Source: Sphingobium sp. TKS
GTDB taxonomy: Bacteria > Pseudomonadota > Alphaproteobacteria > Sphingomonadales > Sphingomonadaceae
Length of the DNA stretch: 64,000 nucleotides
Assembly: GCF_001563265.1 (NCBI RefSeq)
Contig: NZ_CP005083.1
Location: 623,001 to 687,000 of the forward strand
Direction of reading: 5' to 3'
Position numbers and translations under genes: made by a program. Positions 1 to 64,000 of the stretch are shown here, one piece after another. The notes beneath the pieces are model-generated. The model was not told where the DNA came from and searched no databases. It was given only the letters and a program-made list of their open reading frames with translations. Each line of letters opens with the position of its first letter. Positions within the stretch are counted from its first letter, which is position 1.

Positions 1-1
1 C

Positions 2-601
2 GGAAGAGCCCTGCGGGCATGTCTGTCCTATCGGATGGACCGGGCCGCTGCGACGAAGCTCGCGACCCGGATCGGTCACATCCTGGCATTCGGATTTGGC
101 CTGTTCGGCTTCGTCAGCGGCTACCCCCTCCTGATGCTCGTCGCGCTCTTTGTTTTCATGGGAGCAAGTGCCGAAAACAACAGCACCCAGCTCCATCAGT
201 TGGCCCGGCGGCTCAGGGTGTCGGATGCGATGATCACGCAGTTCTCGACATTGCCTGTCACGAGCCGCATCGCCGACGCTGTCGCGCTTCTGATCCACTC
301 GACGCAGCACGACATCCCTATCGTCGATGGGGTGGGCAAGCCGATCGGTCTGCTGACGCGGGCCCGGCTGCTTCGTGCACTTCACGATCTCGGCGCTGAC
401 GGTCAGGTTGCAGATGTAATGCGCACCGATGTTCCTACTGTCTCCGACCGAGCCGAGCTCGAAGATGCCCTGCGCCTCATGGATGAAGAGAATTTCCCGG
501 CAGTCATGGTCGCGGACCAGCGCGGACACTTGATCGGGATGGTCACTCTCGAAAACCTGGATCAGATGCTGCTGCTGGCACGCTTGCAGCCTCGGGAATG
601 A
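2..601 (+). CDS. Site-2 protease (M50 family) with CBS pair, C-terminal part
   Basis: The reading frame is open from the window edge, so the true start lies upstream; the ATG at 35 is internal. The first visible residues (GRALRACLSYRMDRAAAT) match the region after the DG metal-binding motif of M50 intramembrane metalloproteases. A hydrophobic hairpin follows (about residues 20-50 of the visible part), then two CBS repeats, the second ending near the stop. Family members cleave membrane-anchored substrates such as anti-sigma factors, and CBS pairs usually sense adenine nucleotides. The catalytic HExxH is outside the window. It is followed by a decayed stress-protein gene on the same strand. 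Confidence 0.8.
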   Translation, partial: GRALRACLSYRMDRAAATKLATRIGHILAFGFGLFGFVSGYPLLMLVALFVFMGASAENNSTQLHQLARRLRVSDAMITQFSTLPVTSRIADAVALLIHSTQHDIPIVDGVGKPIGLLTRARLLRALHDLGADGQVADVMRTDVPTVSDRAELEDALRLMDEENFPAVMVADQRGHLIGMVTLENLDQMLLLARLQPRE

Positions 602-675
602 AAGCAAGCCGCTGGTTCGGCACGGGGCTGGCATCGCGCACAGCCCTCCAGCACATGGTGGGCCCGACGGGCTAG

Positions 676-1020
676 GTCATCCGCAACCGGATCATCAATT
701 TGTGCCTCTCTCCCAGGAAGTGGGTGACGATCCGTCTTGGCCACGGCGTCATGGCCCCTGTTGTCAAACAGGCTGCCCGCGAAGTGGCGGCCGACGTGCT
801 CGTGCTCGGCACGCATGGGCGTAGCGGTTTCATAGAGGCGATTGTCGGGAGCCGGGCGGAGTCCCTGCTTTTCTGGAGCCCGACCAACACCTTGATGGTC
901 CGCGAAGGAAGTGATCGGCTGGAGGTGCCTGGGCGCCAGACACCTCCACCGCTTCTACCGGACTGGCCGGCCCCCGTAAGAACGGCTGGTTCCCACCCTA
1001 GAACTTCAGGCGTGCGGTAA
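676..1020 (+). pseudogene. UspA-type universal stress protein, C-terminal remnant
   Basis: Only the last part of a universal stress protein survives. The segment ADVLVLGTHGRSGFIEAIVG carries the GxxGxxG-like nucleotide-binding signature, and SPTNTLMVRE is the usual final strand. A stop at 673-675 closes the frame upstream, and the first half of the domain (normal size about 140 residues) is missing. About 40 unrelated residues extend past the normal end. It reads as a truncated gene, although a TTG at 700 could allow translation of a short product. Confidence 0.6.
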
Positions 1021-3079
1021 AGCGCGCGTTGAGCGGCGCGCCCGGCGAGATGTTGTTATTGTTGTGTGCGTCAGAATAATAGGTTTCGTCGAACAGGTTC
1101 TCGACATTGACCTGAAGCTGCAACTGCTCGGTTGCGTTGAAGAACAGTGCGGCATCGACACGGGTGAAGCCCGGAAGCCGCGTCGTGCCGGCCGCGGTGC
1201 GGTTGGCGGCGAACTGGCTGGTCTGGTGGATTACCCCGATGCCCGCACCGAACTGGCGCGTGAAATCATAGCGATTCCACAGCGCGAACTGATGTTCGGG
1301 CACCTGGCCCAGGCGCACGAAATCATTGCCGCGCAGTTTGGCATCCTGATGGGTGTAGCCACCGCTTACTTGCCAGTTGCTCGTCAACCGACCTGTCAGG
1401 GCCAGTTCGACACCCCGGGTGCGGGTTTCACCGACATTGATCGTGTTGGCGGGGTTGGCCGGATCGGGGGTGGTCGCGTTGGTGCGGTCAAGCTGGAACA
1501 CCGCCAGGGTGGCGCTGAGGCCGGGGCGGATGTCCCACTTGGCGCCGAACTCGTAATTGGTGAATTTCTCAGGGGCGAGGTTCTCCTGGGTGGCCGTCAG
1601 GGTCAGGAACTGATCACCGGACCGCGGCAGGAAGGACTGGCTGAAGCTGCCGTAGATCGAGATATTCTCCCGCGGCTTGAAGATCAGGCCAACGCGGGGG
1701 GATACTTTCTCGTCGATCCGGGAGAACGGCCGGTCGGGATTGGGTGCAAAGTCCGTCCCCTTGATGTCGAAGCGGTCGAACCGCAAGCCAACGACGAGGT
1801 CGAGATGGTCGCCGATGCCGATCTGGTCCTGGGCATAGGCAGAGAAGAACTTCACCTTCGACGCGGTGTCGCGGTTGATGGCGGGGAAGGTCACCGTCGG
1901 ATAGACGATATTGGCAAGATTCAACGTCGCATTGGACAGGACGGCATTGAAACGCTGGTTGGTGGAATCCTGCTCGCCATATTCGAGACCCAGCAGGATC
2001 TTGTTTTCCATGCCGCCCACGGCGAAATCCCACACTAGGTTCGATTGCGCGATGAAGTTCTCGCGCTTGGTCGGGTCGATGTAACCGGACAGGGCAACGG
2101 TTCCGGTTGGCGAACTCGCTGCACCGTTGGCAAAGACGTTGGTGTAGAACTTGTCGTAGTGGCCGTAGAGGACCGTCGTTGACCACTCGAGGTTTTCCGC
2201 CAGTTTTCCGTCGATCCTGGCCTTGACGACATGCGCCTCAAGGCCGGTCCGATTGACGCCAGGTACGCCGAAGAAGGTGTCGCGATGACCGGGCAGCGGG
2301 CCCGGCGTGCAGGGCTGCGTACAGGCAAGTGAGGGGATGCCGCGATCAGTGACGCGGTCATCCTTCAGATATTCGTAGGACAGCCCGGCCTTCCATCCGC
2401 CTCCGAGTTCGAAGGCAACATAGGGGTTGATGCCGTAGCGTTCGCCGCCGAAATGATCGCGGTGGTTGTCCAGATTCTCGTAGAAGCCGTTCACCCGCAG
2501 CGCACCGCTTGAGGAGATCGGTGCGTTGATGTCAGCTGTGACATCCCATGCACCGAAGGTATTCACGCTCGCACTCGCGCTGCCGAACAGGCGCTCGCTG
2601 CTCGGTGTCTTTTGCACGCGGTTGATGATGCCGCCGCCGCCGCCGCGCCCGAAAATCAGCGCATAGGGCCCTTTCAACACCTCCACGCGCTCGACATTGT
2701 AGAGGTTCCGGTAATATTGGACGTCGTCCCGGACGCCATCGAGGAAGAAGTCGGCCGTGGTGTTCTGGCCGCGCAAAGTGATCTGGTCCCGGTTGCCCTC
2801 GCCTTGGCCGATGGTGGTGCCCGGCACATAGCGAAGCACGTCAGCGATGCTGTGCTGCGCCTGATCGTCGAGTTGTTCCCGCGTCACGACGTTGATCGTT
2901 TGCGGCACGTCGATCAGGGGCGTGTCGGTCTTGGTCGCAGTGGCAGAGTCGATGGCAACGTAACCGTTGGACTTTCCGATCACGAGAATGGTCTCGCCGT
3001 CCATGCCTTCCGCCTCATTGGCGAATGCCACGCCGGGAAAGGCCACGATGGCAGCAGATAACAGCAGCAGGTTCTTCAC
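998..3079 (-). CDS. TonB-dependent siderophore receptor
   Basis: A 693-residue outer-membrane receptor with a signal peptide, an N-terminal plug (DVPQTINVVTREQL, then RGQNTTADFFLDGVRDD and VERVEVLKGPYALIFGRGGG) and a 22-strand-type barrel ending in the aromatic residues RLKF. These plug motifs are typical of the FhuE/FpvA siderophore class, which imports ferric chelates with TonB energy. The GTG at 3079 is preferred over the upstream TTG at 3115: AGGGGG lies six bases before it, and its GTG overlaps the TGA of the upstream PepSY gene (GTGA), indicating translational coupling. The ligand cannot be read from the sequence. Confidence 0.9.
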   Translation of the reverse strand: MKNLLLLSAAIVAFPGVAFANEAEGMDGETILVIGKSNGYVAIDSATATKTDTPLIDVPQTINVVTREQLDDQAQHSIADVLRYVPGTTIGQGEGNRDQITLRGQNTTADFFLDGVRDDVQYYRNLYNVERVEVLKGPYALIFGRGGGGGIINRVQKTPSSERLFGSASASVNTFGAWDVTADINAPISSSGALRVNGFYENLDNHRDHFGGERYGINPYVAFELGGGWKAGLSYEYLKDDRVTDRGIPSLACTQPCTPGPLPGHRDTFFGVPGVNRTGLEAHVVKARIDGKLAENLEWSTTVLYGHYDKFYTNVFANGAASSPTGTVALSGYIDPTKRENFIAQSNLVWDFAVGGMENKILLGLEYGEQDSTNQRFNAVLSNATLNLANIVYPTVTFPAINRDTASKVKFFSAYAQDQIGIGDHLDLVVGLRFDRFDIKGTDFAPNPDRPFSRIDEKVSPRVGLIFKPRENISIYGSFSQSFLPRSGDQFLTLTATQENLAPEKFTNYEFGAKWDIRPGLSATLAVFQLDRTNATTPDPANPANTINVGETRTRGVELALTGRLTSNWQVSGGYTHQDAKLRGNDFVRLGQVPEHQFALWNRYDFTRQFGAGIGVIHQTSQFAANRTAAGTTRLPGFTRVDAALFFNATEQLQLQVNVENLFDETYYSDAHNNNNISPGAPLNARFTARLKF

Positions 3080-4296
3080 AACGCCCCCTTGGATTTTGAT
3101 GATTCGCGGAGGCAACTACCGCTATTGCGACACACTCGCAATTGATCTTGGTCAAATTGATGGGCGACGGATGCAGAAATTGCCGCCCGTGGCAACTGGG
3201 CCCGCCGCTTGCGCAGCCAGGCCCAGAGTCCTGTAAGATAGAGCAGTGGGAGGGAAAGCCCGGCGGCGACAGTCAGGATGCGTCCGGGCAGCGCTGCGAT
3301 CTCCCCGCTGTGCACGGCGAATGCACCGTCGATGATCTGATTGGCGATAGGAGCATTGGCCGCGTCATATGCAGCGAGGATGCGGCCATTGCCCGGATCG
3401 AGCGTTACCAGGCTTGTGCCCGACCACTTTCGCCACTCGCCTGGCTGGCGAAGGCGCACTTGATAGACCGGGCTCCGCTCACTGGGCAGGCTCACTGCTG
3501 TGAATGCCGCTTCCGGGAAGCGGGCCTGCGCCAATTCCCTCGCGCGCTCGGCGCCGATCAACCGGCCTGGAAGTGCTCCGGGCTTGGGCTTGTAGGGCAG
3601 ACGATAGCCCGCGTGGTCTTCCGCCCAGTCACGAAGTGGCTTGCCGAAATCCATAGCGGAGCCGGACACGGCGAGCAGAATCAATGCACTTGCGGCCACG
3701 AGGCCGACGGTCCGATGCCAGCCAAACAGCTTCTGGAGGCGCGAGCGCCAGCGCCGCGCAGCAAACGCGGTTCTCCACTGCCCTCGGGCCGGCCAGGCGA
3801 GATACACGCCACTGCTAGCCGTGAAAACCAGAACAATGCCTGAGACGCCAAGTAGCCATTCCCCGCGCTCACCAAGCAGGAGACCGTGATGCAGGTTGTA
3901 GACCCAGCGCCAGAGGTTCTCGTCAGCGGGGCTTGCCGGCGCGCGCTGCCGCATTCCGACGACTGTCCCGGACGCAGCATCGACCAGCACCGTGTGCTTG
4001 CCCTTTCGTGGGTCGGGGAACGTAACTCCGAGGATCGTCCCGTCCGGATAGTATAGCCCGACTGATTCCGGCCGCGAGTGTATGGTTCGGCTGGCCGCCT
4101 CCACCAGTTCGTCGAGCGATCGCGGTGCCCCTGCCGTCGGTACGAACACAGCGCGGTCGAGGTCGCGGTGGAACACCAATGCTGCCCCGGTGAGGCCCTG
4201 AAGGGCCCACACTAAACCAAGTGTCAGTCCAATCCACAGGTGCGCCAGTCCGACCACGCGCTGGACCCTGTGTCGCAGTCGCCATGACGATTGCAC
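3076..4296 (-). CDS. PepSY-associated transmembrane protein
   Basis: A 406-residue inner-membrane protein with PepSY-TM architecture: an N-terminal membrane segment (HLWIGLTLGLVWALQGLTGA), a periplasmic domain, a conserved NLHHGLLLGERGEWLLG block, further helices, and a Leu/Trp-rich C-terminal helix. Relatives sit beside siderophore receptors and are thought to act as ferric-siderophore reductases or accessories; that role is inferred here from the neighbour. The start is GTG with GGGAGG upstream. The gene is first in an operon with the receptor at 998-3079 and divergent from the receptor at 4392. Confidence 0.85.
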   Translation of the reverse strand: MQSSWRLRHRVQRVVGLAHLWIGLTLGLVWALQGLTGAALVFHRDLDRAVFVPTAGAPRSLDELVEAASRTIHSRPESVGLYYPDGTILGVTFPDPRKGKHTVLVDAASGTVVGMRQRAPASPADENLWRWVYNLHHGLLLGERGEWLLGVSGIVLVFTASSGVYLAWPARGQWRTAFAARRWRSRLQKLFGWHRTVGLVAASALILLAVSGSAMDFGKPLRDWAEDHAGYRLPYKPKPGALPGRLIGAERARELAQARFPEAAFTAVSLPSERSPVYQVRLRQPGEWRKWSGTSLVTLDPGNGRILAAYDAANAPIANQIIDGAFAVHSGEIAALPGRILTVAAGLSLPLLYLTGLWAWLRKRRAQLPRAAISASVAHQFDQDQLRVCRNSGSCLRESSKSKGAL

Positions 4297-4339
4297 GTGC
4301 CCACCCTCCCATCAAATGTTCAAGAATGATAAATGCTAT

Positions 4340-4354
4340 TGCGAGGCGTTCGCA
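4340..4354. promoter_or_regulatory. Putative Fur operator in divergent iron promoter
   Basis: TGCGA-GGCGT-TCGCA is a perfect 5-bp inverted repeat with a 5-bp centre. It sits in the 95-bp gap between two divergent iron-uptake genes and is followed by TTATCA. Alphaproteobacterial Fur sites often have TGCnA...TnGCA half-sites, so repression of both directions by iron is a reasonable inference. No binding evidence is available from sequence alone. Confidence 0.5.
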
Positions 4355-4391
4355 TTATCACTAGCGATAGCGGCGACAGGAGGAATCATCA

Positions 4392-6509
4392 ATGAAATTC
4401 AGATTTGCGACCCTCACGGCCATTGCCGCACTTGCATCGGGCCTATCGGCACCTGCACGCGCTACCGAAGCCGAGGCCGCCGACGCAGAGGCCGACCAGC
4501 GTACGATCGTGGTGACCGGGGTAAAGGAAGGTTACGCTCCCCAGAGCACGTCCGCTGCGAAGATCCCCGCGGAACTGCGCGACATCCCTCAGGCGGTGAA
4601 CGTCGTCCCCGAGGAAGTTTTGAGGGACCAACGCGCATTGTCGATCCAGGACGCGCTCAAGAATGTACCCGGTGTCGGCCTCAGCCACGGTGACGGACAG
4701 CGCGATCAGGTCACGATCCGCGGCTTCAGCGCCATCTCTGATCAGTTCGTCGATGGCTTCCGCGATGATGCCCTCTATTTCCGTGACCTTTCGAATGTCG
4801 AACGCATCGAGGTCGTGAAGGGCCCGGCGGCCGTGCTCTACGGCCGCGGTTCATCGGGCGGTCTCATCAACCGGGTCACGCGCAAGCCGGGCGAGAACAT
4901 CGCCGCGCTCACGCTGTCGGCAGGAAGCTGGGACACGAAGCGCGGCGAGGTTGATTTCGGCCGAACCCTTGGTTCCGGCGGTGCCGCGTTCCGCGTCACC
5001 GGCGCGCTCGAGCGCAGCGGCAGCTTCCGCCAGTTCCAGTTTCTCGACCGCGAAACGATCGCGCCGACGCTCCTGCTGCGTCCTGGGCCGGATACCGAAC
5101 TGCTGGTCCAGGCCGATTTCCTGCGGGACGAACGTATCACTGACTTTGGCATCCCTGCCTACATGGGGCGGCCAGTCGTTGTTCCGCCGGAAACCTACTA
5201 CGGCGCGGCGAACGCCCGCAACGCTGACGTCAGTCGTTCACAGGTTACGTCGCAGACCGTCAGCTTCACGCATCGCTTTTCGGACAGCCTGAGCCTGCGC
5301 AACGGCTTTCGCCACTACAATTACGACCTAGATCGCCGGAACACCCTGTCCGGTGCAATACTGCCGGTGACGGCAACGCGGCTGCGCCCGCTGGTTTCGC
5401 TCAACCGGTCGAACTTCTTCCGTGACGAAGATGGCTGGTCCAACCAGCTCGAACTGACCCATGTCGTCGAGTTCGCCGGCACCCGCCACACCCTGCTCTA
5501 TGGCGTCGAGATCGCGCGGCAGACCAAGCTCCAGAAGCTCTACTCGTCCAACGGATTTGCCACCGTCGATCTCTTCCAGCCCGTGCTGCCGATCGTTCCG
5601 GTCGATCTTGGCGGCACCCCGGCGACACACAACGAGGGCCGCTTCAAGAATGAAGGCGTCTACGTCCAGGATCTGATCGACTTCGGCTCGGGCTTCAAGG
5701 CGCTCGTCGGGCTGCGCCGCGACTGGTTCGAACAGCGCACGATCCAGCGCCTTGCGCTGCCCAACCTGTACCGCAAGGACGCCGAATGGAGCCCGCGTGC
5801 GGGACTCGTCTTCCAGCCGGACGACAGCCAGAGCTACTATGCCTCGTGGAGCCGCTCGTTTCAGCCGTCCGGCGAAGGCTTTGCGCTGGCGGCAAACAAC
5901 GCCGGGATCGAGCCGGAGAAGACGACCAACAAGGAAATCGGAGCCAAATATACTCTGCTTGGCGGGCGGCTCAACGCAACCGTCTCGCTGTTCGAGCTCG
6001 AACGAACGGGGATCAAGTCGGCCGCCCCCGGCTCGACGGTCCTGATCCCGATCGGGACGCAGCGCACCCGCGGCATCGAACTGTCGGCCAATCTCGATCT
6101 CGCCTCCGGCTGGCGCGCGATAGCCGGCTATTCCTATCTGGACGCACGCGTGATCCGCTCCTTGGCGGTGGAAAGCGGGCAGCCGGTCGAAGGCAAACGC
6201 GCGACCCTGACTCCAAGGCACAGCGCCAATCTATTTGTCAGCAAGTCATTTCATGAACGCTTCGGGCTCGGCATCGGCGGGAACTACGTTGCCGACCGTT
6301 TCGCGAACCCCGGCAACACCGTGGTGCTGCCGGCCTACGTCACTGTCGACGGACTTGTCTGGGTGAAACTCGGCAACGCGCGCCTCCAGCTCAACGCCTA
6401 CAACCTGTTCGACAAGCGCTACATCGTCTCGGGTCACGGAACATCGCCGCTGCTCAATTTGCCGGGCGCCCCTCGCACCGTCATCGCGACCATGCGCCTC
6501 GAACTCTGA
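4392..6509 (+). CDS. TonB-dependent siderophore receptor
   Basis: A 705-residue outer-membrane receptor with a signal peptide ending near APARA. Plug motifs are visible (DIPQAVNVVPEEVLRD, RGFSAISDQFVDGFRDD, VERIEVVKGPAAVLYGRGSS), and the barrel ends in MRLEL. The plug architecture parallels the divergent receptor at 998-3079, but the two differ clearly, so they are paralogues rather than a recent duplication and may take different siderophores. The ATG has AGGAGG eight bases upstream. The Fur-like palindrome at 4340 lies in its promoter region. Confidence 0.9.
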   Translation: MKFRFATLTAIAALASGLSAPARATEAEAADAEADQRTIVVTGVKEGYAPQSTSAAKIPAELRDIPQAVNVVPEEVLRDQRALSIQDALKNVPGVGLSHGDGQRDQVTIRGFSAISDQFVDGFRDDALYFRDLSNVERIEVVKGPAAVLYGRGSSGGLINRVTRKPGENIAALTLSAGSWDTKRGEVDFGRTLGSGGAAFRVTGALERSGSFRQFQFLDRETIAPTLLLRPGPDTELLVQADFLRDERITDFGIPAYMGRPVVVPPETYYGAANARNADVSRSQVTSQTVSFTHRFSDSLSLRNGFRHYNYDLDRRNTLSGAILPVTATRLRPLVSLNRSNFFRDEDGWSNQLELTHVVEFAGTRHTLLYGVEIARQTKLQKLYSSNGFATVDLFQPVLPIVPVDLGGTPATHNEGRFKNEGVYVQDLIDFGSGFKALVGLRRDWFEQRTIQRLALPNLYRKDAEWSPRAGLVFQPDDSQSYYASWSRSFQPSGEGFALAANNAGIEPEKTTNKEIGAKYTLLGGRLNATVSLFELERTGIKSAAPGSTVLIPIGTQRTRGIELSANLDLASGWRAIAGYSYLDARVIRSLAVESGQPVEGKRATLTPRHSANLFVSKSFHERFGLGIGGNYVADRFANPGNTVVLPAYVTVDGLVWVKLGNARLQLNAYNLFDKRYIVSGHGTSPLLNLPGAPRTVIATMRLEL

Positions 6510-6534
6510 CGCCCACACTGAGGAGACCGCAATC

Positions 6535-6966
6535 ATGTACGCATTTGTCGACCGGCCGGTAAATGATCTCGAACCTGGCGGGCGCCTGCTGGTCTGGGCA
6601 ATGCGCAGCTGGGTTTTGTCGATGGGACGGAAGACATGCCCGGGCGCCGTGATCGGCAAGGCATTTCTCGAGCGAAACATGATTGCGGGCCTCCAGCCAT
6701 TCCTCCGGATGATGGCGCTGTTCAATCGCGGCGGGCTTGAGAATTTCGAATTCTGCCGTTTGGCCTGCAATCGGGTGTCGGAACACGAGGCCATCTTGCT
6801 GCAACTCGTGAGCGAAGTGCGCGGCGATCACGCCATGAATGTACGGAACACGCTCCCGCTGCTGGTCGAAGATGAATATTCCAGCGACCTGTTCGATTCG
6901 ATTTTGGCGTTTGGTGCCGCATTGGGTCGCGCTGGCCTGTGCAAGCCACCTACCAAGGGCCGCTAA
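6535..6966 (+). CDS. Hypothetical protein downstream of TonB receptor
   Basis: A 143-residue protein of unknown function, with no signal peptide, starting 25 bases after the receptor stop with GAGGAGA before the ATG, so probably co-transcribed. It holds a conserved-looking cluster of acidic and hydrophobic helices (LLVEDEYSSDLFDSILAFGA), three cysteines (CPG, CRLAC) and a basic tail. Its position suggests a cytoplasmic accessory of iron uptake, but no domain was recognised. Confidence 0.65.
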   Translation: MYAFVDRPVNDLEPGGRLLVWAMRSWVLSMGRKTCPGAVIGKAFLERNMIAGLQPFLRMMALFNRGGLENFEFCRLACNRVSEHEAILLQLVSEVRGDHAMNVRNTLPLLVEDEYSSDLFDSILAFGAALGRAGLCKPPTKGR

Positions 6967-7119
6967 AAGTCCAGAAAGCTCATCCCAAGATTGCCGTAGA
7001 ACAACACCCAGGCGACCCGCACCCTGCGCCTCCGCAGGGGGAGCCTCAGCCGTGCAAGATTGATCAAACCGCGGGCGAGGCTCGCTGGGACAGGCAGGAG
7101 ATGCGGCCGAGCACAAATC

Positions 7120-7434
7120 CTAGGCGCAATTGATGCACCTGGTAGCGGTGGGAAGCGCATCGAGACGGGCGTGTCCAATGCTGGAGCCACACACCGAGCA
7201 GATTCCATAACTGCCGTTTTCGATACGCAAAAGGGCTGCTCTGATCTCGGAAATCTCCTGCCGGATGACTTCATCCGTCCCTGCGAGTGCTTCGTCGTCA
7301 GCAAGGTCGACAGCCTGCTCGGACGAATCGGCATCCAACGGGCTGCGCAATTCTTCCTCGATTGCCTCTGCGCGACTGGTCAATTCGCTGAGACGCGATG
7401 AGAGCTTTTTCCCAACCACTTGATAGTCCATCAT
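7120..7434 (-). CDS. DksA/TraR-type zinc-finger protein
   Basis: A 104-residue protein with an N-terminal coiled-coil-like helix rich in Glu/Arg and a C-terminal C4 zinc finger (C79-x2-C82 and C100-x2-C103, within GICSVCGSSIGHARLDALP). The family binds the secondary channel of RNA polymerase and changes transcription with or without ppGpp. At this size it resembles the short TraR/DksA-like proteins common in alphaproteobacteria rather than full DksA. ATGs at 7434 and 7431 are both possible. It is divergent from the channel gene at 7623. Confidence 0.85.
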   Translation of the reverse strand: MMDYQVVGKKLSSRLSELTSRAEAIEEELRSPLDADSSEQAVDLADDEALAGTDEVIRQEISEIRAALLRIENGSYGICSVCGSSIGHARLDALPTATRCINCA

Positions 7435-7622
7435 TTTGCCTATCCCGTTCTCATTTTTCGACTGTAACCGCACATCTTGAGTGATGAACGCGGCCGACAA
7501 TTGCCGTTGGGCAGTACACGCAGCAGCATAGTTACAGAAATCTACCGCAACTGGTATCCGGCAACGACAATGATCTGCGCCGAATCTCTGACCGCCGGCC
7601 CAGCCGGCTCGCGGCCAGACAG

Positions 7623-8495
7623 TTGAAGGGCAGATGCGTGTGCAGGAATGGAGCGACCGAATTGCACCAGACTGACACCGCATCTGCTGTTGACGCACTC
7701 GAGCCTCATCCTCTCGACGTGGTGCCGCCCGCACGGATGGCTCGCCTCGTCGAGGAGGTGGGAGTCCGCAAGGTGCGACTTTCCTTCGTTTCAACGCTGA
7801 CACTTGGCATTCTTGCAGGTGCTTTCATTGCCTTCGGATCGATGTTCTACGCGGTCACGGTCACCGGCAGTGAACTCGGATTTGGGCCAACCCGATTGCT
7901 GGGCGGCCTTGCCTTCTCCCTTGGCCTAATCCTGGTGATCATCGGCGGCGCGGAACTGTTTACTGGCAACAGCCTGATCGTCATGGCCTGGGCAAGTCGG
8001 CGCATCACCACGGCAGCGCTGTTGCGGAACTGGGGACTTGTTTACGTCGGCAACCTGATCGGGGCGGTCGCAACAGCAGTTCTCGTCCATTTGTCCGGCG
8101 TGCTGGCGCTGGGCGATGGCGCCGTTGGCATCACGGTGGACACGATTGCTAACGCCAAGATATCGCTGGATCCAGCTCAGGCCTTCGTGAGGGGTATATT
8201 GTGCAACATCCTCGTGTGCCTCGCGGTCTGGATGTGTTTCGCCGCGCGCAGCGTGTCCGGCAAAGTCGTTGCGATCGTTTTCCCGATCACAGCCTTCGTC
8301 GCACTCGGTTTCGAGCATTCGATCGCCAATATGTATCTCATTCCCATCGGCATGCTCTACCAGAGCGGCAGCATTGACGTCGTGGCTTTGCTTGCCAATT
8401 TGCTTCCCGTAACGGCGGGGAACATTGTCGGTGGTGGCGCTCTGGTCGCGCTAGTTTACTGGCTGGTATACCTTGGTCCGACCCGGGCGGCATAG
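7623..8495 (+). CDS. Formate/nitrite transporter (FNT) family channel
   Basis: A six-helix inner-membrane protein of about 290 residues. It shows the FNT hallmarks: an AFIAFGSMF segment in helix 1, a GGAELFTGNSLIV segment, NWGLVYVGNLIG, and GFEHSIANMYLIP in the central helices. Members conduct formate, nitrite, lactate or hydrosulfide as pentamers. The substrate cannot be assigned. The TTG start at 7623 is uncertain, and the first 30 or so residues may be untranslated leader. No operon partner is obvious. Confidence 0.85.
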   Translation: MKGRCVCRNGATELHQTDTASAVDALEPHPLDVVPPARMARLVEEVGVRKVRLSFVSTLTLGILAGAFIAFGSMFYAVTVTGSELGFGPTRLLGGLAFSLGLILVIIGGAELFTGNSLIVMAWASRRITTAALLRNWGLVYVGNLIGAVATAVLVHLSGVLALGDGAVGITVDTIANAKISLDPAQAFVRGILCNILVCLAVWMCFAARSVSGKVVAIVFPITAFVALGFEHSIANMYLIPIGMLYQSGSIDVVALLANLLPVTAGNIVGGGALVALVYWLVYLGPTRAA

Positions 8496-8644
8496 TTATC
8501 TCCCGCTGGAACGGGGCCGCCGAACAGGTCCACGAAAAGCGGCTCAACGTGAACGAAAACCTCGGAACCAGATCGGCATTGCCCAGCCCGTTTTCAGCAT
8601 GAGAGCCTCGCTTGCGACGCGACCGAGTGCAGACGCAGAATTAC

Positions 8645-8677
8645 CCTTGACCCTGACATTATGTCAAGGTTTATGAG
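8645..8677 (+). promoter_or_regulatory. CueR/MerR-type promoter of the copper operon
   Basis: CCTTGAC (8645-8651) and GTCAAGG (8663-8669) form a perfect 7-bp inverted repeat. A -35 TTGACC (8647-8652) is separated from a -10 TATGAG (8672-8677) by 19 bp, the overlong spacer that MerR-family activators untwist. The repeat ends AAGGTTTA as in E. coli copA. The likely activator is the cueR gene at 11253, third gene of the operon this promoter drives. Confidence 0.75.
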
Positions 8678-8701
8678 CTGCAGCGACGGAGGTACTCAAC
8701 C

Positions 8702-11056
8702 ATGGCCGAGCCGCGCCCGCATCACGATCACACCCCCTGCGCCCATTCCGGAACTTCGACACAGGGAATGGTCTCTGATCCCGTCTGCGGGATGAGCGTC
8801 GATCCTACGACGGCGCTGCACGTCGCCACCCATGCCGGCGCCCATCACTACTTTTGCAGCGCGGGCTGCCTCGCCAAGTTCAACGCCGAACCAGCACGCT
8901 ATACAGGCGCTGCAGCAAAGCCGACCGAACTAGCGACGGCCGATGGCGTAATCTGGACTTGCCCGATGCATCCCGAGGTCCAGCGGCCCGGTCCTGGTAC
9001 CTGCCCGATCTGCGGGATGGCGCTGGAGCCGGTAACCCCGTCTCTCGATGATGGTCCCTCCGCGGAATACGCCGACATGAAACGGCGCTTCGTGATCGGG
9101 CTCGTCCTGAGCCTGCCGGTTGTCGCCCTCGAAATGGGTGGGCATCTGCTAGGGCTCAACCGTCTGGTCGGCCAGCAGATGTCGAACTGGCTGCAAATGG
9201 CGCTCGCGACGCCGGTCGTACTCTGGGCTGGCTGGCCGTTCTTCGAACGTGGCTGGGCCTCGGTGAGAAGCCGCCATCTCAACATGTTCACGCTGATTGC
9301 CATGGGTACTGGCGTTGCCTGGACTTACAGCATGGTAGCTGCGCTCCTGCCAGGAGCCTTCCCCATGGCGTTCCGGACGGCGCACGGCGCGGTACCAGCC
9401 TATTTCGAGGCGGCAGCGGTAATCACCGTGCTGGTCCTGCTCGGCCAGTTACTCGAACTTCGCGCACGCGAGACGACCAGCGGCGCGATCCGTGCTTTGC
9501 TCGATCTCTCTCCCAAGCTCGCCCGGCGGGTCCGTACCGATGGATCGGATGAGGAGATCACTCTCGACGAGGTGCTGGTTGGCGATACGCTGCGCGTCCG
9601 TCCCGGCGAGAAGGTTCCGGTCGATGGCGTGGTGCTGGAAGGTCGCGGCACGGTCGATGAATCGATGGTCACTGGCGAGTCCATGCCCATCACCAAGGAG
9701 GCAGCGTCGAAGCTGATCGGCGGCACGATCAACCAGACCGGCGGCCTCGTGATGCGCGCCGAGAAGATCGGGCGCGACACCATGCTCGCGCGCATCGTCC
9801 AGATGGTTGCCGATGCCCAGCGCAGTCGCGCGCCGATCCAGCGGCTTGCCGATACGGTGTCCGCCTGGTTCGTGCCGGCGGTGATCGCGGTCGCGGTGCT
9901 GGCCTTCATCGCCTGGTCACTCGTCGGCCCGCCGCCCGCGATGGGCTATGGCCTCATCGCGGCGGTCGCGGTGCTGATCATCGCCTGTCCCTGCGCGCTT
10001 GGGCTCGCCACCCCAATGTCGATCATGGTCGGCGTCGGTCGCGGCGCGCAGGCGGGCATTCTTATCAAGAATGCGGAAAGTCTCGAGCGCATGGAGAAAG
10101 TCGACACGCTGGTCGTCGACAAGACCGGCACGCTAACTGAAGGCAAGCCCGCGGTGGTGGCCATCGAAACCGCCGATGGCTTCGACAAAGACAAAGTTCT
10201 GCGCCTTGCCGCCAGCCTTGAACGCAGCAGTGAACACCCCTTGGCCCTCGCGATCGTCAGGGAAGCCGAAGCACGAGGCCTCGCGATCAGCGAACCGGGC
10301 GACGTCGATCAGCCCGTCGGCAAAGGCATCACCGGCACTGTCGATGGTCATCGGCTTCACGCTGGCAACGCCCGCTTTCTCGATGAACAAGGCATCTCGA
10401 TCGAGCCACTGGCCGAGCGAGCCGACCGCCTGCGGGGTGAAGGCGCAACCGCGATATTCCTCGGCGTTGACGGTAACGTCGCGGGTGCAATCGGCATCGC
10501 CGATCCGGTCAAGGAGACGACCCCCGCCGCGCTTCTGGCGCTCGCCGAGGCGGGCATCCATGTCATCATGCTGACCGGAGATAATCGCGTCACGGCCGAA
10601 GCCATCGCCCGCAGGCTGGGCATTACGGACATCGAGGCCGATGTCTTACCCGACCAGAAGAGCGAGATCGTCAAGCGCCTGAGGGAACAAGGCCGGATCG
10701 TCGCCATGGCAGGCGATGGCGTAAACGACGCCCCCGCACTGGCCGCCGCCGACGTCGGCATCGCCATGGGCTCGGGCACCGATGTCGCGATCGAGAGCGC
10801 GGGTATTACGCTGCTTAAGGGAGATCTCACAGGCATCGCCAAAGCTCGCCACCTGAGCCATGCGACTATGGCGAACATCCGGCAGAACCTGTTCTTCGCC
10901 TTTGCCTACAACGTCGCGGGTATCCCGGTGGCGGCGGGCGCGCTCTACCCGCTGTTCGGCCTCATGCTCTCGCCCATCATCGCAGCAGCGGCGATGGCGT
11001 TGTCGTCAGTCAGCGTCATCGGCAATTCGCTGCGCCTGAGGAGGATCGCGCTATGA
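8702..11056 (+). CDS. copA: Copper-exporting P1B-type ATPase
   Basis: A 784-residue P1B ATPase that pumps Cu(I) (or Ag(I)) out of the cytoplasm. Order of domains: a His-rich start, a YHS domain (about 23-67), a heavy-metal-binding domain with WTCPMHPEVQ and CPICGMALEP (85-110), paired membrane helices, the actuator TGES, the transport motif C429-P-C431, the phosphorylation site D473-KTGT, the SEHPLA histidine-proline motif, and GDGVNDAPAL. The classic CxxC HMA domain is replaced by YHS plus the zinc-ribbon-like domain, as in many island-borne copper ATPases. GGAGG precedes the ATG. The next gene overlaps its stop by 4 bp. Confidence 0.95.
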   Translation: MAEPRPHHDHTPCAHSGTSTQGMVSDPVCGMSVDPTTALHVATHAGAHHYFCSAGCLAKFNAEPARYTGAAAKPTELATADGVIWTCPMHPEVQRPGPGTCPICGMALEPVTPSLDDGPSAEYADMKRRFVIGLVLSLPVVALEMGGHLLGLNRLVGQQMSNWLQMALATPVVLWAGWPFFERGWASVRSRHLNMFTLIAMGTGVAWTYSMVAALLPGAFPMAFRTAHGAVPAYFEAAAVITVLVLLGQLLELRARETTSGAIRALLDLSPKLARRVRTDGSDEEITLDEVLVGDTLRVRPGEKVPVDGVVLEGRGTVDESMVTGESMPITKEAASKLIGGTINQTGGLVMRAEKIGRDTMLARIVQMVADAQRSRAPIQRLADTVSAWFVPAVIAVAVLAFIAWSLVGPPPAMGYGLIAAVAVLIIACPCALGLATPMSIMVGVGRGAQAGILIKNAESLERMEKVDTLVVDKTGTLTEGKPAVVAIETADGFDKDKVLRLAASLERSSEHPLALAIVREAEARGLAISEPGDVDQPVGKGITGTVDGHRLHAGNARFLDEQGISIEPLAERADRLRGEGATAIFLGVDGNVAGAIGIADPVKETTPAALLALAEAGIHVIMLTGDNRVTAEAIARRLGITDIEADVLPDQKSEIVKRLREQGRIVAMAGDGVNDAPALAAADVGIAMGSGTDVAIESAGITLLKGDLTGIAKARHLSHATMANIRQNLFFAFAYNVAGIPVAAGALYPLFGLMLSPIIAAAAMALSSVSVIGNSLRLRRIAL

Positions 11057-11256
11057 ATCTTTCCAGCAGACGAGCCTGGTTGCTCGCGGCGGTGTCGGCA
11101 GGCCTTATCGCGGCCTACTTGTTCTACCCGGAGCATCGGCAGCACCTGTTCGGCCTGATACCCTACGCCTTCCTGTTCGCCTGTCCGTTGCTGCACTTCT
11201 TCCACGGCGGCCATCACCATGGCCAGCACCGGCGATCAGGCGAGCAACGTCCATGA
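11053..11256 (+). CDS. DUF2933-type small membrane protein
   Basis: A 67-residue protein with two membrane helices and a His-rich tail (HFFHGGHHHGQH), the usual signature of DUF2933 proteins found in copper and silver operons. Its ATG overlaps the copA stop and its own stop overlaps cueR, so translation is coupled. A role in metal binding at the membrane is inferred from composition and context. Confidence 0.75.
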   Translation: MNLSSRRAWLLAAVSAGLIAAYLFYPEHRQHLFGLIPYAFLFACPLLHFFHGGHHHGQHRRSGEQRP

Positions 11257-11699
11257 ACATCGGGCAGGTATCGAAAGCGACGGGCGTGTCGCAGCGGATG
11301 ATCCGTCACTACGAGGGTATCGGACTCATGCCGCCGCCGGACCGGCGCGACAACGGCTATCGAGACTACCCCCCACGTTCGGTTGAGCGCCTGCGTTTCA
11401 TCGCCAATGCCCGCGACCTCGGGTTCTCAGTCGACGAGATAAGCGCGCTTCTCAGCCTCTGGGACGACCGCGAAAGGGCCAGCAGCGAGGTCAAGGCCAT
11501 CGCCCTCGGTCATGCAGAGGATCTTGCCCGAAAAGCAGCAGCGCTCGAAGCCATGCGACGCACCCTGCTTGATCTGGCCGAAGGGTGTAGCGGCGACGCA
11601 CGGCCTGACTGCCCGATCCTTGCCGGACTTGCTGAAACCCGGCAGCATCCGGCCCGAGAATTGACAGTGGCAAATTGCAGGCCGAAAGAAGAAGCGTGA
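11253..11699 (+). CDS. cueR: Cu(I)-responsive MerR-family activator
   Basis: A 148-residue regulator with a MerR winged helix (MNIGQVSKATGVSQRMIRHY at the start), a dimerisation helix and a C-terminal metal loop C112-x7-C120 (CSGDARPDC). Serine at position 77 instead of cysteine is the known marker of monovalent Cu/Ag sensors, as opposed to ZntR or MerR. It is embedded in the operon it should activate, through the 19-bp-spaced promoter at 8645. ATG overlaps the preceding gene. Confidence 0.9.
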   Translation: MNIGQVSKATGVSQRMIRHYEGIGLMPPPDRRDNGYRDYPPRSVERLRFIANARDLGFSVDEISALLSLWDDRERASSEVKAIALGHAEDLARKAAALEAMRRTLLDLAEGCSGDARPDCPILAGLAETRQHPARELTVANCRPKEEA

Positions 11700-12070
11700 A
11701 GCGCTGGTTTTCCTTGGCTCTGCTCATGGGAGCATTACTTGGCCTCTTGGGTCAGGAGGCTGCCTTTGCGCACGTCATGCCGGTCGAGAAGGCCAAGCAG
11801 ACTGCGACGGCCGCGCCGATGAACGCGAATTGTGCGGAGATGATGGGGCTCGCAAAGCCGCAGCCTCAGCCTGAGAAGCAGCCTTGTCAGGGCATGACGC
11901 CGGACTGCATCGCCAAAATGGGCTGCGCAGTGCCCTTGGCGCTGATTCCGCCGCTGGTCGTTGACGCGGTGCCGCAATTCCGCGCTGCTGCGCCTCTACA
12001 GGCACCTGCCGCTCCGCTTGTCGGGCGTGACATGGGTCCCGAGCCAGAACCACCCGCACGCCTTGGCTGA
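11696..12070 (+). CDS. Secreted Cys/Met-containing copper-operon protein
   Basis: A 124-residue protein with a clear signal peptide (ALLMGALLGLLGQEAAFA) and a mature region with cysteines in NCAEMMG, QPCQGMTPDC and MGCAVPL, and a Pro/Ala-rich end. The GTG start at 11696 overlaps the cueR stop (GTGA), which decides it over the alternative at 11675. Similar small Cys/Met proteins precede cus-type efflux genes in sphingomonads. A periplasmic copper-binding role is an inference; no named domain was recognised. Confidence 0.7.
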   Translation: MKRWFSLALLMGALLGLLGQEAAFAHVMPVEKAKQTATAAPMNANCAEMMGLAKPQPQPEKQPCQGMTPDCIAKMGCAVPLALIPPLVVDAVPQFRAAAPLQAPAAPLVGRDMGPEPEPPARLG

Positions 12071-12141
12071 ACGCTTGGCGCGCGTGACGAACCCCCGGGT
12101 TCGCCGTGCGCCATCGCAAAGTTCAACCAGGGATGCTTCAC

Positions 12142-13398
12142 ATGAAGATGATTATTGCGCCCGCCACCGCGGTGGCGGCTCTCGCGACCCTATCGGTTGC
12201 GGTCGTTCCAAGCGCAGCTCTGGCCGAGCCGCTAACGTTCGGCGCCGCGCTCCAGCGTGCCTCAAACGAGGCGCCATCGCTCCGGGCGAGCGCCTCGGGT
12301 GTCGATGCCGCACGTTCTGCCGAGATTGCGTCAGGACGGCTACCGGACCCGACACTGTCCGTCGGCCTCGACAATTTCCCTATTTCGGGGCCGCCCGGCT
12401 TCAGCTTCACCCGCGAAAGCATGACGATGGCGCGCATCGGTGTAGAGCAGGCTTTTCCCAATCCGGCAAAACGCCGCGCTGAACGGACCCGCGCCCGAGC
12501 GGACATCGGCACCGCCGAAGCAGGCCTTGCGGTCGAGGCGCAGAATATCCGCCTCGAGACCGCGCTCGCCTGGGTCGATCTCTACTATGCCAAGCAGCGG
12601 CTCGCACAGTTGCAGGTTCTCGATCAAAGCCTCGGGGATCTCCAGGCAACCGTCTCCGCACGGCTGGCTTCTGGGTCTGCGCGGCCCAGCGCGGCGCTCG
12701 AACCCGTCCAGCTGCGCGCTGCCGTCAACGACCGTCGCAGCGAGCTTGCCGCCGATGTCACCAAGGCACAGGCGCGACTGGCGCGCTTTACCGGCGACCC
12801 TGAGGCCGATGTTGCGGGCGATCCGCCCGTTCTTGAGGTAGACCGCGCGCAGCTTGTGGCAGGACTTGCTTCACTTCCGAGCCTACAGGCGCTGGACGCG
12901 GGCGTCGGGGCTGCTGACGCGGAAACCGAACTGGCCCGCGCCGACAAGCGTCCCGATTGGCGTGTGAGCACCTCCTATGCCCGCCGCGACCCCGCTTATG
13001 GCGATATGGTGTCGGTCGGGGTCAGCTTCGATCTGCCGCTCTTTGCCAAGAGCAGACAGGATCCGAAAATCGCCGCACGCGCGAGCGAGGCAGAGCGGGC
13101 GCGGCTACTGCGCATTGCCGGGGAACGCGAACTCGTGGCCGCGCTCGATGGCGACCTGGCCGATCATGTCATGCACCATCAGCGGCTGATGAATGCGCGC
13201 AATACGCTAGTGCCGCTCGCGAAGCGGCGGGCTGAGCTAGATATGGCCAGCTATGCCGCAGGCAAGCTCGACCTTGGAAGTGCGCTGCTTTCGACGCTGG
13301 CACTGGCGGAAGCCGAGGTTGATGCGCTGTCGCGCGAGGCCGACGTCGCGCGCGACGCGATCCGGATCAATTTCACATACGGGGAGATGCGGCCATGA
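12142..13398 (+). CDS. Outer-membrane efflux protein (TolC/CusC-like)
   Basis: A 418-residue outer-membrane factor with a signal peptide (ending AALAEP) and two OEP repeats of long coiled-coil helices rich in Ala, Arg and Glu (ASEAERARLLRIAGERELVA). It would form the exit duct for the RND pump encoded next. The ATG at 12142 has AGGGA eight bases upstream and is preferred to the GTG at 12106. It overlaps the adaptor gene by 4 bp. Confidence 0.85.
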   Translation: MKMIIAPATAVAALATLSVAVVPSAALAEPLTFGAALQRASNEAPSLRASASGVDAARSAEIASGRLPDPTLSVGLDNFPISGPPGFSFTRESMTMARIGVEQAFPNPAKRRAERTRARADIGTAEAGLAVEAQNIRLETALAWVDLYYAKQRLAQLQVLDQSLGDLQATVSARLASGSARPSAALEPVQLRAAVNDRRSELAADVTKAQARLARFTGDPEADVAGDPPVLEVDRAQLVAGLASLPSLQALDAGVGAADAETELARADKRPDWRVSTSYARRDPAYGDMVSVGVSFDLPLFAKSRQDPKIAARASEAERARLLRIAGERELVAALDGDLADHVMHHQRLMNARNTLVPLAKRRAELDMASYAAGKLDLGSALLSTLALAEAEVDALSREADVARDAIRINFTYGEMRP

Positions 13399-14630
13399 GC
13401 GTGGACGCGAGACAAGCCGTGCGCTGGGGCGCCGGAGTTTTGGCAATCGCACTGGTTGCAGGTGGCGGCGGCTATTGGATTGGTCAACGCGGCGGTCCTG
13501 CAAGCGACGATGGATCGACGGCAGCGGGACGCAAAGTCCTCTACTGGTACGATCCGATGGTGCCGGCCGAGCACTACGACAATCCCAACTCGCTCAGTTC
13601 GATGGGGATGAAGACCATCCCCAGGTACGCCAATGAACCGGAGGGGCCGAACGCCGCCCCTGGCATCACTATCGATCCCGCCGCCCGGCAGAACCTCGGG
13701 CTGCGCGTGGCTACGGCTGAAATCGGTGGCTTGCCCTCGACGTTTACTGCCACCGGCACAATCGACTTCAACCAGCGTAATGTGGCGGTCATCCAGGCGC
13801 GCACCGGCGGGTTCGTCACCCGCGTCTATGGACGTGCGCCCGGCGACGTGATCGGTGCGGGCGCGCCGATTGCCGATGTCCAATTGCCCGAATGGGGCGG
13901 CGCGCAAGCAGAGTTTCTCGCAGTCAGGCGGCTCAGCAAGCCGGAGCTTACAGCCGCTGCCCGCCAGCGCCTGCGGCTGATGGGCATGTCGGAGGGCCTG
14001 ATCGCAGGGGTCGAGCGCAGTGGGCAGACCAATGGTACGGTGACGATCACCTCGCCGATTGCGGGCGTGATCCAGACACTCGATGCAAGGGCGGGCGTCA
14101 CATTGGCGCAAGGCCAGACCCTGGCGCAGGTGACCGGCATCGGTACCGTCTGGCTCAACGCCGCCGTGCCCGAAGCGCAGGCAGGCATGGTCAAGGTCGG
14201 CCAGCGCGCAATGGCGAGGCTATCCGCCTTTCCGGATGAGAGCTTCACCGGGCGCGTGATCGCGATCCTGCCCACTGCGCAGGCCGACAGCCGCACGCTC
14301 ACTGTCCGCATCGAGCTTGCCAATCGTGGCGGCCGCCTGAGGCCAGGCATGTTCAGCAACGTCATGCTGGGTGATGGCGGTGACCAAGCGCTGCTTGTGC
14401 CGAGCGAGGCGGTGATCCGTACCGGAGCGCGGACGCTCGTCATGCTGGCCCTGCCCGATGGCCGTTATCGACCGGCTGAAGTCCGCGCGGGCCGCGAAGG
14501 TGGCGGTAAAACGCAGATCATTGCGGGATTGGCTCCCGGTGAGAAGGTCGTCGCTTCCGGTCAGTTCCTGCTCGATTCCGAAGCGAGCTTGACGGGCATT
14601 CCGGCGCGCGCCCTGGAGAGCGGAGAATGA
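13395..14630 (+). CDS. cusB: RND periplasmic adaptor (CusB-like)
   Basis: A 411-residue membrane-fusion protein anchored by an N-terminal helix ([16 protein letters not shown]). Next comes a metal-handling segment ([15 protein letters not shown], then GMKTIPRYA) related to the CusB heavy-metal-binding region, then lipoyl/barrel-sandwich, helical hairpin and beta-barrel domains. It bridges the CusA-like pump and the outer-membrane duct. Methionine and acidic residues in the metal segment fit Cu/Ag, though the canonical second CPMHP-type half is changed. Start and stop overlap both neighbours. Confidence 0.85.
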
Positions 14631-17600
14631 TCGCGAGCATCATCCGCGCCTCGGTCAGAGCGCGTAATCTGGTACTTGCGGCCGCACTCGTATTGACTGT
14701 GATCGGCGTGGTCGCGGTGCGAACCACGCCGGTCGATGCGCTGCCTGACTTGTCCGACGTGCAGGTGATCATTCGCACGACTTATCCCGGTCAGGCGCCG
14801 CAGATCGTCGAAAACCAGGTCACCTATCCGATCACCTCGACGATGCTTTCGGTCCCCGGCGCACGGGTGGTGCGGGGTTATTCCTTTGTCGGCGACAGCT
14901 TCGTCTATGTGCTCTTCGACGATAACACTGATCTCTACTGGGCACGAAGCCGTGTGCTCGAATATCTGAGCCAGGTTCAAAGCCGACTGCCCGAAGGGGC
15001 GAAAGCCTCGCTCGGGCCCGATGCGACCGGCGTCGGATGGATCTACGAATATGCACTGGTCGACAAGACCGGCGGGCGCGACCTAGCCCAACTCCGTTCG
15101 CTACAGGACTGGTTCCTGCGTTTCGAGCTCAAGACCGTACCTGGCGTTGCCGAGGTTGCGAGCATCGGCGGTATGGTCAAGCAATATCAGGTGGTGGTCG
15201 ATCCGCACAAGCTCGCGGCATACGGCGTAACAACCGGTCAAGTCGGCGAGGCCTTGAAGCGAGCCAACCAGGAAACCGGCGGCGCGAGCGTGGAGATGGC
15301 CGGCGCCGAATACACGGTGCGGGCCGGTGGTTATCTGAAGACGCTCGACGACTTCCGCGCCGTGCCGATCCGCACCTCGTCGGGGGGCATTCCGGTGACG
15401 CTCGGCGATGTCGCTGCGGTCCAGGTCGGTCCCGAGATGCGCCGCGGCATCGCCGAGCTGAATGGCGAAGGCGAAGTCGCGGGCGGGGTCATCGTTATGC
15501 GCCAGGGGCAGAACGCCCGCGCGGTGATCGAAGCGGTCAAAACGAAGCTCGACGAATTGAAGCGGAGCCTGCCGCCTGGCGTCGAGGTGGTCACCACCTA
15601 CGATCGTTCGGGCCTGATTGACCGCGCGGTCGAAAATCTGAACCACAAGCTGGTCGAGGAATTCATCATCGTCGCGCTCGTCTGCGCGCTGTTTCTCTGG
15701 CACGCTCGCTCGGCGCTGGTGGCGATCCTCACCCTCCCGCTCGGCATCCTGATCGCCTTCATCGTCATGCGGTTGCAGGGGCTGAACGCCAATATCCTCT
15801 CGCTGGGTGGCATCGCCATCGCCATCGGCGCGATGGTCGATGCGGCGGTCGTGATGATCGAAAACGCCCACAAGTACCTTGAACGCTGGGGACATGAAAA
15901 CCCCGGCAAGGAGCTGGAAGGCGCTAAACGATGGGGTATCATCACGGATGCTGCCGCAGAAGTCGGCCCGGCGCTCTTCCTCAGCCTCCTCATCATCACG
16001 TTTTCGTTCATCCCGATCTTCTCATTGCAAGGCCAGGAGGGCCGGTTGTTTGCGCCGCTCGCCTTCACCAAGACCTATGCCATGGCGGCAGCGGCATTGC
16101 TCTCGATTACGCTCATTCCGGTATTGATGGGTTTGCTGATCCGGGGCCGCATCCCGAGCGAGGAAGAAAACCCCGTCAACCGTTGGCTGGCGCGCATCTA
16201 TCGTCCGGCAATCGAATGGGTTCTGAGGCGCCCCAAACAGACACTGCTGATCGCAGTCCTGATCTTTGCCACTACCCTGTGGCCAATGTCCCGGATCGGC
16301 GGCGAATTTCTGCCGCAGATGGACGAGGGCGATCTGCTCTACATGCCTTCGGCGCTACCTGGACTCTCGGCCGCCGAAGCCGGGAAGTTGCTCCAGCGGA
16401 CCGACCGGCTGATCAAGAGCGTTCCCGAGGTCGAAAGCGTGTTCGGCAAGGCGGGACGGGCCGACAGCGCAACCGATCCGGCTCCGCTCGAAATGTTCGA
16501 GACGACGATCCGCTTCAAGCCGCGTGAGCAATGGCGCGTCGGCATGACGCCAGCCAAGCTGGTCGATGAGCTGGACGCGCGCGTCAAGGTGCCGGGCCTT
16601 GCCAATTTCTGGATCCCGCCGATCCGCAACCGCATCGATATGCTCGTGACCGGGATCAAGAGCCCGCTAGGCATCAAGGTGGCAGGTTCAAACCTTGCCG
16701 AGATCGACCGGACCGCGAAGCAGATCGAGCAGGTTGTGAAGACCGTCCCGGGTGTTGCGTCGGCGCTCGCTGAACGGCTGACAGGCGGTCGTTACATTGA
16801 CGTCGATGTCGACCGTTCGGCAGCCGGGCGTTACGGCCTCAATGTCGCGGACGTGCAGGCGGTAGTCTCCGGCGCGATCGGCGGCGAGAACGTCGGCGAG
16901 ACGGTCGAGGGGCTTGCACGTTATCCGATCAGTGTGAGGTACCCGCGCGAGCTGCGAGACAGTCCCGACAAACTCGCCAATCTGCCCGTGCTGACGCCGT
17001 CGGGCCAACAGATTACCTTGGGCACCGTAGCCTCGATAAGGATCAGCGACGGCCCGCCGATGCTCAGAAGCGAAAACGGTCGCCCTGTAACCTGGATCTA
17101 TGTCGATGGACGCGGCCGCGACATGCAAACGCTGGTCAGCGAGATCAGCCAGGCGATCGCCAGCAAAGTCGAACTCCCGCCCGGCGTCAGTGTCTCCTAC
17201 ACCGGCCAATACGAGTTTCTGGTCCGTGCCAGGGAACGCATGAAGCTGGTCATTCCGGTGACACTCGCGGTCATATTCGCCCTGCTCTACCTGACTTTCC
17301 GACGGTGGGACGAGTCGCTGCTGATCATGGGCACATTGCCCTTCGCAATGACCGGCGGGCTGTGGCTACTCTATTGGCTTGGCTACAATCAGTCGGTGGC
17401 AAGCGCGGTCGGCTTTATTGCTCTTGCCGGCGTCGCCGCCGAGTTCGGCGTGGTGATGCTGATCTACCTCAAGCAGGCGCTCCAGGCACGTGACGACGGC
17501 GATGTCATCGCTGCCGTGCGCGAAGGCGCTTTGCTACGCGTGCGGCCCAAGGCGATGACCGTTGCCGTGATCCTTGCGGGCCTGCTGCCGGTGCTGGTCG

Positions 17601-17761
17601 GAAGCGGTGCGGGCTCGGAAGTCATGAGCCGCATCGCAGCGCCCATGATCGGGGGCATGCTGACCGCACCGCTGCTCTCGATGCTCGTGATTCCGGCGGC
17701 TTATCTGCTGATGCGCCGGCGACCCAGATCCCCTGTTCAACCCGAAGGAGAGGTGAAGTGA
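14627..17761 (+). CDS. cusA: Cu(I)/Ag(I) RND efflux pump
   Basis: A 1044-residue heavy-metal RND transporter with two six-helix blocks and two large periplasmic loops. The helix-4 signature [20 protein letters not shown] is that of monovalent-cation CusA pumps rather than CzcA (which has DFGxxxDGA). It uses proton flow to expel periplasmic or cytoplasmic copper or silver through the CusB/CusC partners encoded upstream. ATGA overlap with cusB and GTGA overlap with the cusF-like gene show tight coupling. Confidence 0.95.
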
Positions 17762-18129
17762 ACAAGACCCTGATGATGGCGTCCAGCCTAGCGCTGATGG
17801 CCTCGCTCGCCGCCTGCAACAAGCAAGAGGATGCACCGAAGCACGCTGAGAGCAGCGCCGCATCCGGCCCCATGGCGAACATGCCCATGGCCGGTCAGAT
17901 GATGCACGGTATGGCGGCCGGCACGGTCACCGCTATCGATCCCGCTGAGGGTACGATCACGCTCGATCATGGCGCCATGAGCAATCTCGGCTGGCCCGCC
18001 ATGACGATGGGCTTCACAGCCAAGCCCGAACAGCTTTCCGGTATCAAAGTTGGCGACAAGGTGGACTTCGAAATTGACTGGGACGGCAAGGCCGGAGCGA
18101 TCACGAAGATCGCGAAGTCCGGCTCGTAA
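17758..18129 (+). CDS. cusF: CusF-like periplasmic copper chaperone, lipoprotein
   Basis: A 123-residue protein with a lipobox (LAAC, cysteine near residue 19), a Met/His-rich linker ([14 protein letters not shown]) and a CusF-type OB fold. The motif WPAMTMGF carries the Trp and Met ligands that hold Cu(I), and DKVDFEIDW lies in the last strands. It would hand copper to the CusB/A pump. GTG start overlaps the cusA stop. It is the last gene of the operon that begins at 8702. Confidence 0.85.
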
Positions 18130-18352
18130 CGGTCAGCTTCGCCCTGAACCCAGACTCGACAAGCCGTGCCGAGGTCGTCACGCCGTCGCAACATGCTCGC
18201 CCAGTTCGTTGCCGAACGTGCGCCTGAATCTTTGCGCGGATCAGTCTTTGGCAAATTCACCTTGCGACCGGGATTGCGGGTGGCAGCTTTGCCGGCTTGG
18301 CAGTCTTGATGATTGTGTTCCGACGAATAGTGTCGAGGTCTTAAGCGGCGAT

Positions 18353-18568
18353 TCAGCGACCGAGACGTCGTTCGAACAACTGCGCCTTCTCGTACATCTC
18401 TTTCCACGCGGCAGCAGCGCGCAAGGAGCGCTCCCGGACGCGCGGCAGCGAGGCTTCCTTGGCCTCTTCCAGGCATGTGTTGAGCCGATTCAGGTAGAAG
18501 TCACTGTTGCGGGATGTCGGCTTGAGAAGTGGTTTTTGAGTCACGGCTTGCACCTTTTTGTTCTGCAC
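18353..18568 (-). CDS. Small hypothetical protein
   Basis: A 71-residue basic helical protein (SDFYLNRLNTCLEEAKEA, then LRAAAAWKEMYEKAQLFE). Short proteins of this pattern are familiar in sphingomonads, but no function is known to me. The GTG at 18568 has AGGA close upstream; a GTG at 18553 is an alternative. It follows zapE on the same strand, 44 bases after its stop. Confidence 0.55.
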   Translation of the reverse strand: MQNKKVQAVTQKPLLKPTSRNSDFYLNRLNTCLEEAKEASLPRVRERSLRAAAAWKEMYEKAQLFERRLGR

Positions 18569-18611
18569 GATCCTGCTCGTGAGTGGGTGGACGGCAATAT
18601 TTGCCGTGGAG

Positions 18612-19748
18612 CTACGCCGCGACCGTTTCTTCCCCGACGCCGTGGCCCCGGGCGAGGTAGTCGTGCGACCCCATCTCGTTGAGACGGGAAACGGTCCGCT
18701 CGAACTCGAATGCATCTTCCGTGGCGCAGTAGAGCGTGTCAGGATCGCGATCGGCGGAGGCGAGGAGCTTGACGCCATTCTCGTACAGCGTGTCGATCAA
18801 GGTCTTGAACCGAGCCGCTTCGGACTTCCGGTTAGCGTCAAGCACCGGGATGCCGACCAGCATGACCGTGTGATACCGGTGCGCCAAAGCCATGTAGTCG
18901 GGAATGCCTCGCGGCTCCCCGCACAGCCGCTTGAATGAAAAGACTGCGACGCCCTTGAGCGATTTGGGCACGAACAGTTCCCGCCCGCCCCTGATCGCAA
19001 CGGTCTCGGACGGAACGTGTTCGCGGTCTTCGACCGGAAAATCGGTTAACCGGAAGAACGCTCGGCTTAGAGCATCCGTCGCAGCCGCGCCATTGGGCAC
19101 ATGCCAGGTCTGAAAGCCGCCTAGGCGCTGCATGCGATAGTCGGTTGGCCCATCGAGGCTGAGGACATCGAGCCGGTCTTTGAGCAGTGCGATGAATGGC
19201 AGGAAATGCTCGCGATTGAGGCCGTTCTTGTAGAGATCTTGGGGTGGCCGGTTGGAGGTTGCGACCACGGTTACGCCATGGCCGATGATCCGGGTGAACA
19301 GCCGGGACAGGATCATGGCGTCAGCCGAGTTGGTGACGATCATCTCGTCGAACGCGATCAGCCGGGCTTCCGCAGCGATGGCATCCGCGACTGGCAGGAT
19401 CGGATCGCCGGTCTCCTTCGCGCGCTCAACGCGCAGCCGATCATGCACCTCCTGCATGAACTCATGGAAGTGGACCCTCCGCTTGTCGGCGATATCGACG
19501 CAATCGAAGAACAGATCCATCAGCATCGACTTGCCGCGCCCGACGCCGCCCCAGAGGTAGACACCCCGAACAGGATCGGGTTTGCGTTTGGTGAGACGGG
19601 CAAGCAGTCCGGGCCGCTGCGCTTGTGCTTCCAGTTCGGCAATCGCCTTACCAAAGCGGTGCGCAACCAGACGCTGCGCGTCGTCAGGGCGCAACTGGCC
19701 GGTTGAAATGGCGTCTTCGTAACGCGCGATGACTTTGCTCTGTGGCAA
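18612..19748 (-). CDS. zapE: Cell-division ATPase ZapE (AFG1 family)
   Basis: A 378-residue AAA+ type P-loop ATPase. Walker A is GGVGRGKS (67-74), Walker B LIAFDE (D135, E136), followed by a sensor-like VVATSNRPP segment. ZapE binds and destabilises the Z-ring; the eukaryotic relative AFG1 acts in mitochondrial protein quality control. This is normally a core chromosomal gene, so its place in an island-like region is noteworthy. Confidence 0.9.
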   Translation of the reverse strand: MPQSKVIARYEDAISTGQLRPDDAQRLVAHRFGKAIAELEAQAQRPGLLARLTKRKPDPVRGVYLWGGVGRGKSMLMDLFFDCVDIADKRRVHFHEFMQEVHDRLRVERAKETGDPILPVADAIAAEARLIAFDEMIVTNSADAMILSRLFTRIIGHGVTVVATSNRPPQDLYKNGLNREHFLPFIALLKDRLDVLSLDGPTDYRMQRLGGFQTWHVPNGAAATDALSRAFFRLTDFPVEDREHVPSETVAIRGGRELFVPKSLKGVAVFSFKRLCGEPRGIPDYMALAHRYHTVMLVGIPVLDANRKSEAARFKTLIDTLYENGVKLLASADRDPDTLYCATEDAFEFERTVSRLNEMGSHDYLARGHGVGEETVAA

Positions 19749-19840
19749 GGCCGATTACTCCGTGAATTGAACGAGGCTGAAATCAGAATATGCTGGCCGC
19801 CCGGGTTTCCCGGGTCGACCGGAGCGACCCTCGGGCTGGG

Positions 19841-20038
19841 CTACTTGGCCCGAAGCGTGATCTTCAGCTTTGCGCCGGCGCCGTAAATGCTGGGCGTGTG
19901 AATGACGCTGGAGACGGAATAGGCTTTGCCTTCGATTTCGACATTGTCGCCGGGTATCGGTGCGAAACCAAAATGCATGTTCTTGAACTTGGGGCCGACT
20001 TCATTGCTGTCGGCGAGAAAGACGTTTGCATCGACCAT
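19841..20038 (-). CDS. Small hypothetical protein
   Basis: A 65-residue acidic-to-basic protein of mainly beta character (FGFAPIPGDNVEIEGKAYSV), ending KLKITLRAK. The ATG at 20038 has AGGA nine bases upstream. It lies between an intrinsic terminator and zapE on the same strand and is probably monocistronic. No domain recognised; composition suggests a compact beta-barrel or OB-like fold. Confidence 0.55.
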   Translation of the reverse strand: MVDANVFLADSNEVGPKFKNMHFGFAPIPGDNVEIEGKAYSVSSVIHTPSIYGAGAKLKITLRAK

Positions 20039-20160
20039 TGGCTGTATCCTGAATTGCGCCAGCAAGAGCTGGCCTGAAATCAAAATTGCGCCTGACGCCA
20101 ACGGTGACCCAGATGCTCGATCGGAGCAGCCCTGAGCCGGCCTGGAACCATCAGGCAAAA

Positions 20161-20188
20161 GCACCGGGCAATGAACGATGCCCGGTGC
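20161..20188 (-). terminator. Intrinsic terminator after pckA-DUF983-GNAT
   Basis: GCACCGGGCA and TGCCCGGTGC form a perfect 10-bp stem with an 8-base loop. On the minus strand the stem is followed by TTTT, making a rho-independent terminator just past the GNAT stop at 20207. Confidence 0.75.
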
Positions 20189-20206
20189 ATCTGGCTTGTT
20201 GGCAAG

Positions 20207-20659
20207 TCAGGGTGCTTCGGACTGCTGCTCGCGGTGGCACTTTGAAGTGACGCGGCGATAGAAGAAGCGGAAGCTGTCTTCGTCGTATCCGATTGCCTCG
20301 TAGAAGCAGGCGGCTGCCTCGTTTTCGGTGCGTAGCATGAGCTGGACTTTAGGCGCACCGAACTGGCCGAGCCACTCTTCGCAGTGCCAGACGAGTTTAC
20401 GCCCGATACCCCAGAGCCGGAAATCGTCGTCCACGCCAAGGTAATAGATCCACCCGCGATGGCCGTCCCACCCGCACATTGCCGTTCCGATCAGACGCCC
20501 GGCGGCAAAGGAAGCGACGATGGTGGAGGATGGGCCGTCCATTGCCCTCCGGGCATCTGCCTCGGGATCGTTCCAGGGGCGGGTCAATCCGCACGCTTCC
20601 CACAGCCTTACGGCCTCGCCGATTTCGGTCGCGGCAAGCGGGCGGAATTCTATCGTCAT
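20207..20659 (-). CDS. GNAT-family N-acetyltransferase
   Basis: A 150-residue acetyltransferase with the order expected for GNAT: an N-terminal helix pair, a strand with IYYLGVDDDFRLWGIGRKLV (the acetyl-CoA R/Q-x-x-G-x-G/A loop appears as RLWGIGRK), and a C-terminal CFYEAIGYDEDSF motif. It resembles YpeA-like proteins that modify small molecules or protein N-termini. The ATG overlaps the upstream DUF983 stop (ATGA), so both are translated together after pckA. Confidence 0.85.
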   Translation of the reverse strand: MTIEFRPLAATEIGEAVRLWEACGLTRPWNDPEADARRAMDGPSSTIVASFAAGRLIGTAMCGWDGHRGWIYYLGVDDDFRLWGIGRKLVWHCEEWLGQFGAPKVQLMLRTENEAAACFYEAIGYDEDSFRFFYRRVTSKCHREQQSEAP

Positions 20660-21147
20660 GATTCGGCTTCGTTCTGGGCCATTTCCGGGCGCTCCTTGCG
20701 GAACCCGTGCATACCGAACCACCACTGCAAGGCGATGATGGCGCCCTTGGCGGGCTGCAGCAGTCCGATCATGAGAACCACGGCCAGCGGCAGGATTATT
20801 GCGATGAGCGCCGTGATCGAAAGGTCAGAACTACGGGTCAGACCAATGATCAGCGGTGCCATGAGATGCCCGGTCACGAAGATCGAGACATAGGCTGGAA
20901 AGTCATCGGCCTGTTGATGCGTCCAGTCCTGCGCGCACTGTTTGCAATGCGGGATCGGTTTGAGAAAGCGCATGAACAGGCACACTTCGCCGCAGCGCGG
21001 GCATCGCCCAATCAAGCCGCGCAACATCGCCGCCCAGCCCGAGGCGGGGAGGACGATATTGCCGGTCACCGATCCTGAATCATGGGCGGGCATGGACTTT
21101 GGTTTTTCCAGAAATCTATCAAAGGGAGACAACATAAGGTCAGGCAT
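20656..21147 (-). CDS. DUF983 membrane protein
   Basis: A 163-residue protein with the DUF983 layout: a zinc-ribbon-like [10 protein letters not shown] with HCKQCAQDW, then two membrane helices ([14 protein letters not shown] and IIALQWWF flanking). Function is unknown; homologues occur near cytochrome oxidase assembly genes. The ATG at 21147 overlaps the pckA end; the ATG at 21135 is an alternative start. Confidence 0.75.
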
Positions 21148-22738
21148 CAAACATCCCGGGAGGGGCGGCCGAGCGGATGCTTTCGTCGACATGCGCGACA
21201 AACTGCGTGAAGTTGCGCCGGAAGCGGTCGGCAAGGCCGCGTGCCGCCTGATCGTAGTCATGCCCGTCGGCCCAGGTCGCGCGCGGATCGAGGATCTGCG
21301 TGTCGACACCATCGACTTCAACCGGAACTTCGAAACCGAAATTGGGATCGGTGCGGAACTGTGCCTGCTTGAGCTTGCCTGACAGAGCGGCATTAAGCAG
21401 CGCACGGGTCACCTTGATCGGCATGCGCGAACCAGTGCCGTACTGGCCGCCGGTCCACCCGGTATTGACCAGCCAGCAATCGACGCCACCGTTGGCGATG
21501 CGTCTGCGTAGCAGATTGCCATAAATGCTGGGATGGCGGGGCATGAAGGGCGCCCCGAAGCAGGTCGAGAAAGTCGCTTCGGGTTCGGTGACGCCAAGCT
21601 CGGTGCCCGCAACCTTGGCTGTGTAACCCGACAGGAAATGGTACATCGCCTGCTCGGGTGTGAGCTTCGCAATCGGCGGCAGGACGCCAAAGGCGTCGGC
21701 CGTCAGCATGATGAGGTTCTTCGGCACCGGCCCCATGTTCTCGGAACTGGCGTTGGGGATGAAGTGGATCGGGTAGGCGCCGCGGCTGTTCTCGGCGAGC
21801 GAGGCGTCGTCGAGGTCGAGCGCGCGCGTCTCGGGATGCATCACCACGTTTTCAAGGATCGTGCCGAAGCGCTGCGTCGTGGCATGGATTTCCGGCTCGG
21901 CCTCAGCGGAGAGTCGGATCATCTTGGCGTAGCAACCGCCTTCGAAGTTGAACACGGCGGTGTCCGACCAGCCATGCTCATCGTCCCCGATCAATGTGCG
22001 CGAGGCATCCGCCGAAAGAGTGGTCTTGCCGGTGCCCGACAATCCGAAGAAAATCGCTGTGTCGCCATCGGGGCCGATGTTGGCCGAACAATGCATCGGC
22101 ATGACGCCTTGCTGCGGCAAGACAAAGTTGAGGACGGTGAATACCGCCTTCTTCATCTCGCCGGCATAGCCGGTGCCGCCAATCAGGATCAGGCGTTGCA
22201 TGAAATCGATGGCGATCACGGTCTCGGAGCGGCAATCATGCCGCTCGGGATCCGCACGAAAGCTGGGCAGGTCGATGATCGTGTAGTCGGCGCTGAATTG
22301 CTGGAGTTCGTCGGCGGAAGGGCGCACGAGCATGGTGCGGACAAAACTCGAATGCCAGGCAAGCTCAGTAACGATGCGAACGCCGACACGGTGTTCAGCC
22401 TGCGATCCGCCAAACAGGTCCTGGACGAATACGTCGTCGAGCGTGGCAAGGTGCTTGAGGAAGTCCGCGTGGAGGTGCTCGAACGCCTCGCCGTTCATGG
22501 GCTTGTTCGCAGTGCCCCACCAGACATCGTCCTTGGTAAGCACGTCCCGGACGATAAACTTGTCCTGCGCCGAACGACCGGTGTGCTCACCGGTCTCCAC
22601 CACCAGCGCACCATGTTCCGACATGCGGCCTTCGCCGCGGCGCAGCGCCAGTTCCACAAGTTGCGGCGTGTCGAGGTTTTCATGAAGCCGACCGCCGGCC
22701 TTGATGGCGGTCTTCGGGTATGTGGGCGTCAGGGTCAT
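21140..22738 (-). CDS. pckA: ATP-dependent phosphoenolpyruvate carboxykinase
   Basis: A 532-residue enzyme that converts oxaloacetate and ATP to PEP for gluconeogenesis. It shows the kinase-1a loop [11 protein letters not shown], the metal/phosphate segment DDEHGWSD, the FEGGCYAK kinase-2 region and the [11 protein letters not shown] conserved blocks. Length equals the family norm. The ATG at 22738 has GAGG upstream; the frame extends further 5' without supporting sequence. Two small genes overlap or abut its 3' end. Confidence 0.95.
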
Positions 22739-22790
22739 GGGATCAAAAGCCTCTTTCAGGGTCTCGTGAGGAGGTTTTGGGCGCTGCGCT

Positions 22791-23252
22791 TCACAGGTCG
22801 GTCGCGAACGTTTGCGAGCGATAGCGAAGCGACAGCTTGGGGCGATGGTTGCGAGTCTTGCCGGGCGGTTCTCCCGTGGGGGCATTGCCATTGGGATCGG
22901 CAGTCGGACTTTGCCGGTCCACCGCGGCCTTCACCCTGCCCAAGGCCGGGTGTTGCAGGTCGTCAGCCATACATGCTCCGGTATCGAGCGCTGTTCCCTT
23001 CCGGAGTTCCCGTCCGTTGCCCTGGTCGATGACGCACGCGATTTCTGACACGAGGCCTGTTGCCCCGATTGGATTCAGTTCAGCCTCGCCGAGCGAGCCG
23101 TTCGCGTGGTGAAACGTCACCACAAGCTGGAAGTCGCTGGGGTCGCGAGGGATCCGCCGGAGATGGGCGTTAACGCCGCTGACCGGCGAACACATTGCGC
23201 CCGCGCTACCAGTGAGGACCTCCTCCCCAGGAGCTAATTCGATGGATGGCAT
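22791..23252 (-). CDS. Uncertain ORF upstream of pckA
   Basis: A 153-codon frame from an ATG at 23252 with no visible ribosome-binding site. The product has an amphipathic first half ([20 protein letters not shown]) and a Pro/Arg-rich, low-complexity end. It fills the otherwise empty 585-bp gap between pckA and the XRE gene. The frame is long for chance in this gap, but no family was recognised; it may be non-coding. Confidence 0.3.
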
Positions 23253-23297
23253 TAGGCATATATACAATACCATCTTAAATTGTTAAGACTGATATTT

Positions 23298-23312
23298 GAT
23301 GTATAAAACATC
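23298..23312. promoter_or_regulatory. Inverted repeat before XRE-sulP operon
   Basis: GATGT-ATAAA-ACATC is a perfect 5-bp inverted repeat in an AT-rich leader, directly before the CGGAG ribosome-binding site of the XRE gene at 23324. Its position fits an autoregulatory operator; that is an inference. Confidence 0.35.
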
Positions 23313-23323
23313 ACGGAGCACAT

Positions 23324-23644
23324 ATGATCACGTCGCAGCAAATGCGGGCAGCGCGCGCCCTTCTCGGCCTGGACCAGCGTCAGCTGGCAGAACTGGCCGG
23401 GCTCTCCCTGCCGACCATCCAACGCATGGAGTCATCGGATGGTCAGGTGCGCGGCGTTGTCGATACCTTGGTCAAGGTCATCACTGCCCTTGAGGGGGCA
23501 GGTATCGAATTGCTCGGTGAGAACGCGCCGAGCTCCGGTGTCGGGCGGGGGGTACGGTTGTGCGAATCGACTGCCGGCAAGGCTCGCGGCCGAGTTCAGT
23601 CAATTCTCTATGACAAGGCGGAAGGCCAAGAGGCTGAGCGGTGA
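23324..23644 (+). CDS. XRE-family helix-turn-helix regulator
   Basis: A 106-residue protein with an N-terminal HTH (ARALLGLDQRQLAELAGLSL, recognition helix around LPTIQRMES) and a basic C-terminal tail. These small Cro/CI-like regulators often control the gene that follows. Its TGA overlaps the GTG of the SulP transporter, so the two form one unit. ATG with GGAG upstream. Confidence 0.8.
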   Translation: MITSQQMRAARALLGLDQRQLAELAGLSLPTIQRMESSDGQVRGVVDTLVKVITALEGAGIELLGENAPSSGVGRGVRLCESTAGKARGRVQSILYDKAEGQEAER

Positions 23645-25317
23645 CGATGAAGACCTACACGCCCAAACTGATCACGGTCCTGCGCGAAGGCTACTCGGCA
23701 AGCACGTTCAGAGGCGATGCCATTGCCGGGCTCACGGTTGCCATTGTCGCGCTGCCCCTTGCCATGGCGCTTGGCATCGCCAGCGGCGCTTCACCTGACA
23801 AGGGGCTGGTCACCGCCGTCATCGCTGGCTTCCTGATTTCGGCCCTGGGCGGCTCACGCGTTCAGGTGGGCGGACCGACCGGCGCGTTCGTCGTCGTGAT
23901 CTTCAATGTCATCGCCAAGCACGGCTATGACGGTCTGCTCGTGGCGACGCTGCTGGCCGGGCTTATTCTCATCGCTGCCGGTGTGTTTCGCTTCGGGCAG
24001 ATGATCAAGTTCATCCCGCACCCCGTCGTAACCGGCTTTACCGCGGGCATCGCCGTCATCATCGCCTCGAGCCAGGTGAAGGACTTTCTCGGTCTTTCCA
24101 TCGCCAAGGTTCCCGCCGAATTCGTTCCCAAATGGCAGGCCTATTTCGCCGCCATGTCGAGCACCAACTGGGCCACACTGGGTGTGGGCGCGGGCGCACT
24201 TGCCATCATCATCGTGCTTCGCAAATTCGCGCCGAAATTGCCAGGCTTCCTGATCGCGGTGGTGGTCAGTGCGGTAGCCGTGGCGTTGCTCAAGTTGCCC
24301 GTCGATACCATCGGCTCACGCTTCCCCAACATTCCGGCGGGATTGCCAATGCCGTCCTTCCCCGAAATTTCCCTCGCCAAGATCAATGCGGTTCTGCCTT
24401 CGGCCTTCACCATCGCCTTTCTAGCCGGGATCGAAGCGTTGCTCTCGGCAGTTGTGGCAGATGGTATGACCGGAACCCGGCATCGCTCCAACCAGGAACT
24501 GATCGGCCAGGGCATCGCCAATATCGGGTCCGCTCTGTTCGGCGGACTACCCGCAACAGGAGCGATCGCGCGCACGGCGACCAACATTCGTTCGGGCGCA
24601 AAGACACCCGTTGCCGGCATTCTGCACGCCGTGTTCCTGCTGCTCTTCGTTCTCTTTGCAACCGACCTCATGGCCTTTGTGCCGATGGCAGCACTCGCCG
24701 CGATCCTGTTCATGGTTGCTTGGGGGATGAGCGAGTACGAGCGCTTCATCACTTTGCTGCGCATGCCCAACAGTGACCGCGCGGTTCTGCTTTTGACCTT
24801 TGGCCTCACGGTGCTGGTCGATCTGACCGTCGCGATCGGCGTCGGCGTTACGCTCGCGTCGCTGCTGTTCATGGCGCGCATGGCCGAAGCGGTTGAAGTC
24901 GATTCCAGCGGGAGGCAGGACACCGATCTTGACTCCGAGGATGTTCACCAGCGTGACACCCTGCCCAAAGGCGTCGAAGTATTTCGTATCACCGGCCCAT
25001 TCTTCTTCGGCGTGGCCGGTGAACTGCTTGATACCCTTCGCCGTGTCGGCCAGTCGCCCAAGGTCATCATCCTGCGCATGCGGCTCGTGCCACTCCTGGA
25101 TGCCAGCGGCGTGCAGGCGCTCGAGGAGTTCATCGAGCAAGCCCACATCACCGGTGCAAAAGTCGTTCTCTCCGGTGTGCAAGCGCAGCCGCAATCGATG
25201 CTCGAACGGGTCCATCTCGGCGCGAGCTCCGGCAAGGTCTTCTATGCCGCCGATTTCGCCAATGCCCAGTCTCTGGCGCTCGGATTGCTCGAAAGTCCCA
25301 AGCCGCTGCTGCACTGA
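23641..25317 (+). CDS. SulP-family anion transporter with STAS domain
   Basis: A 558-residue SLC26/SulP protein with 10-14 membrane segments. GLTVAIVALPLAMALGIASG and the RVQVGGPTGAFVVVI block are the conserved N-terminal signatures; a C-terminal STAS domain includes ILRMRLVPLLDASGVQALEE. Substrates in the family are sulfate, bicarbonate or dicarboxylates, and the sequence does not decide. GTG start is coupled to the XRE gene. Confidence 0.9.
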   Translation: MTMKTYTPKLITVLREGYSASTFRGDAIAGLTVAIVALPLAMALGIASGASPDKGLVTAVIAGFLISALGGSRVQVGGPTGAFVVVIFNVIAKHGYDGLLVATLLAGLILIAAGVFRFGQMIKFIPHPVVTGFTAGIAVIIASSQVKDFLGLSIAKVPAEFVPKWQAYFAAMSSTNWATLGVGAGALAIIIVLRKFAPKLPGFLIAVVVSAVAVALLKLPVDTIGSRFPNIPAGLPMPSFPEISLAKINAVLPSAFTIAFLAGIEALLSAVVADGMTGTRHRSNQELIGQGIANIGSALFGGLPATGAIARTATNIRSGAKTPVAGILHAVFLLLFVLFATDLMAFVPMAALAAILFMVAWGMSEYERFITLLRMPNSDRAVLLLTFGLTVLVDLTVAIGVGVTLASLLFMARMAEAVEVDSSGRQDTDLDSEDVHQRDTLPKGVEVFRITGPFFFGVAGELLDTLRRVGQSPKVIILRMRLVPLLDASGVQALEEFIEQAHITGAKVVLSGVQAQPQSMLERVHLGASSGKVFYAADFANAQSLALGLLESPKPLLH

Positions 25318-25320
25318 CAG

Positions 25321-25351
25321 GCGCCGCCAGCCTCACTGGGGTGGGCGGCGC
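25321..25351 (+). terminator. Possible terminator after sulP
   Basis: GCGCCGCC (25321-25328) and GGCGGCGC (25344-25351) form an 8-bp GC stem immediately after the transporter stop, followed by TTCCCC rather than a clean T-run. It is a plausible weak terminator between sulP and the thiolase gene. Confidence 0.4.
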
Positions 25352-25401
25352 TTCCCCCTGTTCGCTCCCCATGGGGTGCCTGTCTTCGAAAGGAACAGTT
25401 C

Positions 25402-26598
25402 TTGAACGACGTCGTGATATTGTCCGGTGCGCGCACCGCGATTGGCGATTTTGGAGGCAGCCTCAGGGACGTTGCCCCTTGGGAGCTCGGTCGTATTGTC
25501 ATTGCCGAAGCCATCAGGCGCGCCGGAATCGATCCGGCGGATGTAGGTCACGTGGTCCTAGGCCAGGTTATCCAGAGCGAGCCGCGCGATGCCTATGTCT
25601 CGCGGATTTCCGCAATCGCAGCAGGAATTCCCGACAGGACGCCAGCGTTAACGCTCAATCGGCTATGCGGATCGAGCGTTCAGGCGATCATCTCGGCCGC
25701 GCAGATGATCGCGCTTGGCGAGTGCGACATTGCCGTCGCGGGCGGGGTAGAGAGCATGAGCCAGTCACCCTATGTGACAAAATCCATGCGCTGGGGCCGA
25801 CGCATGGGCGATGACGTCGTGATTGATGCCATGAATGCCGTTCTCAATGACCCGTTCGGCGCTGGCCATATGGGGATGACGGCGGAGAACATCGCCGATC
25901 GTCACGGTATTACACGCCAACAGCAGGACGCTCTCGCGGCTCAAAGCCACAGGCGCGCGGCGCAGGCACAGCAGGAAGACCGGTTCCGTGACCAGATCGT
26001 GCCTGTCGAGGTCAAAAACCGTAGCGGCACGTTCCAGTTCAAGGTCGATGAGCATGTTCGCACCGACCTATCAGAAGCAGGACTTGCCAGCCTCAAACCG
26101 GTGTTCCGCAAGGAAGGCGGCACGGTGACCGCCGGGAACGCCAGCGGGCTGAACGATGCCGGGGCCGCGCTTGTATTGGCATCTGCCGCAGCGGCCGAGG
26201 CAAGAGGTCTTCGGCCGCGGGCCCGTGTGGTTGGCTGGGGGCATGCCGGTGTCGCACCCGAGGTCATGGGTCTGGGGCCGGTAGAAGCAGTTCCCATCGC
26301 ATTGAAACGCGCTGGCCTATCGCTTGATCAGATTGACGTGATCGAAGCCAACGAAGCATTTGCAGCCCAAGCCTGCGCGGTTGCCAAACTGCTGGATTTC
26401 CTGCCAGAGAAGGTCAATCCTAACGGCAGTGGGATCGGACTGGGTCACCCAGTCGGTGCGACGGGTGCGATTATCACGATCAAGGCGCTCTATGAGCTGG
26501 AACGCATTGGCGGACGCTATGGTCTTGTGACAATGTGCATCGGAGGCGGGCAGGGTATCGCGCTCGTGATCGAGCGATGGCCGACCCGTGATGCGTGA
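25402..26598 (+). CDS. Acetyl-CoA C-acetyltransferase (thiolase)
   Basis: A 398-residue biosynthetic/degradative thiolase. Catalytic residues are in place: C89 (NRLCGSS), H349 (GLGHPVGATGA) and C379 (MCIGGGQG). It condenses two acetyl-CoA to acetoacetyl-CoA or cleaves beta-ketoacyl-CoA, as PhaA/AtoB relatives do. No phaB or phaC neighbour is present, so a polyhydroxybutyrate role is not supported here. The start is TTG with AAAGGA upstream. Confidence 0.9.
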   Translation: MNDVVILSGARTAIGDFGGSLRDVAPWELGRIVIAEAIRRAGIDPADVGHVVLGQVIQSEPRDAYVSRISAIAAGIPDRTPALTLNRLCGSSVQAIISAAQMIALGECDIAVAGGVESMSQSPYVTKSMRWGRRMGDDVVIDAMNAVLNDPFGAGHMGMTAENIADRHGITRQQQDALAAQSHRRAAQAQQEDRFRDQIVPVEVKNRSGTFQFKVDEHVRTDLSEAGLASLKPVFRKEGGTVTAGNASGLNDAGAALVLASAAAAEARGLRPRARVVGWGHAGVAPEVMGLGPVEAVPIALKRAGLSLDQIDVIEANEAFAAQACAVAKLLDFLPEKVNPNGSGIGLGHPVGATGAIITIKALYELERIGGRYGLVTMCIGGGQGIALVIERWPTRDA

Positions 26599-26608
26599 GA
26601 GGTAAGCC

Positions 26609-27301
26609 ATGAGCGAACCCGATGGGATAGGCAGACGCCCCAGTTCGCTGGATATCGGCAGGGCGGAACGCGCAATGGTGCAACTGGCCGCCATGCTGGC
26701 CATCCTTGCAGGCTTTATCAATGCCGTTGGTTTTCTGGCTTTCGGAGATGTCTTCCTGTCATCGCCTGAGGCCAACACGACGGTGCTGGGTGCGAGCCTT
26801 CCTGGTAAATTGGCCATCGCACAATTTGCGGCCGGAATGGTGGTCAGCTTTGTTGGTGGTGTCGTATTTACAACCCTGATCGTACACTGGTCGGATCGAT
26901 ACCGGCGTACAGTAGTCCTCTTGTGCACCGCGGTTGCCCTAACTGGTGCCTATCTCGCGTTCCGATCGAGCTTGGCCATCATTCCTGCCGTCCTCCTCGC
27001 CATGGCCATGGGCGCCGCCCATTGCCTATTCGAGAAGGACAACCCCGACCTCCAGGAGGCCTTGTCGCCTTCCGCACAGATCGTCCGGTTCGGGGAGGCA
27101 CTCGCCGGGGGACGACATGGCGTGAACCATCGCCAGCTCGGCTTGCATGCATCCTTTTGGCTGGCTTTCCTGATTGGCGGGCTTGCAGGCGCTGGCGCGT
27201 GGATCACGCTTGGCGCCCGATCCTTTGCCCTGGCTGCCGGCGTGGCTGCGCTACTGACGATGCGCACCTGGCTGATCGAACGCGATCTCTTGCCTGCCTG
27301 A
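26609..27301 (+). CDS. DUF1275 (YoaK-like) membrane protein
   Basis: A 230-residue integral membrane protein with six predicted helices. The first includes AGFINAVGFLAFGDVFLSSP, matching the DUF1275 start pattern, and a later segment has the charged KDNPDLQEALSPSAQIVRFG loop. Function of the family is unknown. The gene begins 11 bases after the thiolase, with GAGAGG before the ATG, and is probably co-transcribed. Confidence 0.75.
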   Translation: MSEPDGIGRRPSSLDIGRAERAMVQLAAMLAILAGFINAVGFLAFGDVFLSSPEANTTVLGASLPGKLAIAQFAAGMVVSFVGGVVFTTLIVHWSDRYRRTVVLLCTAVALTGAYLAFRSSLAIIPAVLLAMAMGAAHCLFEKDNPDLQEALSPSAQIVRFGEALAGGRHGVNHRQLGLHASFWLAFLIGGLAGAGAWITLGARSFALAAGVAALLTMRTWLIERDLLPA

Positions 27302-27338
27302 ATGGCATTCCCTGAACTTTAGAGAACCCGATGAGTGG

Positions 27339-27599
27339 GTGCCCGCAGCCGAACTGGCGGAACAGCGCGCCAACGCAGGCCGGATCGAAGTCCGCGATGC
27401 TGTGGGCAACCTGCTTGCCGACTGCGATCAGGTGACCCTGATCAAGGATCTCGAGGTCAAAGGCGCAGGCCAGACACTCAAGCGCGGAACGCTGATCAAA
27501 TCGATCCGCCTCACTGACGATCCGCAGGAAATCGACTGCCGATACGAAGGGATCAAGGGCTTGGTGTTGCGCGCGGAATTTGTTCGCAAGCGCGGCTGA
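27339..27599 (+). CDS. PhnA-like domain protein lacking the zinc ribbon
   Basis: An 86-residue product matching the PhnA/YjdM C-terminal domain (RDAVGNLLADCDQVTLIKDL, VKGAGQTLKRGTLIKSIRL, then a DIDC-like strand). Full PhnA proteins begin with a Cys4 zinc ribbon, which is absent here. The frame is open upstream without a better start, and GTG at 27339 is the first candidate. It may be a naturally short form or the remnant of a longer gene. Confidence 0.6.
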   Translation: MPAAELAEQRANAGRIEVRDAVGNLLADCDQVTLIKDLEVKGAGQTLKRGTLIKSIRLTDDPQEIDCRYEGIKGLVLRAEFVRKRG

Positions 27600-27684
27600 A
27601 TTGGAGCTTTGGCTGCGTGGGATCGGACTTGTCGAACTGTCTCTGTCGAGGTTCTTGGCTAGAGCGACCAAAATGCGATTGGCT

Positions 27685-27710
27685 GTAACCAATCAGGCGC
27701 CCGGATCGAA
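27685..27710 (+). promoter_or_regulatory. ECF-sigma promoter of the bufferin operon (GTAACC-N16-CGAA)
   Basis: GTAACC (27685-27690) and CGAA (27707-27710) are separated by 16 bases, an ECF-type -35/-10 pair. The ATG of bufA lies 50 bases downstream. The sigma gene at 30206 sits in the operon this promoter drives. The same exact pair occurs at four other sites in the window. Confidence 0.8.
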
Positions 27711-27760
27711 TTGCATTGTGGGAGCTAAGCCAGGCTCATCAACGACAGAAGGAATTCCCA

Positions 27761-28051
27761 ATGAATGGTCCTACGAAATTGGCTGCGGCAGCGGCCGCCG
27801 CCACGCTAGCAGCAGCAGTTCTGTCCGCTTCTCCCGCGGCCGCCGGTGCGCCGCAAGAGAAGTGCTATGGTGTGGCGCTGAAGGGTCACAATGATTGCAA
27901 GGCCGGACCTGGCACCAGCTGCGCGGGAACCGCGTCCGTCGACTACCAAGGCAACGCCTGGAAGCTCGTGCCGGCAGGTTCGTGCATCAAGCAGGGGGGC
28001 ACGCTTGAAGCGCATGCAGGCAATACTCCTCCCGTCGCCCAGAAGGGCTGA
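27761..28051 (+). CDS. bufA: Bufferin precursor (DUF2282), copper-binding RiPP
   Basis: A 96-residue secreted protein. The signal peptide ([19 protein letters not shown]) is followed by a four-cysteine core, C35, C46, C54 and C75, in [20 protein letters not shown] and GSCIKQGG. That is the DUF2282 pattern. In the characterised bufferins, a DUF692 oxidase with its partner converts core cysteines to thiooxazole-type groups, and the product sequesters copper in the periplasm. The ATG at 27761 has AGAAGGA upstream. A short hairpin (AGGGCTGAAGCCCT) lies at its stop, before bufB. Confidence 0.9.
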
Positions 28052-28082
28052 AGCCCTCGGGTCGCACCGGAAGCTGGCTGAC

Positions 28083-28994
28083 ATGAAACGCCTGACCGAG
28101 CTGCCCCCCTTGGCGGGAATAGGACTGAAGCCCGAGCATTATGTATCGGTGCTGAATTCCGTGTCAGCCAGCACTTCCGCACCATTCCCGGCCTTGAGCG
28201 AGGCACCCGCCTGGATCGAGGTACATCCCCAGAACTATTATGGCGCGGGAGGCCCACCGCATCGGTGGCTCTCAACGATTGCCGAACACCTGCCCTTGAG
28301 CTTTCATTCGGTTGGGCTGTCACTTGGGAGCTCCGCTGGGCATGATCGCGCAGACCTCGATCACCTGACGGCGCTGTGCGATCGCTACGAGCCTGCGGTG
28401 GTCTCCGACCATCTCAGCTGGAGTGGTACTGCCTCCAATCGCTACCCGGATCTCCTGCCGGTTCCCTACACCTACGAGGCACTGGGGCATGTCGTGGCGC
28501 AAATCTCCATGGTACAGGACCGGCTGAAGCGACCCATCCTCATCGAAAACCCGTCGCGCTATCTCGCCTTTGCCGATGATGACATGGATGAGGTCGATTT
28601 CCTCCACCTGCTCTGCGAACTGAGCGGCTGTGGCATTCTCCTCGACATCAACAACATCGAGGTTTCGGCAACCAATCTCGGGCTCAACCCGATCGCCATG
28701 ATCGATTCGATCGATCCGGACCTGGTCGGGGAGGTCCACCTCGCCGGCCACGCGCGCGAGCAACATGCGGATGGCCCGCTCCTCATCGACGACCACGGCT
28801 CCCCTGTCTCCGATCTGAGCTGGGCGCTGTTCACCCGGTTCATCGGACGCGCCGGTCCGCGACCGACGCTCATCGAATGGGACACCGATATCCCGGAATA
28901 TGCGGTGTTGATGGCCGAAGCACGGACGGCCGGTGCGATCATGCAAGAGCAAGCCGCCATTGCGATGGTGGAGGCACTCCATGCTCACGCTTGA
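28083..28994 (+). CDS. bufB: Multinuclear non-heme iron-dependent oxidase (DUF692)
   Basis: A 303-residue TIM-barrel enzyme of the MNIO family, which binds two or three iron ions and oxidises cysteines of a ribosomal peptide. Likely ligand motifs are SFHSVG (H75), VSDHLSW (H110), ILIENPS (E155), LLDINN (D188), EVHLAGH (H219, H223) and IEWDTDIP (E265, D267). The early EVHPQNY replaces the more common E-N-[YF] with Q-N-Y. It acts on BufA together with the BufC partner encoded next. ATG at 28083; the 3' end overlaps bufC. Confidence 0.9.
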   Translation: MKRLTELPPLAGIGLKPEHYVSVLNSVSASTSAPFPALSEAPAWIEVHPQNYYGAGGPPHRWLSTIAEHLPLSFHSVGLSLGSSAGHDRADLDHLTALCDRYEPAVVSDHLSWSGTASNRYPDLLPVPYTYEALGHVVAQISMVQDRLKRPILIENPSRYLAFADDDMDEVDFLHLLCELSGCGILLDINNIEVSATNLGLNPIAMIDSIDPDLVGEVHLAGHAREQHADGPLLIDDHGSPVSDLSWALFTRFIGRAGPRPTLIEWDTDIPEYAVLMAEARTAGAIMQEQAAIAMVEALHAHA

Positions 28995-29754
28995 TTTGGC
29001 ACAGTCGGCGATGATGCGCTCGCTCGAACTGGGGCCCGACGAACTCCCCGACGGGTTGTTTGCTGGAACCCGGTCCCGTGTGCTGATGGGCATGAAGGTT
29101 CATGCCAACACGATCTCGCACGCCCGGCTCGTCGCTCTGGAGGATACGTTTCCGCGTACCCGAGCGCTTCTCGGCCATGAACGGTTCAACGAACACTCCC
29201 GGCGGTTTACTGGCTTGCCGGGAGTGACCGCCCGCACGCTCGCCGAGATCGGGGCAAGTTTCCCAGGCTTTCTCGATCAAGTCGGCGAGACCTGCACGGC
29301 GGTCGATCTTGCACACTTCGAATGGGAGTGGCTCGAAGCCTACCACGCGGCCGAAGCCTCGCCGCTCAGGCTTTCGGCGCTTGCCGGAATCGGTGAAGCC
29401 GCGATGCTAGAGGTTGAGATCGCCGGTCATCCGGCGGCCCGGATCGTCCACCCTGATCGCGCCGTGAACCACCTGCTTGGAGACGAAGTTCCTGGCCTGA
29501 CAGAGGCTGAGGCGATCCTGATTGCCCGGCCCGATGCCGAAGTCTTCGTCTCGCCGGCGTCTTTGACGATGGCCAGAATGTTTACGGAAGTCGAATTGCC
29601 CACGAGCATCGGTAACCTTTTTGCCGGTCTCACCGAACCCGGCTGTAAGGATCGATTGCTGCCCGACGACTTTATGCCTGCGCTGATTGCGCTGATCGAG
29701 GCGGGCGCATTGCAGCAAATCGATCGTCGTTCGAACAACAGGTGGGATCGATGA
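28981..29754 (+). CDS. bufC: MNIO partner protein (DUF2063)
   Basis: A 257-residue protein with the DUF2063 N-terminal helical domain (HANTISHARLVALEDTFPRT is characteristic) and a less conserved C-terminal alpha/beta domain. Such partners hold the precursor peptide for the DUF692 oxidase. The ATG overlaps the bufB end and has GGAGG upstream; the stop overlaps doxX (ATGA). An internal GTAACC-N16-CGAA sequence lies at 29612-29637. Confidence 0.85.
   Translation: MLTLDLAQSAMMRSLELGPDELPDGLFAGTRSRVLMGMKVHANTISHARLVALEDTFPRTRALLGHERFNEHSRRFTGLPGVTARTLAEIGASFPGFLDQVGETCTAVDLAHFEWEWLEAYHAAEASPLRLSALAGIGEAAMLEVEIAGHPAARIVHPDRAVNHLLGDEVPGLTEAEAILIARPDAEVFVSPASLTMARMFTEVELPTSIGNLFAGLTEPGCKDRLLPDDFMPALIALIEAGALQQIDRRSNNRWDR
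29612..29637 (+). promoter_or_regulatory. Internal ECF-sigma promoter in bufC
   Basis: GTAACC (29612-29617), 16 bases, then CGAA (29634-29637) inside the bufC coding region. It precedes doxX, the sigma gene and nrsF, so it would let the sigma factor amplify itself and its anti-sigma without bufAB. Exact match to the bufA promoter; it could still be a coding coincidence. Confidence 0.5.
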
Positions 29755-30209
29755 ATCGACTACTTGCTCTATACGACCGGGCCGTGGCCCAGCTTTCCGC
29801 AAGGCTACCCGAGAGTCTGATGCTGCTGTTCATGCGCGTCGTGCTCGCTGGCGTGTTTTGGCGTTCCGGGCAGACCAAGATCGCCGAAGGCACCTGGTTC
29901 ACGATCAGCGACAATGCCTACGCCTTGTTCGAATCCGAGTACAGCGGGGTTCCACTGCCCAGCCATCTCGCTGCGGTCATGGCCACGGTCTCCGAACATC
30001 TCTTCCCGGTCCTGCTGGTGTTCGGCCTGTTGACGCGGTTTGCCGCGCTGGCGCTACTGGGAATGACCATGGTCATCCAGATCTTTGTCTACCCCGATGC
30101 CTGGTGGACTGAGCATTCGCTGTGGGTTGCCATGCAGCTTGCGCTCATCGTGCGCGGCGCCGGTATATTTTCTCTCGACGCGCTGTTTGCACGTGGCCGC
30201 GCCTCATGA
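29751..30209 (+). CDS. DoxX-family membrane protein
   Basis: A 152-residue four-helix membrane protein (LMLLFMRVVLAGVFWRSGQT start; later HLFPVLLVFGLLTRFAALAL). DoxX proteins are regular members of bufferin operons; their role is unclear, perhaps in quinone or thiol redox. Both ends overlap neighbouring genes by the ATGA arrangement, so it belongs to the operon. Confidence 0.85.
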   Translation: MNRLLALYDRAVAQLSARLPESLMLLFMRVVLAGVFWRSGQTKIAEGTWFTISDNAYALFESEYSGVPLPSHLAAVMATVSEHLFPVLLVFGLLTRFAALALLGMTMVIQIFVYPDAWWTEHSLWVAMQLALIVRGAGIFSLDALFARGRAS

Positions 30210-30730
30210 GGCCCGACGAGGCCTCGCTGGCCCGCCTCATGGCCATGGCCCAAAACGGCGATCGACAGGCATACGGCGCCCTGTTGACGGAATGCCAGCG
30301 CTGGCTGCGGTCCTACTATTCGCGCCGCATTGCGCCAAACCATCTCGACGATCTCGTGCAGGATACCTTGATGGCACTGCACCGAAAGCTTGCCTCCTAT
30401 GATCCGTCGCGCGCCTTCCTGCCCTGGCTTGCTGCAATCGCCCGTTACCGCTGGGTCGATCACCTTCGTCAGGTATACCGGGCCGATGAAACCGAGCTGG
30501 ACGATCATCTGGCGGACGAGAGCGAAGAGTCTGTGGTCGCCGCCCGGATTAGTCTGGAACGATTGTTCGCCCAACTACCTGATAATCAGGCCCAGGCAAT
30601 CGAATTGGTCAAGATCGAAGGCCTGTCGATCGCCGAGGCTGCCCGTGCCTGCGGCCAGAGCGAATCCCTGATAAAGGTCAATATTCACCGGGGGCTGAAG
30701 AAGCTCTCCGCGATGATCGAGAAAGCCTGA
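30206..30730 (+). CDS. ECF RNA polymerase sigma factor (SigF-like)
   Basis: A 174-residue sigma factor with region 2 (LDDLVQDTLMALHRKL, then FLPWLAAIARYRWVDHLR) and region 4 (ELVKIEGLSIAEAARACGQS, with IHRGLKKL). It pairs with the NrsF-type anti-sigma encoded next. In Caulobacter, SigF with NrsF controls DUF2282/DUF692 operons, and the promoter sequence repeated in this window fits an ECF target. ATG overlaps doxX. Confidence 0.9.
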   Translation: MRPDEASLARLMAMAQNGDRQAYGALLTECQRWLRSYYSRRIAPNHLDDLVQDTLMALHRKLASYDPSRAFLPWLAAIARYRWVDHLRQVYRADETELDDHLADESEESVVAARISLERLFAQLPDNQAQAIELVKIEGLSIAEAARACGQSESLIKVNIHRGLKKLSAMIEKA

Positions 30731-30733
30731 ACG

Positions 30734-31414
30734 ATGTCCCGCAATACCCCTCCATCGGTTGCCCCCTCCGTCGGCAACCCCACCGGCGTCCTGATTGCCC
30801 AACTGGTTGATGGTCTTGAGCCTGTTCGGCCGCTGCGCTTTTCAAGCGGACTGGGCTTTGCACTCGCCGGGCTGGGAGTGACCATGACCACGGTGGCCCT
30901 GCTGTTTGGCATCCGGCCCGATGTTATCACTGGCAGTTTCGATCCGGTATTCCTGCTCGCTACGGGCCTGTTTCTCTTGCTCGGTCTGGCCTGTGCGGTC
31001 ACGGTGATCATGATGAGCCGGCCCCGCGTAGGCAGCGATCATGGCGGTTGGGTATGGGCGGTCGCCATGGCAGCGCTACTTCCGATTGCGGCCACCATTA
31101 GCAGTCTCGGCAGGGGACCGGCTGCCTTCACGGCCAGCGCAGCGCAGCAGGGCTTTGATTGCCTGATGGCTGGCAGTGGGCTCGCATTGATGACCTTTGC
31201 TGTATTGATCTGGTGGCTGCGGCGGGGCGCACCCACCTCGCCCGGGCGCGCTGGTCTGCTTGCCGGCATCGCCGCCGGCAGCTTCGGCATATTCGCGATC
31301 TCATTTCATTGCGATTCCAGCGACATCGTCCACATCGGGCTGTGGCACAGTGCCGTCGTGGTAGTAAGCGCCCTCGTCGGCAGAATCGCAGTTCCGCCGC
31401 TGATCCGCTGGTAG
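30734..31414 (+). CDS. nrsF: NrsF-type anti-sigma factor (DUF1109)
   Basis: A 226-residue membrane protein with six helices and an N-terminal cytoplasmic segment (LIAQLVDGLEPVRPLR) that would bind the sigma factor. The helices contain FHCDSSDIVHI, a conserved Cys/His patch likely to sense the metal or oxidative signal; a second conserved cysteine is in GFDCLMAG. It begins 3 bases after the sigma gene and ends the operon. Release of the sigma factor on metal exposure is known for the family. Confidence 0.9.
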   Translation: MSRNTPPSVAPSVGNPTGVLIAQLVDGLEPVRPLRFSSGLGFALAGLGVTMTTVALLFGIRPDVITGSFDPVFLLATGLFLLLGLACAVTVIMMSRPRVGSDHGGWVWAVAMAALLPIAATISSLGRGPAAFTASAAQQGFDCLMAGSGLALMTFAVLIWWLRRGAPTSPGRAGLLAGIAAGSFGIFAISFHCDSSDIVHIGLWHSAVVVVSALVGRIAVPPLIRW

Positions 31415-31675
31415 GTCGCGAGGCGGCCGTTCAGGGCGCGGCCAATGCCGCCCCGCGAACAACGCGGCGAGCCCCAGCAGGCCGATCAATCCCCCACGCA
31501 AAACGCCGAAAATCCGGCGAGGTTGGGGATTGCATCATACTGCTCCAACGTGAGGCCGACCGCGGATATCGCGAGGGCCGCTAAAGTAAGACGGATCAAC
31601 CATCTGCCAAGGCGGAGCGGCCAGTCTGTTCCGTCAAGAGAGCTCGAAGCCTCGATTGCCAAGACGCGACATCAA
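31415..31675 (-). pseudogene. Possible decayed membrane-protein gene
   Basis: This 370-bp stretch between nrsF and the next gene has no intact gene. On the minus strand two hydrophobic segments in different frames fit end to end: RWLIRLTLAALAISAVGLTL with NLAGFSAF, stopped by a TGA at 31486-31488, and in the neighbouring frame GGLIGLLGLAALFAGRHWPR. They look like one frameshifted two-helix protein, perhaps of the DUF1499 type. The similarity is weak and composition bias could explain part of it. Confidence 0.3.
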
Positions 31676-31785
31676 CAAGAAGGAACGGCCAGCTCAATCG
31701 CCGGGCGTTGGTCAGCCGAGTGGCCTGTAAGTTTCGGCGATTACGCGCGACAGAGCTGAATTGCGGCAAATGGAACAGGCCGAGA

Positions 31786-32949
31786 ATGACAAGGCGCGTT
31801 ATTTTGGCAGGCGGTGGCCATGCGCATCTGGCGGTCCTGGCCGACTGGGCCCGTGCGCCGATGCCCGGCACGCAGCGTTGGCTCGTCACGTCCTCGCGCT
31901 TCACGGCCTATTCCGGGATGTTGCCGGGCTGGCTTGCCGGGATTTACCAGGCACATGATCTGCTGATCGATCTCAAGCCGCTGGCGGAACGGGCGGGCGC
32001 ACAACTGATCCTTGCTGACGTGGTCGGACTGGACCCTGCGCGTCGAACACTGAGCCTGTCATCGGGGGAGGAGATGGGGTTCGACCTCTTGTCGCTGGCT
32101 ATTGGAGGCGAAACTGATACTTCCGCCCTCGCCGCTTCGGGCGACAGACTGTTACCGGTCAGACCGGTGGGCGCATTCATGGCGCGGTGGTCGAACCTGT
32201 TGGAAGCGAAAACCCTGGCTCCGGTGATAAATGTCGCCGTGGTTGGCGGAGGCGCGGCGGGCGTCGAGCTCGCACTGGGCGTTGATGTGGCTCTGCGTAA
32301 CACCTTTCGGAGCTACCGGGTATCGCTCGTCACTCCTTCTGATGGCTTCTTGTCCGGTCACGCCGCCCAGGTGCGCAAGTTGGCCATTATGGAATTGGCG
32401 GATCGCGGCATCGCGGTTCATTTTACTCAGGCGGCTGGTGAGGATAACGGGTTACTGCTCGCGAGTGGGAATTTTCTCCCCGCCGATTGCATCATCGCTG
32501 CAACAGGCAGTCGTGCGCCGCGCTGGCTGGCGCAGTCGGGCCTCGCCTGTAACGAGCAGGGCTTTGTCGCCGTCGGGGCCGACTTGCGGAGTACCTCGCA
32601 CACTGAGATTTTTGCAGCGGGCGACGTCATCGATCGCAGCGATCGCAAGCTGGAGCGGTCCGGGGTTCACGCAGTTAAGGCGGGACCGGTCCTGGCCGCC
32701 AATCTGCGCGCCACGTTAAGTGGTATATCGCTTCAGCAATACCAGCCTCGGAATCGAACGCTCTACCTGCTCGCCTTGGGAAACAGGCGCGCGATTGCTT
32801 CGTGGGGCGGCATTGTCACGTCGGGCAAGATGGCCTGGAGACTAAAGGATTGGATCGATCGTCTCTTTGTGGAGCGCCACCGCATGGCCGAGTTCAATCT
32901 CAGTCGTGACGAACGAGACGAAAAAGTAGGAATTTCTCATTTTGCATGA
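31786..32949 (+). CDS. FAD-dependent NAD(P) oxidoreductase
   Basis: A 387-residue flavoprotein. The first FAD loop is ILAGGGHAHL, the second dinucleotide loop VAVVGGGAAGVELAL, and the FAD ribityl site is IFAAGDVID. It resembles type II NADH:quinone reductases and the SelD-associated oxidoreductases that start GGGHAH. No CxxC redox site is present, so it is not a disulfide reductase. Start ATG at 31786. It stands alone, with an AT-rich promoter region after it. Confidence 0.8.
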   Translation: MTRRVILAGGGHAHLAVLADWARAPMPGTQRWLVTSSRFTAYSGMLPGWLAGIYQAHDLLIDLKPLAERAGAQLILADVVGLDPARRTLSLSSGEEMGFDLLSLAIGGETDTSALAASGDRLLPVRPVGAFMARWSNLLEAKTLAPVINVAVVGGGAAGVELALGVDVALRNTFRSYRVSLVTPSDGFLSGHAAQVRKLAIMELADRGIAVHFTQAAGEDNGLLLASGNFLPADCIIAATGSRAPRWLAQSGLACNEQGFVAVGADLRSTSHTEIFAAGDVIDRSDRKLERSGVHAVKAGPVLAANLRATLSGISLQQYQPRNRTLYLLALGNRRAIASWGGIVTSGKMAWRLKDWIDRLFVERHRMAEFNLSRDERDEKVGISHFA

Positions 32950-33018
32950 CCACGATTTGAAATCCACTTTCACAGACAATCTGACGTAATTGAATAATAT
33001 GAGGAACGAAAGTGCAGC

Positions 33019-33588
33019 ATGAATGAGATAGCGACGTTCGATCGACACAAGCTCGAGATCTTCAATTGGCCAGCCTTGATGCAACACTTCGGTCCGATGG
33101 CGCAGCTTTGTCTGGGCGGCGGGGATTTGTCGCGCCAATTGAAGCAGGAGGCGTTCATGCTGCTCAGCCTTGCGTCGGGATGCCGGCATTGCCAGGCGCA
33201 TGGCGGCTATGGCCTTCACCTTGCCGGCGTGCCTGCGGAGCGCATCCAGGCCCTCTGGGAATTCGAGCGATCCGATCAGTTTTCCGACGCGGAGCGGGCG
33301 ATCTACTATTTTGCTATGGCGGCAGGTGCTTCGCCTAATGCCGTTACGCCAGAACACTACGCATCGCTTCGCCGGCACTACTCGGATCAGCAGATTACAG
33401 AACTGCTCGGCGTCGTTGCCATGAGCGGATTCCTGAACCGCTACAGCGACACTCTTGCAGTGGTAACCGATCAGGCGTCAGTCGATTGGGCGTCGAGTGT
33501 ACTCGGGCCGGTGGGCTGGTCGCAAGGCAAGCATACCGGTTCCGGTGCTGAACAACGCGCCGGATTCCCGCGTATGCGTGAAAATTGA
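33019..33588 (+). CDS. Carboxymuconolactone decarboxylase-fold (AhpD-like) protein
   Basis: A 189-residue all-helical protein with the CMD/AhpD redox site C55-x2-C58 and nearby H61 (SGCRHCQAHGG). AhpD-type proteins reduce peroxides or act as thiol peroxidase partners. The last 25 residues are polar and may be a tail. ATG at 33019 follows a 69-base AT-rich leader. It lies between a flavoprotein and an NrtS/sigma cassette on the same strand. Confidence 0.8.
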   Translation: MNEIATFDRHKLEIFNWPALMQHFGPMAQLCLGGGDLSRQLKQEAFMLLSLASGCRHCQAHGGYGLHLAGVPAERIQALWEFERSDQFSDAERAIYYFAMAAGASPNAVTPEHYASLRRHYSDQQITELLGVVAMSGFLNRYSDTLAVVTDQASVDWASSVLGPVGWSQGKHTGSGAEQRAGFPRMREN

Positions 33589-33620
33589 CAGCCAGGGGTA
33601 TGATGGAAGGGGGACAAGGT

Positions 33621-33692
33621 ATGACGACTGACCACAAGATCACTACTGGCCCCGCACCGCTGCAGGCTTACGTCTGGGCATCGCTATCGTGA
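33621..33692 (+). CDS. Possible 23-residue leader ORF before nrtS
   Basis: A short frame begins at ATG 33621 (with GGAAGGGGGACAAGG just upstream) and ends with a TGA that overlaps the GTG start of the nrtS gene. The product starts MTTDHKITTGPAPLQ. The purine-rich ribosome-binding site and the GTGA overlap suggest translational coupling. No homologue is known to me, and it may be a remnant of a longer gene. Confidence 0.3.
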   Translation: MTTDHKITTGPAPLQAYVWASLS

Positions 33693-33922
33693 AGGCTGCC
33701 CGAGTAACCGCGTTGCTCCGGGCGATGGTCCATGGGCAGGTTGTCGGCAATGCGATCCGGGTGTCACTTTTCGTCGGCACCTGCCTCAACGCGATCAATC
33801 AGGGTTCGCAGATATGGCGCGGTGATGGCATCGACTGGGGCAGGTTCCTGCTTAACTACGCCGTGCCCTTTCTGGTCTCAAGCTATAGCGCGGCCAAGGT
33901 ACGTGAGGCAGCGGAGGGCTGA
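33689..33922 (+). CDS. nrtS: NrtS-like small membrane protein
   Basis: A 77-residue protein with two membrane helices. The motif VSLFVGTCLNAINQG and the second helix FLLNYAVPFLVSSYSAA match the NrtS family, annotated as a small nitrate/nitrite transporter. GTG start overlaps a tiny upstream frame; the stop abuts the ECF sigma ATG. Transport activity is inferred from family name only. Confidence 0.7.
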   Translation: MKAARVTALLRAMVHGQVVGNAIRVSLFVGTCLNAINQGSQIWRGDGIDWGRFLLNYAVPFLVSSYSAAKVREAAEG

Positions 33923-34525
33923 ATGGATCAATTCGCCGCAACAGAACTTGGCTTGGCCACCGCAGACCCTGTTTTCCTTGCCAGGGTCCGTGCGGACATG
34001 CTCCGGTTCGCGCGGCTGCAATTGCGCAATGACGACGAAGCGGAAGATGCGGTGCAGGAGGCGTTGGCCGGAGCGCTCAAGAATGCTGCAAACTTCCGCG
34101 GCGAGGCCGCCCTCAAGACCTGGATCATCGCCATCCTTAAGAACAAGGTGGCTGACATTTTGCGGCAACGCCAGCGTCGGCCGATCAACGCGAGTCAGAT
34201 GGACCTGCCGGACCAGAATGGCGCACTGCCTGCGGTATTCGACCGGAAAGGCATGTGGCGGGATGCAGCTCGCCCGGCGCGATGGGAAGACCCCGAAGCC
34301 GAACTGCATTGCGCCCAGTTTCTGGCCGTGTTCGATGCCTGCCTGAATCGGTTGCCGCCCCAGCAAAGCCGGGTCTTCATGATGCGCGAAGTGGTCGAAC
34401 TCGATACGCACGAGATCTGCAGCGAACTTGGGCTTTCGACCACCAACGTCCACGTCATTCTGCACCGCGCTCGTCTTGCCCTGCGCGCCTGCCTGCAAAT
34501 CCACTGGTTCCAGGAAGGAGCCTGA
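33923..34525 (+). CDS. ECF-family RNA polymerase sigma factor
   Basis: A 200-residue sigma factor with region 2 (RNDDEAEDAVQEALAGALKN, then LKTWIIAILKNKVADILRQ) and region 4 (SRVFMMREVVELDTHEICSE and LSTTNVHVILHRARLALR). It is followed by a small zinc-finger protein likely to be its anti-sigma. This is the second ECF system in the window and differs from the SigF-like one at 30206, so a distinct stress signal is likely. Confidence 0.9.
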   Translation: MDQFAATELGLATADPVFLARVRADMLRFARLQLRNDDEAEDAVQEALAGALKNAANFRGEAALKTWIIAILKNKVADILRQRQRRPINASQMDLPDQNGALPAVFDRKGMWRDAARPARWEDPEAELHCAQFLAVFDACLNRLPPQQSRVFMMREVVELDTHEICSELGLSTTNVHVILHRARLALRACLQIHWFQEGA

Positions 34526-34527
34526 CC

Positions 34528-34719
34528 ATGCTGAACTGCCATAATGCCACGTTCCTGATGTCGCAAAGCCAGGAGCGCAAACTGACGTTTTCCGAGCGGA
34601 TGAAATTGCGTCTCCATGTGGGGATGTGCCGCGGCTGCGCAAATTTCGAGCGCCAGTTGCCGCGCCTTGGCGACGCCGCGAAGGTCTATGCCGTGCATTC
34701 CGATAACAAGGATGTGTAA
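34528..34719 (+). CDS. Small zinc-binding anti-sigma factor
   Basis: A 63-residue protein with the ZAS signature H30-x3-C34-x2-C37 (LRLHVGMCRGCANFE) and an early CHNAT. It has no membrane helix, unlike longer RsrA/ChrR types. Two bases separate it from the sigma gene, with AAGGAG before the ATG at 34528. Oxidation or metal loss at the zinc site is the usual release signal in the family. Confidence 0.75.
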   Translation: MLNCHNATFLMSQSQERKLTFSERMKLRLHVGMCRGCANFERQLPRLGDAAKVYAVHSDNKDV

Positions 34720-34776
34720 GAACGAGACCGTCCACCCGACCAACGGCCATATCTCACCACCAGGAGGATAGGGCCG

Positions 34777-36927
34777 CTGAAACGCATTGCTGTCTTCGCG
34801 CTACTTGCGCTTACGATCGCCGCCTGGTTCCTGCTGGATCTCGGTCAATACCTGACGCTCGATGCCCTCAAGGCCCAGCATTCGGCATTGGAGGCGGTCT
34901 ATCAAGCCGATCCGCTGCTGGTGATCGGGATCTTCTTTCTCGCCTACGTCGTGTTCAGCGGCGCCTCGGTCCCGGGCGCGCTAATTCTTACACTGGCAGC
35001 CGGCGCGATCTTCGGCGTCAGCACGGGCACACTCGTCGTTTCCTTTGCTTCTGCAATTGGCGCGACGCTGGCTTTTCTTGGATCGCGCTTCCTGCTTCAC
35101 GATGCGGTCCAGGCGCGCTTTGCGGAGCGGTTGCGCCCGATCAACGCAGGCATCGCACGCGATGGGGCCTTCTACCTGTTCTCGTTGCGGCTGGTGCCCG
35201 TCTTTCCCTTCTTCGCTGTCAACCTGCTGATGGGCCTGACTCCGATCCGGACCTGGACCTATTACTGGGTTAGCCAGCTCGGCATGCTGCTGGGGACGGT
35301 TGTCTACGTCAATGCAGGCACCCAGCTCGCGCGGATCGAGAACCTGCGCGACATCGCTTCGCCGGGTCTCCTTGCTTCTTTCGCAGCGCTTGGACTGCTG
35401 CCGTGGCTTGGCAAATGGATCATGGCCGCGATCCAGCGTCGCCGGGTTTATGCGCGCTGGACCAAGCCGAAGCGGTTCGATCTCAACCTGATCGTGATTG
35501 GCGGCGGCGCCGCGGGTCTCGTTTCCTCGCTTATCGCCGCCACTGTCAAAGCTAAAGTGACGCTTGTTGAGGCGTCGAAAATGGGCGGCGATTGCCTCAA
35601 CTATGGCTGTGTGCCGTCCAAGGCATTGATCAAGTCGGCACGGATTGCAGAGGCGATGCGCCATGCCGATACATATGGCCTGGAAACAACCGAACCGCGC
35701 ATCAGCTTCAAGACGGTGATGGGCCGGGTACATGATGTGATTGCCGCTGTCGAACCGCACGACAGCGTGGAGCGCTACACCGGTCTCGGCGTCGATGTGG
35801 TCAAGGGATATGCCAGGATCGTCGATCCCTGGACGGTCGAGATTTCCCGCGAGGATGGCGGCGTCCAGCGCCTGACGACGCGCTCCATCGTGATAGCGGC
35901 AGGCGCAGAACCGCTGATCCCCGATCTTCCGGGACTGGAGGGTTCGGGCTATGTCACCAGCGACACGCTGTGGGAGCACTTTGCCAAACTCGAAGAAATG
36001 CCTCGGCGCATCGTCGTGCTCGGCGGTGGGCCAATCGGCTGTGAACTGTCGCAGGCCTTCGGCCGCCTTGGTGCCGAAGTAACCCAGGTCGATCGCGGTG
36101 GGCGACTTTTGCCGCGCGAGGATGCCGATGTTTCGGCACTGGCCCGGGCAGCCATCGAGGCTTCCGGCGTGACCGTCCTGACCAGTCACGCCGCACTCCG
36201 CGTCGAAGTCGCCGACGAAGCAAAGCGCCTGGTTGCGGTCTGCAACGGCGGGGAAAAGTCAATCGCATTCGATGCGCTGATCGTCGCTGTCGGACGTAAG
36301 GCCCGATTGTCGGGTTATGGCCTTGAAGATCTCGGCATCGAGACGCAACGCACCGTCATCACCGACGATTACCTCGCGACGATCTACCCCAATATCTATG
36401 CCGCCGGCGACGTCGCGGGGCCATATCAATTCACGCATGTCGCCGGACATCAGGCATGGTTCGCCAGCGTCAACGCCCTGTTCGGCCAGTTCAAGCGGTT
36501 CAAGGCCGATTACCGCGTCATTCCGTGGACGACGTTCATCGATCCGGAAGTGGCGCGCGTCGGCCTCAACGAGCAGGAAGCGCGCGAAAAGGGCGTGGCG
36601 CACGAGGTCACGATCTTCCCGATGCACGAGCTTGACCGCGCCATTGCCGACAGCGCGACACAGGGCTACGTTAAGGTGCTGACGCCTCCGGGAAGGGATC
36701 GTATCCTCGGCGTCACCATCGTCGGCGAACATGCCGGCGAACTGCTTGCCGAATATGTGCTGGCGATGAAACACGGGCTTGGCCTGAACAAGATTATGGC
36801 CACGATCCACACCTATCCGACCATGGCCGAGGCGAATAAATATGCGGCGGGCGAATGGAAGAAGAAGCATGCTCCGCAAGGCTTGCTGAGGCTTGTGGAG
36901 CACTACCACGATTGGCGGCGCGGATAG
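34777..36927 (+). CDS. TVP38/TMEM64 membrane domain fused to mercuric-reductase-like flavoprotein
   Basis: A natural fusion: an N-terminal TVP38/TMEM64 membrane domain (about residues 1-230, with FSGASVPGALILTLAAGAIFG and RLVPVFPFFAVNLLMGL) and a C-terminal disulfide oxidoreductase with FAD loop VIGGGAAGL, redox site GGDCLNYGCVPSK and an FTHVAGHQAW region. There is no C-terminal vicinal cysteine pair, so it is not a true MerA. The frame is open to a CTG at 34777, preceded by AGGAGG nine bases upstream; this restores the family's first helix (LKRIAVFALLALTIAAWFLL). The first ordinary start is TTG at 34888, which would remove that helix. Confidence 0.8.
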   Translation: MKRIAVFALLALTIAAWFLLDLGQYLTLDALKAQHSALEAVYQADPLLVIGIFFLAYVVFSGASVPGALILTLAAGAIFGVSTGTLVVSFASAIGATLAFLGSRFLLHDAVQARFAERLRPINAGIARDGAFYLFSLRLVPVFPFFAVNLLMGLTPIRTWTYYWVSQLGMLLGTVVYVNAGTQLARIENLRDIASPGLLASFAALGLLPWLGKWIMAAIQRRRVYARWTKPKRFDLNLIVIGGGAAGLVSSLIAATVKAKVTLVEASKMGGDCLNYGCVPSKALIKSARIAEAMRHADTYGLETTEPRISFKTVMGRVHDVIAAVEPHDSVERYTGLGVDVVKGYARIVDPWTVEISREDGGVQRLTTRSIVIAAGAEPLIPDLPGLEGSGYVTSDTLWEHFAKLEEMPRRIVVLGGGPIGCELSQAFGRLGAEVTQVDRGGRLLPREDADVSALARAAIEASGVTVLTSHAALRVEVADEAKRLVAVCNGGEKSIAFDALIVAVGRKARLSGYGLEDLGIETQRTVITDDYLATIYPNIYAAGDVAGPYQFTHVAGHQAWFASVNALFGQFKRFKADYRVIPWTTFIDPEVARVGLNEQEAREKGVAHEVTIFPMHELDRAIADSATQGYVKVLTPPGRDRILGVTIVGEHAGELLAEYVLAMKHGLGLNKIMATIHTYPTMAEANKYAAGEWKKKHAPQGLLRLVEHYHDWRRG

Positions 36928-37342
36928 GGAGCATACCCCGCCTGCAAGCCAAATAGGGGCCTCGACAAATGGGTCGATATAGGAAGGGAAGCTTGCCAGA
37001 GGCCGGAACTTGTCGGGGCAAATGCAAAAGTAATGCTGGCAACATGTTTGAAGGCAACCGCAGTCGCGCCTGCTGACGAAGCGGCAACCGCCAGATCAGC
37101 TTTTCAGCTCGCCGATGATAGCCAGTCGAATCGAGGCATTTGGCGTTGTTGCCGGCGCTATGATCGCGGTCTTTGTCTGGATGTTTGGTGAGGAAGGGAA
37201 TGCCGCATTTGCAGTAACGGGTGCGATACCAAACTCATTGCCGGTGCTGGCGTTGCTGAGATGCAAGCTCGATCCTTGCGGCAAATAAAATCGGCGTATC
37301 GACCTCGCACGAGCCTCGCGCATGGGCACCGTCAATCAAGTG
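36928..37342. other. Intergenic region before mer locus
   Basis: About 415 bases without a supported gene. A 57-codon frame on the plus strand (37115-37288, starting MIASRIEAFGVVAGAMIAVF) is hydrophobic but has no ribosome-binding site; it could be the remnant of a membrane protein. No repeat or terminator stands out. The region separates the flavoprotein from the convergent merR. Confidence 0.4.
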
Positions 37343-37768
37343 TTACAAGGCGTTCGGCTGCGAACAATTGAGCACATCGAGAATTGCACATTCCGGCGTT
37401 GTATCGCCCGAACACAATCCCGCCATCCGTGAGAGTTCGGCCTCGATTCGCATGAGGTCACCAATACGCTCACGCACATCTGACAAATGCTTCTCGGTCC
37501 TGCTCTTCACCTCGGTGCATGTCTGTTTGCCAGTGTCGGTCAACGACAATAGCGAGCGAATTTCTTCCATCGCGAAACCCAGGTCGCGTGCGCGCAGGAT
37601 GAACCGCAACCTTCGCACCAGCTCGGGTGAATAGACTCTATAGCCGTTCGCACTGCGCGGAGGTGGGGGCAGCAATCCCACCTTCTCATAGTAGCGGATG
37701 GTTTCGAGGTTGCAGCCCGTCCGCTTTGCCAACTGCGCCCGCAACAAACCTGGCTGTCGATCCATCAA
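37343..37768 (-). CDS. merR: MerR regulator of the mercury operon
   Basis: A 141-residue MerR-family protein with an HTH start (LAKRTGCNLETIRYYEKVGL) and cysteines C84, C119 and C127 that match the three Hg(II) ligands of MerR (spacing 35, then 8 instead of the usual 9). It is divergent from merTPFA and faces a 19-bp-spaced promoter. Mercury sensing is likely from context; the shorter second spacing is closer to other MerR subgroups. Confidence 0.85.
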   Translation of the reverse strand: MMDRQPGLLRAQLAKRTGCNLETIRYYEKVGLLPPPPRSANGYRVYSPELVRRLRFILRARDLGFAMEEIRSLLSLTDTGKQTCTEVKSRTEKHLSDVRERIGDLMRIEAELSRMAGLCSGDTTPECAILDVLNCSQPNAL

Positions 37769-37777
37769 AAAAACCCC

Positions 37778-37808
37778 TTGAGCCTGTAGCTGCTACAGGG
37801 ATTACACC
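37778..37808 (+). promoter_or_regulatory. mer operator-promoter
   Basis: TTGAGC (-35, 37778-37783) and TACACC (-10, 37803-37808) are separated by 19 bp. Between them CCTGTAG-CTG-CTACAGG (37783-37799) is a perfect inverted repeat, the expected MerR binding site between merR and merT. Confidence 0.75.
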
Positions 37809-37826
37809 GTGAATCGGGAAATCTGA

Positions 37827-38237
37827 ATGGAGTTTTTCGCGATGCCATCATCACCGGAATCGAGACCATTGCCCCTCACTCCCGACAAGGGAGAAACTGG
37901 GGCCAACTGGATTGCGGCCGGAGCCTTGATCGGCGCGGGGCTGGCTTCGGCCTGCTGCATCGTGCCGCTGGCTCTCGTTTCGCTCGGAATTTCCGGTGCG
38001 TGGATCGCCAATCTGACGGCGCTCGAACCTTACAAGCCCTATGTAGGAGCCGTTACGCTCGCGATCCTCGGCTTCGGCTTCTGGCACGTCTATTTCAAAC
38101 CGAAACCGCCCTGCGCGGACGGCTCATATTGTGCCCGCCCACAATCGGCTCGCATCACCAAGACGGTGCTGTGGATTGGTCTCGTCATCGTCATCGCAGC
38201 GCTCACGCTCAACTGGTGGGCGCCCTGGTTCTATTGA
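37827..38237 (+). CDS. merT: Mercuric ion transporter
   Basis: A 136-residue inner-membrane protein with three helices. The first carries the Hg-binding pair in GLASACCIVPLALVSLGISG; a second cysteine pair is in PPCADGSYCAR on the loop. It accepts Hg(II) from MerP and passes it to MerA. ATG at 37827 with GGGAA upstream; ATG at 37842 is an alternative. First gene of merTPFA. Confidence 0.9.
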   Translation: MEFFAMPSSPESRPLPLTPDKGETGANWIAAGALIGAGLASACCIVPLALVSLGISGAWIANLTALEPYKPYVGAVTLAILGFGFWHVYFKPKPPCADGSYCARPQSARITKTVLWIGLVIVIAALTLNWWAPWFY

Positions 38238-38249
38238 AAGGATACAGTC

Positions 38250-38579
38250 ATGAAGAAGACCATCCTCACCGGCCTCGCCGTGCTGGCAATGACCGGCGGC
38301 GGCGTTGCCTATGCGATTGGCGGCAAGGCGCAGAATCGTCCTGCAGCTTCCGCTACAGTGCAGCGTCAGACCACCCTCGCCATCGAAAACATGACCTGCG
38401 CGCTCTGCCCAGTAACCGTGAAGAAGGCGATGGAAGGCGTGGCGGGCGTGAATTCCGTCGCGGTCGATTTTAATGCCAAGACTGCCACGGTCGCGTTCGA
38501 TCCATCCAGGACAACAATCGCCGCCATCGCGCAAGCTTCGACCCGCGCGGGCTATCCGGCGCACCCGATAAAGGGCTGA
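38250..38579 (+). CDS. merP: Periplasmic mercury-binding protein
   Basis: A 109-residue secreted HMA protein: signal peptide (LAVLAMTGGGVAYAIG), then an HMA fold with C50-x2-C53 (ENMTCALCPVTVKKAME). It picks up periplasmic Hg(II) for MerT. The leader contains a run of Gly/Ala typical of MerP. It sits 12 bases after merT and 4 bases before merF. Confidence 0.9.
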   Translation: MKKTILTGLAVLAMTGGGVAYAIGGKAQNRPAASATVQRQTTLAIENMTCALCPVTVKKAMEGVAGVNSVAVDFNAKTATVAFDPSRTTIAAIAQASTRAGYPAHPIKG

Positions 38580-38583
38580 GGCG

Positions 38584-38793
38584 ATGAAGGATCGGACGCT
38601 TATCGGCGTCGGTGTCACCGGTGCCGCACTTGCAGCGTTGTGCTGTTTCACGCCGGTGCTTGTGGCGTTGGCCGGGATAGTCGGCCTTTCGGCGATCACC
38701 GGCTATCTTGATTATGTGCTGTTGCCTGCGCTCGTGTTCTTCGTTGGCCTCACCATCTTTGCCGTTGTGCGGCAACGACCCAAAACAAAGTAA
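38584..38793 (+). CDS. merF: Mercury transport protein MerF
   Basis: A 69-residue two-helix membrane protein with the metal pair CCFTPVLVALAGIVG and a second helix (YVLLPALVFFVGLTIFAVV). MerF is an extra Hg(II) importer that supplements MerT. Start ATG at 38584. The gene is short, as usual for the family, and merA follows after 10 bases. Confidence 0.9.
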   Translation: MKDRTLIGVGVTGAALAALCCFTPVLVALAGIVGLSAITGYLDYVLLPALVFFVGLTIFAVVRQRPKTK

Positions 38794-38803
38794 GGGATTC
38801 CAC

Positions 38804-40228
38804 ATGACCGACTGTTGCACCCTGCCGACGCGGGATGGATTTGACGTGGCCGTCATCGGCGCTGGCTCCGCCGGTTTTTCCGCCGCGATCACCGCCGCCG
38901 AGCTTGGGGCGAAAGTGGCGCTTGTCGGGCATGGCACGATTGGCGGCACCTGCGTCAATGTTGGCTGCGTTCCGTCCAAGACGCTGATCCGCGCCGCCGA
39001 GGCGGTGCATGGCGGACTTGCCGCGCGCAGGTTCCCGGGGCTTGGCGGAACCATCGCACTTGAAGACTGGCGCGAGCTCGCGGCAGCGAAGAATGAACTG
39101 GTCGCGGGCCTTCGCCAGAAGAAATATGTCGACCTGCTGCCCGCCTACCCCGGTGTCAGCTATATCGAGGGTAAGGCGCGCTTTGCCGATAGCGCGCTGA
39201 TCGTCGGCGATGCGCCGATGCCGGCCGACAAGATCATTCTGGCGATGGGCGCACGCGCGGCTGCGCCGCCTATCCCGGGGCTGGACTCTGTGGCCTTCCT
39301 TACCAGCACCTCGGCGTTGGCGCTCGATCGTCTGCCGAAATCGCTGCTGGTGATTGGCGGCGGGGTGATTGGCGTCGAACTGGGGCAGATGTTCGCCCGC
39401 CTGGGGGTTGCCATCACCATCTGCTGCCGCAGTCGCCTGCTTCCTGAGCTGGATCCGGACGTCAGCGCCGCGTTGCGAGGTTATCTCGAAGCCGAGGGAA
39501 TCCGGGTTTGTGCGGGCGTTCGTTATCAGCGCATCGAGCAGACCGCGGGCGGGGTCGAACTGACTTGCGACGGAAGCGCACCGTCCTCGACCATCGCGGC
39601 AGAGCAAGTGCTGATCGCCACCGGGCGCCAGCCCAATAGCGACGGACTGGGGCTGGAGGGACGCGGCGTAGCGCTTGACCCACACGGCGGGATCATCGTT
39701 GATGATTATCTCGAAACCGGCGAGCCGGGCATCTACGCTGCTGGCGATGTCACCGGGCGCGACCAGTTCGTCTACATGGCTGCCTATGGCGCGAAGCTCG
39801 CCGCGCGCAATGCGCTCGAAGGCAACCTCCACCGCTACGACAATTCCGCGATGCCTGTGGTGGTTTTCACCGATCCGCAGGTCGCCAGCGTCGGCCTGAC
39901 CGAAACGGCTGCGCGGGCGCAAGGGCTGGATGTGAAGGTATCGCTTCTCCCGCTCGATGCCGTTCCGCGCGCACTGGCGGCACGCGATACGCGCGGGCTG
40001 ATCAAGCTGGTTGCCGACAAGGCGAGCGATCGCTTGCTCGGCGGGCAGATCATGGCCCCCGAAGGCGCCGATTCGATTCAAACTCTTGTGCTGGCGATCA
40101 AGCACGGCATGAGCGCCGCAGACCTTGGTGCGACGATTTTCCCTTATCTGACAACGGTGGAGGGCCTGAAACTGGCTGCGCAGACGTTCGATAAGGATGT
40201 CGCCAAACTGTCCTGCTGCGCTGGATAA
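38804..40228 (+). CDS. merA: Mercuric reductase
   Basis: A 474-residue flavoprotein that reduces Hg(II) to volatile Hg(0) with NADPH. The FAD loop is VAVIGAGSAGFSAA, the active-site pair C50 and C55 is in GGTCVNVGCVPSK, and the C-terminal mercury-binding pair C471-C472 is in KLSCCAG. The N-terminal HMA domain of many MerA proteins is absent. The ATG at 38804 has AAGGGA upstream; the longer frame from 38708 overlaps merF and is rejected. Confidence 0.95.
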   Translation: MTDCCTLPTRDGFDVAVIGAGSAGFSAAITAAELGAKVALVGHGTIGGTCVNVGCVPSKTLIRAAEAVHGGLAARRFPGLGGTIALEDWRELAAAKNELVAGLRQKKYVDLLPAYPGVSYIEGKARFADSALIVGDAPMPADKIILAMGARAAAPPIPGLDSVAFLTSTSALALDRLPKSLLVIGGGVIGVELGQMFARLGVAITICCRSRLLPELDPDVSAALRGYLEAEGIRVCAGVRYQRIEQTAGGVELTCDGSAPSSTIAAEQVLIATGRQPNSDGLGLEGRGVALDPHGGIIVDDYLETGEPGIYAAGDVTGRDQFVYMAAYGAKLAARNALEGNLHRYDNSAMPVVVFTDPQVASVGLTETAARAQGLDVKVSLLPLDAVPRALAARDTRGLIKLVADKASDRLLGGQIMAPEGADSIQTLVLAIKHGMSAADLGATIFPYLTTVEGLKLAAQTFDKDVAKLSCCAG

Positions 40229-40298
40229 GTAGTTCAAGGCTTTGTCCCAGGCAAAGATAAGCGATGCGGATGACGGGCCAGATGCTGGAGAAGAATCA

Positions 40299-40817
40299 AT
40301 GGATCAGTCCCAAAAGCTGCAAGCAGGGGCACTCATGCCGAAATTCAGCGTCGCCAAAGCGGGCGGCGGCGAAATCAAGCTCGGTGATCCTTCAGGGTGG
40401 CAAATGGTGGTTGTCTACCGCGGCAGACATTGTCCGATATGCCGGAAATACCTCAATCGCCTCGAAGGATTGTTCGACAAATTCCGCGAGATCGGGACTG
40501 AGGTCGTTGCACTTTCCGCCGATTCCCAAGACAAGGCCGAAGGCCAGGTTGCGGCTGAGGGGTGGCGCTTCCCCGTTGGATACGGCCTCACGCTGGAGCA
40601 GATGCGATCGCTCGGTCTCTTTATTTCCAAGCCTCGATCGCCGCAGGAAACAGACCAGCCGTTCCCGGAGCCCGGCCTGTTTGTTCTTACTCCCGAAGGG
40701 CGGATACAGGTGATTGACATATCCAATGCACCCTTCGCCCGGCCCGACCTTGAAGGGGTATTGGGCGGTCTCAGATATATTCAGGGCAGCCAATATCCGA
40801 TCCGCGGGACCGCATGA
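40299..40817 (+). CDS. Peroxiredoxin-like thiol protein
   Basis: A 172-residue thioredoxin-fold protein of the AhpC/TSA type with C45-x2-C48 (YRGRHCPICRKYL), the pattern of peroxiredoxin-like proteins, and an internal ALSADSQDKA region. It probably reduces peroxides or disulfides in the cytoplasm, since no signal peptide is present. ATG at 40299 with GGAGAAG upstream. It ends the mer cluster and may share its promoter. Confidence 0.75.
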   Translation: MDQSQKLQAGALMPKFSVAKAGGGEIKLGDPSGWQMVVVYRGRHCPICRKYLNRLEGLFDKFREIGTEVVALSADSQDKAEGQVAAEGWRFPVGYGLTLEQMRSLGLFISKPRSPQETDQPFPEPGLFVLTPEGRIQVIDISNAPFARPDLEGVLGGLRYIQGSQYPIRGTA

Positions 40818-40898
40818 TGACGCGCGGGTGCCGCTGGCGCAGTTGCGGCTCTCACTATGGATGCAAGCGACAACCGATGAGCAGGTCGGATGAAACGA

Positions 40899-40921
40899 CT
40901 TTACCAGCCTTACAGGTAAGG
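40899..40921 (+). promoter_or_regulatory. Possible MerR-family operator before HMA gene
   Basis: CTTTACC-AGCCTTACA-GGTAAGG is an inverted repeat with one mismatch (6 of 7 pairs), 36 bases upstream of the HMA gene. A -35-like TTTACC lies 19 bp from GCATTG. The shape fits a MerR-type metal promoter, but no dedicated regulator is adjacent. Confidence 0.35.
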
Positions 40922-40956
40922 TGCGCATTGTCCTTGCAGGATTGGAGAGCACGAGC

Positions 40957-41271
40957 ATGAAAACCCTGTCGCGCTGCGTGCTGGGCATTCTGGCTTTGGC
41001 ATCAATGGCGAGTGCCGCGCTGGCCGCCGGTCCGAGCTACCAGATTGAAGTCGCCGGTCTTTCCTGTCCCTTCTGCGCCTATGGCATCGAGAAGAAGTTG
41101 ACCGCAATCGTGGGCGTAGAGCGTGTCGAGACGAATATCAGGGCAGGAACTGTCACGGTGACCATGAAGGATGGCACGAGGCTCGATCGAGCGACGGCGG
41201 AAAGGGCCGTCAAGGCCGCTGGCTTTACCTTGAAGGAAATTAGGCCGCTCACAACGGGCAGCGGCCAATGA
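40957..41271 (+). CDS. Secreted HMA (heavy-metal-associated) protein
   Basis: A 104-residue protein with a signal peptide (LGILALASMASAALAA) and an HMA fold with C37-x2-C40 (AGLSCPFCAYGIEKKL). It resembles MerP and copper chaperones and would bind a soft metal in the periplasm. ATG at 40957 with GGAGAG upstream. It is followed by an outer-membrane protein and an NHL protein on the same strand, with small gaps. Confidence 0.8.
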   Translation: MKTLSRCVLGILALASMASAALAAGPSYQIEVAGLSCPFCAYGIEKKLTAIVGVERVETNIRAGTVTVTMKDGTRLDRATAERAVKAAGFTLKEIRPLTTGSGQ

Positions 41272-41287
41272 AGCACCGGGCGTCATC

Positions 41288-42199
41288 GTGAGGCATCTGT
41301 ACAGTCTTGCTCTCGGCTTCATACTGGTCGCGATGGTGATCGGCAGCTCATCGGATGCTCGTGCTGCGCCGGAGACGTTCAACAGCGCGCTACCCGTCGC
41401 GGAAGGGGATTTCATCTTCCGCGAGCAGTTGCTTGCGATCAAGGCCAACGACGATCCGAGCCCCGCTGACGGGAATCTTGAAATTCTCGGCGGCGTCTCG
41501 GTGCTCGGTTACGGCGTTACCAGCGACCTGGCGATCTTCGGCATGCTACCCTGGCTCGACAAGCAAATTGAACTCACGATGCCGAGCGGCCAGCGCATCA
41601 CCCGCCGCACAAACGGCATCGGCGATGCGCAGGTCTTCGCCCGCTACACAATTTTTCAGAAAAACTTGCCCGGCAGAAGTATTCGTATTGCGCCGTTCGT
41701 CGGGGTCAAGATGCCCACGGGCGATGCCGACGACCGGGACCGTCTGGGGCGTCTGCCCCCACCGTTGCAATCCGGCTCGGGTTCCTGGGACCCGTTAGGC
41801 GGCGTGATCGCGACCTGGCAGACGCTCAATTACGAAATCGACGGCCAACTTAGTTACAAGGCCAATACGCGGGCTAGCGGCTTCAAGTTCGGCGACGAAT
41901 TCGAGGCCGATGCTTCCATGCAGTATCGTTTGTGGCCGCGTAAACTAACTGGCGGCGTGCCCGGCTTCCTCAATGGCGTCATCGAGACGAACCTCTCGCA
42001 TCAGGCTAAGAATGAGATTGCTGGTGTCAGCGATCCAGACTCCGGCGGCACGAAGCTGTTGCTCTCGCCTGGTCTCCAATACGTTACAAAAAAATGGGTG
42101 GTCGAGGCCATCGTGCAGCTACCCGTCGTTCAGGATCTGAACGGCACGGCACTGAAAGATAATTATGCGGTGCGCGCCGGATTCAGGGTGAATTTCTGA
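41288..42199 (+). CDS. Outer-membrane beta-barrel protein (MetA-pathway-type)
   Basis: A 303-residue secreted protein with a signal peptide ending SDARAAP. It has alternating amphipathic strands (GYGVTSDLAIFGMLPWLDK, GVKMPTGDADDRDRLG) and an aromatic C-terminus (GFRVNF) as in outer-membrane barrels. It fits the family annotated as transporter or phenol_MetA_deg. Function here is unknown; its place beside an HMA protein suggests metal traffic. GTG start. The next gene overlaps the stop by one base. Confidence 0.65.
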   Translation: MRHLYSLALGFILVAMVIGSSSDARAAPETFNSALPVAEGDFIFREQLLAIKANDDPSPADGNLEILGGVSVLGYGVTSDLAIFGMLPWLDKQIELTMPSGQRITRRTNGIGDAQVFARYTIFQKNLPGRSIRIAPFVGVKMPTGDADDRDRLGRLPPPLQSGSGSWDPLGGVIATWQTLNYEIDGQLSYKANTRASGFKFGDEFEADASMQYRLWPRKLTGGVPGFLNGVIETNLSHQAKNEIAGVSDPDSGGTKLLLSPGLQYVTKKWVVEAIVQLPVVQDLNGTALKDNYAVRAGFRVNF

Positions 42200-43188
42200 T
42201 GGCCATGATCAAAGCGCGCACAGCGCTCAAAATCCTCTGGCTTTTCGTCGTCTGCCTCGCGGTCCTGGCCGCGGTGGGCTGGATCGCTTTTGTCCCCTCG
42301 GCGAAGGAGCCGCCGTACGTATTCGTCAAAGCCTGGGGCAGCAAGGGCGCCGGCCCAGGTCAATTCAATGACCCGACGGGGATCACCGTTGCCAATGGCG
42401 AGGTGTTCGTGGCGGACTCGCGCAACGGTCGCATTCAGGTCTTCGGCTCCGATGGCAATTTCAAACGGGTGTTCGGCAAGCCGGGTGACAAGTCCGGCGA
42501 GCTTGGCCGGCCGATGAACCTGACAATCCACGATGGCGAGCTCTATGTGCCCGAATATTTCAACGATCGCATCCAGGTGTTCGACCTGAATGGCACGCCC
42601 AAACGCACTATCGGTAGCTCGGGCGACGGCCCGGGACAGTTCAGTGCGCCGGGCGGGGTTGGTGTCGGTAAGAACGGCGAACTCTATGTCGCCGACTTCT
42701 ACGGGCAGCGGGTTCAGAAGCTGAGGGCGGACGGCGCATTTGTGCGCCAGTGGGGCAGCACCGGCCAGAAGAGTCACGCGGACGGCAGCTTCACTTATCC
42801 AACCGATGTGGCGCTTGACCGAATGGGCAACATCTATGTGGCCGATGGCTATGGCAACCGGATTGAGGTGTTCAATCCCGACGGCGCTTTTTTGCGCAAA
42901 TGGGGCGGTCCGCTCGCGCGCGGCATTTACGGTCCGTTCAACGGCTGGTTCACCACGGCGACCGCGATTGCGCTCGACCCTCAGGGCAATTTGTTCGTCT
43001 CCGACTTCTACAACCACCGCGTCCAGAAGTTCGCAGCCGACGGCACATTTCTCACGAGCTTTGGCACGAAGGGCGCAAACGCAGGTCAATTCGATCACCC
43101 GATAGCGGTGGCGGTGGCAGAGGATGGCAGTGTGTTCGTCGCCGACTTCTTCAACGACCGCATTCAAAAGTGGCAGCCGAAAAAATGA
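42199..43188 (+). CDS. NHL-repeat beta-propeller protein
   Basis: A 329-residue protein with an N-terminal membrane anchor (LWLFVVCLAVLAAVGWIAF) and six NHL repeats, each with the pattern G.FN.P.G / VADS.N.RIQVF (NGEVFVADSRNGRIQVF is typical). The propeller would face the periplasm. NHL propellers bind proteins, sugars or small ligands. It is probably part of an operon with the HMA and barrel genes; no enzyme motif is visible. Confidence 0.85.
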   Translation: MAMIKARTALKILWLFVVCLAVLAAVGWIAFVPSAKEPPYVFVKAWGSKGAGPGQFNDPTGITVANGEVFVADSRNGRIQVFGSDGNFKRVFGKPGDKSGELGRPMNLTIHDGELYVPEYFNDRIQVFDLNGTPKRTIGSSGDGPGQFSAPGGVGVGKNGELYVADFYGQRVQKLRADGAFVRQWGSTGQKSHADGSFTYPTDVALDRMGNIYVADGYGNRIEVFNPDGAFLRKWGGPLARGIYGPFNGWFTTATAIALDPQGNLFVSDFYNHRVQKFAADGTFLTSFGTKGANAGQFDHPIAVAVAEDGSVFVADFFNDRIQKWQPKK

Positions 43189-43418
43189 TCGATTGACCGG
43201 TAGGGATCGGCATAACGCAAAGCCGGACATGCCGGGTTCGCACGGCGCAGCGGTCTGATCGCATTCCAGCCTGAGGCACGCGTGCTGCCCGGTGCCGACT
43301 GCCCGGCCCCTCTCGTCCAACGTTTGCTCAAGACCCGGAACTGGAACTTTTGGGACCACCTGAACGAACAACCGAGTGGGCTGCCCAGCCGAGCCAGCTG
43401 GTCGGAGGAGACTATCGA

Positions 43419-43628
43419 ATGAAAAGGCCGATCATGGCCTTCTTTGCTCTTGCCTTTGCATTGCCTGCGCTTGCCGCCATCGAACTGGCATACCTATTCC
43501 GCACCAGCATTTACCCAGCTCCAGTCCGCCAGCAGACAGCCGATTGCGGACAGCAGCCCCATATTCAGCCCGGCAAAGCAAGGAGATGCGAGCGCGCCAT
43601 GTCACGCAGAACACCAGCTTCGAGCTGA
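43419..43628 (+). CDS. Small secreted hypothetical protein
   Basis: A 69-residue product with a good signal-like start (MKRPIMAFFALAFALPALAA) and a polar tail with two cysteines. The ribosome-binding site is strong (GGAGGAG, 9 bases before ATG). Its 3' end overlaps the convergent CBS gene by 64 bases, so the tail may be a readthrough after truncation. Unknown function. Confidence 0.4.
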   Translation: MKRPIMAFFALAFALPALAAIELAYLFRTSIYPAPVRQQTADCGQQPHIQPGKARRCERAMSRRTPASS

Positions 43629-44020
43629 GCTTCCTCGAGCAAGGCAGCAACCAGGTCCCCGAGCGACACAAGGCCCGCTACGGCTCCAAGCATGCTTCTC
43701 ACCACGGCATGCCGGCAACGCTCCCTGGTCATAGTCCGCATGACGTCGGCAGCATTGTCCTCGCAATAGCAGGTCGGAACCGGGTTGCGCATGAAGGCCG
43801 TCACTGGGGCTTTCAGAGCATGCGGACCATGCTGGGCGATGGCCGCCGTCAGTTCGTGCTGTGTAAGGAGCCCGATGATCGCAGATGTGTTTCCATCTGC
43901 CACGCCGACTGACCCGATCGACAGGCGATGCATCACATCGGCCGCTTCCGACATTGACGTCATTTCGGTCACTGTCTCGAACTGACGCCCATTGCGGTTA
44001 ACGATTGCGGCAATCTTCAT
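43565..44020 (-). CDS. CBS-domain protein
   Basis: A 151-residue protein made of a CBS pair (MKIAAIVNRNG, MSEAADVMHRLSIGSVGV, then MRTMTRERCRHAVV and GAVAGLVSLGDLVAALLEE). CBS pairs sense adenosine ligands. The ATG at 44020 has GGAGG eight bases upstream. It has its own exact GTAACC-N16-CGAA promoter at 44057-44082, placing it in the bufferin sigma regulon. No fused enzyme domain. Confidence 0.8.
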   Translation of the reverse strand: MKIAAIVNRNGRQFETVTEMTSMSEAADVMHRLSIGSVGVADGNTSAIIGLLTQHELTAAIAQHGPHALKAPVTAFMRNPVPTCYCEDNAADVMRTMTRERCRHAVVRSMLGAVAGLVSLGDLVAALLEEAQLEAGVLRDMARSHLLALPG

Positions 44021-44056
44021 ATCAGGCACCTCCAAGTGATTGCTCCCTTCAGTCTA

Positions 44057-44082
44057 TTCGGGAGATTTGGGAGCCTGGTTAC
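44057..44082 (-). promoter_or_regulatory. ECF-sigma promoter of the CBS gene
   Basis: On the minus strand GTAACC (44082-44077), 16 bases, then CGAA (44060-44057). The start codon of the CBS gene lies 36 bases downstream. Same exact sequence pair and spacing as the bufA promoter. Confidence 0.75.
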
Positions 44083-44113
44083 ACGCGCCGAGGCCGGGAG
44101 GCCGAAACGGGCC

Positions 44114-44554
44114 TCAAGTCGCACTCCGCAATAGCTCGAAAAGCGCGGCTTCATTGGTCGGCGCGCCGCGTGCGACCTCACTGGTGCCCTTGAACACAAC
44201 CAACGTGCCGTACCCGTGCAGTTTGAACCGCTTCCACACCGCGTTCGGCGTTTTCTCTCCGATCCTAAGGATCACTATATTCCTGAACTGTTCCTGTGAG
44301 CGTAGCCGCTCAAGGATCGGCGACTGGATTCTGCATGAAAGGCACCACGGCGCGTAAGTCTCCACGACGACAGCCAGTCCTTCTGCCTGTGATCTCGCAA
44401 ACGCAGAATCGTCGAAGGGGATCGGAGCTGTGCCCGTTTTGACGTCGACTCGAGGAAAGGCCGATTGCAGCGAACTTGCGCTTTCGGCGCGTGCGCCGAG
44501 CGGCAGCGCGAGTGCAAGCGACAGAACCGTCAAAAAATGACGCGGTCCCGGCAT
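44114..44554 (-). CDS. Secreted thioredoxin-fold protein
   Basis: A 146-residue protein with a signal peptide (FLTVLSLALALPLGARA) and a thioredoxin fold with the redox site C71-x2-C74 (YAPWCLSCRIQ). The CxxC is WCLSC rather than WCGPC. The likely site is the periplasm, where it could reduce or protect thiols. It has its own exact ECF-type promoter at 44585-44610, so a role in keeping bufferin or cysteine-ladder peptides reduced is a reasonable inference. ATG at 44554; TTG at 44557 is an alternative. Confidence 0.75.
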   Translation of the reverse strand: MPGPRHFLTVLSLALALPLGARAESASSLQSAFPRVDVKTGTAPIPFDDSAFARSQAEGLAVVVETYAPWCLSCRIQSPILERLRSQEQFRNIVILRIGEKTPNAVWKRFKLHGYGTLVVFKGTSEVARGAPTNEAALFELLRSAT

Positions 44555-44584
44555 CAAGGCTTCTCACTAGGCATCCTGACACTA

Positions 44585-44610
44585 TTCGCGGCGCGGAGCG
44601 CCAAGGTTAC
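44585..44610 (-). promoter_or_regulatory. ECF-sigma promoter of the thioredoxin-like gene
   Basis: On the minus strand GTAACC (44610-44605), 16 bases, then CGAA (44588-44585), 31 bases before the ATG at 44554. Exact match to the other four sites. Confidence 0.75.
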
Positions 44611-44730
44611 ATGGCGCAAGCGGCGCGATGAAATCCGGACCGCTGCTGTAAGGATCTGCGCGGACTTTCGACAAACGGCGAACCTTAAAAATTTTGTCCC
44701 TTGTCGAATTTCTGGTTCCGGAGATTTTCC

Positions 44731-47700
44731 TTGCCCTTGTTCCACCGCTCATTCGCCGGAAGTGCCATCGCGGCGGTCGCCATCTCAATTGCGGCTCCGG
44801 CACATGCCCAGCAGGCCGGTATCGAGATTGCCCTGGTCGATGCCGAAACCGGTAGACCTGTCGCCAATGCCGAAATCACGGTCGAAAACCCCGGCATCGG
44901 CTACAAGCGGAGCCTGCGCAGCAATGCACAAGGGCTGGTGCGGCTCGATGGCCTGTCGACGGCTGGGGACTACCAGATTTCCACCGCCAGTTCGGACCAG
45001 TACAGCGCGTCCGCTCCCGCAACGGTTGCTCTGCGCTCGAACTTTGCCAGCAGTGTGACCTTGCGGCTCTCACCGGCAGGCACAGGCTCGATTGTTGTGA
45101 CCGGCGTGCGCGGAATCACCGGCATCAATACCGTCAATGCCGAAGTCTCTGCTTCGCTCAAGCGAGAGGAATTGGTGGCGCTGCCGATCGAGGGGCGCGA
45201 TGTTATCGGTTCGCTCATTCGGCTTCCCAATGTTGTGCCCTCGACTGGCTTTTTCCCTGAAGCGCCGGTCGTGTCGATCAACGGTGCGAATGGCCTCTAC
45301 ACGAACTATCTAATTGATGGGCTCGACAACAACGAGAATTTCCTCGGCGGGCCGAGGTTTCCCGTACCATTGGGATTCACACGCGAGGTCACCGTTCTCG
45401 CCAACAGTTACTCAGTCGCTTACGGACGCACCGCCAACGGCATCGTGAACTACACTTCGCCAGCGGGAGGCAATGACTACCATGGCGAGGTTTATGCGCT
45501 GATCCGCCCCGGCAGGCCGCTTGACGCGACATCGCCATTCCCCGGGCGCGACCTGACTGGCAATCCGGTCGGCGGCAGCTTTCAGCGCTATCAGGGCGGG
45601 TTCAGCGTGGGCGGCCCGATCGTGCGGGACAAGACTTTCTTCTACGCCAATTTCGAAGCTACGCGCGACCACAATGTACAAGTCGTCGACGCCCCGACAC
45701 TGGGCACCGTGGCCAATGTCACCGGCGAGAACCGGTTCTATCTCGGTTCTCTGCGGTTGGAGCACCGACTGACTGACGATTGGACACTCAGCCTGCGCGC
45801 CAATTTCGGCCACGTCACGGTTGACCGACCCGGCGGCGATATTGGCGCCGGAAACAACACGTTCCCGAGCGCTGGCTCAACTCAAGATCGCTATTCGACC
45901 AATATCGCAGCCAGCGCCCACTATGCGGGGGATGAATGGAACTATGACGGTACAGTGCAGTACAGCCGGTTCCGCTGGAACTATGCAAAACCCAAGGGCC
46001 CAGCCGGCCCCCAGGTAGCCATCGAGGACCAGACCGGCCTAACGATCGGGACGGTGGGCAGTCCTGGCTATGCTTTCAACGATCTCGAACAAACCTGGCA
46101 AACAACCCAGCGCCTTGGGCGGCGTTTTGGCAATCACCGTATCAGCGTCGGCGCCGACATCATGACCTCGCACTTCAGTCTATTTGGTGGCGGAAATGCG
46201 GCTGGCAATTACACGGTCAGGCTGACGCCTGCGCAGATCACGACGCTGCAGGCGCAAGAAGCAGGCCTCAATCTGGGGGCCAGTCAGGTTCTGGCTCTCA
46301 ACCCGACCGTGATCGATTATTCGGTGGAATTGCGTCCGCAAGCCTTCGGCACCAGCCAGACGCAACTGGGCTTCTACGCCGAAGACGAGTGGCATCTGAG
46401 TCCAAAACTCACGGTCACAGCCGGCTTGCGCTGGGATTATGATTCGCTGACCGCCAAGGGAACTGGGCATGGCCAGCACGACAATTTCGCCCCGCGCGTT
46501 GCGGTCAATTACCGGCCCGATGCCCGCTCCTCCTTGCGGTTTGGCACCGGGCTGTTTTACGGCAAGATCCCCTATACGGTGATTTCGGATGCCTTGCAGC
46601 GCAATTCGAATTCAGCGGGGTTCCTATCGCAACTCGAGCAATTGCAGGCCAAGGGTATTATCCCCTCGAACGTCAATCTCCAGGACCTGACCTTTGCCGG
46701 CAACCTCGCTGTCAATCCCGCCTGTTCCTCGGTGTCGGCCTGCCCGACGCCGGCGCAGGTGCAGGCGCTGCGCGGCACGGCGACCAGCAGCGAGATCCGG
46801 ATCCTGAACCCGCATGGCTATCAAGACCCTTACAGCGTCCAGATAAGCGGCGGATACCAGTTCCAGGCGAGCAGCACGATCACGCTGAGTGCGGATGTCA
46901 TCTACAGCCACAGCTACAATCTGGTGCGGCTGCGCGACCTCAACGCGCCGGCACCATTTTCGCCCAACCTTGCCAATCTGACCGCCGCCAATATTGCCCT
47001 GCTCCAATCCCAGCCAGATGACACTTCCCGGCAGGCTCTGGCGCAGGCGCTCGGGCTGGTTCGCTCGCAGGCGGCTGCGGATGCCTCCCGGCCGGTGGCG
47101 CTAGTGCCCGGCGGGGCCACCGATATCAGCATCTCCGACACCTCAGGGCAATCAATCTATCGGGCGGTCATCCTTCAGATCAACAAGGCGCGCGGTGGGG
47201 ATTTCTATGCTTTCCGGCTGTCCTACACCCTCTCCAAGCTCACCAACAACACCGACGATCTCAATTATCTGGCCGCCAGCAACGGCAGTTCGGACTGGGG
47301 GCCATCGGTGAATGACCGCCGCCATGTCATCTCTGCGGTGGGCTATCTCTACCCCATCGCGGGGATGACCGTCTCTGTTGCCGGACTGTTCCAGTCCGGC
47401 CAGCCGGTGAATCTGATTCCCGATGCCAGCATCTTCGGAACCCAGGACCTGAGCGGTCTGGGGCAATCCTTCGGGGTGAGTTACGTCGGCAGCTCGGACC
47501 GATACCCGGGGGCGACGCGCAATTCAGGGCGCCTGCCCTGGTCGAAAACCGTCGATATCGGCCTGCGCTACGCTTTGCCGATGCTTGGCGGGCGGTTTGA
47601 GGTGAGCGCTGACATTTTCAATGTGTTCAATACGAACAACTGGTCAGGCTTCGCCAATGCCGCGACCACGTCCAACCAGATCCAGTTTGGCGGTAGCGCA

Positions 47701-47766
47701 CCCTATGTGCAGCGCAATTCCGGGCCACCGCGCGAATTCCAGTTCGGCGCTTCCTACAAGTTCTGA
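44731..47766 (+). CDS. TonB-dependent receptor with carboxypeptidase-regulatory-like plug domain
   Basis: A receptor of about 1011 residues. A signal peptide (AAVAISIAAPAHAQQ) is followed by a carboxypeptidase-regulatory-like (Ig-fold) domain (ALVDAETGRPVANAEITVEN), then a TonB plug (GIVNYTSPAGGNDYHGEVY) and a large barrel ending in ASYKF. This OAR-like type imports bulky or nutrient substrates. The frame also opens at TTG 44701, but TTG 44731 has GGAGA eight bases upstream. The nucleoside transporter gene follows after 2 bases. Confidence 0.85.
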   Translation: MPLFHRSFAGSAIAAVAISIAAPAHAQQAGIEIALVDAETGRPVANAEITVENPGIGYKRSLRSNAQGLVRLDGLSTAGDYQISTASSDQYSASAPATVALRSNFASSVTLRLSPAGTGSIVVTGVRGITGINTVNAEVSASLKREELVALPIEGRDVIGSLIRLPNVVPSTGFFPEAPVVSINGANGLYTNYLIDGLDNNENFLGGPRFPVPLGFTREVTVLANSYSVAYGRTANGIVNYTSPAGGNDYHGEVYALIRPGRPLDATSPFPGRDLTGNPVGGSFQRYQGGFSVGGPIVRDKTFFYANFEATRDHNVQVVDAPTLGTVANVTGENRFYLGSLRLEHRLTDDWTLSLRANFGHVTVDRPGGDIGAGNNTFPSAGSTQDRYSTNIAASAHYAGDEWNYDGTVQYSRFRWNYAKPKGPAGPQVAIEDQTGLTIGTVGSPGYAFNDLEQTWQTTQRLGRRFGNHRISVGADIMTSHFSLFGGGNAAGNYTVRLTPAQITTLQAQEAGLNLGASQVLALNPTVIDYSVELRPQAFGTSQTQLGFYAEDEWHLSPKLTVTAGLRWDYDSLTAKGTGHGQHDNFAPRVAVNYRPDARSSLRFGTGLFYGKIPYTVISDALQRNSNSAGFLSQLEQLQAKGIIPSNVNLQDLTFAGNLAVNPACSSVSACPTPAQVQALRGTATSSEIRILNPHGYQDPYSVQISGGYQFQASSTITLSADVIYSHSYNLVRLRDLNAPAPFSPNLANLTAANIALLQSQPDDTSRQALAQALGLVRSQAAADASRPVALVPGGATDISISDTSGQSIYRAVILQINKARGGDFYAFRLSYTLSKLTNNTDDLNYLAASNGSSDWGPSVNDRRHVISAVGYLYPIAGMTVSVAGLFQSGQPVNLIPDASIFGTQDLSGLGQSFGVSYVGSSDRYPGATRNSGRLPWSKTVDIGLRYALPMLGGRFEVSADIFNVFNTNNWSGFANAATTSNQIQFGGSAPYVQRNSGPPREFQFGASYKF

Positions 47767-47768
47767 CC

Positions 47769-49046
47769 GTGGTGGACATGCACATACTACAACAGGCACA
47801 GGGGCTGATCGGCCTTGCGCTGATCCTGCTGACCGCCTGGGCCTTTTCGGAAAACCGCAAGGCCATGCCGGGCGGCAAATGGATTGCGGGCGCGCTGGCG
47901 ATGCAGATCGGCATGGCGCTGGCCTTTGTGCGCGTGCCGGTGGTCTGGCGCGCCGTGGGTGTGATCAATCACGGGGTCGAGGCGATCGAGAAGGCGACAT
48001 TGGCCGGATCGAGCTACATGTTCGGCTATCTGGGCGGGGCCGCACTGCCGTTTGCGCTCAAGCCGGGAGTCGAACCGCCAACGGTGATCGCCTTCCAGAT
48101 CCTGCCGCTGATCATTGTCTTTTCCGCGCTCACCGCGCTGTTCTGGCACTGGGGCATCCTGCGCTGGACGGTGAACGGATTGTCCTGGGTCTTGCGCCGC
48201 ACTTTGGGCGTGACGGGCGTGGTCGGGCTCAATGCGGGCGCCAATATCTTCCTCGGCGTGGTCGAGGCGCCGCTGATCGTGCGGACCTATTGCGCCACCA
48301 TGTCGCGCGCCGAACTTTTCGCCGTGATGGTGCTGTCGATGGCAAACATTTCGGGCGCGCTGCTGGTGCTCTATGCGACCACGCTGTCGCCGATCCTGCC
48401 CGATGCCGTGGGGCACATGATCGTGGCTTCGTTCCTCTCTCTGCCGGCCGCCATCCTTATCGCACGGATGATGGTGCCCGGGAATGCCGACGAGCCCGAC
48501 AGCGCTGAAGTAGAACCCGAAGTGCATTACGACGGCACCATGGATGCGATCCTGCGCGGCACGATGGAAGGCGTGCAATTGGTCCTCGCCGTGATCGGGA
48601 TCATCATCGTGATCTTCGCGCTGGTCAATCTGAGCGACCAGATCCTCGCCAACCTGCCCTTGGTTGATGGCCAGCCGATCACGCTCAAGCGCACCTTCGG
48701 ATGGCTGTTCGCTCCGGCCATGTGGGCAATTGGCGTGCCGTGGGGCGAGGCGCCCGCCGCCGGGTCGCTGATGGGCACCAAGACCATCCTGAACGAATAT
48801 GTCGCCTATCTCGAATTCGCCAAAGTGCCGCTTGGTACGTTCAGCGCACGCAGCCAGTTGATCGTCACCTATGCGCTATGCAGTGTCGCCAACCTTGCCA
48901 GTGTCGGCCTGCTGGTGACGACGATCAGTACGCTGGCCCCGAACAGGCGGCGCGAGGCGGCGCAGCTTGGCATGAAGAGCTGGATCGCCGGCAACCTCGC
49001 CTCGGCCATGTGCGGCGCGGTCATCGGCCTGGTTACCCCGGTCTGA
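47769..49046 (+). CDS. Nucleoside:cation symporter (NupC family)
   Basis: A 425-residue inner-membrane concentrative nucleoside transporter. Characteristic segments are GLNAGANIFLGVVEAPLIVR, MVLSMANISGALLVLYA, AIGVPWGEAPAAGSLMGTK and SVANLASVGLLVTTISTLAP. It follows the TonB receptor with a 2-base gap, so the pair likely carries nucleosides across outer and inner membrane. GTG at 47769; ATG at 47778 is possible. Confidence 0.9.
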   Translation: MVDMHILQQAQGLIGLALILLTAWAFSENRKAMPGGKWIAGALAMQIGMALAFVRVPVVWRAVGVINHGVEAIEKATLAGSSYMFGYLGGAALPFALKPGVEPPTVIAFQILPLIIVFSALTALFWHWGILRWTVNGLSWVLRRTLGVTGVVGLNAGANIFLGVVEAPLIVRTYCATMSRAELFAVMVLSMANISGALLVLYATTLSPILPDAVGHMIVASFLSLPAAILIARMMVPGNADEPDSAEVEPEVHYDGTMDAILRGTMEGVQLVLAVIGIIIVIFALVNLSDQILANLPLVDGQPITLKRTFGWLFAPAMWAIGVPWGEAPAAGSLMGTKTILNEYVAYLEFAKVPLGTFSARSQLIVTYALCSVANLASVGLLVTTISTLAPNRRREAAQLGMKSWIAGNLASAMCGAVIGLVTPV

Positions 49047-49048
49047 CG

Positions 49049-49651
49049 ATGCTGGACGCCAAACTTCGCCCGCTGATCGATCCCATGCTCAACCGGATCG
49101 GCCGCGTTTTCGCCGGGCTCGGGATTGGCGCAAATGCGGTCACATTGGCGGGCATCGGCCTCGGTCTGGCGGCAGGTATTGCCATTGCGCAGGGCCATAT
49201 GCTGGCAGGGCTCGCCCTGATCATCGCCAATCGTCTGCTCGACGGGCTTGATGGCGCTGTTGCGCGCGCGACAGGGCTCACCGATTTCGGGGGCTATCTT
49301 GATATCGTTGCGGATTTCTTCTTTTACGTGGCCGTTCCGGTCGGCTTCGCCTTTGCGACGGATGCGAACCATCTGCCCGCAGTACTGCTGCTAGCCACCT
49401 TTGCCCTCACCGGCACCAGTTTCCTCGCCTTTGCAACCATGGCCGCCAAGCGCGGACTGGAAACCACGGCGCATGGCCGCAAGAGCTTCTTCTATAATAC
49501 GGGGCTCGCTGAAGGGACCGAGACGATCGCCGCGTTCGTTCTGATGTGCCTCTGGCCCGCACATTTCAGCATGATTGCAATCATCTTTGCCGCAGCCTGC
49601 GTGGTGACCGTGATCCAGCGCAGTCTGACTGCATGGGAGCAATTCCGCTGA
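49049..49651 (+). CDS. CDP-alcohol phosphatidyltransferase family protein
   Basis: A 200-residue membrane enzyme with the family motif D-G-x2-A-R-x8-G-x3-D-x3-D (LDGLDGAVARATGLTDFGGY, then DIVAD). It transfers a phospho-alcohol from a CDP donor; the acceptor is unknown. The ATG is 2 bases after the NupC stop. The link to nucleoside uptake may be metabolic (CDP use) or simply operon sharing. Confidence 0.85.
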   Translation: MLDAKLRPLIDPMLNRIGRVFAGLGIGANAVTLAGIGLGLAAGIAIAQGHMLAGLALIIANRLLDGLDGAVARATGLTDFGGYLDIVADFFFYVAVPVGFAFATDANHLPAVLLLATFALTGTSFLAFATMAAKRGLETTAHGRKSFFYNTGLAEGTETIAAFVLMCLWPAHFSMIAIIFAAACVVTVIQRSLTAWEQFR

Positions 49652-49896
49652 AGGAGGTCGGCCATGAACATCTTTCCGTCACTGGCAGAAATCATCAACT
49701 AGCTGATGTCTCATGAACCGGATTGTCGAAGGGGCAGGAATCAAATCCAATCCACTGGAAGACAACCCGGCTGAACTGCAAGCGCGCATGGCGCGGATGG
49801 GTGCAAGTCGGACGATCCGCATCGCGCCGAGTGGTACTATAGCAAGTTGGCCAAGCGCTGGGGGCCTAGTCCCGCAAGATTGAGGCCACGAAACGA
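49652..49896 (+). other. Intergenic region with two short frames
   Basis: No full gene. A 12-codon frame (49664-49702, MNIFPSLAEIIN) has a near-perfect ribosome-binding site (AAGGAGG) and looks like the stump of a truncated gene. A 56-codon frame (49713-49883, MNRIVEGAGIKSNPLED...) follows without a clear ribosome-binding site. A decayed or deleted gene is likely. Confidence 0.4.
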
Positions 49897-50550
49897 TCAA
49901 AGGATTCCGAGGCTTTCGATCTTGTCGTCAATGTCAATCGCTAGGGAGGCAAGAACGGCATTCCCTGACTCGTAGATCGACTCAGGACCAGCGACCTTCT
50001 GAAGGCAAGCAAGAGCTGCGTCGCGCTCGCGCAGAAGTTGGCCGAGTTCATCCCGGTAAAGCGCAACCATGGCGGTCAGGAACCGGTTTACCGCATCATC
50101 CTCGTCGGTGTGGTCGACATTGAAGCGATCGAGGTGCGCGATCAGCACTTCAGCCGGGTGCATGAATTCATCGGTCACCCAGCGATTGGTCGCAAACCAC
50201 GTGATGGGGATGCCTTGGCGATCGATCGACAAGCCCGCGATGTGGGCAACAAGGGCCGGAGCATCATCGCCTTCGGCAGGGGCGGCTATGATTTCGGCAC
50301 CCTCGTCCATCTGCGTCCGGTGCAGGAACAGGTGAAAATGCCCATGCTCGGCCGGATCGCGATCACCAGGTGCATGGACATGGTAATACCAGCGCGACCG
50401 TGTCTCGCGATCACGCGCATCGTCGTCTGGATAATGCTCCCAGCAGATAGCGTCCGTAGCAGGCAGCACGCGTGTCATCAGCGGGCGCCCCTCGCTTGCC
50501 ATGCGGACGATCATATCGGTGACGATTCGGGCCGCCTCAACTTTCTTCAC
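49897..50550 (-). CDS. Conserved hypothetical protein (DUF6969-like)
   Basis: A 217-residue cytoplasmic protein with a His-rich middle (SRWYYHVHAPGDRDPAEHGH, then FHLFLHRTQMDEG) and a helical C-terminus. It resembles proteins I recall as DUF6969; the assignment is tentative. It is downstream of the two cysteine-ladder genes on the same strand, with a 14-bp hairpin between, so it may belong to their unit. GTG start. Confidence 0.6.
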   Translation of the reverse strand: MKKVEAARIVTDMIVRMASEGRPLMTRVLPATDAICWEHYPDDDARDRETRSRWYYHVHAPGDRDPAEHGHFHLFLHRTQMDEGAEIIAAPAEGDDAPALVAHIAGLSIDRQGIPITWFATNRWVTDEFMHPAEVLIAHLDRFNVDHTDEDDAVNRFLTAMVALYRDELGQLLRERDAALACLQKVAGPESIYESGNAVLASLAIDIDDKIESLGIL

Positions 50551-50593
50551 CCGTGCGGGCTCCCACTCATGCGGACAATCCCCTGATTGACCG

Positions 50594-50626
50594 TGACCGG
50601 CGACAGGTTGTCCCTGTCGCCGGTCA
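50594..50626. terminator. 14-bp hairpin between cysteine-ladder gene and DUF6969-like gene
   Basis: TGACCGGCGACAGG and CCTGTCGCCGGTCA form a perfect 14-bp stem around a 5-base loop. There is no T-run on either strand, so it may slow or process the transcript rather than end it. It lies 65 bases past the stop of the cysteine-ladder gene at 50691. Confidence 0.45.
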
Positions 50627-50690
50627 GATGTCCAGCCTCCCGGTCCACTCGGGGCCGGACCCTCAGAGGCAATTCACCTGTCGGTGGCGA

Positions 50691-50963
50691 TCAGTTGTGG
50701 TGACGGTGTGTGCGATGATGCATATGATGTGGTTTTGCCGCGCAGGGCTTTGCCGCGCAGCGGGCGGCAGCACAAGGCTTTGCCGCACAGCCCGCTGCAG
50801 CGCACCGCTTGCCTGCGCAGGGAGCACCGGCACAGCCCTTGGCACCACAACGGGCCGCGGAACGGCCAGCGCATTGTGCAAAGGCCGGTGCCGAAGGAAC
50901 GCCGGCAGCAACAGCGAGACCGCCAGCTACGGCAAGCAGCGAAGCGAGTTTACGGTTCTTCAT
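50691..50963 (-). CDS. Secreted cysteine-ladder peptide 1
   Basis: A 90-residue peptide. The signal region (LAVAAGVPSAPAFAQ) ends near residue 30; then C31, and eight cysteines exactly five apart: 39, 44, 49, 54, 59, 64, 69 and 74. The unit is C-A-A-K-P with small changes. A His-rich tail (HHMHHRTHRHHN) ends it. Five-residue cysteine periodicity also occurs in HvfA-type peptides (EGKCG repeats) modified by DUF692 oxidases. Metal binding is strongly suggested; the modification is inferred. ATG at 50963 with AGAAGGA upstream; second gene after the 51459 promoter. Confidence 0.8.
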   Translation of the reverse strand: MKNRKLASLLAVAGGLAVAAGVPSAPAFAQCAGRSAARCGAKGCAGAPCAGKRCAAAGCAAKPCAAARCAAKPCAAKPHHMHHRTHRHHN

Positions 50964-51026
50964 GATAGAATCCTTCTGATTTGGGTATTCAAAGTGGTGC
51001 TCGTCACGGATGCGCGATGACCGCGA

Positions 51027-51302
51027 TTATGGCTTGGCGGCGCAGGGTTTTGCCGCGCAGCCCCTGGGAGCGCAGGGCTTCGCCCCGCACTTCTTGGCGG
51101 CACACGGCTTGGGGGAGCAGCTTGACGCTGCGCACGATGCGGCCGTGCAAGGCTTGGCTGCGGCACCGGTTGCGGCTTGATCCGCCAGGGCGGCACCCGT
51201 TGGCGGTTCTGCCTGTCTTTCCGTTTGCTTTGAACAGGCGGACGTGGCGATCGTCAGCCCCCCCATTACCGCGAGCATCGATGCCAATCTGGCTTTCTTC
51301 AT
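51027..51302 (-). CDS. Secreted cysteine-ladder peptide 2
   Basis: A 91-residue peptide with an N-terminal signal (ASMLAVMGGLTIATSAC), cleaved as a signal peptide or possibly a weak lipobox at C23. A linker follows, then eight cysteines five residues apart: 52, 57, 62, 67, 72, 77, 82 and 87. Units run C-[ATSG]-[AP]-[KAR]-x, ending CAAKP-CAAKP. It shares the ladder with the gene at 50691 but not the linker, so the pair diverged from one ancestor. ATG at 51302 with GGAGGGGGGAGA upstream. It is the first gene after the exact ECF promoter at 51459. Confidence 0.8.
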   Translation of the reverse strand: MKKARLASMLAVMGGLTIATSACSKQTERQAEPPTGAALADQAATGAAAKPCTAASCAASSCSPKPCAAKKCGAKPCAPRGCAAKPCAAKP

Positions 51303-51458
51303 GGGATTCTCCCCCCTCCGTCGGTCAGGGCGCTCAAGTGCTGTTTCCGTCGGACCGCGCCCCATGTCGGACAGAAGAGAATGGCCCGGCCGGCCAGTCT
51401 CTGTTTGGGTCGGCGATGACAGCGTGCAGCGGCACACGGTCTTGCCCTCCAACCATTG

Positions 51459-51484
51459 TTCGGTCGGCGGATCGCGTTGGTTAC
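51459..51484 (-). promoter_or_regulatory. ECF-sigma promoter of the cysteine-ladder operon
   Basis: On the minus strand GTAACC (51484-51479), 16 bases, then CGAA (51462-51459). The first ATG (51302) lies about 157 bases downstream, so a long leader is expected. Exact match in both boxes and spacing to the bufA promoter. Confidence 0.75.
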
Positions 51485-51540
51485 ACGGAGCGGATATTTT
51501 TCGACGAACAGGTGAAATTTCTGGTTCGACCAAAAAAGGG

Positions 51541-51578
51541 GGCCGCGCCCTCCCGGGGGCAATGGGAGTGACGCGGCC
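51541..51578 (-). terminator. Intrinsic terminator upstream of cysteine-ladder promoter
   Basis: GGCCGCG with CGCGGCC, and inside it CTCCC with GGGAG, make a two-part stem. On the minus strand it is followed by CCCCTTTTTTGG, a T-run of six. It would end transcripts from the CMD/tautomerase operon and insulate the promoter at 51484. Confidence 0.7.
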
Positions 51579-51689
51579 ACGGCCGGCAGGGGGCATTGCC
51601 GACCAACTGGCAATTCGTTTCACTTGATGTGGAAGTTACAGCATCGAGGCAGATTCACGGTGAGGCGGAAGCATTCCGACGAGATGCTT

Positions 51690-51728
51690 GTGCGTCCCCC
51701 GTTCTCTTGCGGAGATCGGGGGACGCAC
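51690..51728. repeat. Perfect 12-bp inverted repeat
   Basis: GTGCGTCCCCCG and CGGGGGACGCAC pair perfectly around a 15-base loop, 40 bases past the CMD stop. No T-run follows on either strand. It may assist termination with the hairpin at 51541 or protect the 3' end of the mRNA. Confidence 0.55.
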
Positions 51729-51768
51729 CCGGGCGGCTAACTACCTGACGCACTCAATCGGTGCGTAT

Positions 51769-52344
51769 TCAGGCAGCAGGCGACCACGCCCGCCCGGCAA
51801 ATGCGGCATCCAGGTCAGTATGCTGGATGTGATTGCTGTAGTTCGAAATCACCTTGGTGCTGATTGCGAGGATGATGGCGAGTATATGGGTTTCGGAGTA
51901 TCCCGCCGCGAGGAATGCTTCTGCCTCGGCAGGTAAGGGGTTACCACGGCTTTCGACCATCGTGTGGGTGAAGATGCGCAATGCCTGAAGCTTGGCATCG
52001 GCGATGGGCTCGTCCGCGCGGATGGCATCGGTAACTTCGGCCGGCACTTTCGACATCATGTCTCCGACGAAGCTGTGGGCCGCGATACAGTAGCGGCATT
52101 CGTGGAAGCGGCTGATCGTCAGATAGACTACCTCCTGCTCGACCGGGTTGAAACCGCCTTCGGCGCGGAACTTGCCATAGCCGAAGTTGTACGTCTCAAG
52201 CAGCGCGGGCAGGTTGACCATCCCGGCGTACATGTTGGGCACCATGCCCATGCCGGCCTTCACGGCCTTGAGCGGCGCACTGAAGGCGGGGTCCGGATCG
52301 TCCACCGTGCGGGCAGGCAGGCTTGTTTTGTAGACATCCGTCAT
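51769..52344 (-). CDS. CMD-fold peroxidase-like protein
   Basis: A 191-residue carboxymuconolactone decarboxylase-fold protein with C83-x2-C86 and H90 (HECRYCIAAHS). The site matches AhpD-like peroxidase-related enzymes. It lacks a signal peptide. The ATG at 52344 has AGAAGGA upstream. It follows the frameshifted tautomerase on the same strand, and the operator at 52620 precedes both. Confidence 0.8.
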   Translation of the reverse strand: MTDVYKTSLPARTVDDPDPAFSAPLKAVKAGMGMVPNMYAGMVNLPALLETYNFGYGKFRAEGGFNPVEQEVVYLTISRFHECRYCIAAHSFVGDMMSKVPAEVTDAIRADEPIADAKLQALRIFTHTMVESRGNPLPAEAEAFLAAGYSETHILAIILAISTKVISNYSNHIQHTDLDAAFAGRAWSPAA

Positions 52345-52372
52345 TGTCGGTTTCCTTCTGGCTGTATTGAAT

Positions 52373-52596
52373 TCAGGCGGCGGATTTCTGCGCCATTGCG
52401 CGCAGGTCATCTTCGGAATCGGGCTTGCCACCGACGCCCCATGGGCCGGGCGCGACATCCTCGATCGTGACCCAGGTGACCGAGGGGCGTCCTTCGCCCT
52501 CGACCGACAGCGCCGCGTCGGTGACATGGCGGATCAATTCCTGTTCTGATCGAGCGACAGACATCCGCGCATTCCCTTGGTCTGAACCAGCGTCAT
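52373..52596 (-). pseudogene. Tautomerase-family gene with frameshift
   Basis: The ATG at 52596 (AGGAG nine bases upstream) starts MTLVQTKGMRGCLSLDQ, the N-terminus of a 4-oxalocrotonate tautomerase-like protein, but this frame stops after 20 codons. The rest of the domain continues in another frame: SEQELIRHVTDAALSVEG, then VTWVTIEDVAPGPWGVGG and SEDDLRAM. A single-base shift near 52545-52550 joins them. Pro-1 of active tautomerases is Thr here, a further sign of loss. A sequencing error remains possible. Confidence 0.65.
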
Positions 52597-52619
52597 GGAT
52601 TTGCACTCCTTCCACCGCG

Positions 52620-52635
52620 TTGAACGATCATTCCA
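52620..52635. promoter_or_regulatory. TetR operator, copy 1
   Basis: TTGAACGATCATTCCA, a near-palindrome around GATC, lies 24 bases before the tautomerase ATG. Its exact reverse complement occurs at 53262, in front of the tetR gene. Confidence 0.65.
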
Positions 52636-52659
52636 AACTGGCCAAAAAGGGAGGAAACC

Positions 52660-53241
52660 TCACTCAAGCGATTTCAAGACACCGTCGCGGACCGCGTGGA
52701 GATACTCCGCGTTGGGCCTGCTACGGATCATGACCAGCATGCCGAGCAACGCGGCAAGCGCCTGATGAGCAAGTACGCCTGCATCGTCTTGCGAGTTGAA
52801 TTCTCCGCTGGTTTGCCCCTTGCGGATCATCCCGCGAAAGAAAGCTTCGATCTCGTCCTGCGCGACGTTGACCAGTTCGGCCAATTCCGAGTCATGCGCG
52901 GCAAGTTCCAGCGCGGTGTTAACCAGGAAGCAGCCCCAGTTCCCGTCCGGGGCACGGGTCTGATCGATGAACTTGTCGAAGATGGCGCGAATGGCATTGG
53001 CCGCCGAATGGCTGGCGGCCAGGTCGGCCAGTGTCCGGCGCCTGATTTCGCCATCGTATTTCTTGAGCGCGCTCAGGAAGAGTTCGCGCTTGTCGCCATA
53101 GGTGGCGTATAGGCTCGCCCGGTTTACACCGGTCGCATTGACCAGGTCCTGCATCGATGTCGCTTCATAGCCATGCGACCAGAAGGTCTGCATCGCACGC
53201 GTCAGCGTCTCATCAATATCGAATCGCTTTTCCCATGGCAT
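52660..53241 (-). CDS. TetR/AcrR-family repressor
   Basis: A 193-residue regulator with an N-terminal HTH (AMQTFWSHGYEATSMQDLVN, then VNRASLYATYGDKRELF) and a C-terminal ligand domain. The ATG at 53241 is chosen because the first operator-like repeat lies just upstream of it; the longer frame to 53280 runs through that repeat. It likely represses itself and the tautomerase/CMD operon through the paired sites at 52620 and 53262. Inducer unknown. Confidence 0.85.
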   Translation of the reverse strand: MPWEKRFDIDETLTRAMQTFWSHGYEATSMQDLVNATGVNRASLYATYGDKRELFLSALKKYDGEIRRRTLADLAASHSAANAIRAIFDKFIDQTRAPDGNWGCFLVNTALELAAHDSELAELVNVAQDEIEAFFRGMIRKGQTSGEFNSQDDAGVLAHQALAALLGMLVMIRSRPNAEYLHAVRDGVLKSLE

Positions 53242-53261
53242 GAAAGTCCATTTAGTTTGTC

Positions 53262-53277
53262 TGGAATGATCGTTCAA
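53262..53277. promoter_or_regulatory. TetR operator, copy 2
   Basis: TGGAATGATCGTTCAA is the exact reverse complement of the site at 52620-52635 and lies 20 bases before the tetR ATG. A 16-base match on both sides of the same gene is unlikely by chance. Confidence 0.65.
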
Positions 53278-53530
53278 CACTGCTTTTTAGCAGACCCCTG
53301 CCACTGCCGAAGCTCGATCAGGCCTGCGAAAAAAAGTACGCCGCCGCTGTAAGGATTGGAGGTCCACTACGACTAATCATCGTAGCTGTCGGGTAGCCAT
53401 ATCCACCACGTGATGAGGGCGTGGCCCTGGCGAATTCCCGCGGGCGTGTTGTTGAGCCCCATTTTCTCCGCCTTTCGCGGCAGAACATCGAGAGCGGGGC
53501 GCAAAGTGGGCTCGCGTCTGCATTGGATAA

Positions 53531-54529
53531 ATGCAGCGAGAGAGCCACTTGGTACGTAAGGGCGATAGGATTTTGCCAATACAGGTTCGTCACCTCAACT
53601 ATGTCGTTGCCGCAGTGGATCACGGCAGCTTTCGGCGCGCTGCCGTCGCCCTCGGCGTACAAGAGTCCGCGGTGAGCCGCCGCATCCGTGAGCTTGAAGA
53701 GCGTCTTGGGACGGCGCTATTTATCCGGTCCCCAGGCGGCGTGAAGCTGACCCAAGCTGGAAAGCAGTTTGTCCAGCGCAGCCGCAAGGCTTTGTCTGAG
53801 ATCGGCTTGGCAAAGGCTGAGGTCTCCGCAATCGGTCGCGGTGAGGATGGGCATCTGCAAATTGGGATCTTCTCATCTTTGGCGTCTGGGTTTCTCTCTG
53901 ATCTGGTTCAGGCCTTTTGTGAGCGCCACGCTGCCATCAAACTTACGTTCATCGACGGCAATCCGTCGGAACATCTCGCCGCCATCCGTCAGCAACAGTT
54001 GGATATTGCCTTCATAACAGGTGCTGCTGAATGGCCTGGTTTTGCCAGCCAGCAGCTATGGTCCGAGCGCATCTTCGCGGTACTGCCATCCAATCATCCG
54101 CGTGCTGGCGATCCAAAGGTGCAATTCAGTGTTCTCGCACACGAGGCTTTCATCGTCAGCGAGGCGGCGCCTGGGGAAGAGATTCACGATTATCTGGTGC
54201 AGCGGCTCGCCGATCTTGGCCGGCATCCCGAAATCCACCAACATGCGGTCGGCCGCGATAATCTCATGCGGCTCGTGGCGTTGGGACGCGGGCTCACGGT
54301 AACAAGCGAAGCCACTACAGCTGCGCATTTCCCGGGCGTCGTCTTCCGACCGATCGAGGACGAGATCCTGCCGTTCTGCGCGGTCTGGTCGAGTAGCAAC
54401 GAGAACCCCGCGCTTGCGGGGCTACTGAACCTGGCGCGGTCGATGACAAGCGTTGCCGAACAACCGGCCTTCAGCTTCCTGTTCCCGGAAAAGGAGGATG
54501 ACGTTCGGCAGGACGCTTTGACTACGTAA
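53531..54529 (+). CDS. LysR-family transcriptional regulator
   Basis: A protein of about 332 residues with a LysR HTH (DHGSFRRAAVALGVQESAVS, then RRIRELEERLGTALF) and a periplasmic-binding-like effector domain. LysR genes with this placement flank the trb module of Tn4371-like conjugative elements. The true start may be TTG at 53573 (PIQVRHLNY...), since the extra N-terminal residues are atypical. It is convergent with the trb operon end. Confidence 0.8.
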   Translation: MQRESHLVRKGDRILPIQVRHLNYVVAAVDHGSFRRAAVALGVQESAVSRRIRELEERLGTALFIRSPGGVKLTQAGKQFVQRSRKALSEIGLAKAEVSAIGRGEDGHLQIGIFSSLASGFLSDLVQAFCERHAAIKLTFIDGNPSEHLAAIRQQQLDIAFITGAAEWPGFASQQLWSERIFAVLPSNHPRAGDPKVQFSVLAHEAFIVSEAAPGEEIHDYLVQRLADLGRHPEIHQHAVGRDNLMRLVALGRGLTVTSEATTAAHFPGVVFRPIEDEILPFCAVWSSSNENPALAGLLNLARSMTSVAEQPAFSFLFPEKEDDVRQDALTT

Positions 54530-54552
54530 CGATGATCCTGCCACGCAGCAGG

Positions 54553-54789
54553 TCAGTCTTCTACACTACGTCGGGCTTCGCGCCTGGCTTTGGCAAAGCC
54601 CCGATCCGAAGCGACGAAGCGCTCGAGCATGGGAACGATCAAACGGATCGGATCTGCACTCGCATTTCCCGCCTCGCGGCCAAGTATCGCTGCATAGGCG
54701 ACAAGATCGCGGTGCAGGTCTGCCGGCAGCTCGAGTGTGACCTTGACTGGCTTGTCGTCTACGATCGGCCCAAGTTTCAGCTTTGCCAT
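54553..54789 (-). CDS. DUF2274 protein, conjugation-associated
   Basis: A 78-residue protein (KLGPIVDDKPVKVTLELPAD, then DLVAYAAILGREAG) of the DUF2274 type that regularly follows trbI. Its pattern suggests a small ribbon-helix-helix DNA-binding fold. The ATG at 54789 begins one base after the trbI stop. It is the last gene of the trb operon. Function unknown. Confidence 0.8.
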   Translation of the reverse strand: MAKLKLGPIVDDKPVKVTLELPADLHRDLVAYAAILGREAGNASADPIRLIVPMLERFVASDRGFAKARREARRSVED

Positions 54790-54790
54790 C

Positions 54791-56053
54791 TCAGCCTCCG
54801 TAAGGTTCCAGCACAAGGTCGCGCGTCACCATCACCCGGACCGGGAATCCCGGTCTGACGGTCAGAGTGGGCGCAATGCCAAGCTGGCGGCTCACGATTT
54901 GCTGGCCGGTCTGGCTGATGCTGTTCGAGGCCCCCGAGCGCAGCGCCTGCAACAGGCTGTTCTCGCTCTGGTTGGTTCCTGCCTCGGCCCCCACTGAAAG
55001 CAGCGTCGAAAGCGCCGCGGCCTTGAACATCTCGCTCCAGTGGAAATCGACGCCATCTTCCAGGCCCGCATAGCCCTCAGCATTCGCACCGGGCTGCCGC
55101 TCGAGGACGATCGAGCGGCCATCGGGCATGATGAGCCGGTTCCAGACCAGCAAAACCCGCCGCTGACCGAAGCCGACGCCGCTGTCATACTGGCCAACGA
55201 TCCGCGTCCCCTGAGGCACGAGCAAGATCCGGCCGGTGGGGCTGTCATAGACATTCTGGGTAACCTGCGCGGTGATCTGGCCGGGCACGTCGGAGCGGAT
55301 GCCGGTGATCAGCGCAGCAGGAATGACGGCCCCCGCCTGAAGCACATTGGGCGATGCCGGTGCTGTGATCCGGTCCGGCGCCAAAGTGCGCTTGTCGGGC
55401 GTTTGCCCGAGGAAGGCGAGTTGCCGGTCCTGCGCCGAAGGCGTGGCGGACTGCGGCGCGAGACCGAGCCCAGCCAGATCGGTTGCCGCCGCGCCGGGCG
55501 GCGGGATGGATGAGGCATTTCCCGAGACGGCCTGGGAGGCCGAGAACAGACGGGCTGTTCGCGCAGCCTCCAGTTCCTGACGACGACGCTGCACTTCTGG
55601 ATCGGGAGCGGCAGGCGCGGGAACCGGCGCTGCCATCCCGGGCACGGGGACGGGCTGACCGTTGTTCTGCGCACTGAGAATCGGGCGGCCGAGATCACCC
55701 GGGAGTGGCGGGCCGAGGCGGGGGACGGCGCCGTAGTCCTTGGGAAGCCCAGCCAGCCCGTCAGGTGCGCTGCGGCCGTCCGTTGCGTATAGTTCCTCGC
55801 TCGCCTTGCCGCCGTGCTGGACCTGAAGTGCGTAGATCAGCGCGCCGCCGATGCCGAGCCCCGCTGCGATACCGAACCCGGCCAGCACTTTGCGCGACAG
55901 GCGGGTCACGCGCGGCGGTTCGGGCCGCAGCCGCATGCGGGCCACCGGCTCGCCAACGAGCGGCAGCGCGCCGTCTCCATCTTCCGCATCCGCCCGGACA
56001 CCGCTCTGCGGCGTCCTACCTTCTTCCCTTCCCGGACCGCGTTCGTCGCTCAC
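54791..56053 (-). CDS. trbI: Conjugation protein TrbI (VirB10-like)
   Basis: A 420-residue core-complex protein with an N-terminal cytoplasmic tail, one membrane helix (VLAGFGIAAGLGIGGALIYA), a Pro-rich periplasmic linker and a C-terminal VirB10 beta-barrel domain (GVDFHWSEMFKAAALSTLLS, then VTRDLVLEPYGG). It links inner and outer membranes in the type IV channel. Overlaps trbG by 4 bp. Confidence 0.95.
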   Translation of the reverse strand: MSDERGPGREEGRTPQSGVRADAEDGDGALPLVGEPVARMRLRPEPPRVTRLSRKVLAGFGIAAGLGIGGALIYALQVQHGGKASEELYATDGRSAPDGLAGLPKDYGAVPRLGPPLPGDLGRPILSAQNNGQPVPVPGMAAPVPAPAAPDPEVQRRRQELEAARTARLFSASQAVSGNASSIPPPGAAATDLAGLGLAPQSATPSAQDRQLAFLGQTPDKRTLAPDRITAPASPNVLQAGAVIPAALITGIRSDVPGQITAQVTQNVYDSPTGRILLVPQGTRIVGQYDSGVGFGQRRVLLVWNRLIMPDGRSIVLERQPGANAEGYAGLEDGVDFHWSEMFKAAALSTLLSVGAEAGTNQSENSLLQALRSGASNSISQTGQQIVSRQLGIAPTLTVRPGFPVRVMVTRDLVLEPYGG

Positions 56054-57114
56054 GATGCCGGCCTCCCGTCGGTGCGGGAAATCCGGACCCGCTGCTGGCT
56101 TTTCCCGGATCCAAGGCGCAGTTCCGCAGCCGCAAAGAGGCGGTCGACGATCATGTAGTTCGCCCGGACCCGGTAGTTCACCAGTTCTGAGGTGCTGCCT
56201 TCCGGCCCGACGACGAAGATGGGCGGCATTTCGCCTTGGGCCACGCCGCGGGGAAACTCGATGAACACCTGGCGACCATCGTCAAAGGCGCGCAGGGGCT
56301 TCCACGGCGCACGGTCGCCCGACACCTGGTAACGGAAATTGACGCGGGTGAGATCGATGCCCGACGCGACGGGCTCGGCGGCCCTTGCCTCGGCATTCTG
56401 GCGATGGAGGGCAATGAGCTGGTCTTGCGGATACTGCCACGAGACCGACGCCATATAGGTCTTGTCGGTGGACCGCAGTTCGATGTGATAGGTGCGCGAG
56501 GTAGTGTTGATGACGAGGTTGGTCATGAGCGATGCGCGGGTCGGTTTGACAAGGATGTGGACCTGCCGCGATGCGCCGACGCCACTTTCGGTGTCACCAA
56601 TGATCCAGCGAACCGTATCGCCGGCAGCGACCGGGCCGGAGCCGACGAGCTGCTCGCCCGGCTGAAGGCTGATATCGGTGATCTGTCCGGGCGCGGTATA
56701 GACCTGGTAAAGCGCCCCATCGACGAACGGGTAGATCTGGATGGCGTTGATGAAGCCGTTCCGGACCGGCTGCATGCGTGCTGCGGCATTGGCGGCGTTC
56801 ACGCGGGAGGCAGGATCAGGCAAATCTGGGGTTGCCCCGCTGTCCTTGCCTAGCGGCTTCAGCTGTCCGGGCAGAGCCAAGATCTTCGGCACTTCGACAA
56901 CCTGGACCGGTGCTGGCGGATCGAGGGCCTGCACGGCGGCGGGCGCATCATCGAAATTGATCGCAGGCGGCTTCTGCACCGTCGCGCAGCCGCTGAGCGT
57001 AGACGTGCAAAGCAGCAGAGGCAGCGCAGATTTGCGCATGGCCGGAATGGCGGTGCTGATAAAAGCCGGGAAGCGCGCGCTCCGGGTGGCGACTTTGCGG
57101 AGGGCGGGTGTCAT
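56050..57114 (-). CDS. trbG: Conjugation protein TrbG (VirB9-like)
   Basis: A 354-residue outer-membrane-associated core protein. An internal lipobox (TLSGC) near residue 43 suggests the true signal starts at a later Met (MRKSALPLLLCTSTLSGC), but the ATG at 57114 overlaps the trbF stop (ATGA) and is kept. The VirB9 C-terminal domain is visible (NYRVRANYMIVDRLFAAAEL). Binds TrbI. Confidence 0.9.
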   Translation of the reverse strand: MTPALRKVATRSARFPAFISTAIPAMRKSALPLLLCTSTLSGCATVQKPPAINFDDAPAAVQALDPPAPVQVVEVPKILALPGQLKPLGKDSGATPDLPDPASRVNAANAAARMQPVRNGFINAIQIYPFVDGALYQVYTAPGQITDISLQPGEQLVGSGPVAAGDTVRWIIGDTESGVGASRQVHILVKPTRASLMTNLVINTTSRTYHIELRSTDKTYMASVSWQYPQDQLIALHRQNAEARAAEPVASGIDLTRVNFRYQVSGDRAPWKPLRAFDDGRQVFIEFPRGVAQGEMPPIFVVGPEGSTSELVNYRVRANYMIVDRLFAAAELRLGSGKSQQRVRISRTDGRPAS

Positions 57115-57800
57115 TGTCCAAGCTCCTTCGACCAGTTGATGGCGTTGACGTAGATGCCGAGCGGATTGGCCCGGAGTTTCTCGGGATCGCGGGGCGGCTG
57201 CACGGCGATGGTGAGGATCGCGGTCCAGCGCTCGGTCGCAGCGAGCGCACCGTCCTGATAGGTGCGCTGGACCCAGGCGACGCGGAACGAGGTCGGCGAA
57301 GCGCGGATCACACTGGAGACGTCGATCGCGACTTGGGTCTTGCCGACCTTGGCAAAGGGATCGTTGGCACGGGCATAGTCGCCCAAGGCGAGCGCCCCGG
57401 CCTGCGTGGTGAAGTCGTAGGCGCGCAGCCAGTTCTGGCGCACGATGATGGGATCTGCCGGAATGCTGCGGACCTGCTCGATGAAGCGCGCGAGATAGAA
57501 CGCAATTTGCGGATCGGTCGGCTGATAGTCGGCGGTCGCGGGAGCGACGGCCTGGGCCTGGCCCAGATGGTCGACCTGCACCACCCAGGGCACGATCGAG
57601 CCGCTGGCGGTCTGCCAGACCAGCGCTGCGGACAGGCCACCCGACAAGGTGAGCGCCCCGAACGCCATGAGCCGCCAGTTACGCGCCTGGACGCGGGCCG
57701 AGCCGATACGGTCATCCCAGATCTGGCCGGCGCGTTGGTAGGGTGTCTCGGGCTCGGGCGATTTGCCGTAATGGGTCGAGGGTCGTTTGAAGTGGCGCAT
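57111..57800 (-). CDS. trbF: Conjugation protein TrbF (VirB8-like)
   Basis: A 229-residue protein with a single N-terminal membrane helix (LMAFGALTLSGGLSAALVW) and the NTF2-like periplasmic VirB8 domain (LARFIEQVRSIPADPIIVRQ, then FRVAWVQRTYQDG). The ATG at 57800 follows the trbL stop by 2 bases and is preferred over the longer frame to 57926. It nucleates pilus and channel assembly. Confidence 0.9.
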   Translation of the reverse strand: MRHFKRPSTHYGKSPEPETPYQRAGQIWDDRIGSARVQARNWRLMAFGALTLSGGLSAALVWQTASGSIVPWVVQVDHLGQAQAVAPATADYQPTDPQIAFYLARFIEQVRSIPADPIIVRQNWLRAYDFTTQAGALALGDYARANDPFAKVGKTQVAIDVSSVIRASPTSFRVAWVQRTYQDGALAATERWTAILTIAVQPPRDPEKLRANPLGIYVNAINWSKELGQ

Positions 57801-57802
57801 GG

Positions 57803-59140
57803 TCAGTCGCTTTCTGAGAGGTTGATGGATGCGCCGCCGCCATGGCTGTCGCCCGATTTGACGGCGTGCGCGGCGACCTGGACACCTTGGGAGAGCTGCT
57901 GATTGCGCTTCATTTGCTTGGCCCAAGCGGGCTGGCCCTCGGCAGCGGCTGGCGCTGCGGCGGCTCCTCCAGGTTCGGCTTCAGCCGTGCCGCCAGCGAT
58001 CTCTGCCGCTGCGCGGGCACCGGACTGGTAGCTCGACTTGAGGCTGTCAGCGGCCCTTGATGCCGCGCGCTTCAAGGGTGAGACGGCGGCTTGCACGCCG
58101 GTGCTGGCGACATTGCTCACGCCCGACGCCACGCCTGCCATGCCAGACTGTCCGGCTGCTCCAAGACTGTAGGCAGTCGACGCGCCGCCCGCGAGCGTAG
58201 CGCCGCCACGAGCCGCGGCGGCGGCACCGCCGGCCAATGCTGCCCCGCCAGATGCGACGGCACCGACCGCCGCTGCCCCGGCGACGGCCATGCCGCCAGC
58301 GGCAAGGCCAGTCCCCACCGCGGCGCCTGCGCCAAGCTGCGGCCCGCCCGATACGATGCCATTGGCGATGCCCGGGCCGAAGATGCCGAGGCCAAGCAGC
58401 GACAAGGCAGCAAGGACGATGGCCATGGCATCGTCGATCGAAGGCGTCGCGCCGCCGAAGCCTGCGGTGAATTCGGAAAAGAGCGTCGAGCCGATGCCGA
58501 TGATGACGGCAAGCACGAGGACTTTGATGCCCGACGAGATGACGTTGCCGAGCACCCGCTCGGCCATGAAGGCGCTCTTGCCGAAGAGCCCGAAGGGAAT
58601 GAGGACGAAGCCCGCCAGCGTGGTTAGCTTGAACTCGATCAGGGTGACGAACAACTGGATTGCGAGCACAAAGAAGGCAAGCAGCACGAGCGCCCAGGCG
58701 AAGAGCATGCAGGCGATCTGGATGAAGTTCTCGAAGAAGGACCAGTAGCCCATCAGATTGGAGATGGAGTCGAGCAGCGGTCGCCCGGCATCGAGGCCCG
58801 TCTGCGCAACCTTGCCCGGGCGCAGGAGATCGGCAGTGCTGAACCCTGTCCCGCTCGCTTTCAGGCCAAGCCCGGCAAAGCTTTCGAAGACGATGCGGGC
58901 AAGGTTGTTCCAGTTGCCGATGATGTAGGCGAACATGCCCACGAACAGCGTCTTCTTGATGAGGCGGGCCATGATGTCGTCGTCGGCGCCCCACGACCAA
59001 AACAGCGCGGCGAGCGTGACGTCGATGACCACCAGCGTCGTTGCAATGAATGCGACTTCGCCATGCAGAAGCCCGAAGCCTCCATCGATGTAGCGGGTGA
59101 AGACCTCGAGGAAATGGTCGATGACGCCGGTGCCGCCCAT
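57803..59140 (-). CDS. trbL: Conjugation protein TrbL (VirB6-like)
   Basis: A 445-residue polytopic inner-membrane protein with five or more helices in the first 300 residues (FVLAIQLFVTLIEFKLTTLA) and a long Ala/Gly-rich, low-complexity C-terminus (GAVASGGAALAGGAAAAARG). It forms the inner part of the DNA channel. Starts 2 bases after the entry-exclusion gene stop. Confidence 0.9.
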   Translation of the reverse strand: MGGTGVIDHFLEVFTRYIDGGFGLLHGEVAFIATTLVVIDVTLAALFWSWGADDDIMARLIKKTLFVGMFAYIIGNWNNLARIVFESFAGLGLKASGTGFSTADLLRPGKVAQTGLDAGRPLLDSISNLMGYWSFFENFIQIACMLFAWALVLLAFFVLAIQLFVTLIEFKLTTLAGFVLIPFGLFGKSAFMAERVLGNVISSGIKVLVLAVIIGIGSTLFSEFTAGFGGATPSIDDAMAIVLAALSLLGLGIFGPGIANGIVSGGPQLGAGAAVGTGLAAGGMAVAGAAAVGAVASGGAALAGGAAAAARGGATLAGGASTAYSLGAAGQSGMAGVASGVSNVASTGVQAAVSPLKRAASRAADSLKSSYQSGARAAAEIAGGTAEAEPGGAAAAPAAAEGQPAWAKQMKRNQQLSQGVQVAAHAVKSGDSHGGGASINLSESD

Positions 59141-59142
59141 GA

Positions 59143-59433
59143 TCAGCGGACCTCCGGCCGGTCGGAAGAAAACGGACCAGGTGCTGTCCCGAGGAAACGA
59201 CGTCGGTTATCTGCCCACGCCTTGAGGCACCCTGGATCACGGGCACCTGCTTCGTCTGCCTGCGAACAGCGGGCAAGCTGGTCATCCAACGGATCGTGGC
59301 GGACGATGGACGGCAGCTTCTCTGTGGCCGTTTCCGGACCGGTATCGCTGCGGTTCATGTCGATCGCGGTCGCCGTGACCGCGAGGGCCACGAAGACGAC
59401 TGCGCCGATGCGTGCGAGGGTCTTGCCGTCCAT
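59143..59433 (-). CDS. Putative entry-exclusion protein (TrbK-like)
   Basis: A 96-residue protein with an N-terminal membrane helix (IGAVVFVALAVTATAIDM) and two cysteines (LARCSQADEAGARDPGC). Its size and its place between trbJ and trbL match the alternative TrbK proteins that block redundant entry of the same plasmid. No lipobox. Assignment rests on position and size. Confidence 0.6.
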   Translation of the reverse strand: MDGKTLARIGAVVFVALAVTATAIDMNRSDTGPETATEKLPSIVRHDPLDDQLARCSQADEAGARDPGCLKAWADNRRRFLGTAPGPFSSDRPEVR

Positions 59434-59442
59434 CGTCTGACC

Positions 59443-60216
59443 TCAGTTGCCCGGCTGGAACATTTTGGCGTTGCCGGGCTGGTAGCCGCTGCCTGGCGTC
59501 AGGAAGCGGCGCCGTTGCTCCTGTCCCTGTGCGGCCGCGGCCGCCTGTTCCGCTGACTGAAGCGCCTGCGCGCGGCCATTGGCCGCGATGAGCGCGGTAA
59601 GGTCGGCCAGTTGCTGTGCCTGAAGCGCGAGAAGCTGATTGCCAGCCTGTGCCGCCTGCAATGCACCGGCAGCGCCCTGGCTCTGGCCGATCAGTGCCGA
59701 CATCTGGGTACGGTTGGTATCGATATTGCCAACGACGCCTGCCTGCACCCGCATCGCGTCCTGCAAGCCGCCGACGGTATTCTGCCAGCGCGCACGAGCA
59801 TCGGCGATAAGCTGGGTATCGCTCGCCGACATGGCGGTGCTGCCGTATTTGAGCTGGAACGCGCGATCGATCGACTGCACGTCATAGGCGATGTTCTGGG
59901 CTTGGCTCAGGAGCGACTGGGTGCGCTGCACCGACTGCTGGAGCTGCTGGAGCGCGGAATAGGGCAAGCTCGCCAGATTGCGGGCCTGGTTGATCAGCGA
60001 CTGCGCCTGATTTTGCAGCGACGTGATCTGGTTGGTGATCTGCTGGAGCGATCGCGCCGCCGTCAGCACATTCTGGGCATAGTTCGAGGGATCGAAGACG
60101 ATCCCACCGAACCCGAACTGGGCGTATGCTGGCGTTGCCAGCATGGGCGTGAGGGCGACAGGGGCGACAAGCAGCGCGGCAATGAGCCGAACGCTGCGGG
60201 GGGTACGCAGTTTCAT
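59443..60216 (-). CDS. trbJ: Conjugation protein TrbJ (VirB5-like)
   Basis: A 257-residue secreted protein with a signal peptide (LLVAPVALTPMLATPAYA) and a helical, Gln-rich body with coiled-coil character (QQITNQITSLQNQAQSLINQ), typical of TrbJ/VirB5. It probably lies at the pilus tip. The gene overlaps trbE by 4 bp. Confidence 0.9.
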   Translation of the reverse strand: MKLRTPRSVRLIAALLVAPVALTPMLATPAYAQFGFGGIVFDPSNYAQNVLTAARSLQQITNQITSLQNQAQSLINQARNLASLPYSALQQLQQSVQRTQSLLSQAQNIAYDVQSIDRAFQLKYGSTAMSASDTQLIADARARWQNTVGGLQDAMRVQAGVVGNIDTNRTQMSALIGQSQGAAGALQAAQAGNQLLALQAQQLADLTALIAANGRAQALQSAEQAAAAAQGQEQRRRFLTPGSGYQPGNAKMFQPGN

Positions 60217-62651
60217 GGAGCTTCTTCCTGATTGGTGAGGTTGGGGACGAGGTCAGCGGCCCAACCGAGCCCGCGGTGTCGAAGCCATTGAATGAGGAAG
60301 GCTTCGCGTCCGTGCTCGCTGAGGATCTTGGCAATGGCGGCCTGATCGGTCTTCGATGAGGCAGCGCAGAGCGCCAGTGCGACTTCGGAAAGACCCAGCT
60401 CGAAGAGCCGGTTGCCGCGCCGGGACTGGCAGTAATAGTCGCGCTTGGGGGCTGCCCTCGCGATGATCTCGATCTGACGATCGTTGAGCCCGAAGCGGCG
60501 ATAGATGGCCGTGATCTGCGGCTCGATCGCCCGTTCATTAGGCAGAAGGAGCCGGGTCTGGCAGCTCTCGATGATGGCCGGCGCGATGGGCGACCCGTCG
60601 ATGTCGGACAGCGACTGCGTGGCGAATACAACGCTGGCGTTCTTCTTGCGCAGCGTTTTCAGCCATTCGCGCAGCTGGCCAGCAAATCCCTCGTCGTCGA
60701 GCGCGAGCCAGCCTTCGTCGATGATGATGATGGTTGGCGATCCGTCGAGCCGGTCTTCGATCCGGTGAAAGAGGTAAGCCAGGACCGCGGATGCCGCTCC
60801 GGTGCCGATGAGTCCCTCGGTCTCGAAAGCCTGCACCGTGGCGCTGCCGAGATATTCGGCCTCCGTATCGAGAAGGCGGCCATAGGCGCCGCCGACGCAA
60901 TAGGGCCGAAGGGCTTGCTTGAGGTCATTGGACTGGAGCAGGACAGCAAGTCCAGTGATCGTCCGCTCGTCGACGGGCGCCGAGGCCAGTGAGGTCAGCG
61001 CGGTCCAGACGTGCTCTTTCACGTCAGGCGTCATTGCCACGCCTTCGCGTGTCAGGATCGCGCCGATCCAGTCAGCCGCCCACCCCCGTTCGGCCAGATC
61101 ATGGACGCGCGCGAGCGGTTGCAGGTTGACGGATGTCTGCGCGGCATCGGTGAGACCGCCGCCGAGATCATGCCAGTCTCCGCCCATGGCGAGCGCGGCC
61201 GCCCGGATCGAACCGCCGAAATCGAAGGCAAAGACCTGGGCGCCGGCATAGCGCCGGAACTGGAGCGCCATGAGCGCGAGCAAGACGGACTTGCCCGCGC
61301 CGGTCGGGCCGACGACGAGCGTGTGCCCGACATCGCCGACGTGAAGGGAAAACCGGAACGGGGTCGAGCCTTCGGTCTTGCCGAAGAGCAGTGGGGGCGC
61401 TGCAAAATGCTCGTCCCGTTCCGGCCCCGCCCACACCGCTGACAAGGGTATCATGTGGGCGAGGTTCAAAGTGCTGATGGGTGGCTGCCGGACATTGGCG
61501 TAGACGTGCCCCGGCAGGGAGCCGAGCCAGGCATCGACCGCATTGATGGTCTCCGGGCTGGCGGTGAAATCACGGCCCTGGATGATCTTCTCGACGTGGC
61601 GCAGCTTTTCATCGGCGGCACGCGGATCTGTATCCCAAACCGTCACGGTCGCCGTGACATAGGCCATGCCCGCATAGTCCGCGCCGAGTTCCTGAAGCGC
61701 GAGGTCAGCGTCCGCGGCCTTGTTTGCCGCATCGGTATCGACGAGGACGGACGCCTCGTTGGTCATCACTTCTTTCAGGATCGCGGCGACGCTCTTGCGC
61801 TTGGCGAACCATTGCCGCCTGATCTTCGTCAGCAGCTTGGTCGCATCGGTCTTGTCGAGCAGGATTGCGCGTGTCGACCAGCGATAGGGAAAGGCCAGGC
61901 GATTGAGTTCGTCGAGCAGGCCCGGCGTAGTGGCCGTCGGGAAGCCGGTGATGGTGAGAACCCGCAGATGCGAGGCACCGAGGTGCGGCTCGAGACCGCC
62001 GGTCAGCGGCTGATCGGCGAGCAGTGCGTCGAGATACATCGGCGTTTCAGGCACGCGAACCCGATGCCGCTTGGTCGATACACAGCCGTGGAGATAGGTC
62101 AGCGTTTCGGCGTCATCGAGCCAGCGGCATTCGGGCATGAAGGTTTCGATCAGCCGCAGGATGCGATCGGTGCGGTCTGCAAAGCTGCTCAGGACTTCGA
62201 ATGGCTCGATGCCCGACTGCGCCCGGCCTTCGTAGAGCCAGCTTTCCGCGCGGGATGCGTCCTCGGCCGGCGGCAGATAGCAGAGGGTGAGGAAGTAGGC
62301 GGACTCGAAGTGTGCGCCGGCTTCCTCGAAATCGGCCTTGCGCTCGGCATCGACCAACGCCGATGCGGCGTCGGGAAACCGGCAGCCAGGATAATGCGCG
62401 GCGGCATGGCGATCGGCCTCGACGAAGATCGCCCAGCCCGATCCGAGGCGGCGGAAGGCATTGTTGAGCCGTCCGGCGACGGCAACCAGTTCGGCAGGCA
62501 CGGCGGAATCAAGATCCGGCCCCCGGAACTGCGCGGTCCTTTGGAAGCTGCCGTCCTTGTTGAGAACGAGGCCTTCGCCGACCAGGGCCGCCCAGGGCAG
62601 GAAGTCAGCGAGCCGGCTGTTGCGGTTGCGGTATTCGGCCAGGTTGAACAC
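60213..62651 (-). CDS. trbE: Conjugation ATPase TrbE (VirB4-like)
   Basis: An 812-residue cytoplasmic ATPase with Walker A VVGPTGAGKSVLLAL and Walker B TIIIIDEGWLALDDEG. It drives pilus subunit dislocation and channel assembly. GTG at 62651 with GAGGGGG upstream; the frame extends to 62807 but that part overlaps trbD and is not supported. The gene is full length. Confidence 0.95.
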   Translation of the reverse strand: MFNLAEYRNRNSRLADFLPWAALVGEGLVLNKDGSFQRTAQFRGPDLDSAVPAELVAVAGRLNNAFRRLGSGWAIFVEADRHAAAHYPGCRFPDAASALVDAERKADFEEAGAHFESAYFLTLCYLPPAEDASRAESWLYEGRAQSGIEPFEVLSSFADRTDRILRLIETFMPECRWLDDAETLTYLHGCVSTKRHRVRVPETPMYLDALLADQPLTGGLEPHLGASHLRVLTITGFPTATTPGLLDELNRLAFPYRWSTRAILLDKTDATKLLTKIRRQWFAKRKSVAAILKEVMTNEASVLVDTDAANKAADADLALQELGADYAGMAYVTATVTVWDTDPRAADEKLRHVEKIIQGRDFTASPETINAVDAWLGSLPGHVYANVRQPPISTLNLAHMIPLSAVWAGPERDEHFAAPPLLFGKTEGSTPFRFSLHVGDVGHTLVVGPTGAGKSVLLALMALQFRRYAGAQVFAFDFGGSIRAAALAMGGDWHDLGGGLTDAAQTSVNLQPLARVHDLAERGWAADWIGAILTREGVAMTPDVKEHVWTALTSLASAPVDERTITGLAVLLQSNDLKQALRPYCVGGAYGRLLDTEAEYLGSATVQAFETEGLIGTGAASAVLAYLFHRIEDRLDGSPTIIIIDEGWLALDDEGFAGQLREWLKTLRKKNASVVFATQSLSDIDGSPIAPAIIESCQTRLLLPNERAIEPQITAIYRRFGLNDRQIEIIARAAPKRDYYCQSRRGNRLFELGLSEVALALCAASSKTDQAAIAKILSEHGREAFLIQWLRHRGLGWAADLVPNLTNQEEAP

Positions 62652-62661
62652 GTGTGCCCCC

Positions 62662-62943
62662 TCAGACGGAAAGGTGGCCGGGGATGCGCAGATGGCGGCG
62701 CACCACATCGACGAAGAGCGGATCGCGTTTGGCGGCCCAGACGGCGACGACATGACCGATGGCCCAGATGGCAATGCCGATGAGCCAGAGACGCAGGCCC
62801 AGGCCAATGGCGCCGGCCAGCGTGCCGTTCAGGATGGCGAGGCCGCGGGGCGCACCGCCGAGCAGGATCGGCTCGGTGAGCGCCCGGTGAACCGGCACCG
62901 TATAGCCCGCGATCTCGCCGCCCTGTTCGACACCGCCCATCAT
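62662..62943 (-). CDS. trbD: Conjugation protein TrbD (VirB3-like)
   Basis: A 93-residue inner-membrane protein with the VirB3 start (VPVHRALTEPILLGGAPRGL) and a two-helix hairpin (LWLIGIAIWAIGHVVAVWAA). ATG at 62943 overlaps the trbC stop by one base (TGATG). It works with TrbE in the channel. Confidence 0.9.
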   Translation of the reverse strand: MMGGVEQGGEIAGYTVPVHRALTEPILLGGAPRGLAILNGTLAGAIGLGLRLWLIGIAIWAIGHVVAVWAAKRDPLFVDVVRRHLRIPGHLSV

Positions 62944-63275
62944 CAGACGAGCGCCCCGCCGCCGAACGAGAAGAACGAGAGGAAGAAGCTCGACGCGGCA
63001 AAGGCGATCGAGAGGCCGAAGACGATCTGGATCAGGCGGCGGAAACCGCCCGAGGTGTCGCCAAACGCCAGCGTCAGGCCCGTGGTGATGATGATGATCA
63101 CCGCGATGATCTTGGCGACCGGGCCTTCGATTGACTGGAGGATGGATTGCAGCGGCGCTTCCCAGGGCATGGAAGAGCCCGAAGCGTGGGCGGCAGGCGC
63201 CATGACGGTGGTGAGGGCGATCGCGGACAGGACCGTGGTCAGGCGGCGATAGGGACGAGGGACAGGCGCATTCAT
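62943..63275 (-). CDS. trbC: Conjugative pilin TrbC (VirB2-like)
   Basis: A 110-residue pre-pilin with a long signal peptide ending PAAHASGS and two hydrophobic segments (IIAVIIIITTGLTLAFG and FGLSIAFAASSFFLSFFS). It is the main pilus subunit. The ATG overlaps the trbB stop (ATGA). Confidence 0.9.
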   Translation of the reverse strand: MNAPVPRPYRRLTTVLSAIALTTVMAPAAHASGSSMPWEAPLQSILQSIEGPVAKIIAVIIIITTGLTLAFGDTSGGFRRLIQIVFGLSIAFAASSFFLSFFSFGGGALV

Positions 63276-64000
63276 TGGCAGGCTCCTTCTGCGGACTGAG
63301 GGACGATGGGAGTGACGCGGTAGTCGCCGTCCGGTCCAAGGCCCTCGACGCGGGCAAGTTCGACCAGGCGGCGAGAGGCGCCGCGGCCGGCGAGGACGGC
63401 GATGAGATCGATGGTTTCCGCGATCAGCGCGCGGGGCACGGTCACGACGGCTTCCTGGATGAGTTGCTCCATCCGGCGCAGGGCACCGATGGCGCTACCG
63501 GCGTGGATCGTCCCGATCCCGCCGGGATGCCCGGTTCCCCAGGCTTTCAGGAGATCGAGGGCTTCGCTCCCGCGCACTTCACCGATTGGAATGCGGTCGG
63601 GACGAAGGCGCAGCGACGAGCGGACCAGTTCGGACAGCGATGCAACGCCATCCTTGGTGCGCATGGCGACAAGGTTGGGGGCGGCGCATTGCAGCTCGCG
63701 CGTGTCTTCGATGATGACGACGCGATCGTCGGTTTTCGCGACTTCAGCGAGGAGCGCGTTGGTGAGCGTGGTTTTGCCGGTTGAGGTGCCGCCAGCGACG
63801 AGGATGTTGGCGCGCGTCGCAACACCGACCCGCAGAGCCTCGGCCTGGTCCCTCGCCATGATCCCCGCAGCGACATAGTCCCCCAGCGTAAAGACCGCGA
63901 CGGCGGGTTTCCGGATGGCGAAGGCTGGCGCGGCGACGACAGGCGGGAGCAGCCCCTCGAACCGCTCCCCTGTTTCGGGAAGTTCTGCTGATACGCGCGG
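63272..64000 (-). CDS. trbB: Conjugation ATPase TrbB (VirB11-like), 5' end outside window
   Basis: The frame continues past the window edge at 64000, so the N-terminal domain is missing. Visible parts are Walker [15 protein letters not shown], the Asp-box [10 protein letters not shown], Walker B region [12 protein letters not shown] and the His-box [15 protein letters not shown]. VirB11 ATPases power pilus building and substrate transfer. First visible gene of trbB-C-D-E-J-K-L-F-G-I; a traG/virD4 coupling gene is expected just beyond the edge. Confidence 0.95.

Follow-up and report, generated by a model that had tools for sequence, protein, structure and literature searches.

The nearest known systems with respect to their logic are the bufferins and captophorins (BufABC, HvfABC, FonABC), which the available portions of PMC12452194 and PMC13097082 describe as exported copper peptides modified by MNIO enzymes. 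With the two peptides studied here, P1 and P2, they share an exported cysteine-rich precursor equipped with a Sec signal and, in the case of Buf1, the affiliation to a sigma-F regulon. The EGKCG group of these peptides contains, as do P1 and P2, repeated five-residue cysteine units. In contrast to P1 and P2, which lack EGKCG and whose neighbour is a DUF6969 protein, the known precursors are encoded beside an MNIO and a DUF2063-type partner. According to PMC3511200, GTAACC-N16-CGAA is the motif of Caulobacter sigma-F, which takes part in the chromium and cadmium response. RpoE7 of Sinorhizobium meliloti, an ECF sigma factor of the same group, has DUF692 and DUF2063 targets, as stated in the available sections of PMC6180224.

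The window, i.e. the whole stretch of 64,000 nucleotides which was analysed, harbours a bufferin cluster as well as the operon encoding P2, P1 and DUF6969 (Table 1). The BufC-like gene of this cluster yields no NCBIfam match at 1e-5. As pointed out in the preliminary description, the ladder operon contains no DUF692 gene of its own, the single one being located about 22 kb away; this bufB turns out to be the sole copy in the genome as well, where no second DUF692 gene is detected at E 0.001. The window further contains a mercury resistance operon (37343-40228) composed of a MerR-type regulator gene on the minus strand and of MerT-, MerP-, MerF- and MerA-type genes on the plus strand. MerF and MerA exceed their NCBIfam cut-offs while the MerR-, MerT- and MerP-type genes score below them.

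Table 1. Features of the window considered in this study, with strand and supporting evidence.
Feature	Position	Strand	Remarks
Motif TGTAACC-N16-CGAA upstream of bufA	27684..27710	+	exact match
BufA-type bufferin precursor	27761..28051	+	NF050166 33.8 bits, below cut-off 60; position before bufB
BufB, DUF692/MNIO	28083..28994	+	NF050167 326.3 bits, cut-off 310
BufC-like gene	28981..29754	+	BufB partner by position; relatives adjoin BufB in L025, L031, L035
ECF sigma factor, sigma-F type	30209..30730	+	named from position and neighbours
NrsF-like anti-sigma factor	30734..31414	+	NF042994 44.4 bits, below cut-off 300
DUF6969 (PF22308)	49897-50550	-	217 aa; Pfam 207.7 bits, gathering score 27; cytoplasmic by inspection
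Hairpin (RNA)	50594..50626	-	33 nt, loop of 5 nt on a 14-bp stem; located between P1 and DUF6969
P1	50691-50963	-	90 aa; Sec-type cysteine-ladder peptide, eight Cys five apart, His tail
P2	51027-51302	-	91 aa; lipoprotein-type cysteine-ladder peptide, eight Cys five apart
Sigma-F type motif TGTAACC-N16-CGAA upstream of P2	51459..51485	-	exact match

The ladders of eight cysteines which the preliminary description had assigned to residues 39-74 of P1 and 52-87 of P2 are exact: they comprise Cys39, 44, 49, 54, 59, 64, 69 and 74 in P1 and Cys52, 57, 62, 67, 72, 77, 82 and 87 in P2, with one extra cysteine outside the ladder in each peptide (Cys31 in P1, Cys23 in P2). When each peptide was shuffled from residue 23 to its end, an eight-cysteine chain of this spacing occurred in none of 100,000 shuffles, and a chain of even four cysteines five residues apart is found in just two of the 589 open frames (at least 60 aa) of the window. 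Signal sequences are, as had been claimed, discernible by inspection on both peptides. That of P2 appears to be of the lipoprotein type with a lipobox-like TSA-C23, whose cysteine is retained in those alignment rows which are of P2 type, while that of P1 is of the signal-peptidase-I type (AFA-QC); P2 and P1 are therefore predicted to be anchored differently. The C-terminal tail of P1, correctly recognised as His-rich, contains seven histidines between positions 79 and 89. The likeness to the five-residue cysteine repeats of HvfA-type peptides holds for the spacing but does not extend further, since inspection reveals no EGKCG motif in P1 or P2 and neither is matched by any Pfam family.

Protein searches returned 14 relatives of P2 and four of P1, two of them common to both sets, with no Pfam domain on record for any of them. 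A scan of genome contigs with the alignment of these relatives yielded 22 related loci. The titles of 17 of these name Sphingomonadales genera or the order, and those of the other five name Alphaproteobacteria or Proteobacteria MAGs only. The loci were found through their leader pattern and include two near-identical pairs (L025/L026 and L034/L035). Across them the leader KLASMLAVxGGLxxATxAC is kept while the array varies, and the surplus of synonymous differences seen in the leader, which the search with the leader pattern partly builds in, is not used as evidence. Most arrays are every-fifth ladders; CAACGAA patterns are present in L028, L029, L032 and L033, and CC pairs in L039 and L040. 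His-tailed relatives of P1 are P0015 and peptides encoded in L020 (9317-9658) and L023 (9560-9820), that of L020 being oriented oppositely and preceded by its own motif. Since 24 genomes of the same genus contain no match to P2 at E 0.001, the operon appears to be patchily distributed within the genus. Such a distribution would fit a mobile or integrated element, of which the region around a TrbI/VirB10-type conjugation gene of the window (54791-56053, minus strand; 195 bits for the best NCBIfam match, which is below cut-off) may form part.

Along the minus strand the operon is arranged in the order sigma-F motif (51485-51459), P2, P1, hairpin and DUF6969. The promoter said to be common to the ladder operon and bufA was confirmed as an exact TGTAACC-N16-CGAA at 51459 (-) and 27684 (+). 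Altogether, four exact copies are present in the window. The other two, at 44585 (-) and 44057 (-), precede a thioredoxin-domain gene and a CBS-domain gene, respectively (43565-44611, minus strand), which are probable further members of the regulon; relatives of both genes in L021, L022 and L023 have motifs at similar places. A copy of GTAACC-N16-CGAA within the 3' part of bufC (29611-29637, plus strand) recurs at a similar place in L025, L026, L031 and L035 and is perhaps a second promoter for doxX-ECF-nrsF. If up to two mismatches are allowed, 14 copies are counted in the window compared to a shuffle mean of 8.5, an excess which is not clear as 7 of 100 shuffles reach 14. Genome-wide, exact GTAACC-N16-CGAA is not enriched (12 copies vs 18 for the reversed control); five of these 12 fall in the 64-kb window. 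In 11 of the 22 related loci the exact motif precedes the ladder gene at a distance of up to 400 bp. The corresponding binomial P of about 3e-15, whose background rate was taken from the loci themselves, is too good because these loci are not independent, some being near-identical. A strong hairpin is predicted in each of the 12 peptide-DUF6969 gaps which were folded (the window and 11 of the 22 related loci), the folding having covered these gaps alone.

Directly downstream of P1 lies the DUF6969 gene, which the preliminary description did not mention. DUF6969 follows the peptide gene in all 22 related loci, although in L036 it is cut by the contig end, and is thus the constant, dedicated neighbour of the ladder peptides. 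A CMD/AhpD-like gene, also considered as a partner, was set aside as it is present in just four of the 22 loci (L019, L021, L022, L031). Searches which start from DUF6969 are free of the leader-pattern bias of the 22 loci. They gave 65 matches above cut-off in 64 loci, with carriers among the genomes sampled from the order (38 of 296) and from the phylum (20 of 398); four genomes are in both sets, which makes 54 in total. A strict automatic rule, demanding at least five cysteines within 35 mostly small or polar residues on the same strand and ending at most 1 kb upstream, detects a cysteine array at 39 of the 64 DUF6969 loci compared to 7 of 164 control genes taken from these loci (Fisher P 6e-20). 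By eye, an array adjoins DUF6969 in 50 of the 64 loci (45 upstream on the same strand, two downstream, three divergent) or, counted by genome, in 49 of 54 (47 of 54 without L108 and L120). The remaining loci are L108 with three cysteines, L120 with the array in another frame, and 12 without array (L091, L092, L093, L096, L097, L098, L099, L106, L109, L114, L116, L122), of which L114 is truncated by the end of its contig and L106 retains the leader but has no array. Just upstream of DUF6969 in L120 (4000-4660), a signal-peptide-like start and a CKGCKG/CGGCGG array lie in different frames; this split is either an assembly error or a real break. The array-less copies in L091, L093 and L096-L099 are mostly second copies in genomes which also possess an array-linked one, and in L093 and L097 a fatty-acid desaturase gene is located 3' of DUF6969.

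The repeats beside DUF6969 include NPCAAK, NPCAAN, NPCGPKK, CAAKKPC, CGAAKCGAK and CCAAEG. Despite these differences the link between array and DUF6969 is held in several classes; on psymA of S. meliloti a peptide with APCAAGAPC is encoded just upstream of DUF6969. Fusion to a cytochrome P460 domain is seen for the arrays of L089, L090, L094 and L118 (in L110 below cut-off), those of L115, L124, L125 and L126 carry a SoxA/TsdA cytochrome c domain, and a gene for a sulfatase-modifying factor adjoins in L094 and L073. The reverse query with an NPC-type array matches 23 of the 398 phylum genomes, 8 with DUF6969 and 15 without, so that arrays are able to exist without DUF6969; 13 of these 15 genomes belong to one family (f43). 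In this family, the NPC-type arrays of L153-L158, L160, L166, L167, L170 and L171 possess an extra C-terminal part and no DUF6969 match is found; several of these arrays adjoin genes with multihaem-like CxxCH motifs. Within the searched open PMC library, which is devoid of subscription papers, no paper contains the name DUF6969 or the repeat strings of the arrays, and the pairing of both appears to be undescribed there.

DUF6969 is characterised by the signature YHxH...EHGHFHxF...H. In an alignment of 66 rows H57, H71, H73 and H103 are invariant and H39, H59, E68 and H69 near-invariant. The predicted model is confident (pLDDT 91.3). Neither a sequence search of the PDB, which revealed nothing credible, nor a comparison of the model with the PDB (Foldseek, VIA) gave a notable match, the top rows of the latter including LolA-like domains at chance level. 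This absence of a structural match to a predicted model does not imply that the fold of DUF6969 is new. As the predicted fold is without known relative, any enzyme activity of DUF6969 is a guess. The idea that DUF6969 might be a disguised BufC or BufB was set aside at hhalign probabilities of 0.1 and 0.4 per cent, respectively, a missing match which carries little weight as the profiles are thin (4 and 5 sequences).

The preliminary description regarded P1 and P2 as candidate MNIO substrates. In the form that BufB and BufC act on them in trans, converting the cysteines to thiooxazoles with DUF6969 as an accessory protein, we consider this unlikely, with evidence on either side. The motif common to the ladder operon and bufA agrees with it. 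Moreover, bufB and the ladder gene are no more than about 9 kb apart in five of the 22 related loci (L020, L025, L026, L031, L035); homologues near DUF692 genes, whose absence the preliminary description would have held against its proposal, thus exist. ECF and/or nrsF alone are found near the ladder in three further loci (L024, L030, L034). Of the 13 genomes containing every-fifth ladders, 12 possess DUF692, compared to 145 of 296 in the order, which favours the MNIO-substrate reading, and the available portion of PMC12452194 reports bufferin precursors distant from MNIO genes as well as CxxxxC precursors beside them. L023 and L031 have the contig prefixes of L022 and L026; among the genomes behind the 20 other loci DUF692 is detected in 18, once through a 60-residue match, and is found neither for L024 nor for L039. 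Within the order, 26 of the 38 DUF6969 genomes also contain DUF692, a co-occurrence above chance (Fisher P 0.014), while 12 contain DUF6969 alone. It is these latter genomes that speak against a BufB/BufC reaction. Four of them (G142, G146, G228, G257; 99-100% complete) combine a CC-type array with DUF6969, and the other eight belong to further families of the order, where an array likewise accompanies DUF6969 in G030 and others. Similarly, the every-fifth ladder and DUF6969 of L024 are accompanied by ECF and nrsF and not by buf genes, and no DUF692 was found in its genome, although a loss by assembly is possible since L024 is a MAG. Also the missing EGKCG motif and family match of P1 and P2 argue against this reading. 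Hence, the proposal of the preliminary description is partly supported: it gains from the shared motif, the nearby bufB genes and the frequency of DUF692 in ladder genomes, and suffers from the presence of DUF6969 as constant neighbour and from the DUF6969 genomes devoid of DUF692. The array-DUF6969 and buf systems are often companions in one regulon, and the former exists without an MNIO. It is reasonable to view P1 and P2 as bufferin-type exported metal binders in their manner of working; their designation as MNIO substrates is not established.

The strongest rival is that the peptides stay unmodified and serve as metallothionein-like thiol buffers, while DUF6969 is a non-catalytic helper such as a chaperone, a sorting factor or an export regulator. 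We judge this as not very likely, even though the arrays of 15 out of the 23 genomes do without DUF6969, the fold of DUF6969 matches no enzyme, and low-complexity repeats of variable spacing would suit plain thiol chelation. The invariant His/Glu signature, however, would seem to resemble a metal site more than a chaperone surface, and the variation of the array beside an unchanging DUF6969 would fit an enzyme which tolerates different contexts. That the pairing merely reflects a coincidence of operon layout is extremely improbable. Array-less copies of DUF6969 do exist, those of L093 and L097 adjoining the desaturase gene, yet this is outweighed by the pairing in 22 of 22 loci, by the excess over the control genes and by the persistence of the link in several classes, with different repeats, and in S. 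meliloti.

The explanation which we prefer, and to which we attribute an even chance, is that P1 and P2 are exported cysteine-repeat buffers for metal, probably copper, which belong to a sigma-F (ECF16-type) heavy-metal regulon, and that DUF6969 handles their precursors while these are still in the cytoplasm. Metal stress would free the ECF sigma factor from NrsF, as suggested by the Caulobacter system, and the ladder operon and bufABC would be transcribed. P2 and P1 would be made in excess of DUF6969, the ratio probably being set by the intergenic hairpin. DUF6969 might recognise the conserved leader and act on the cysteines prior to Sec export by modifying them, by loading metal or by keeping them reduced. 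Of these options, modification has a slight advantage in view of the invariant His/Glu signature and of the layout of precursor, hairpin and putative enzyme. Once exported, P2 would be attached through a lipid anchor and P1 would be soluble, and Cu(I) or other soft metals would be bound by the thiol ladder and the His tail. In favour of this explanation count the position of DUF6969 in the 22 loci, the excess of arrays over the control genes, the persistence of the pairing across different repeats, the exact sigma-F motif, the conserved His and Glu residues of DUF6969, the intergenic hairpins, the mercury and bufferin operons in the same window and the His-tailed P1 relatives in P0015, L020 and L023. 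The NPC arrays without DUF6969 (15/23) and the array-less DUF6969 loci (12/64) count against it, and the co-occurrence of DUF6969 with DUF692 and the 12 of 13 ladder genomes possessing the latter would also suit an in-trans action of BufB and BufC.

Going one step further, DUF6969, so far known just as a domain of unknown function, could be the founder of a new class of metal-dependent maturases not of the MNIO fold which perform leader-guided cysteine modification of repeat arrays before export, a tentative notion to be taken with reserve. Its candidate substrates may then comprise ladder lipoproteins, NPCAAK arrays and arrays fused to cytochrome domains. Should this hold, the biosynthesis of cysteine-based metallophores would have originated on at least two occasions, and a single sigma-F regulon of sphingomonads would govern both systems. 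A role of DUF6969 in the maturation or loading of cysteine-repeat peptides would represent a second route to periplasmic thiol metallophores besides MNIO enzymes, and it would provide a function for the exported proteins with cysteine arrays known from several pseudomonadotan classes, the cytochrome P460 and cytochrome c fusions among them. As psymA of Sinorhizobium meliloti carries an array-DUF6969 pair, the proposal is testable in a tractable host.

Several described peptide families invite a comparison with P1 and P2. CefA (NF038108, Cys-every-fifth RiPP) likewise features a cysteine at each fifth residue; membership of P2 and P1 is rejected with 19.1 and 12.9 bits, respectively, below the curated cut-off of 30. 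Six of the 10 relatives which match this profile at all also score below 30, and a search over the phylum gives matches at E 0.001 in 15 of 398 genomes, of which a single one lies above cut-off. DAG-RiPPs are RiPP-lipoprotein hybrids whose MNIO, according to the available part of PMC12636315, recognises a conserved C-terminal motif. P2 resembles them as a possibly modified peptide on a lipoprotein signal and differs from them, as described in that part, by its conserved N-terminal leader, its repeat array and its DUF6969 partner. The accessible sections of PMC12452194 describe a CxxxxC precursor family of 76 proteins encoded beside MNIO genes, 54% of whose clusters contain a Lactamase_B_2 gene. 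Compared by this description, both this family and P1/P2 combine a signal peptide with a cysteine at every fifth residue, but, unlike P1 and P2, the CxxxxC family is defined by its MNIO neighbours. The same sections report Buf1 fused with cytochrome c and FGE-sulfatase domains, and this is a striking parallel to the arrays accompanying DUF6969.
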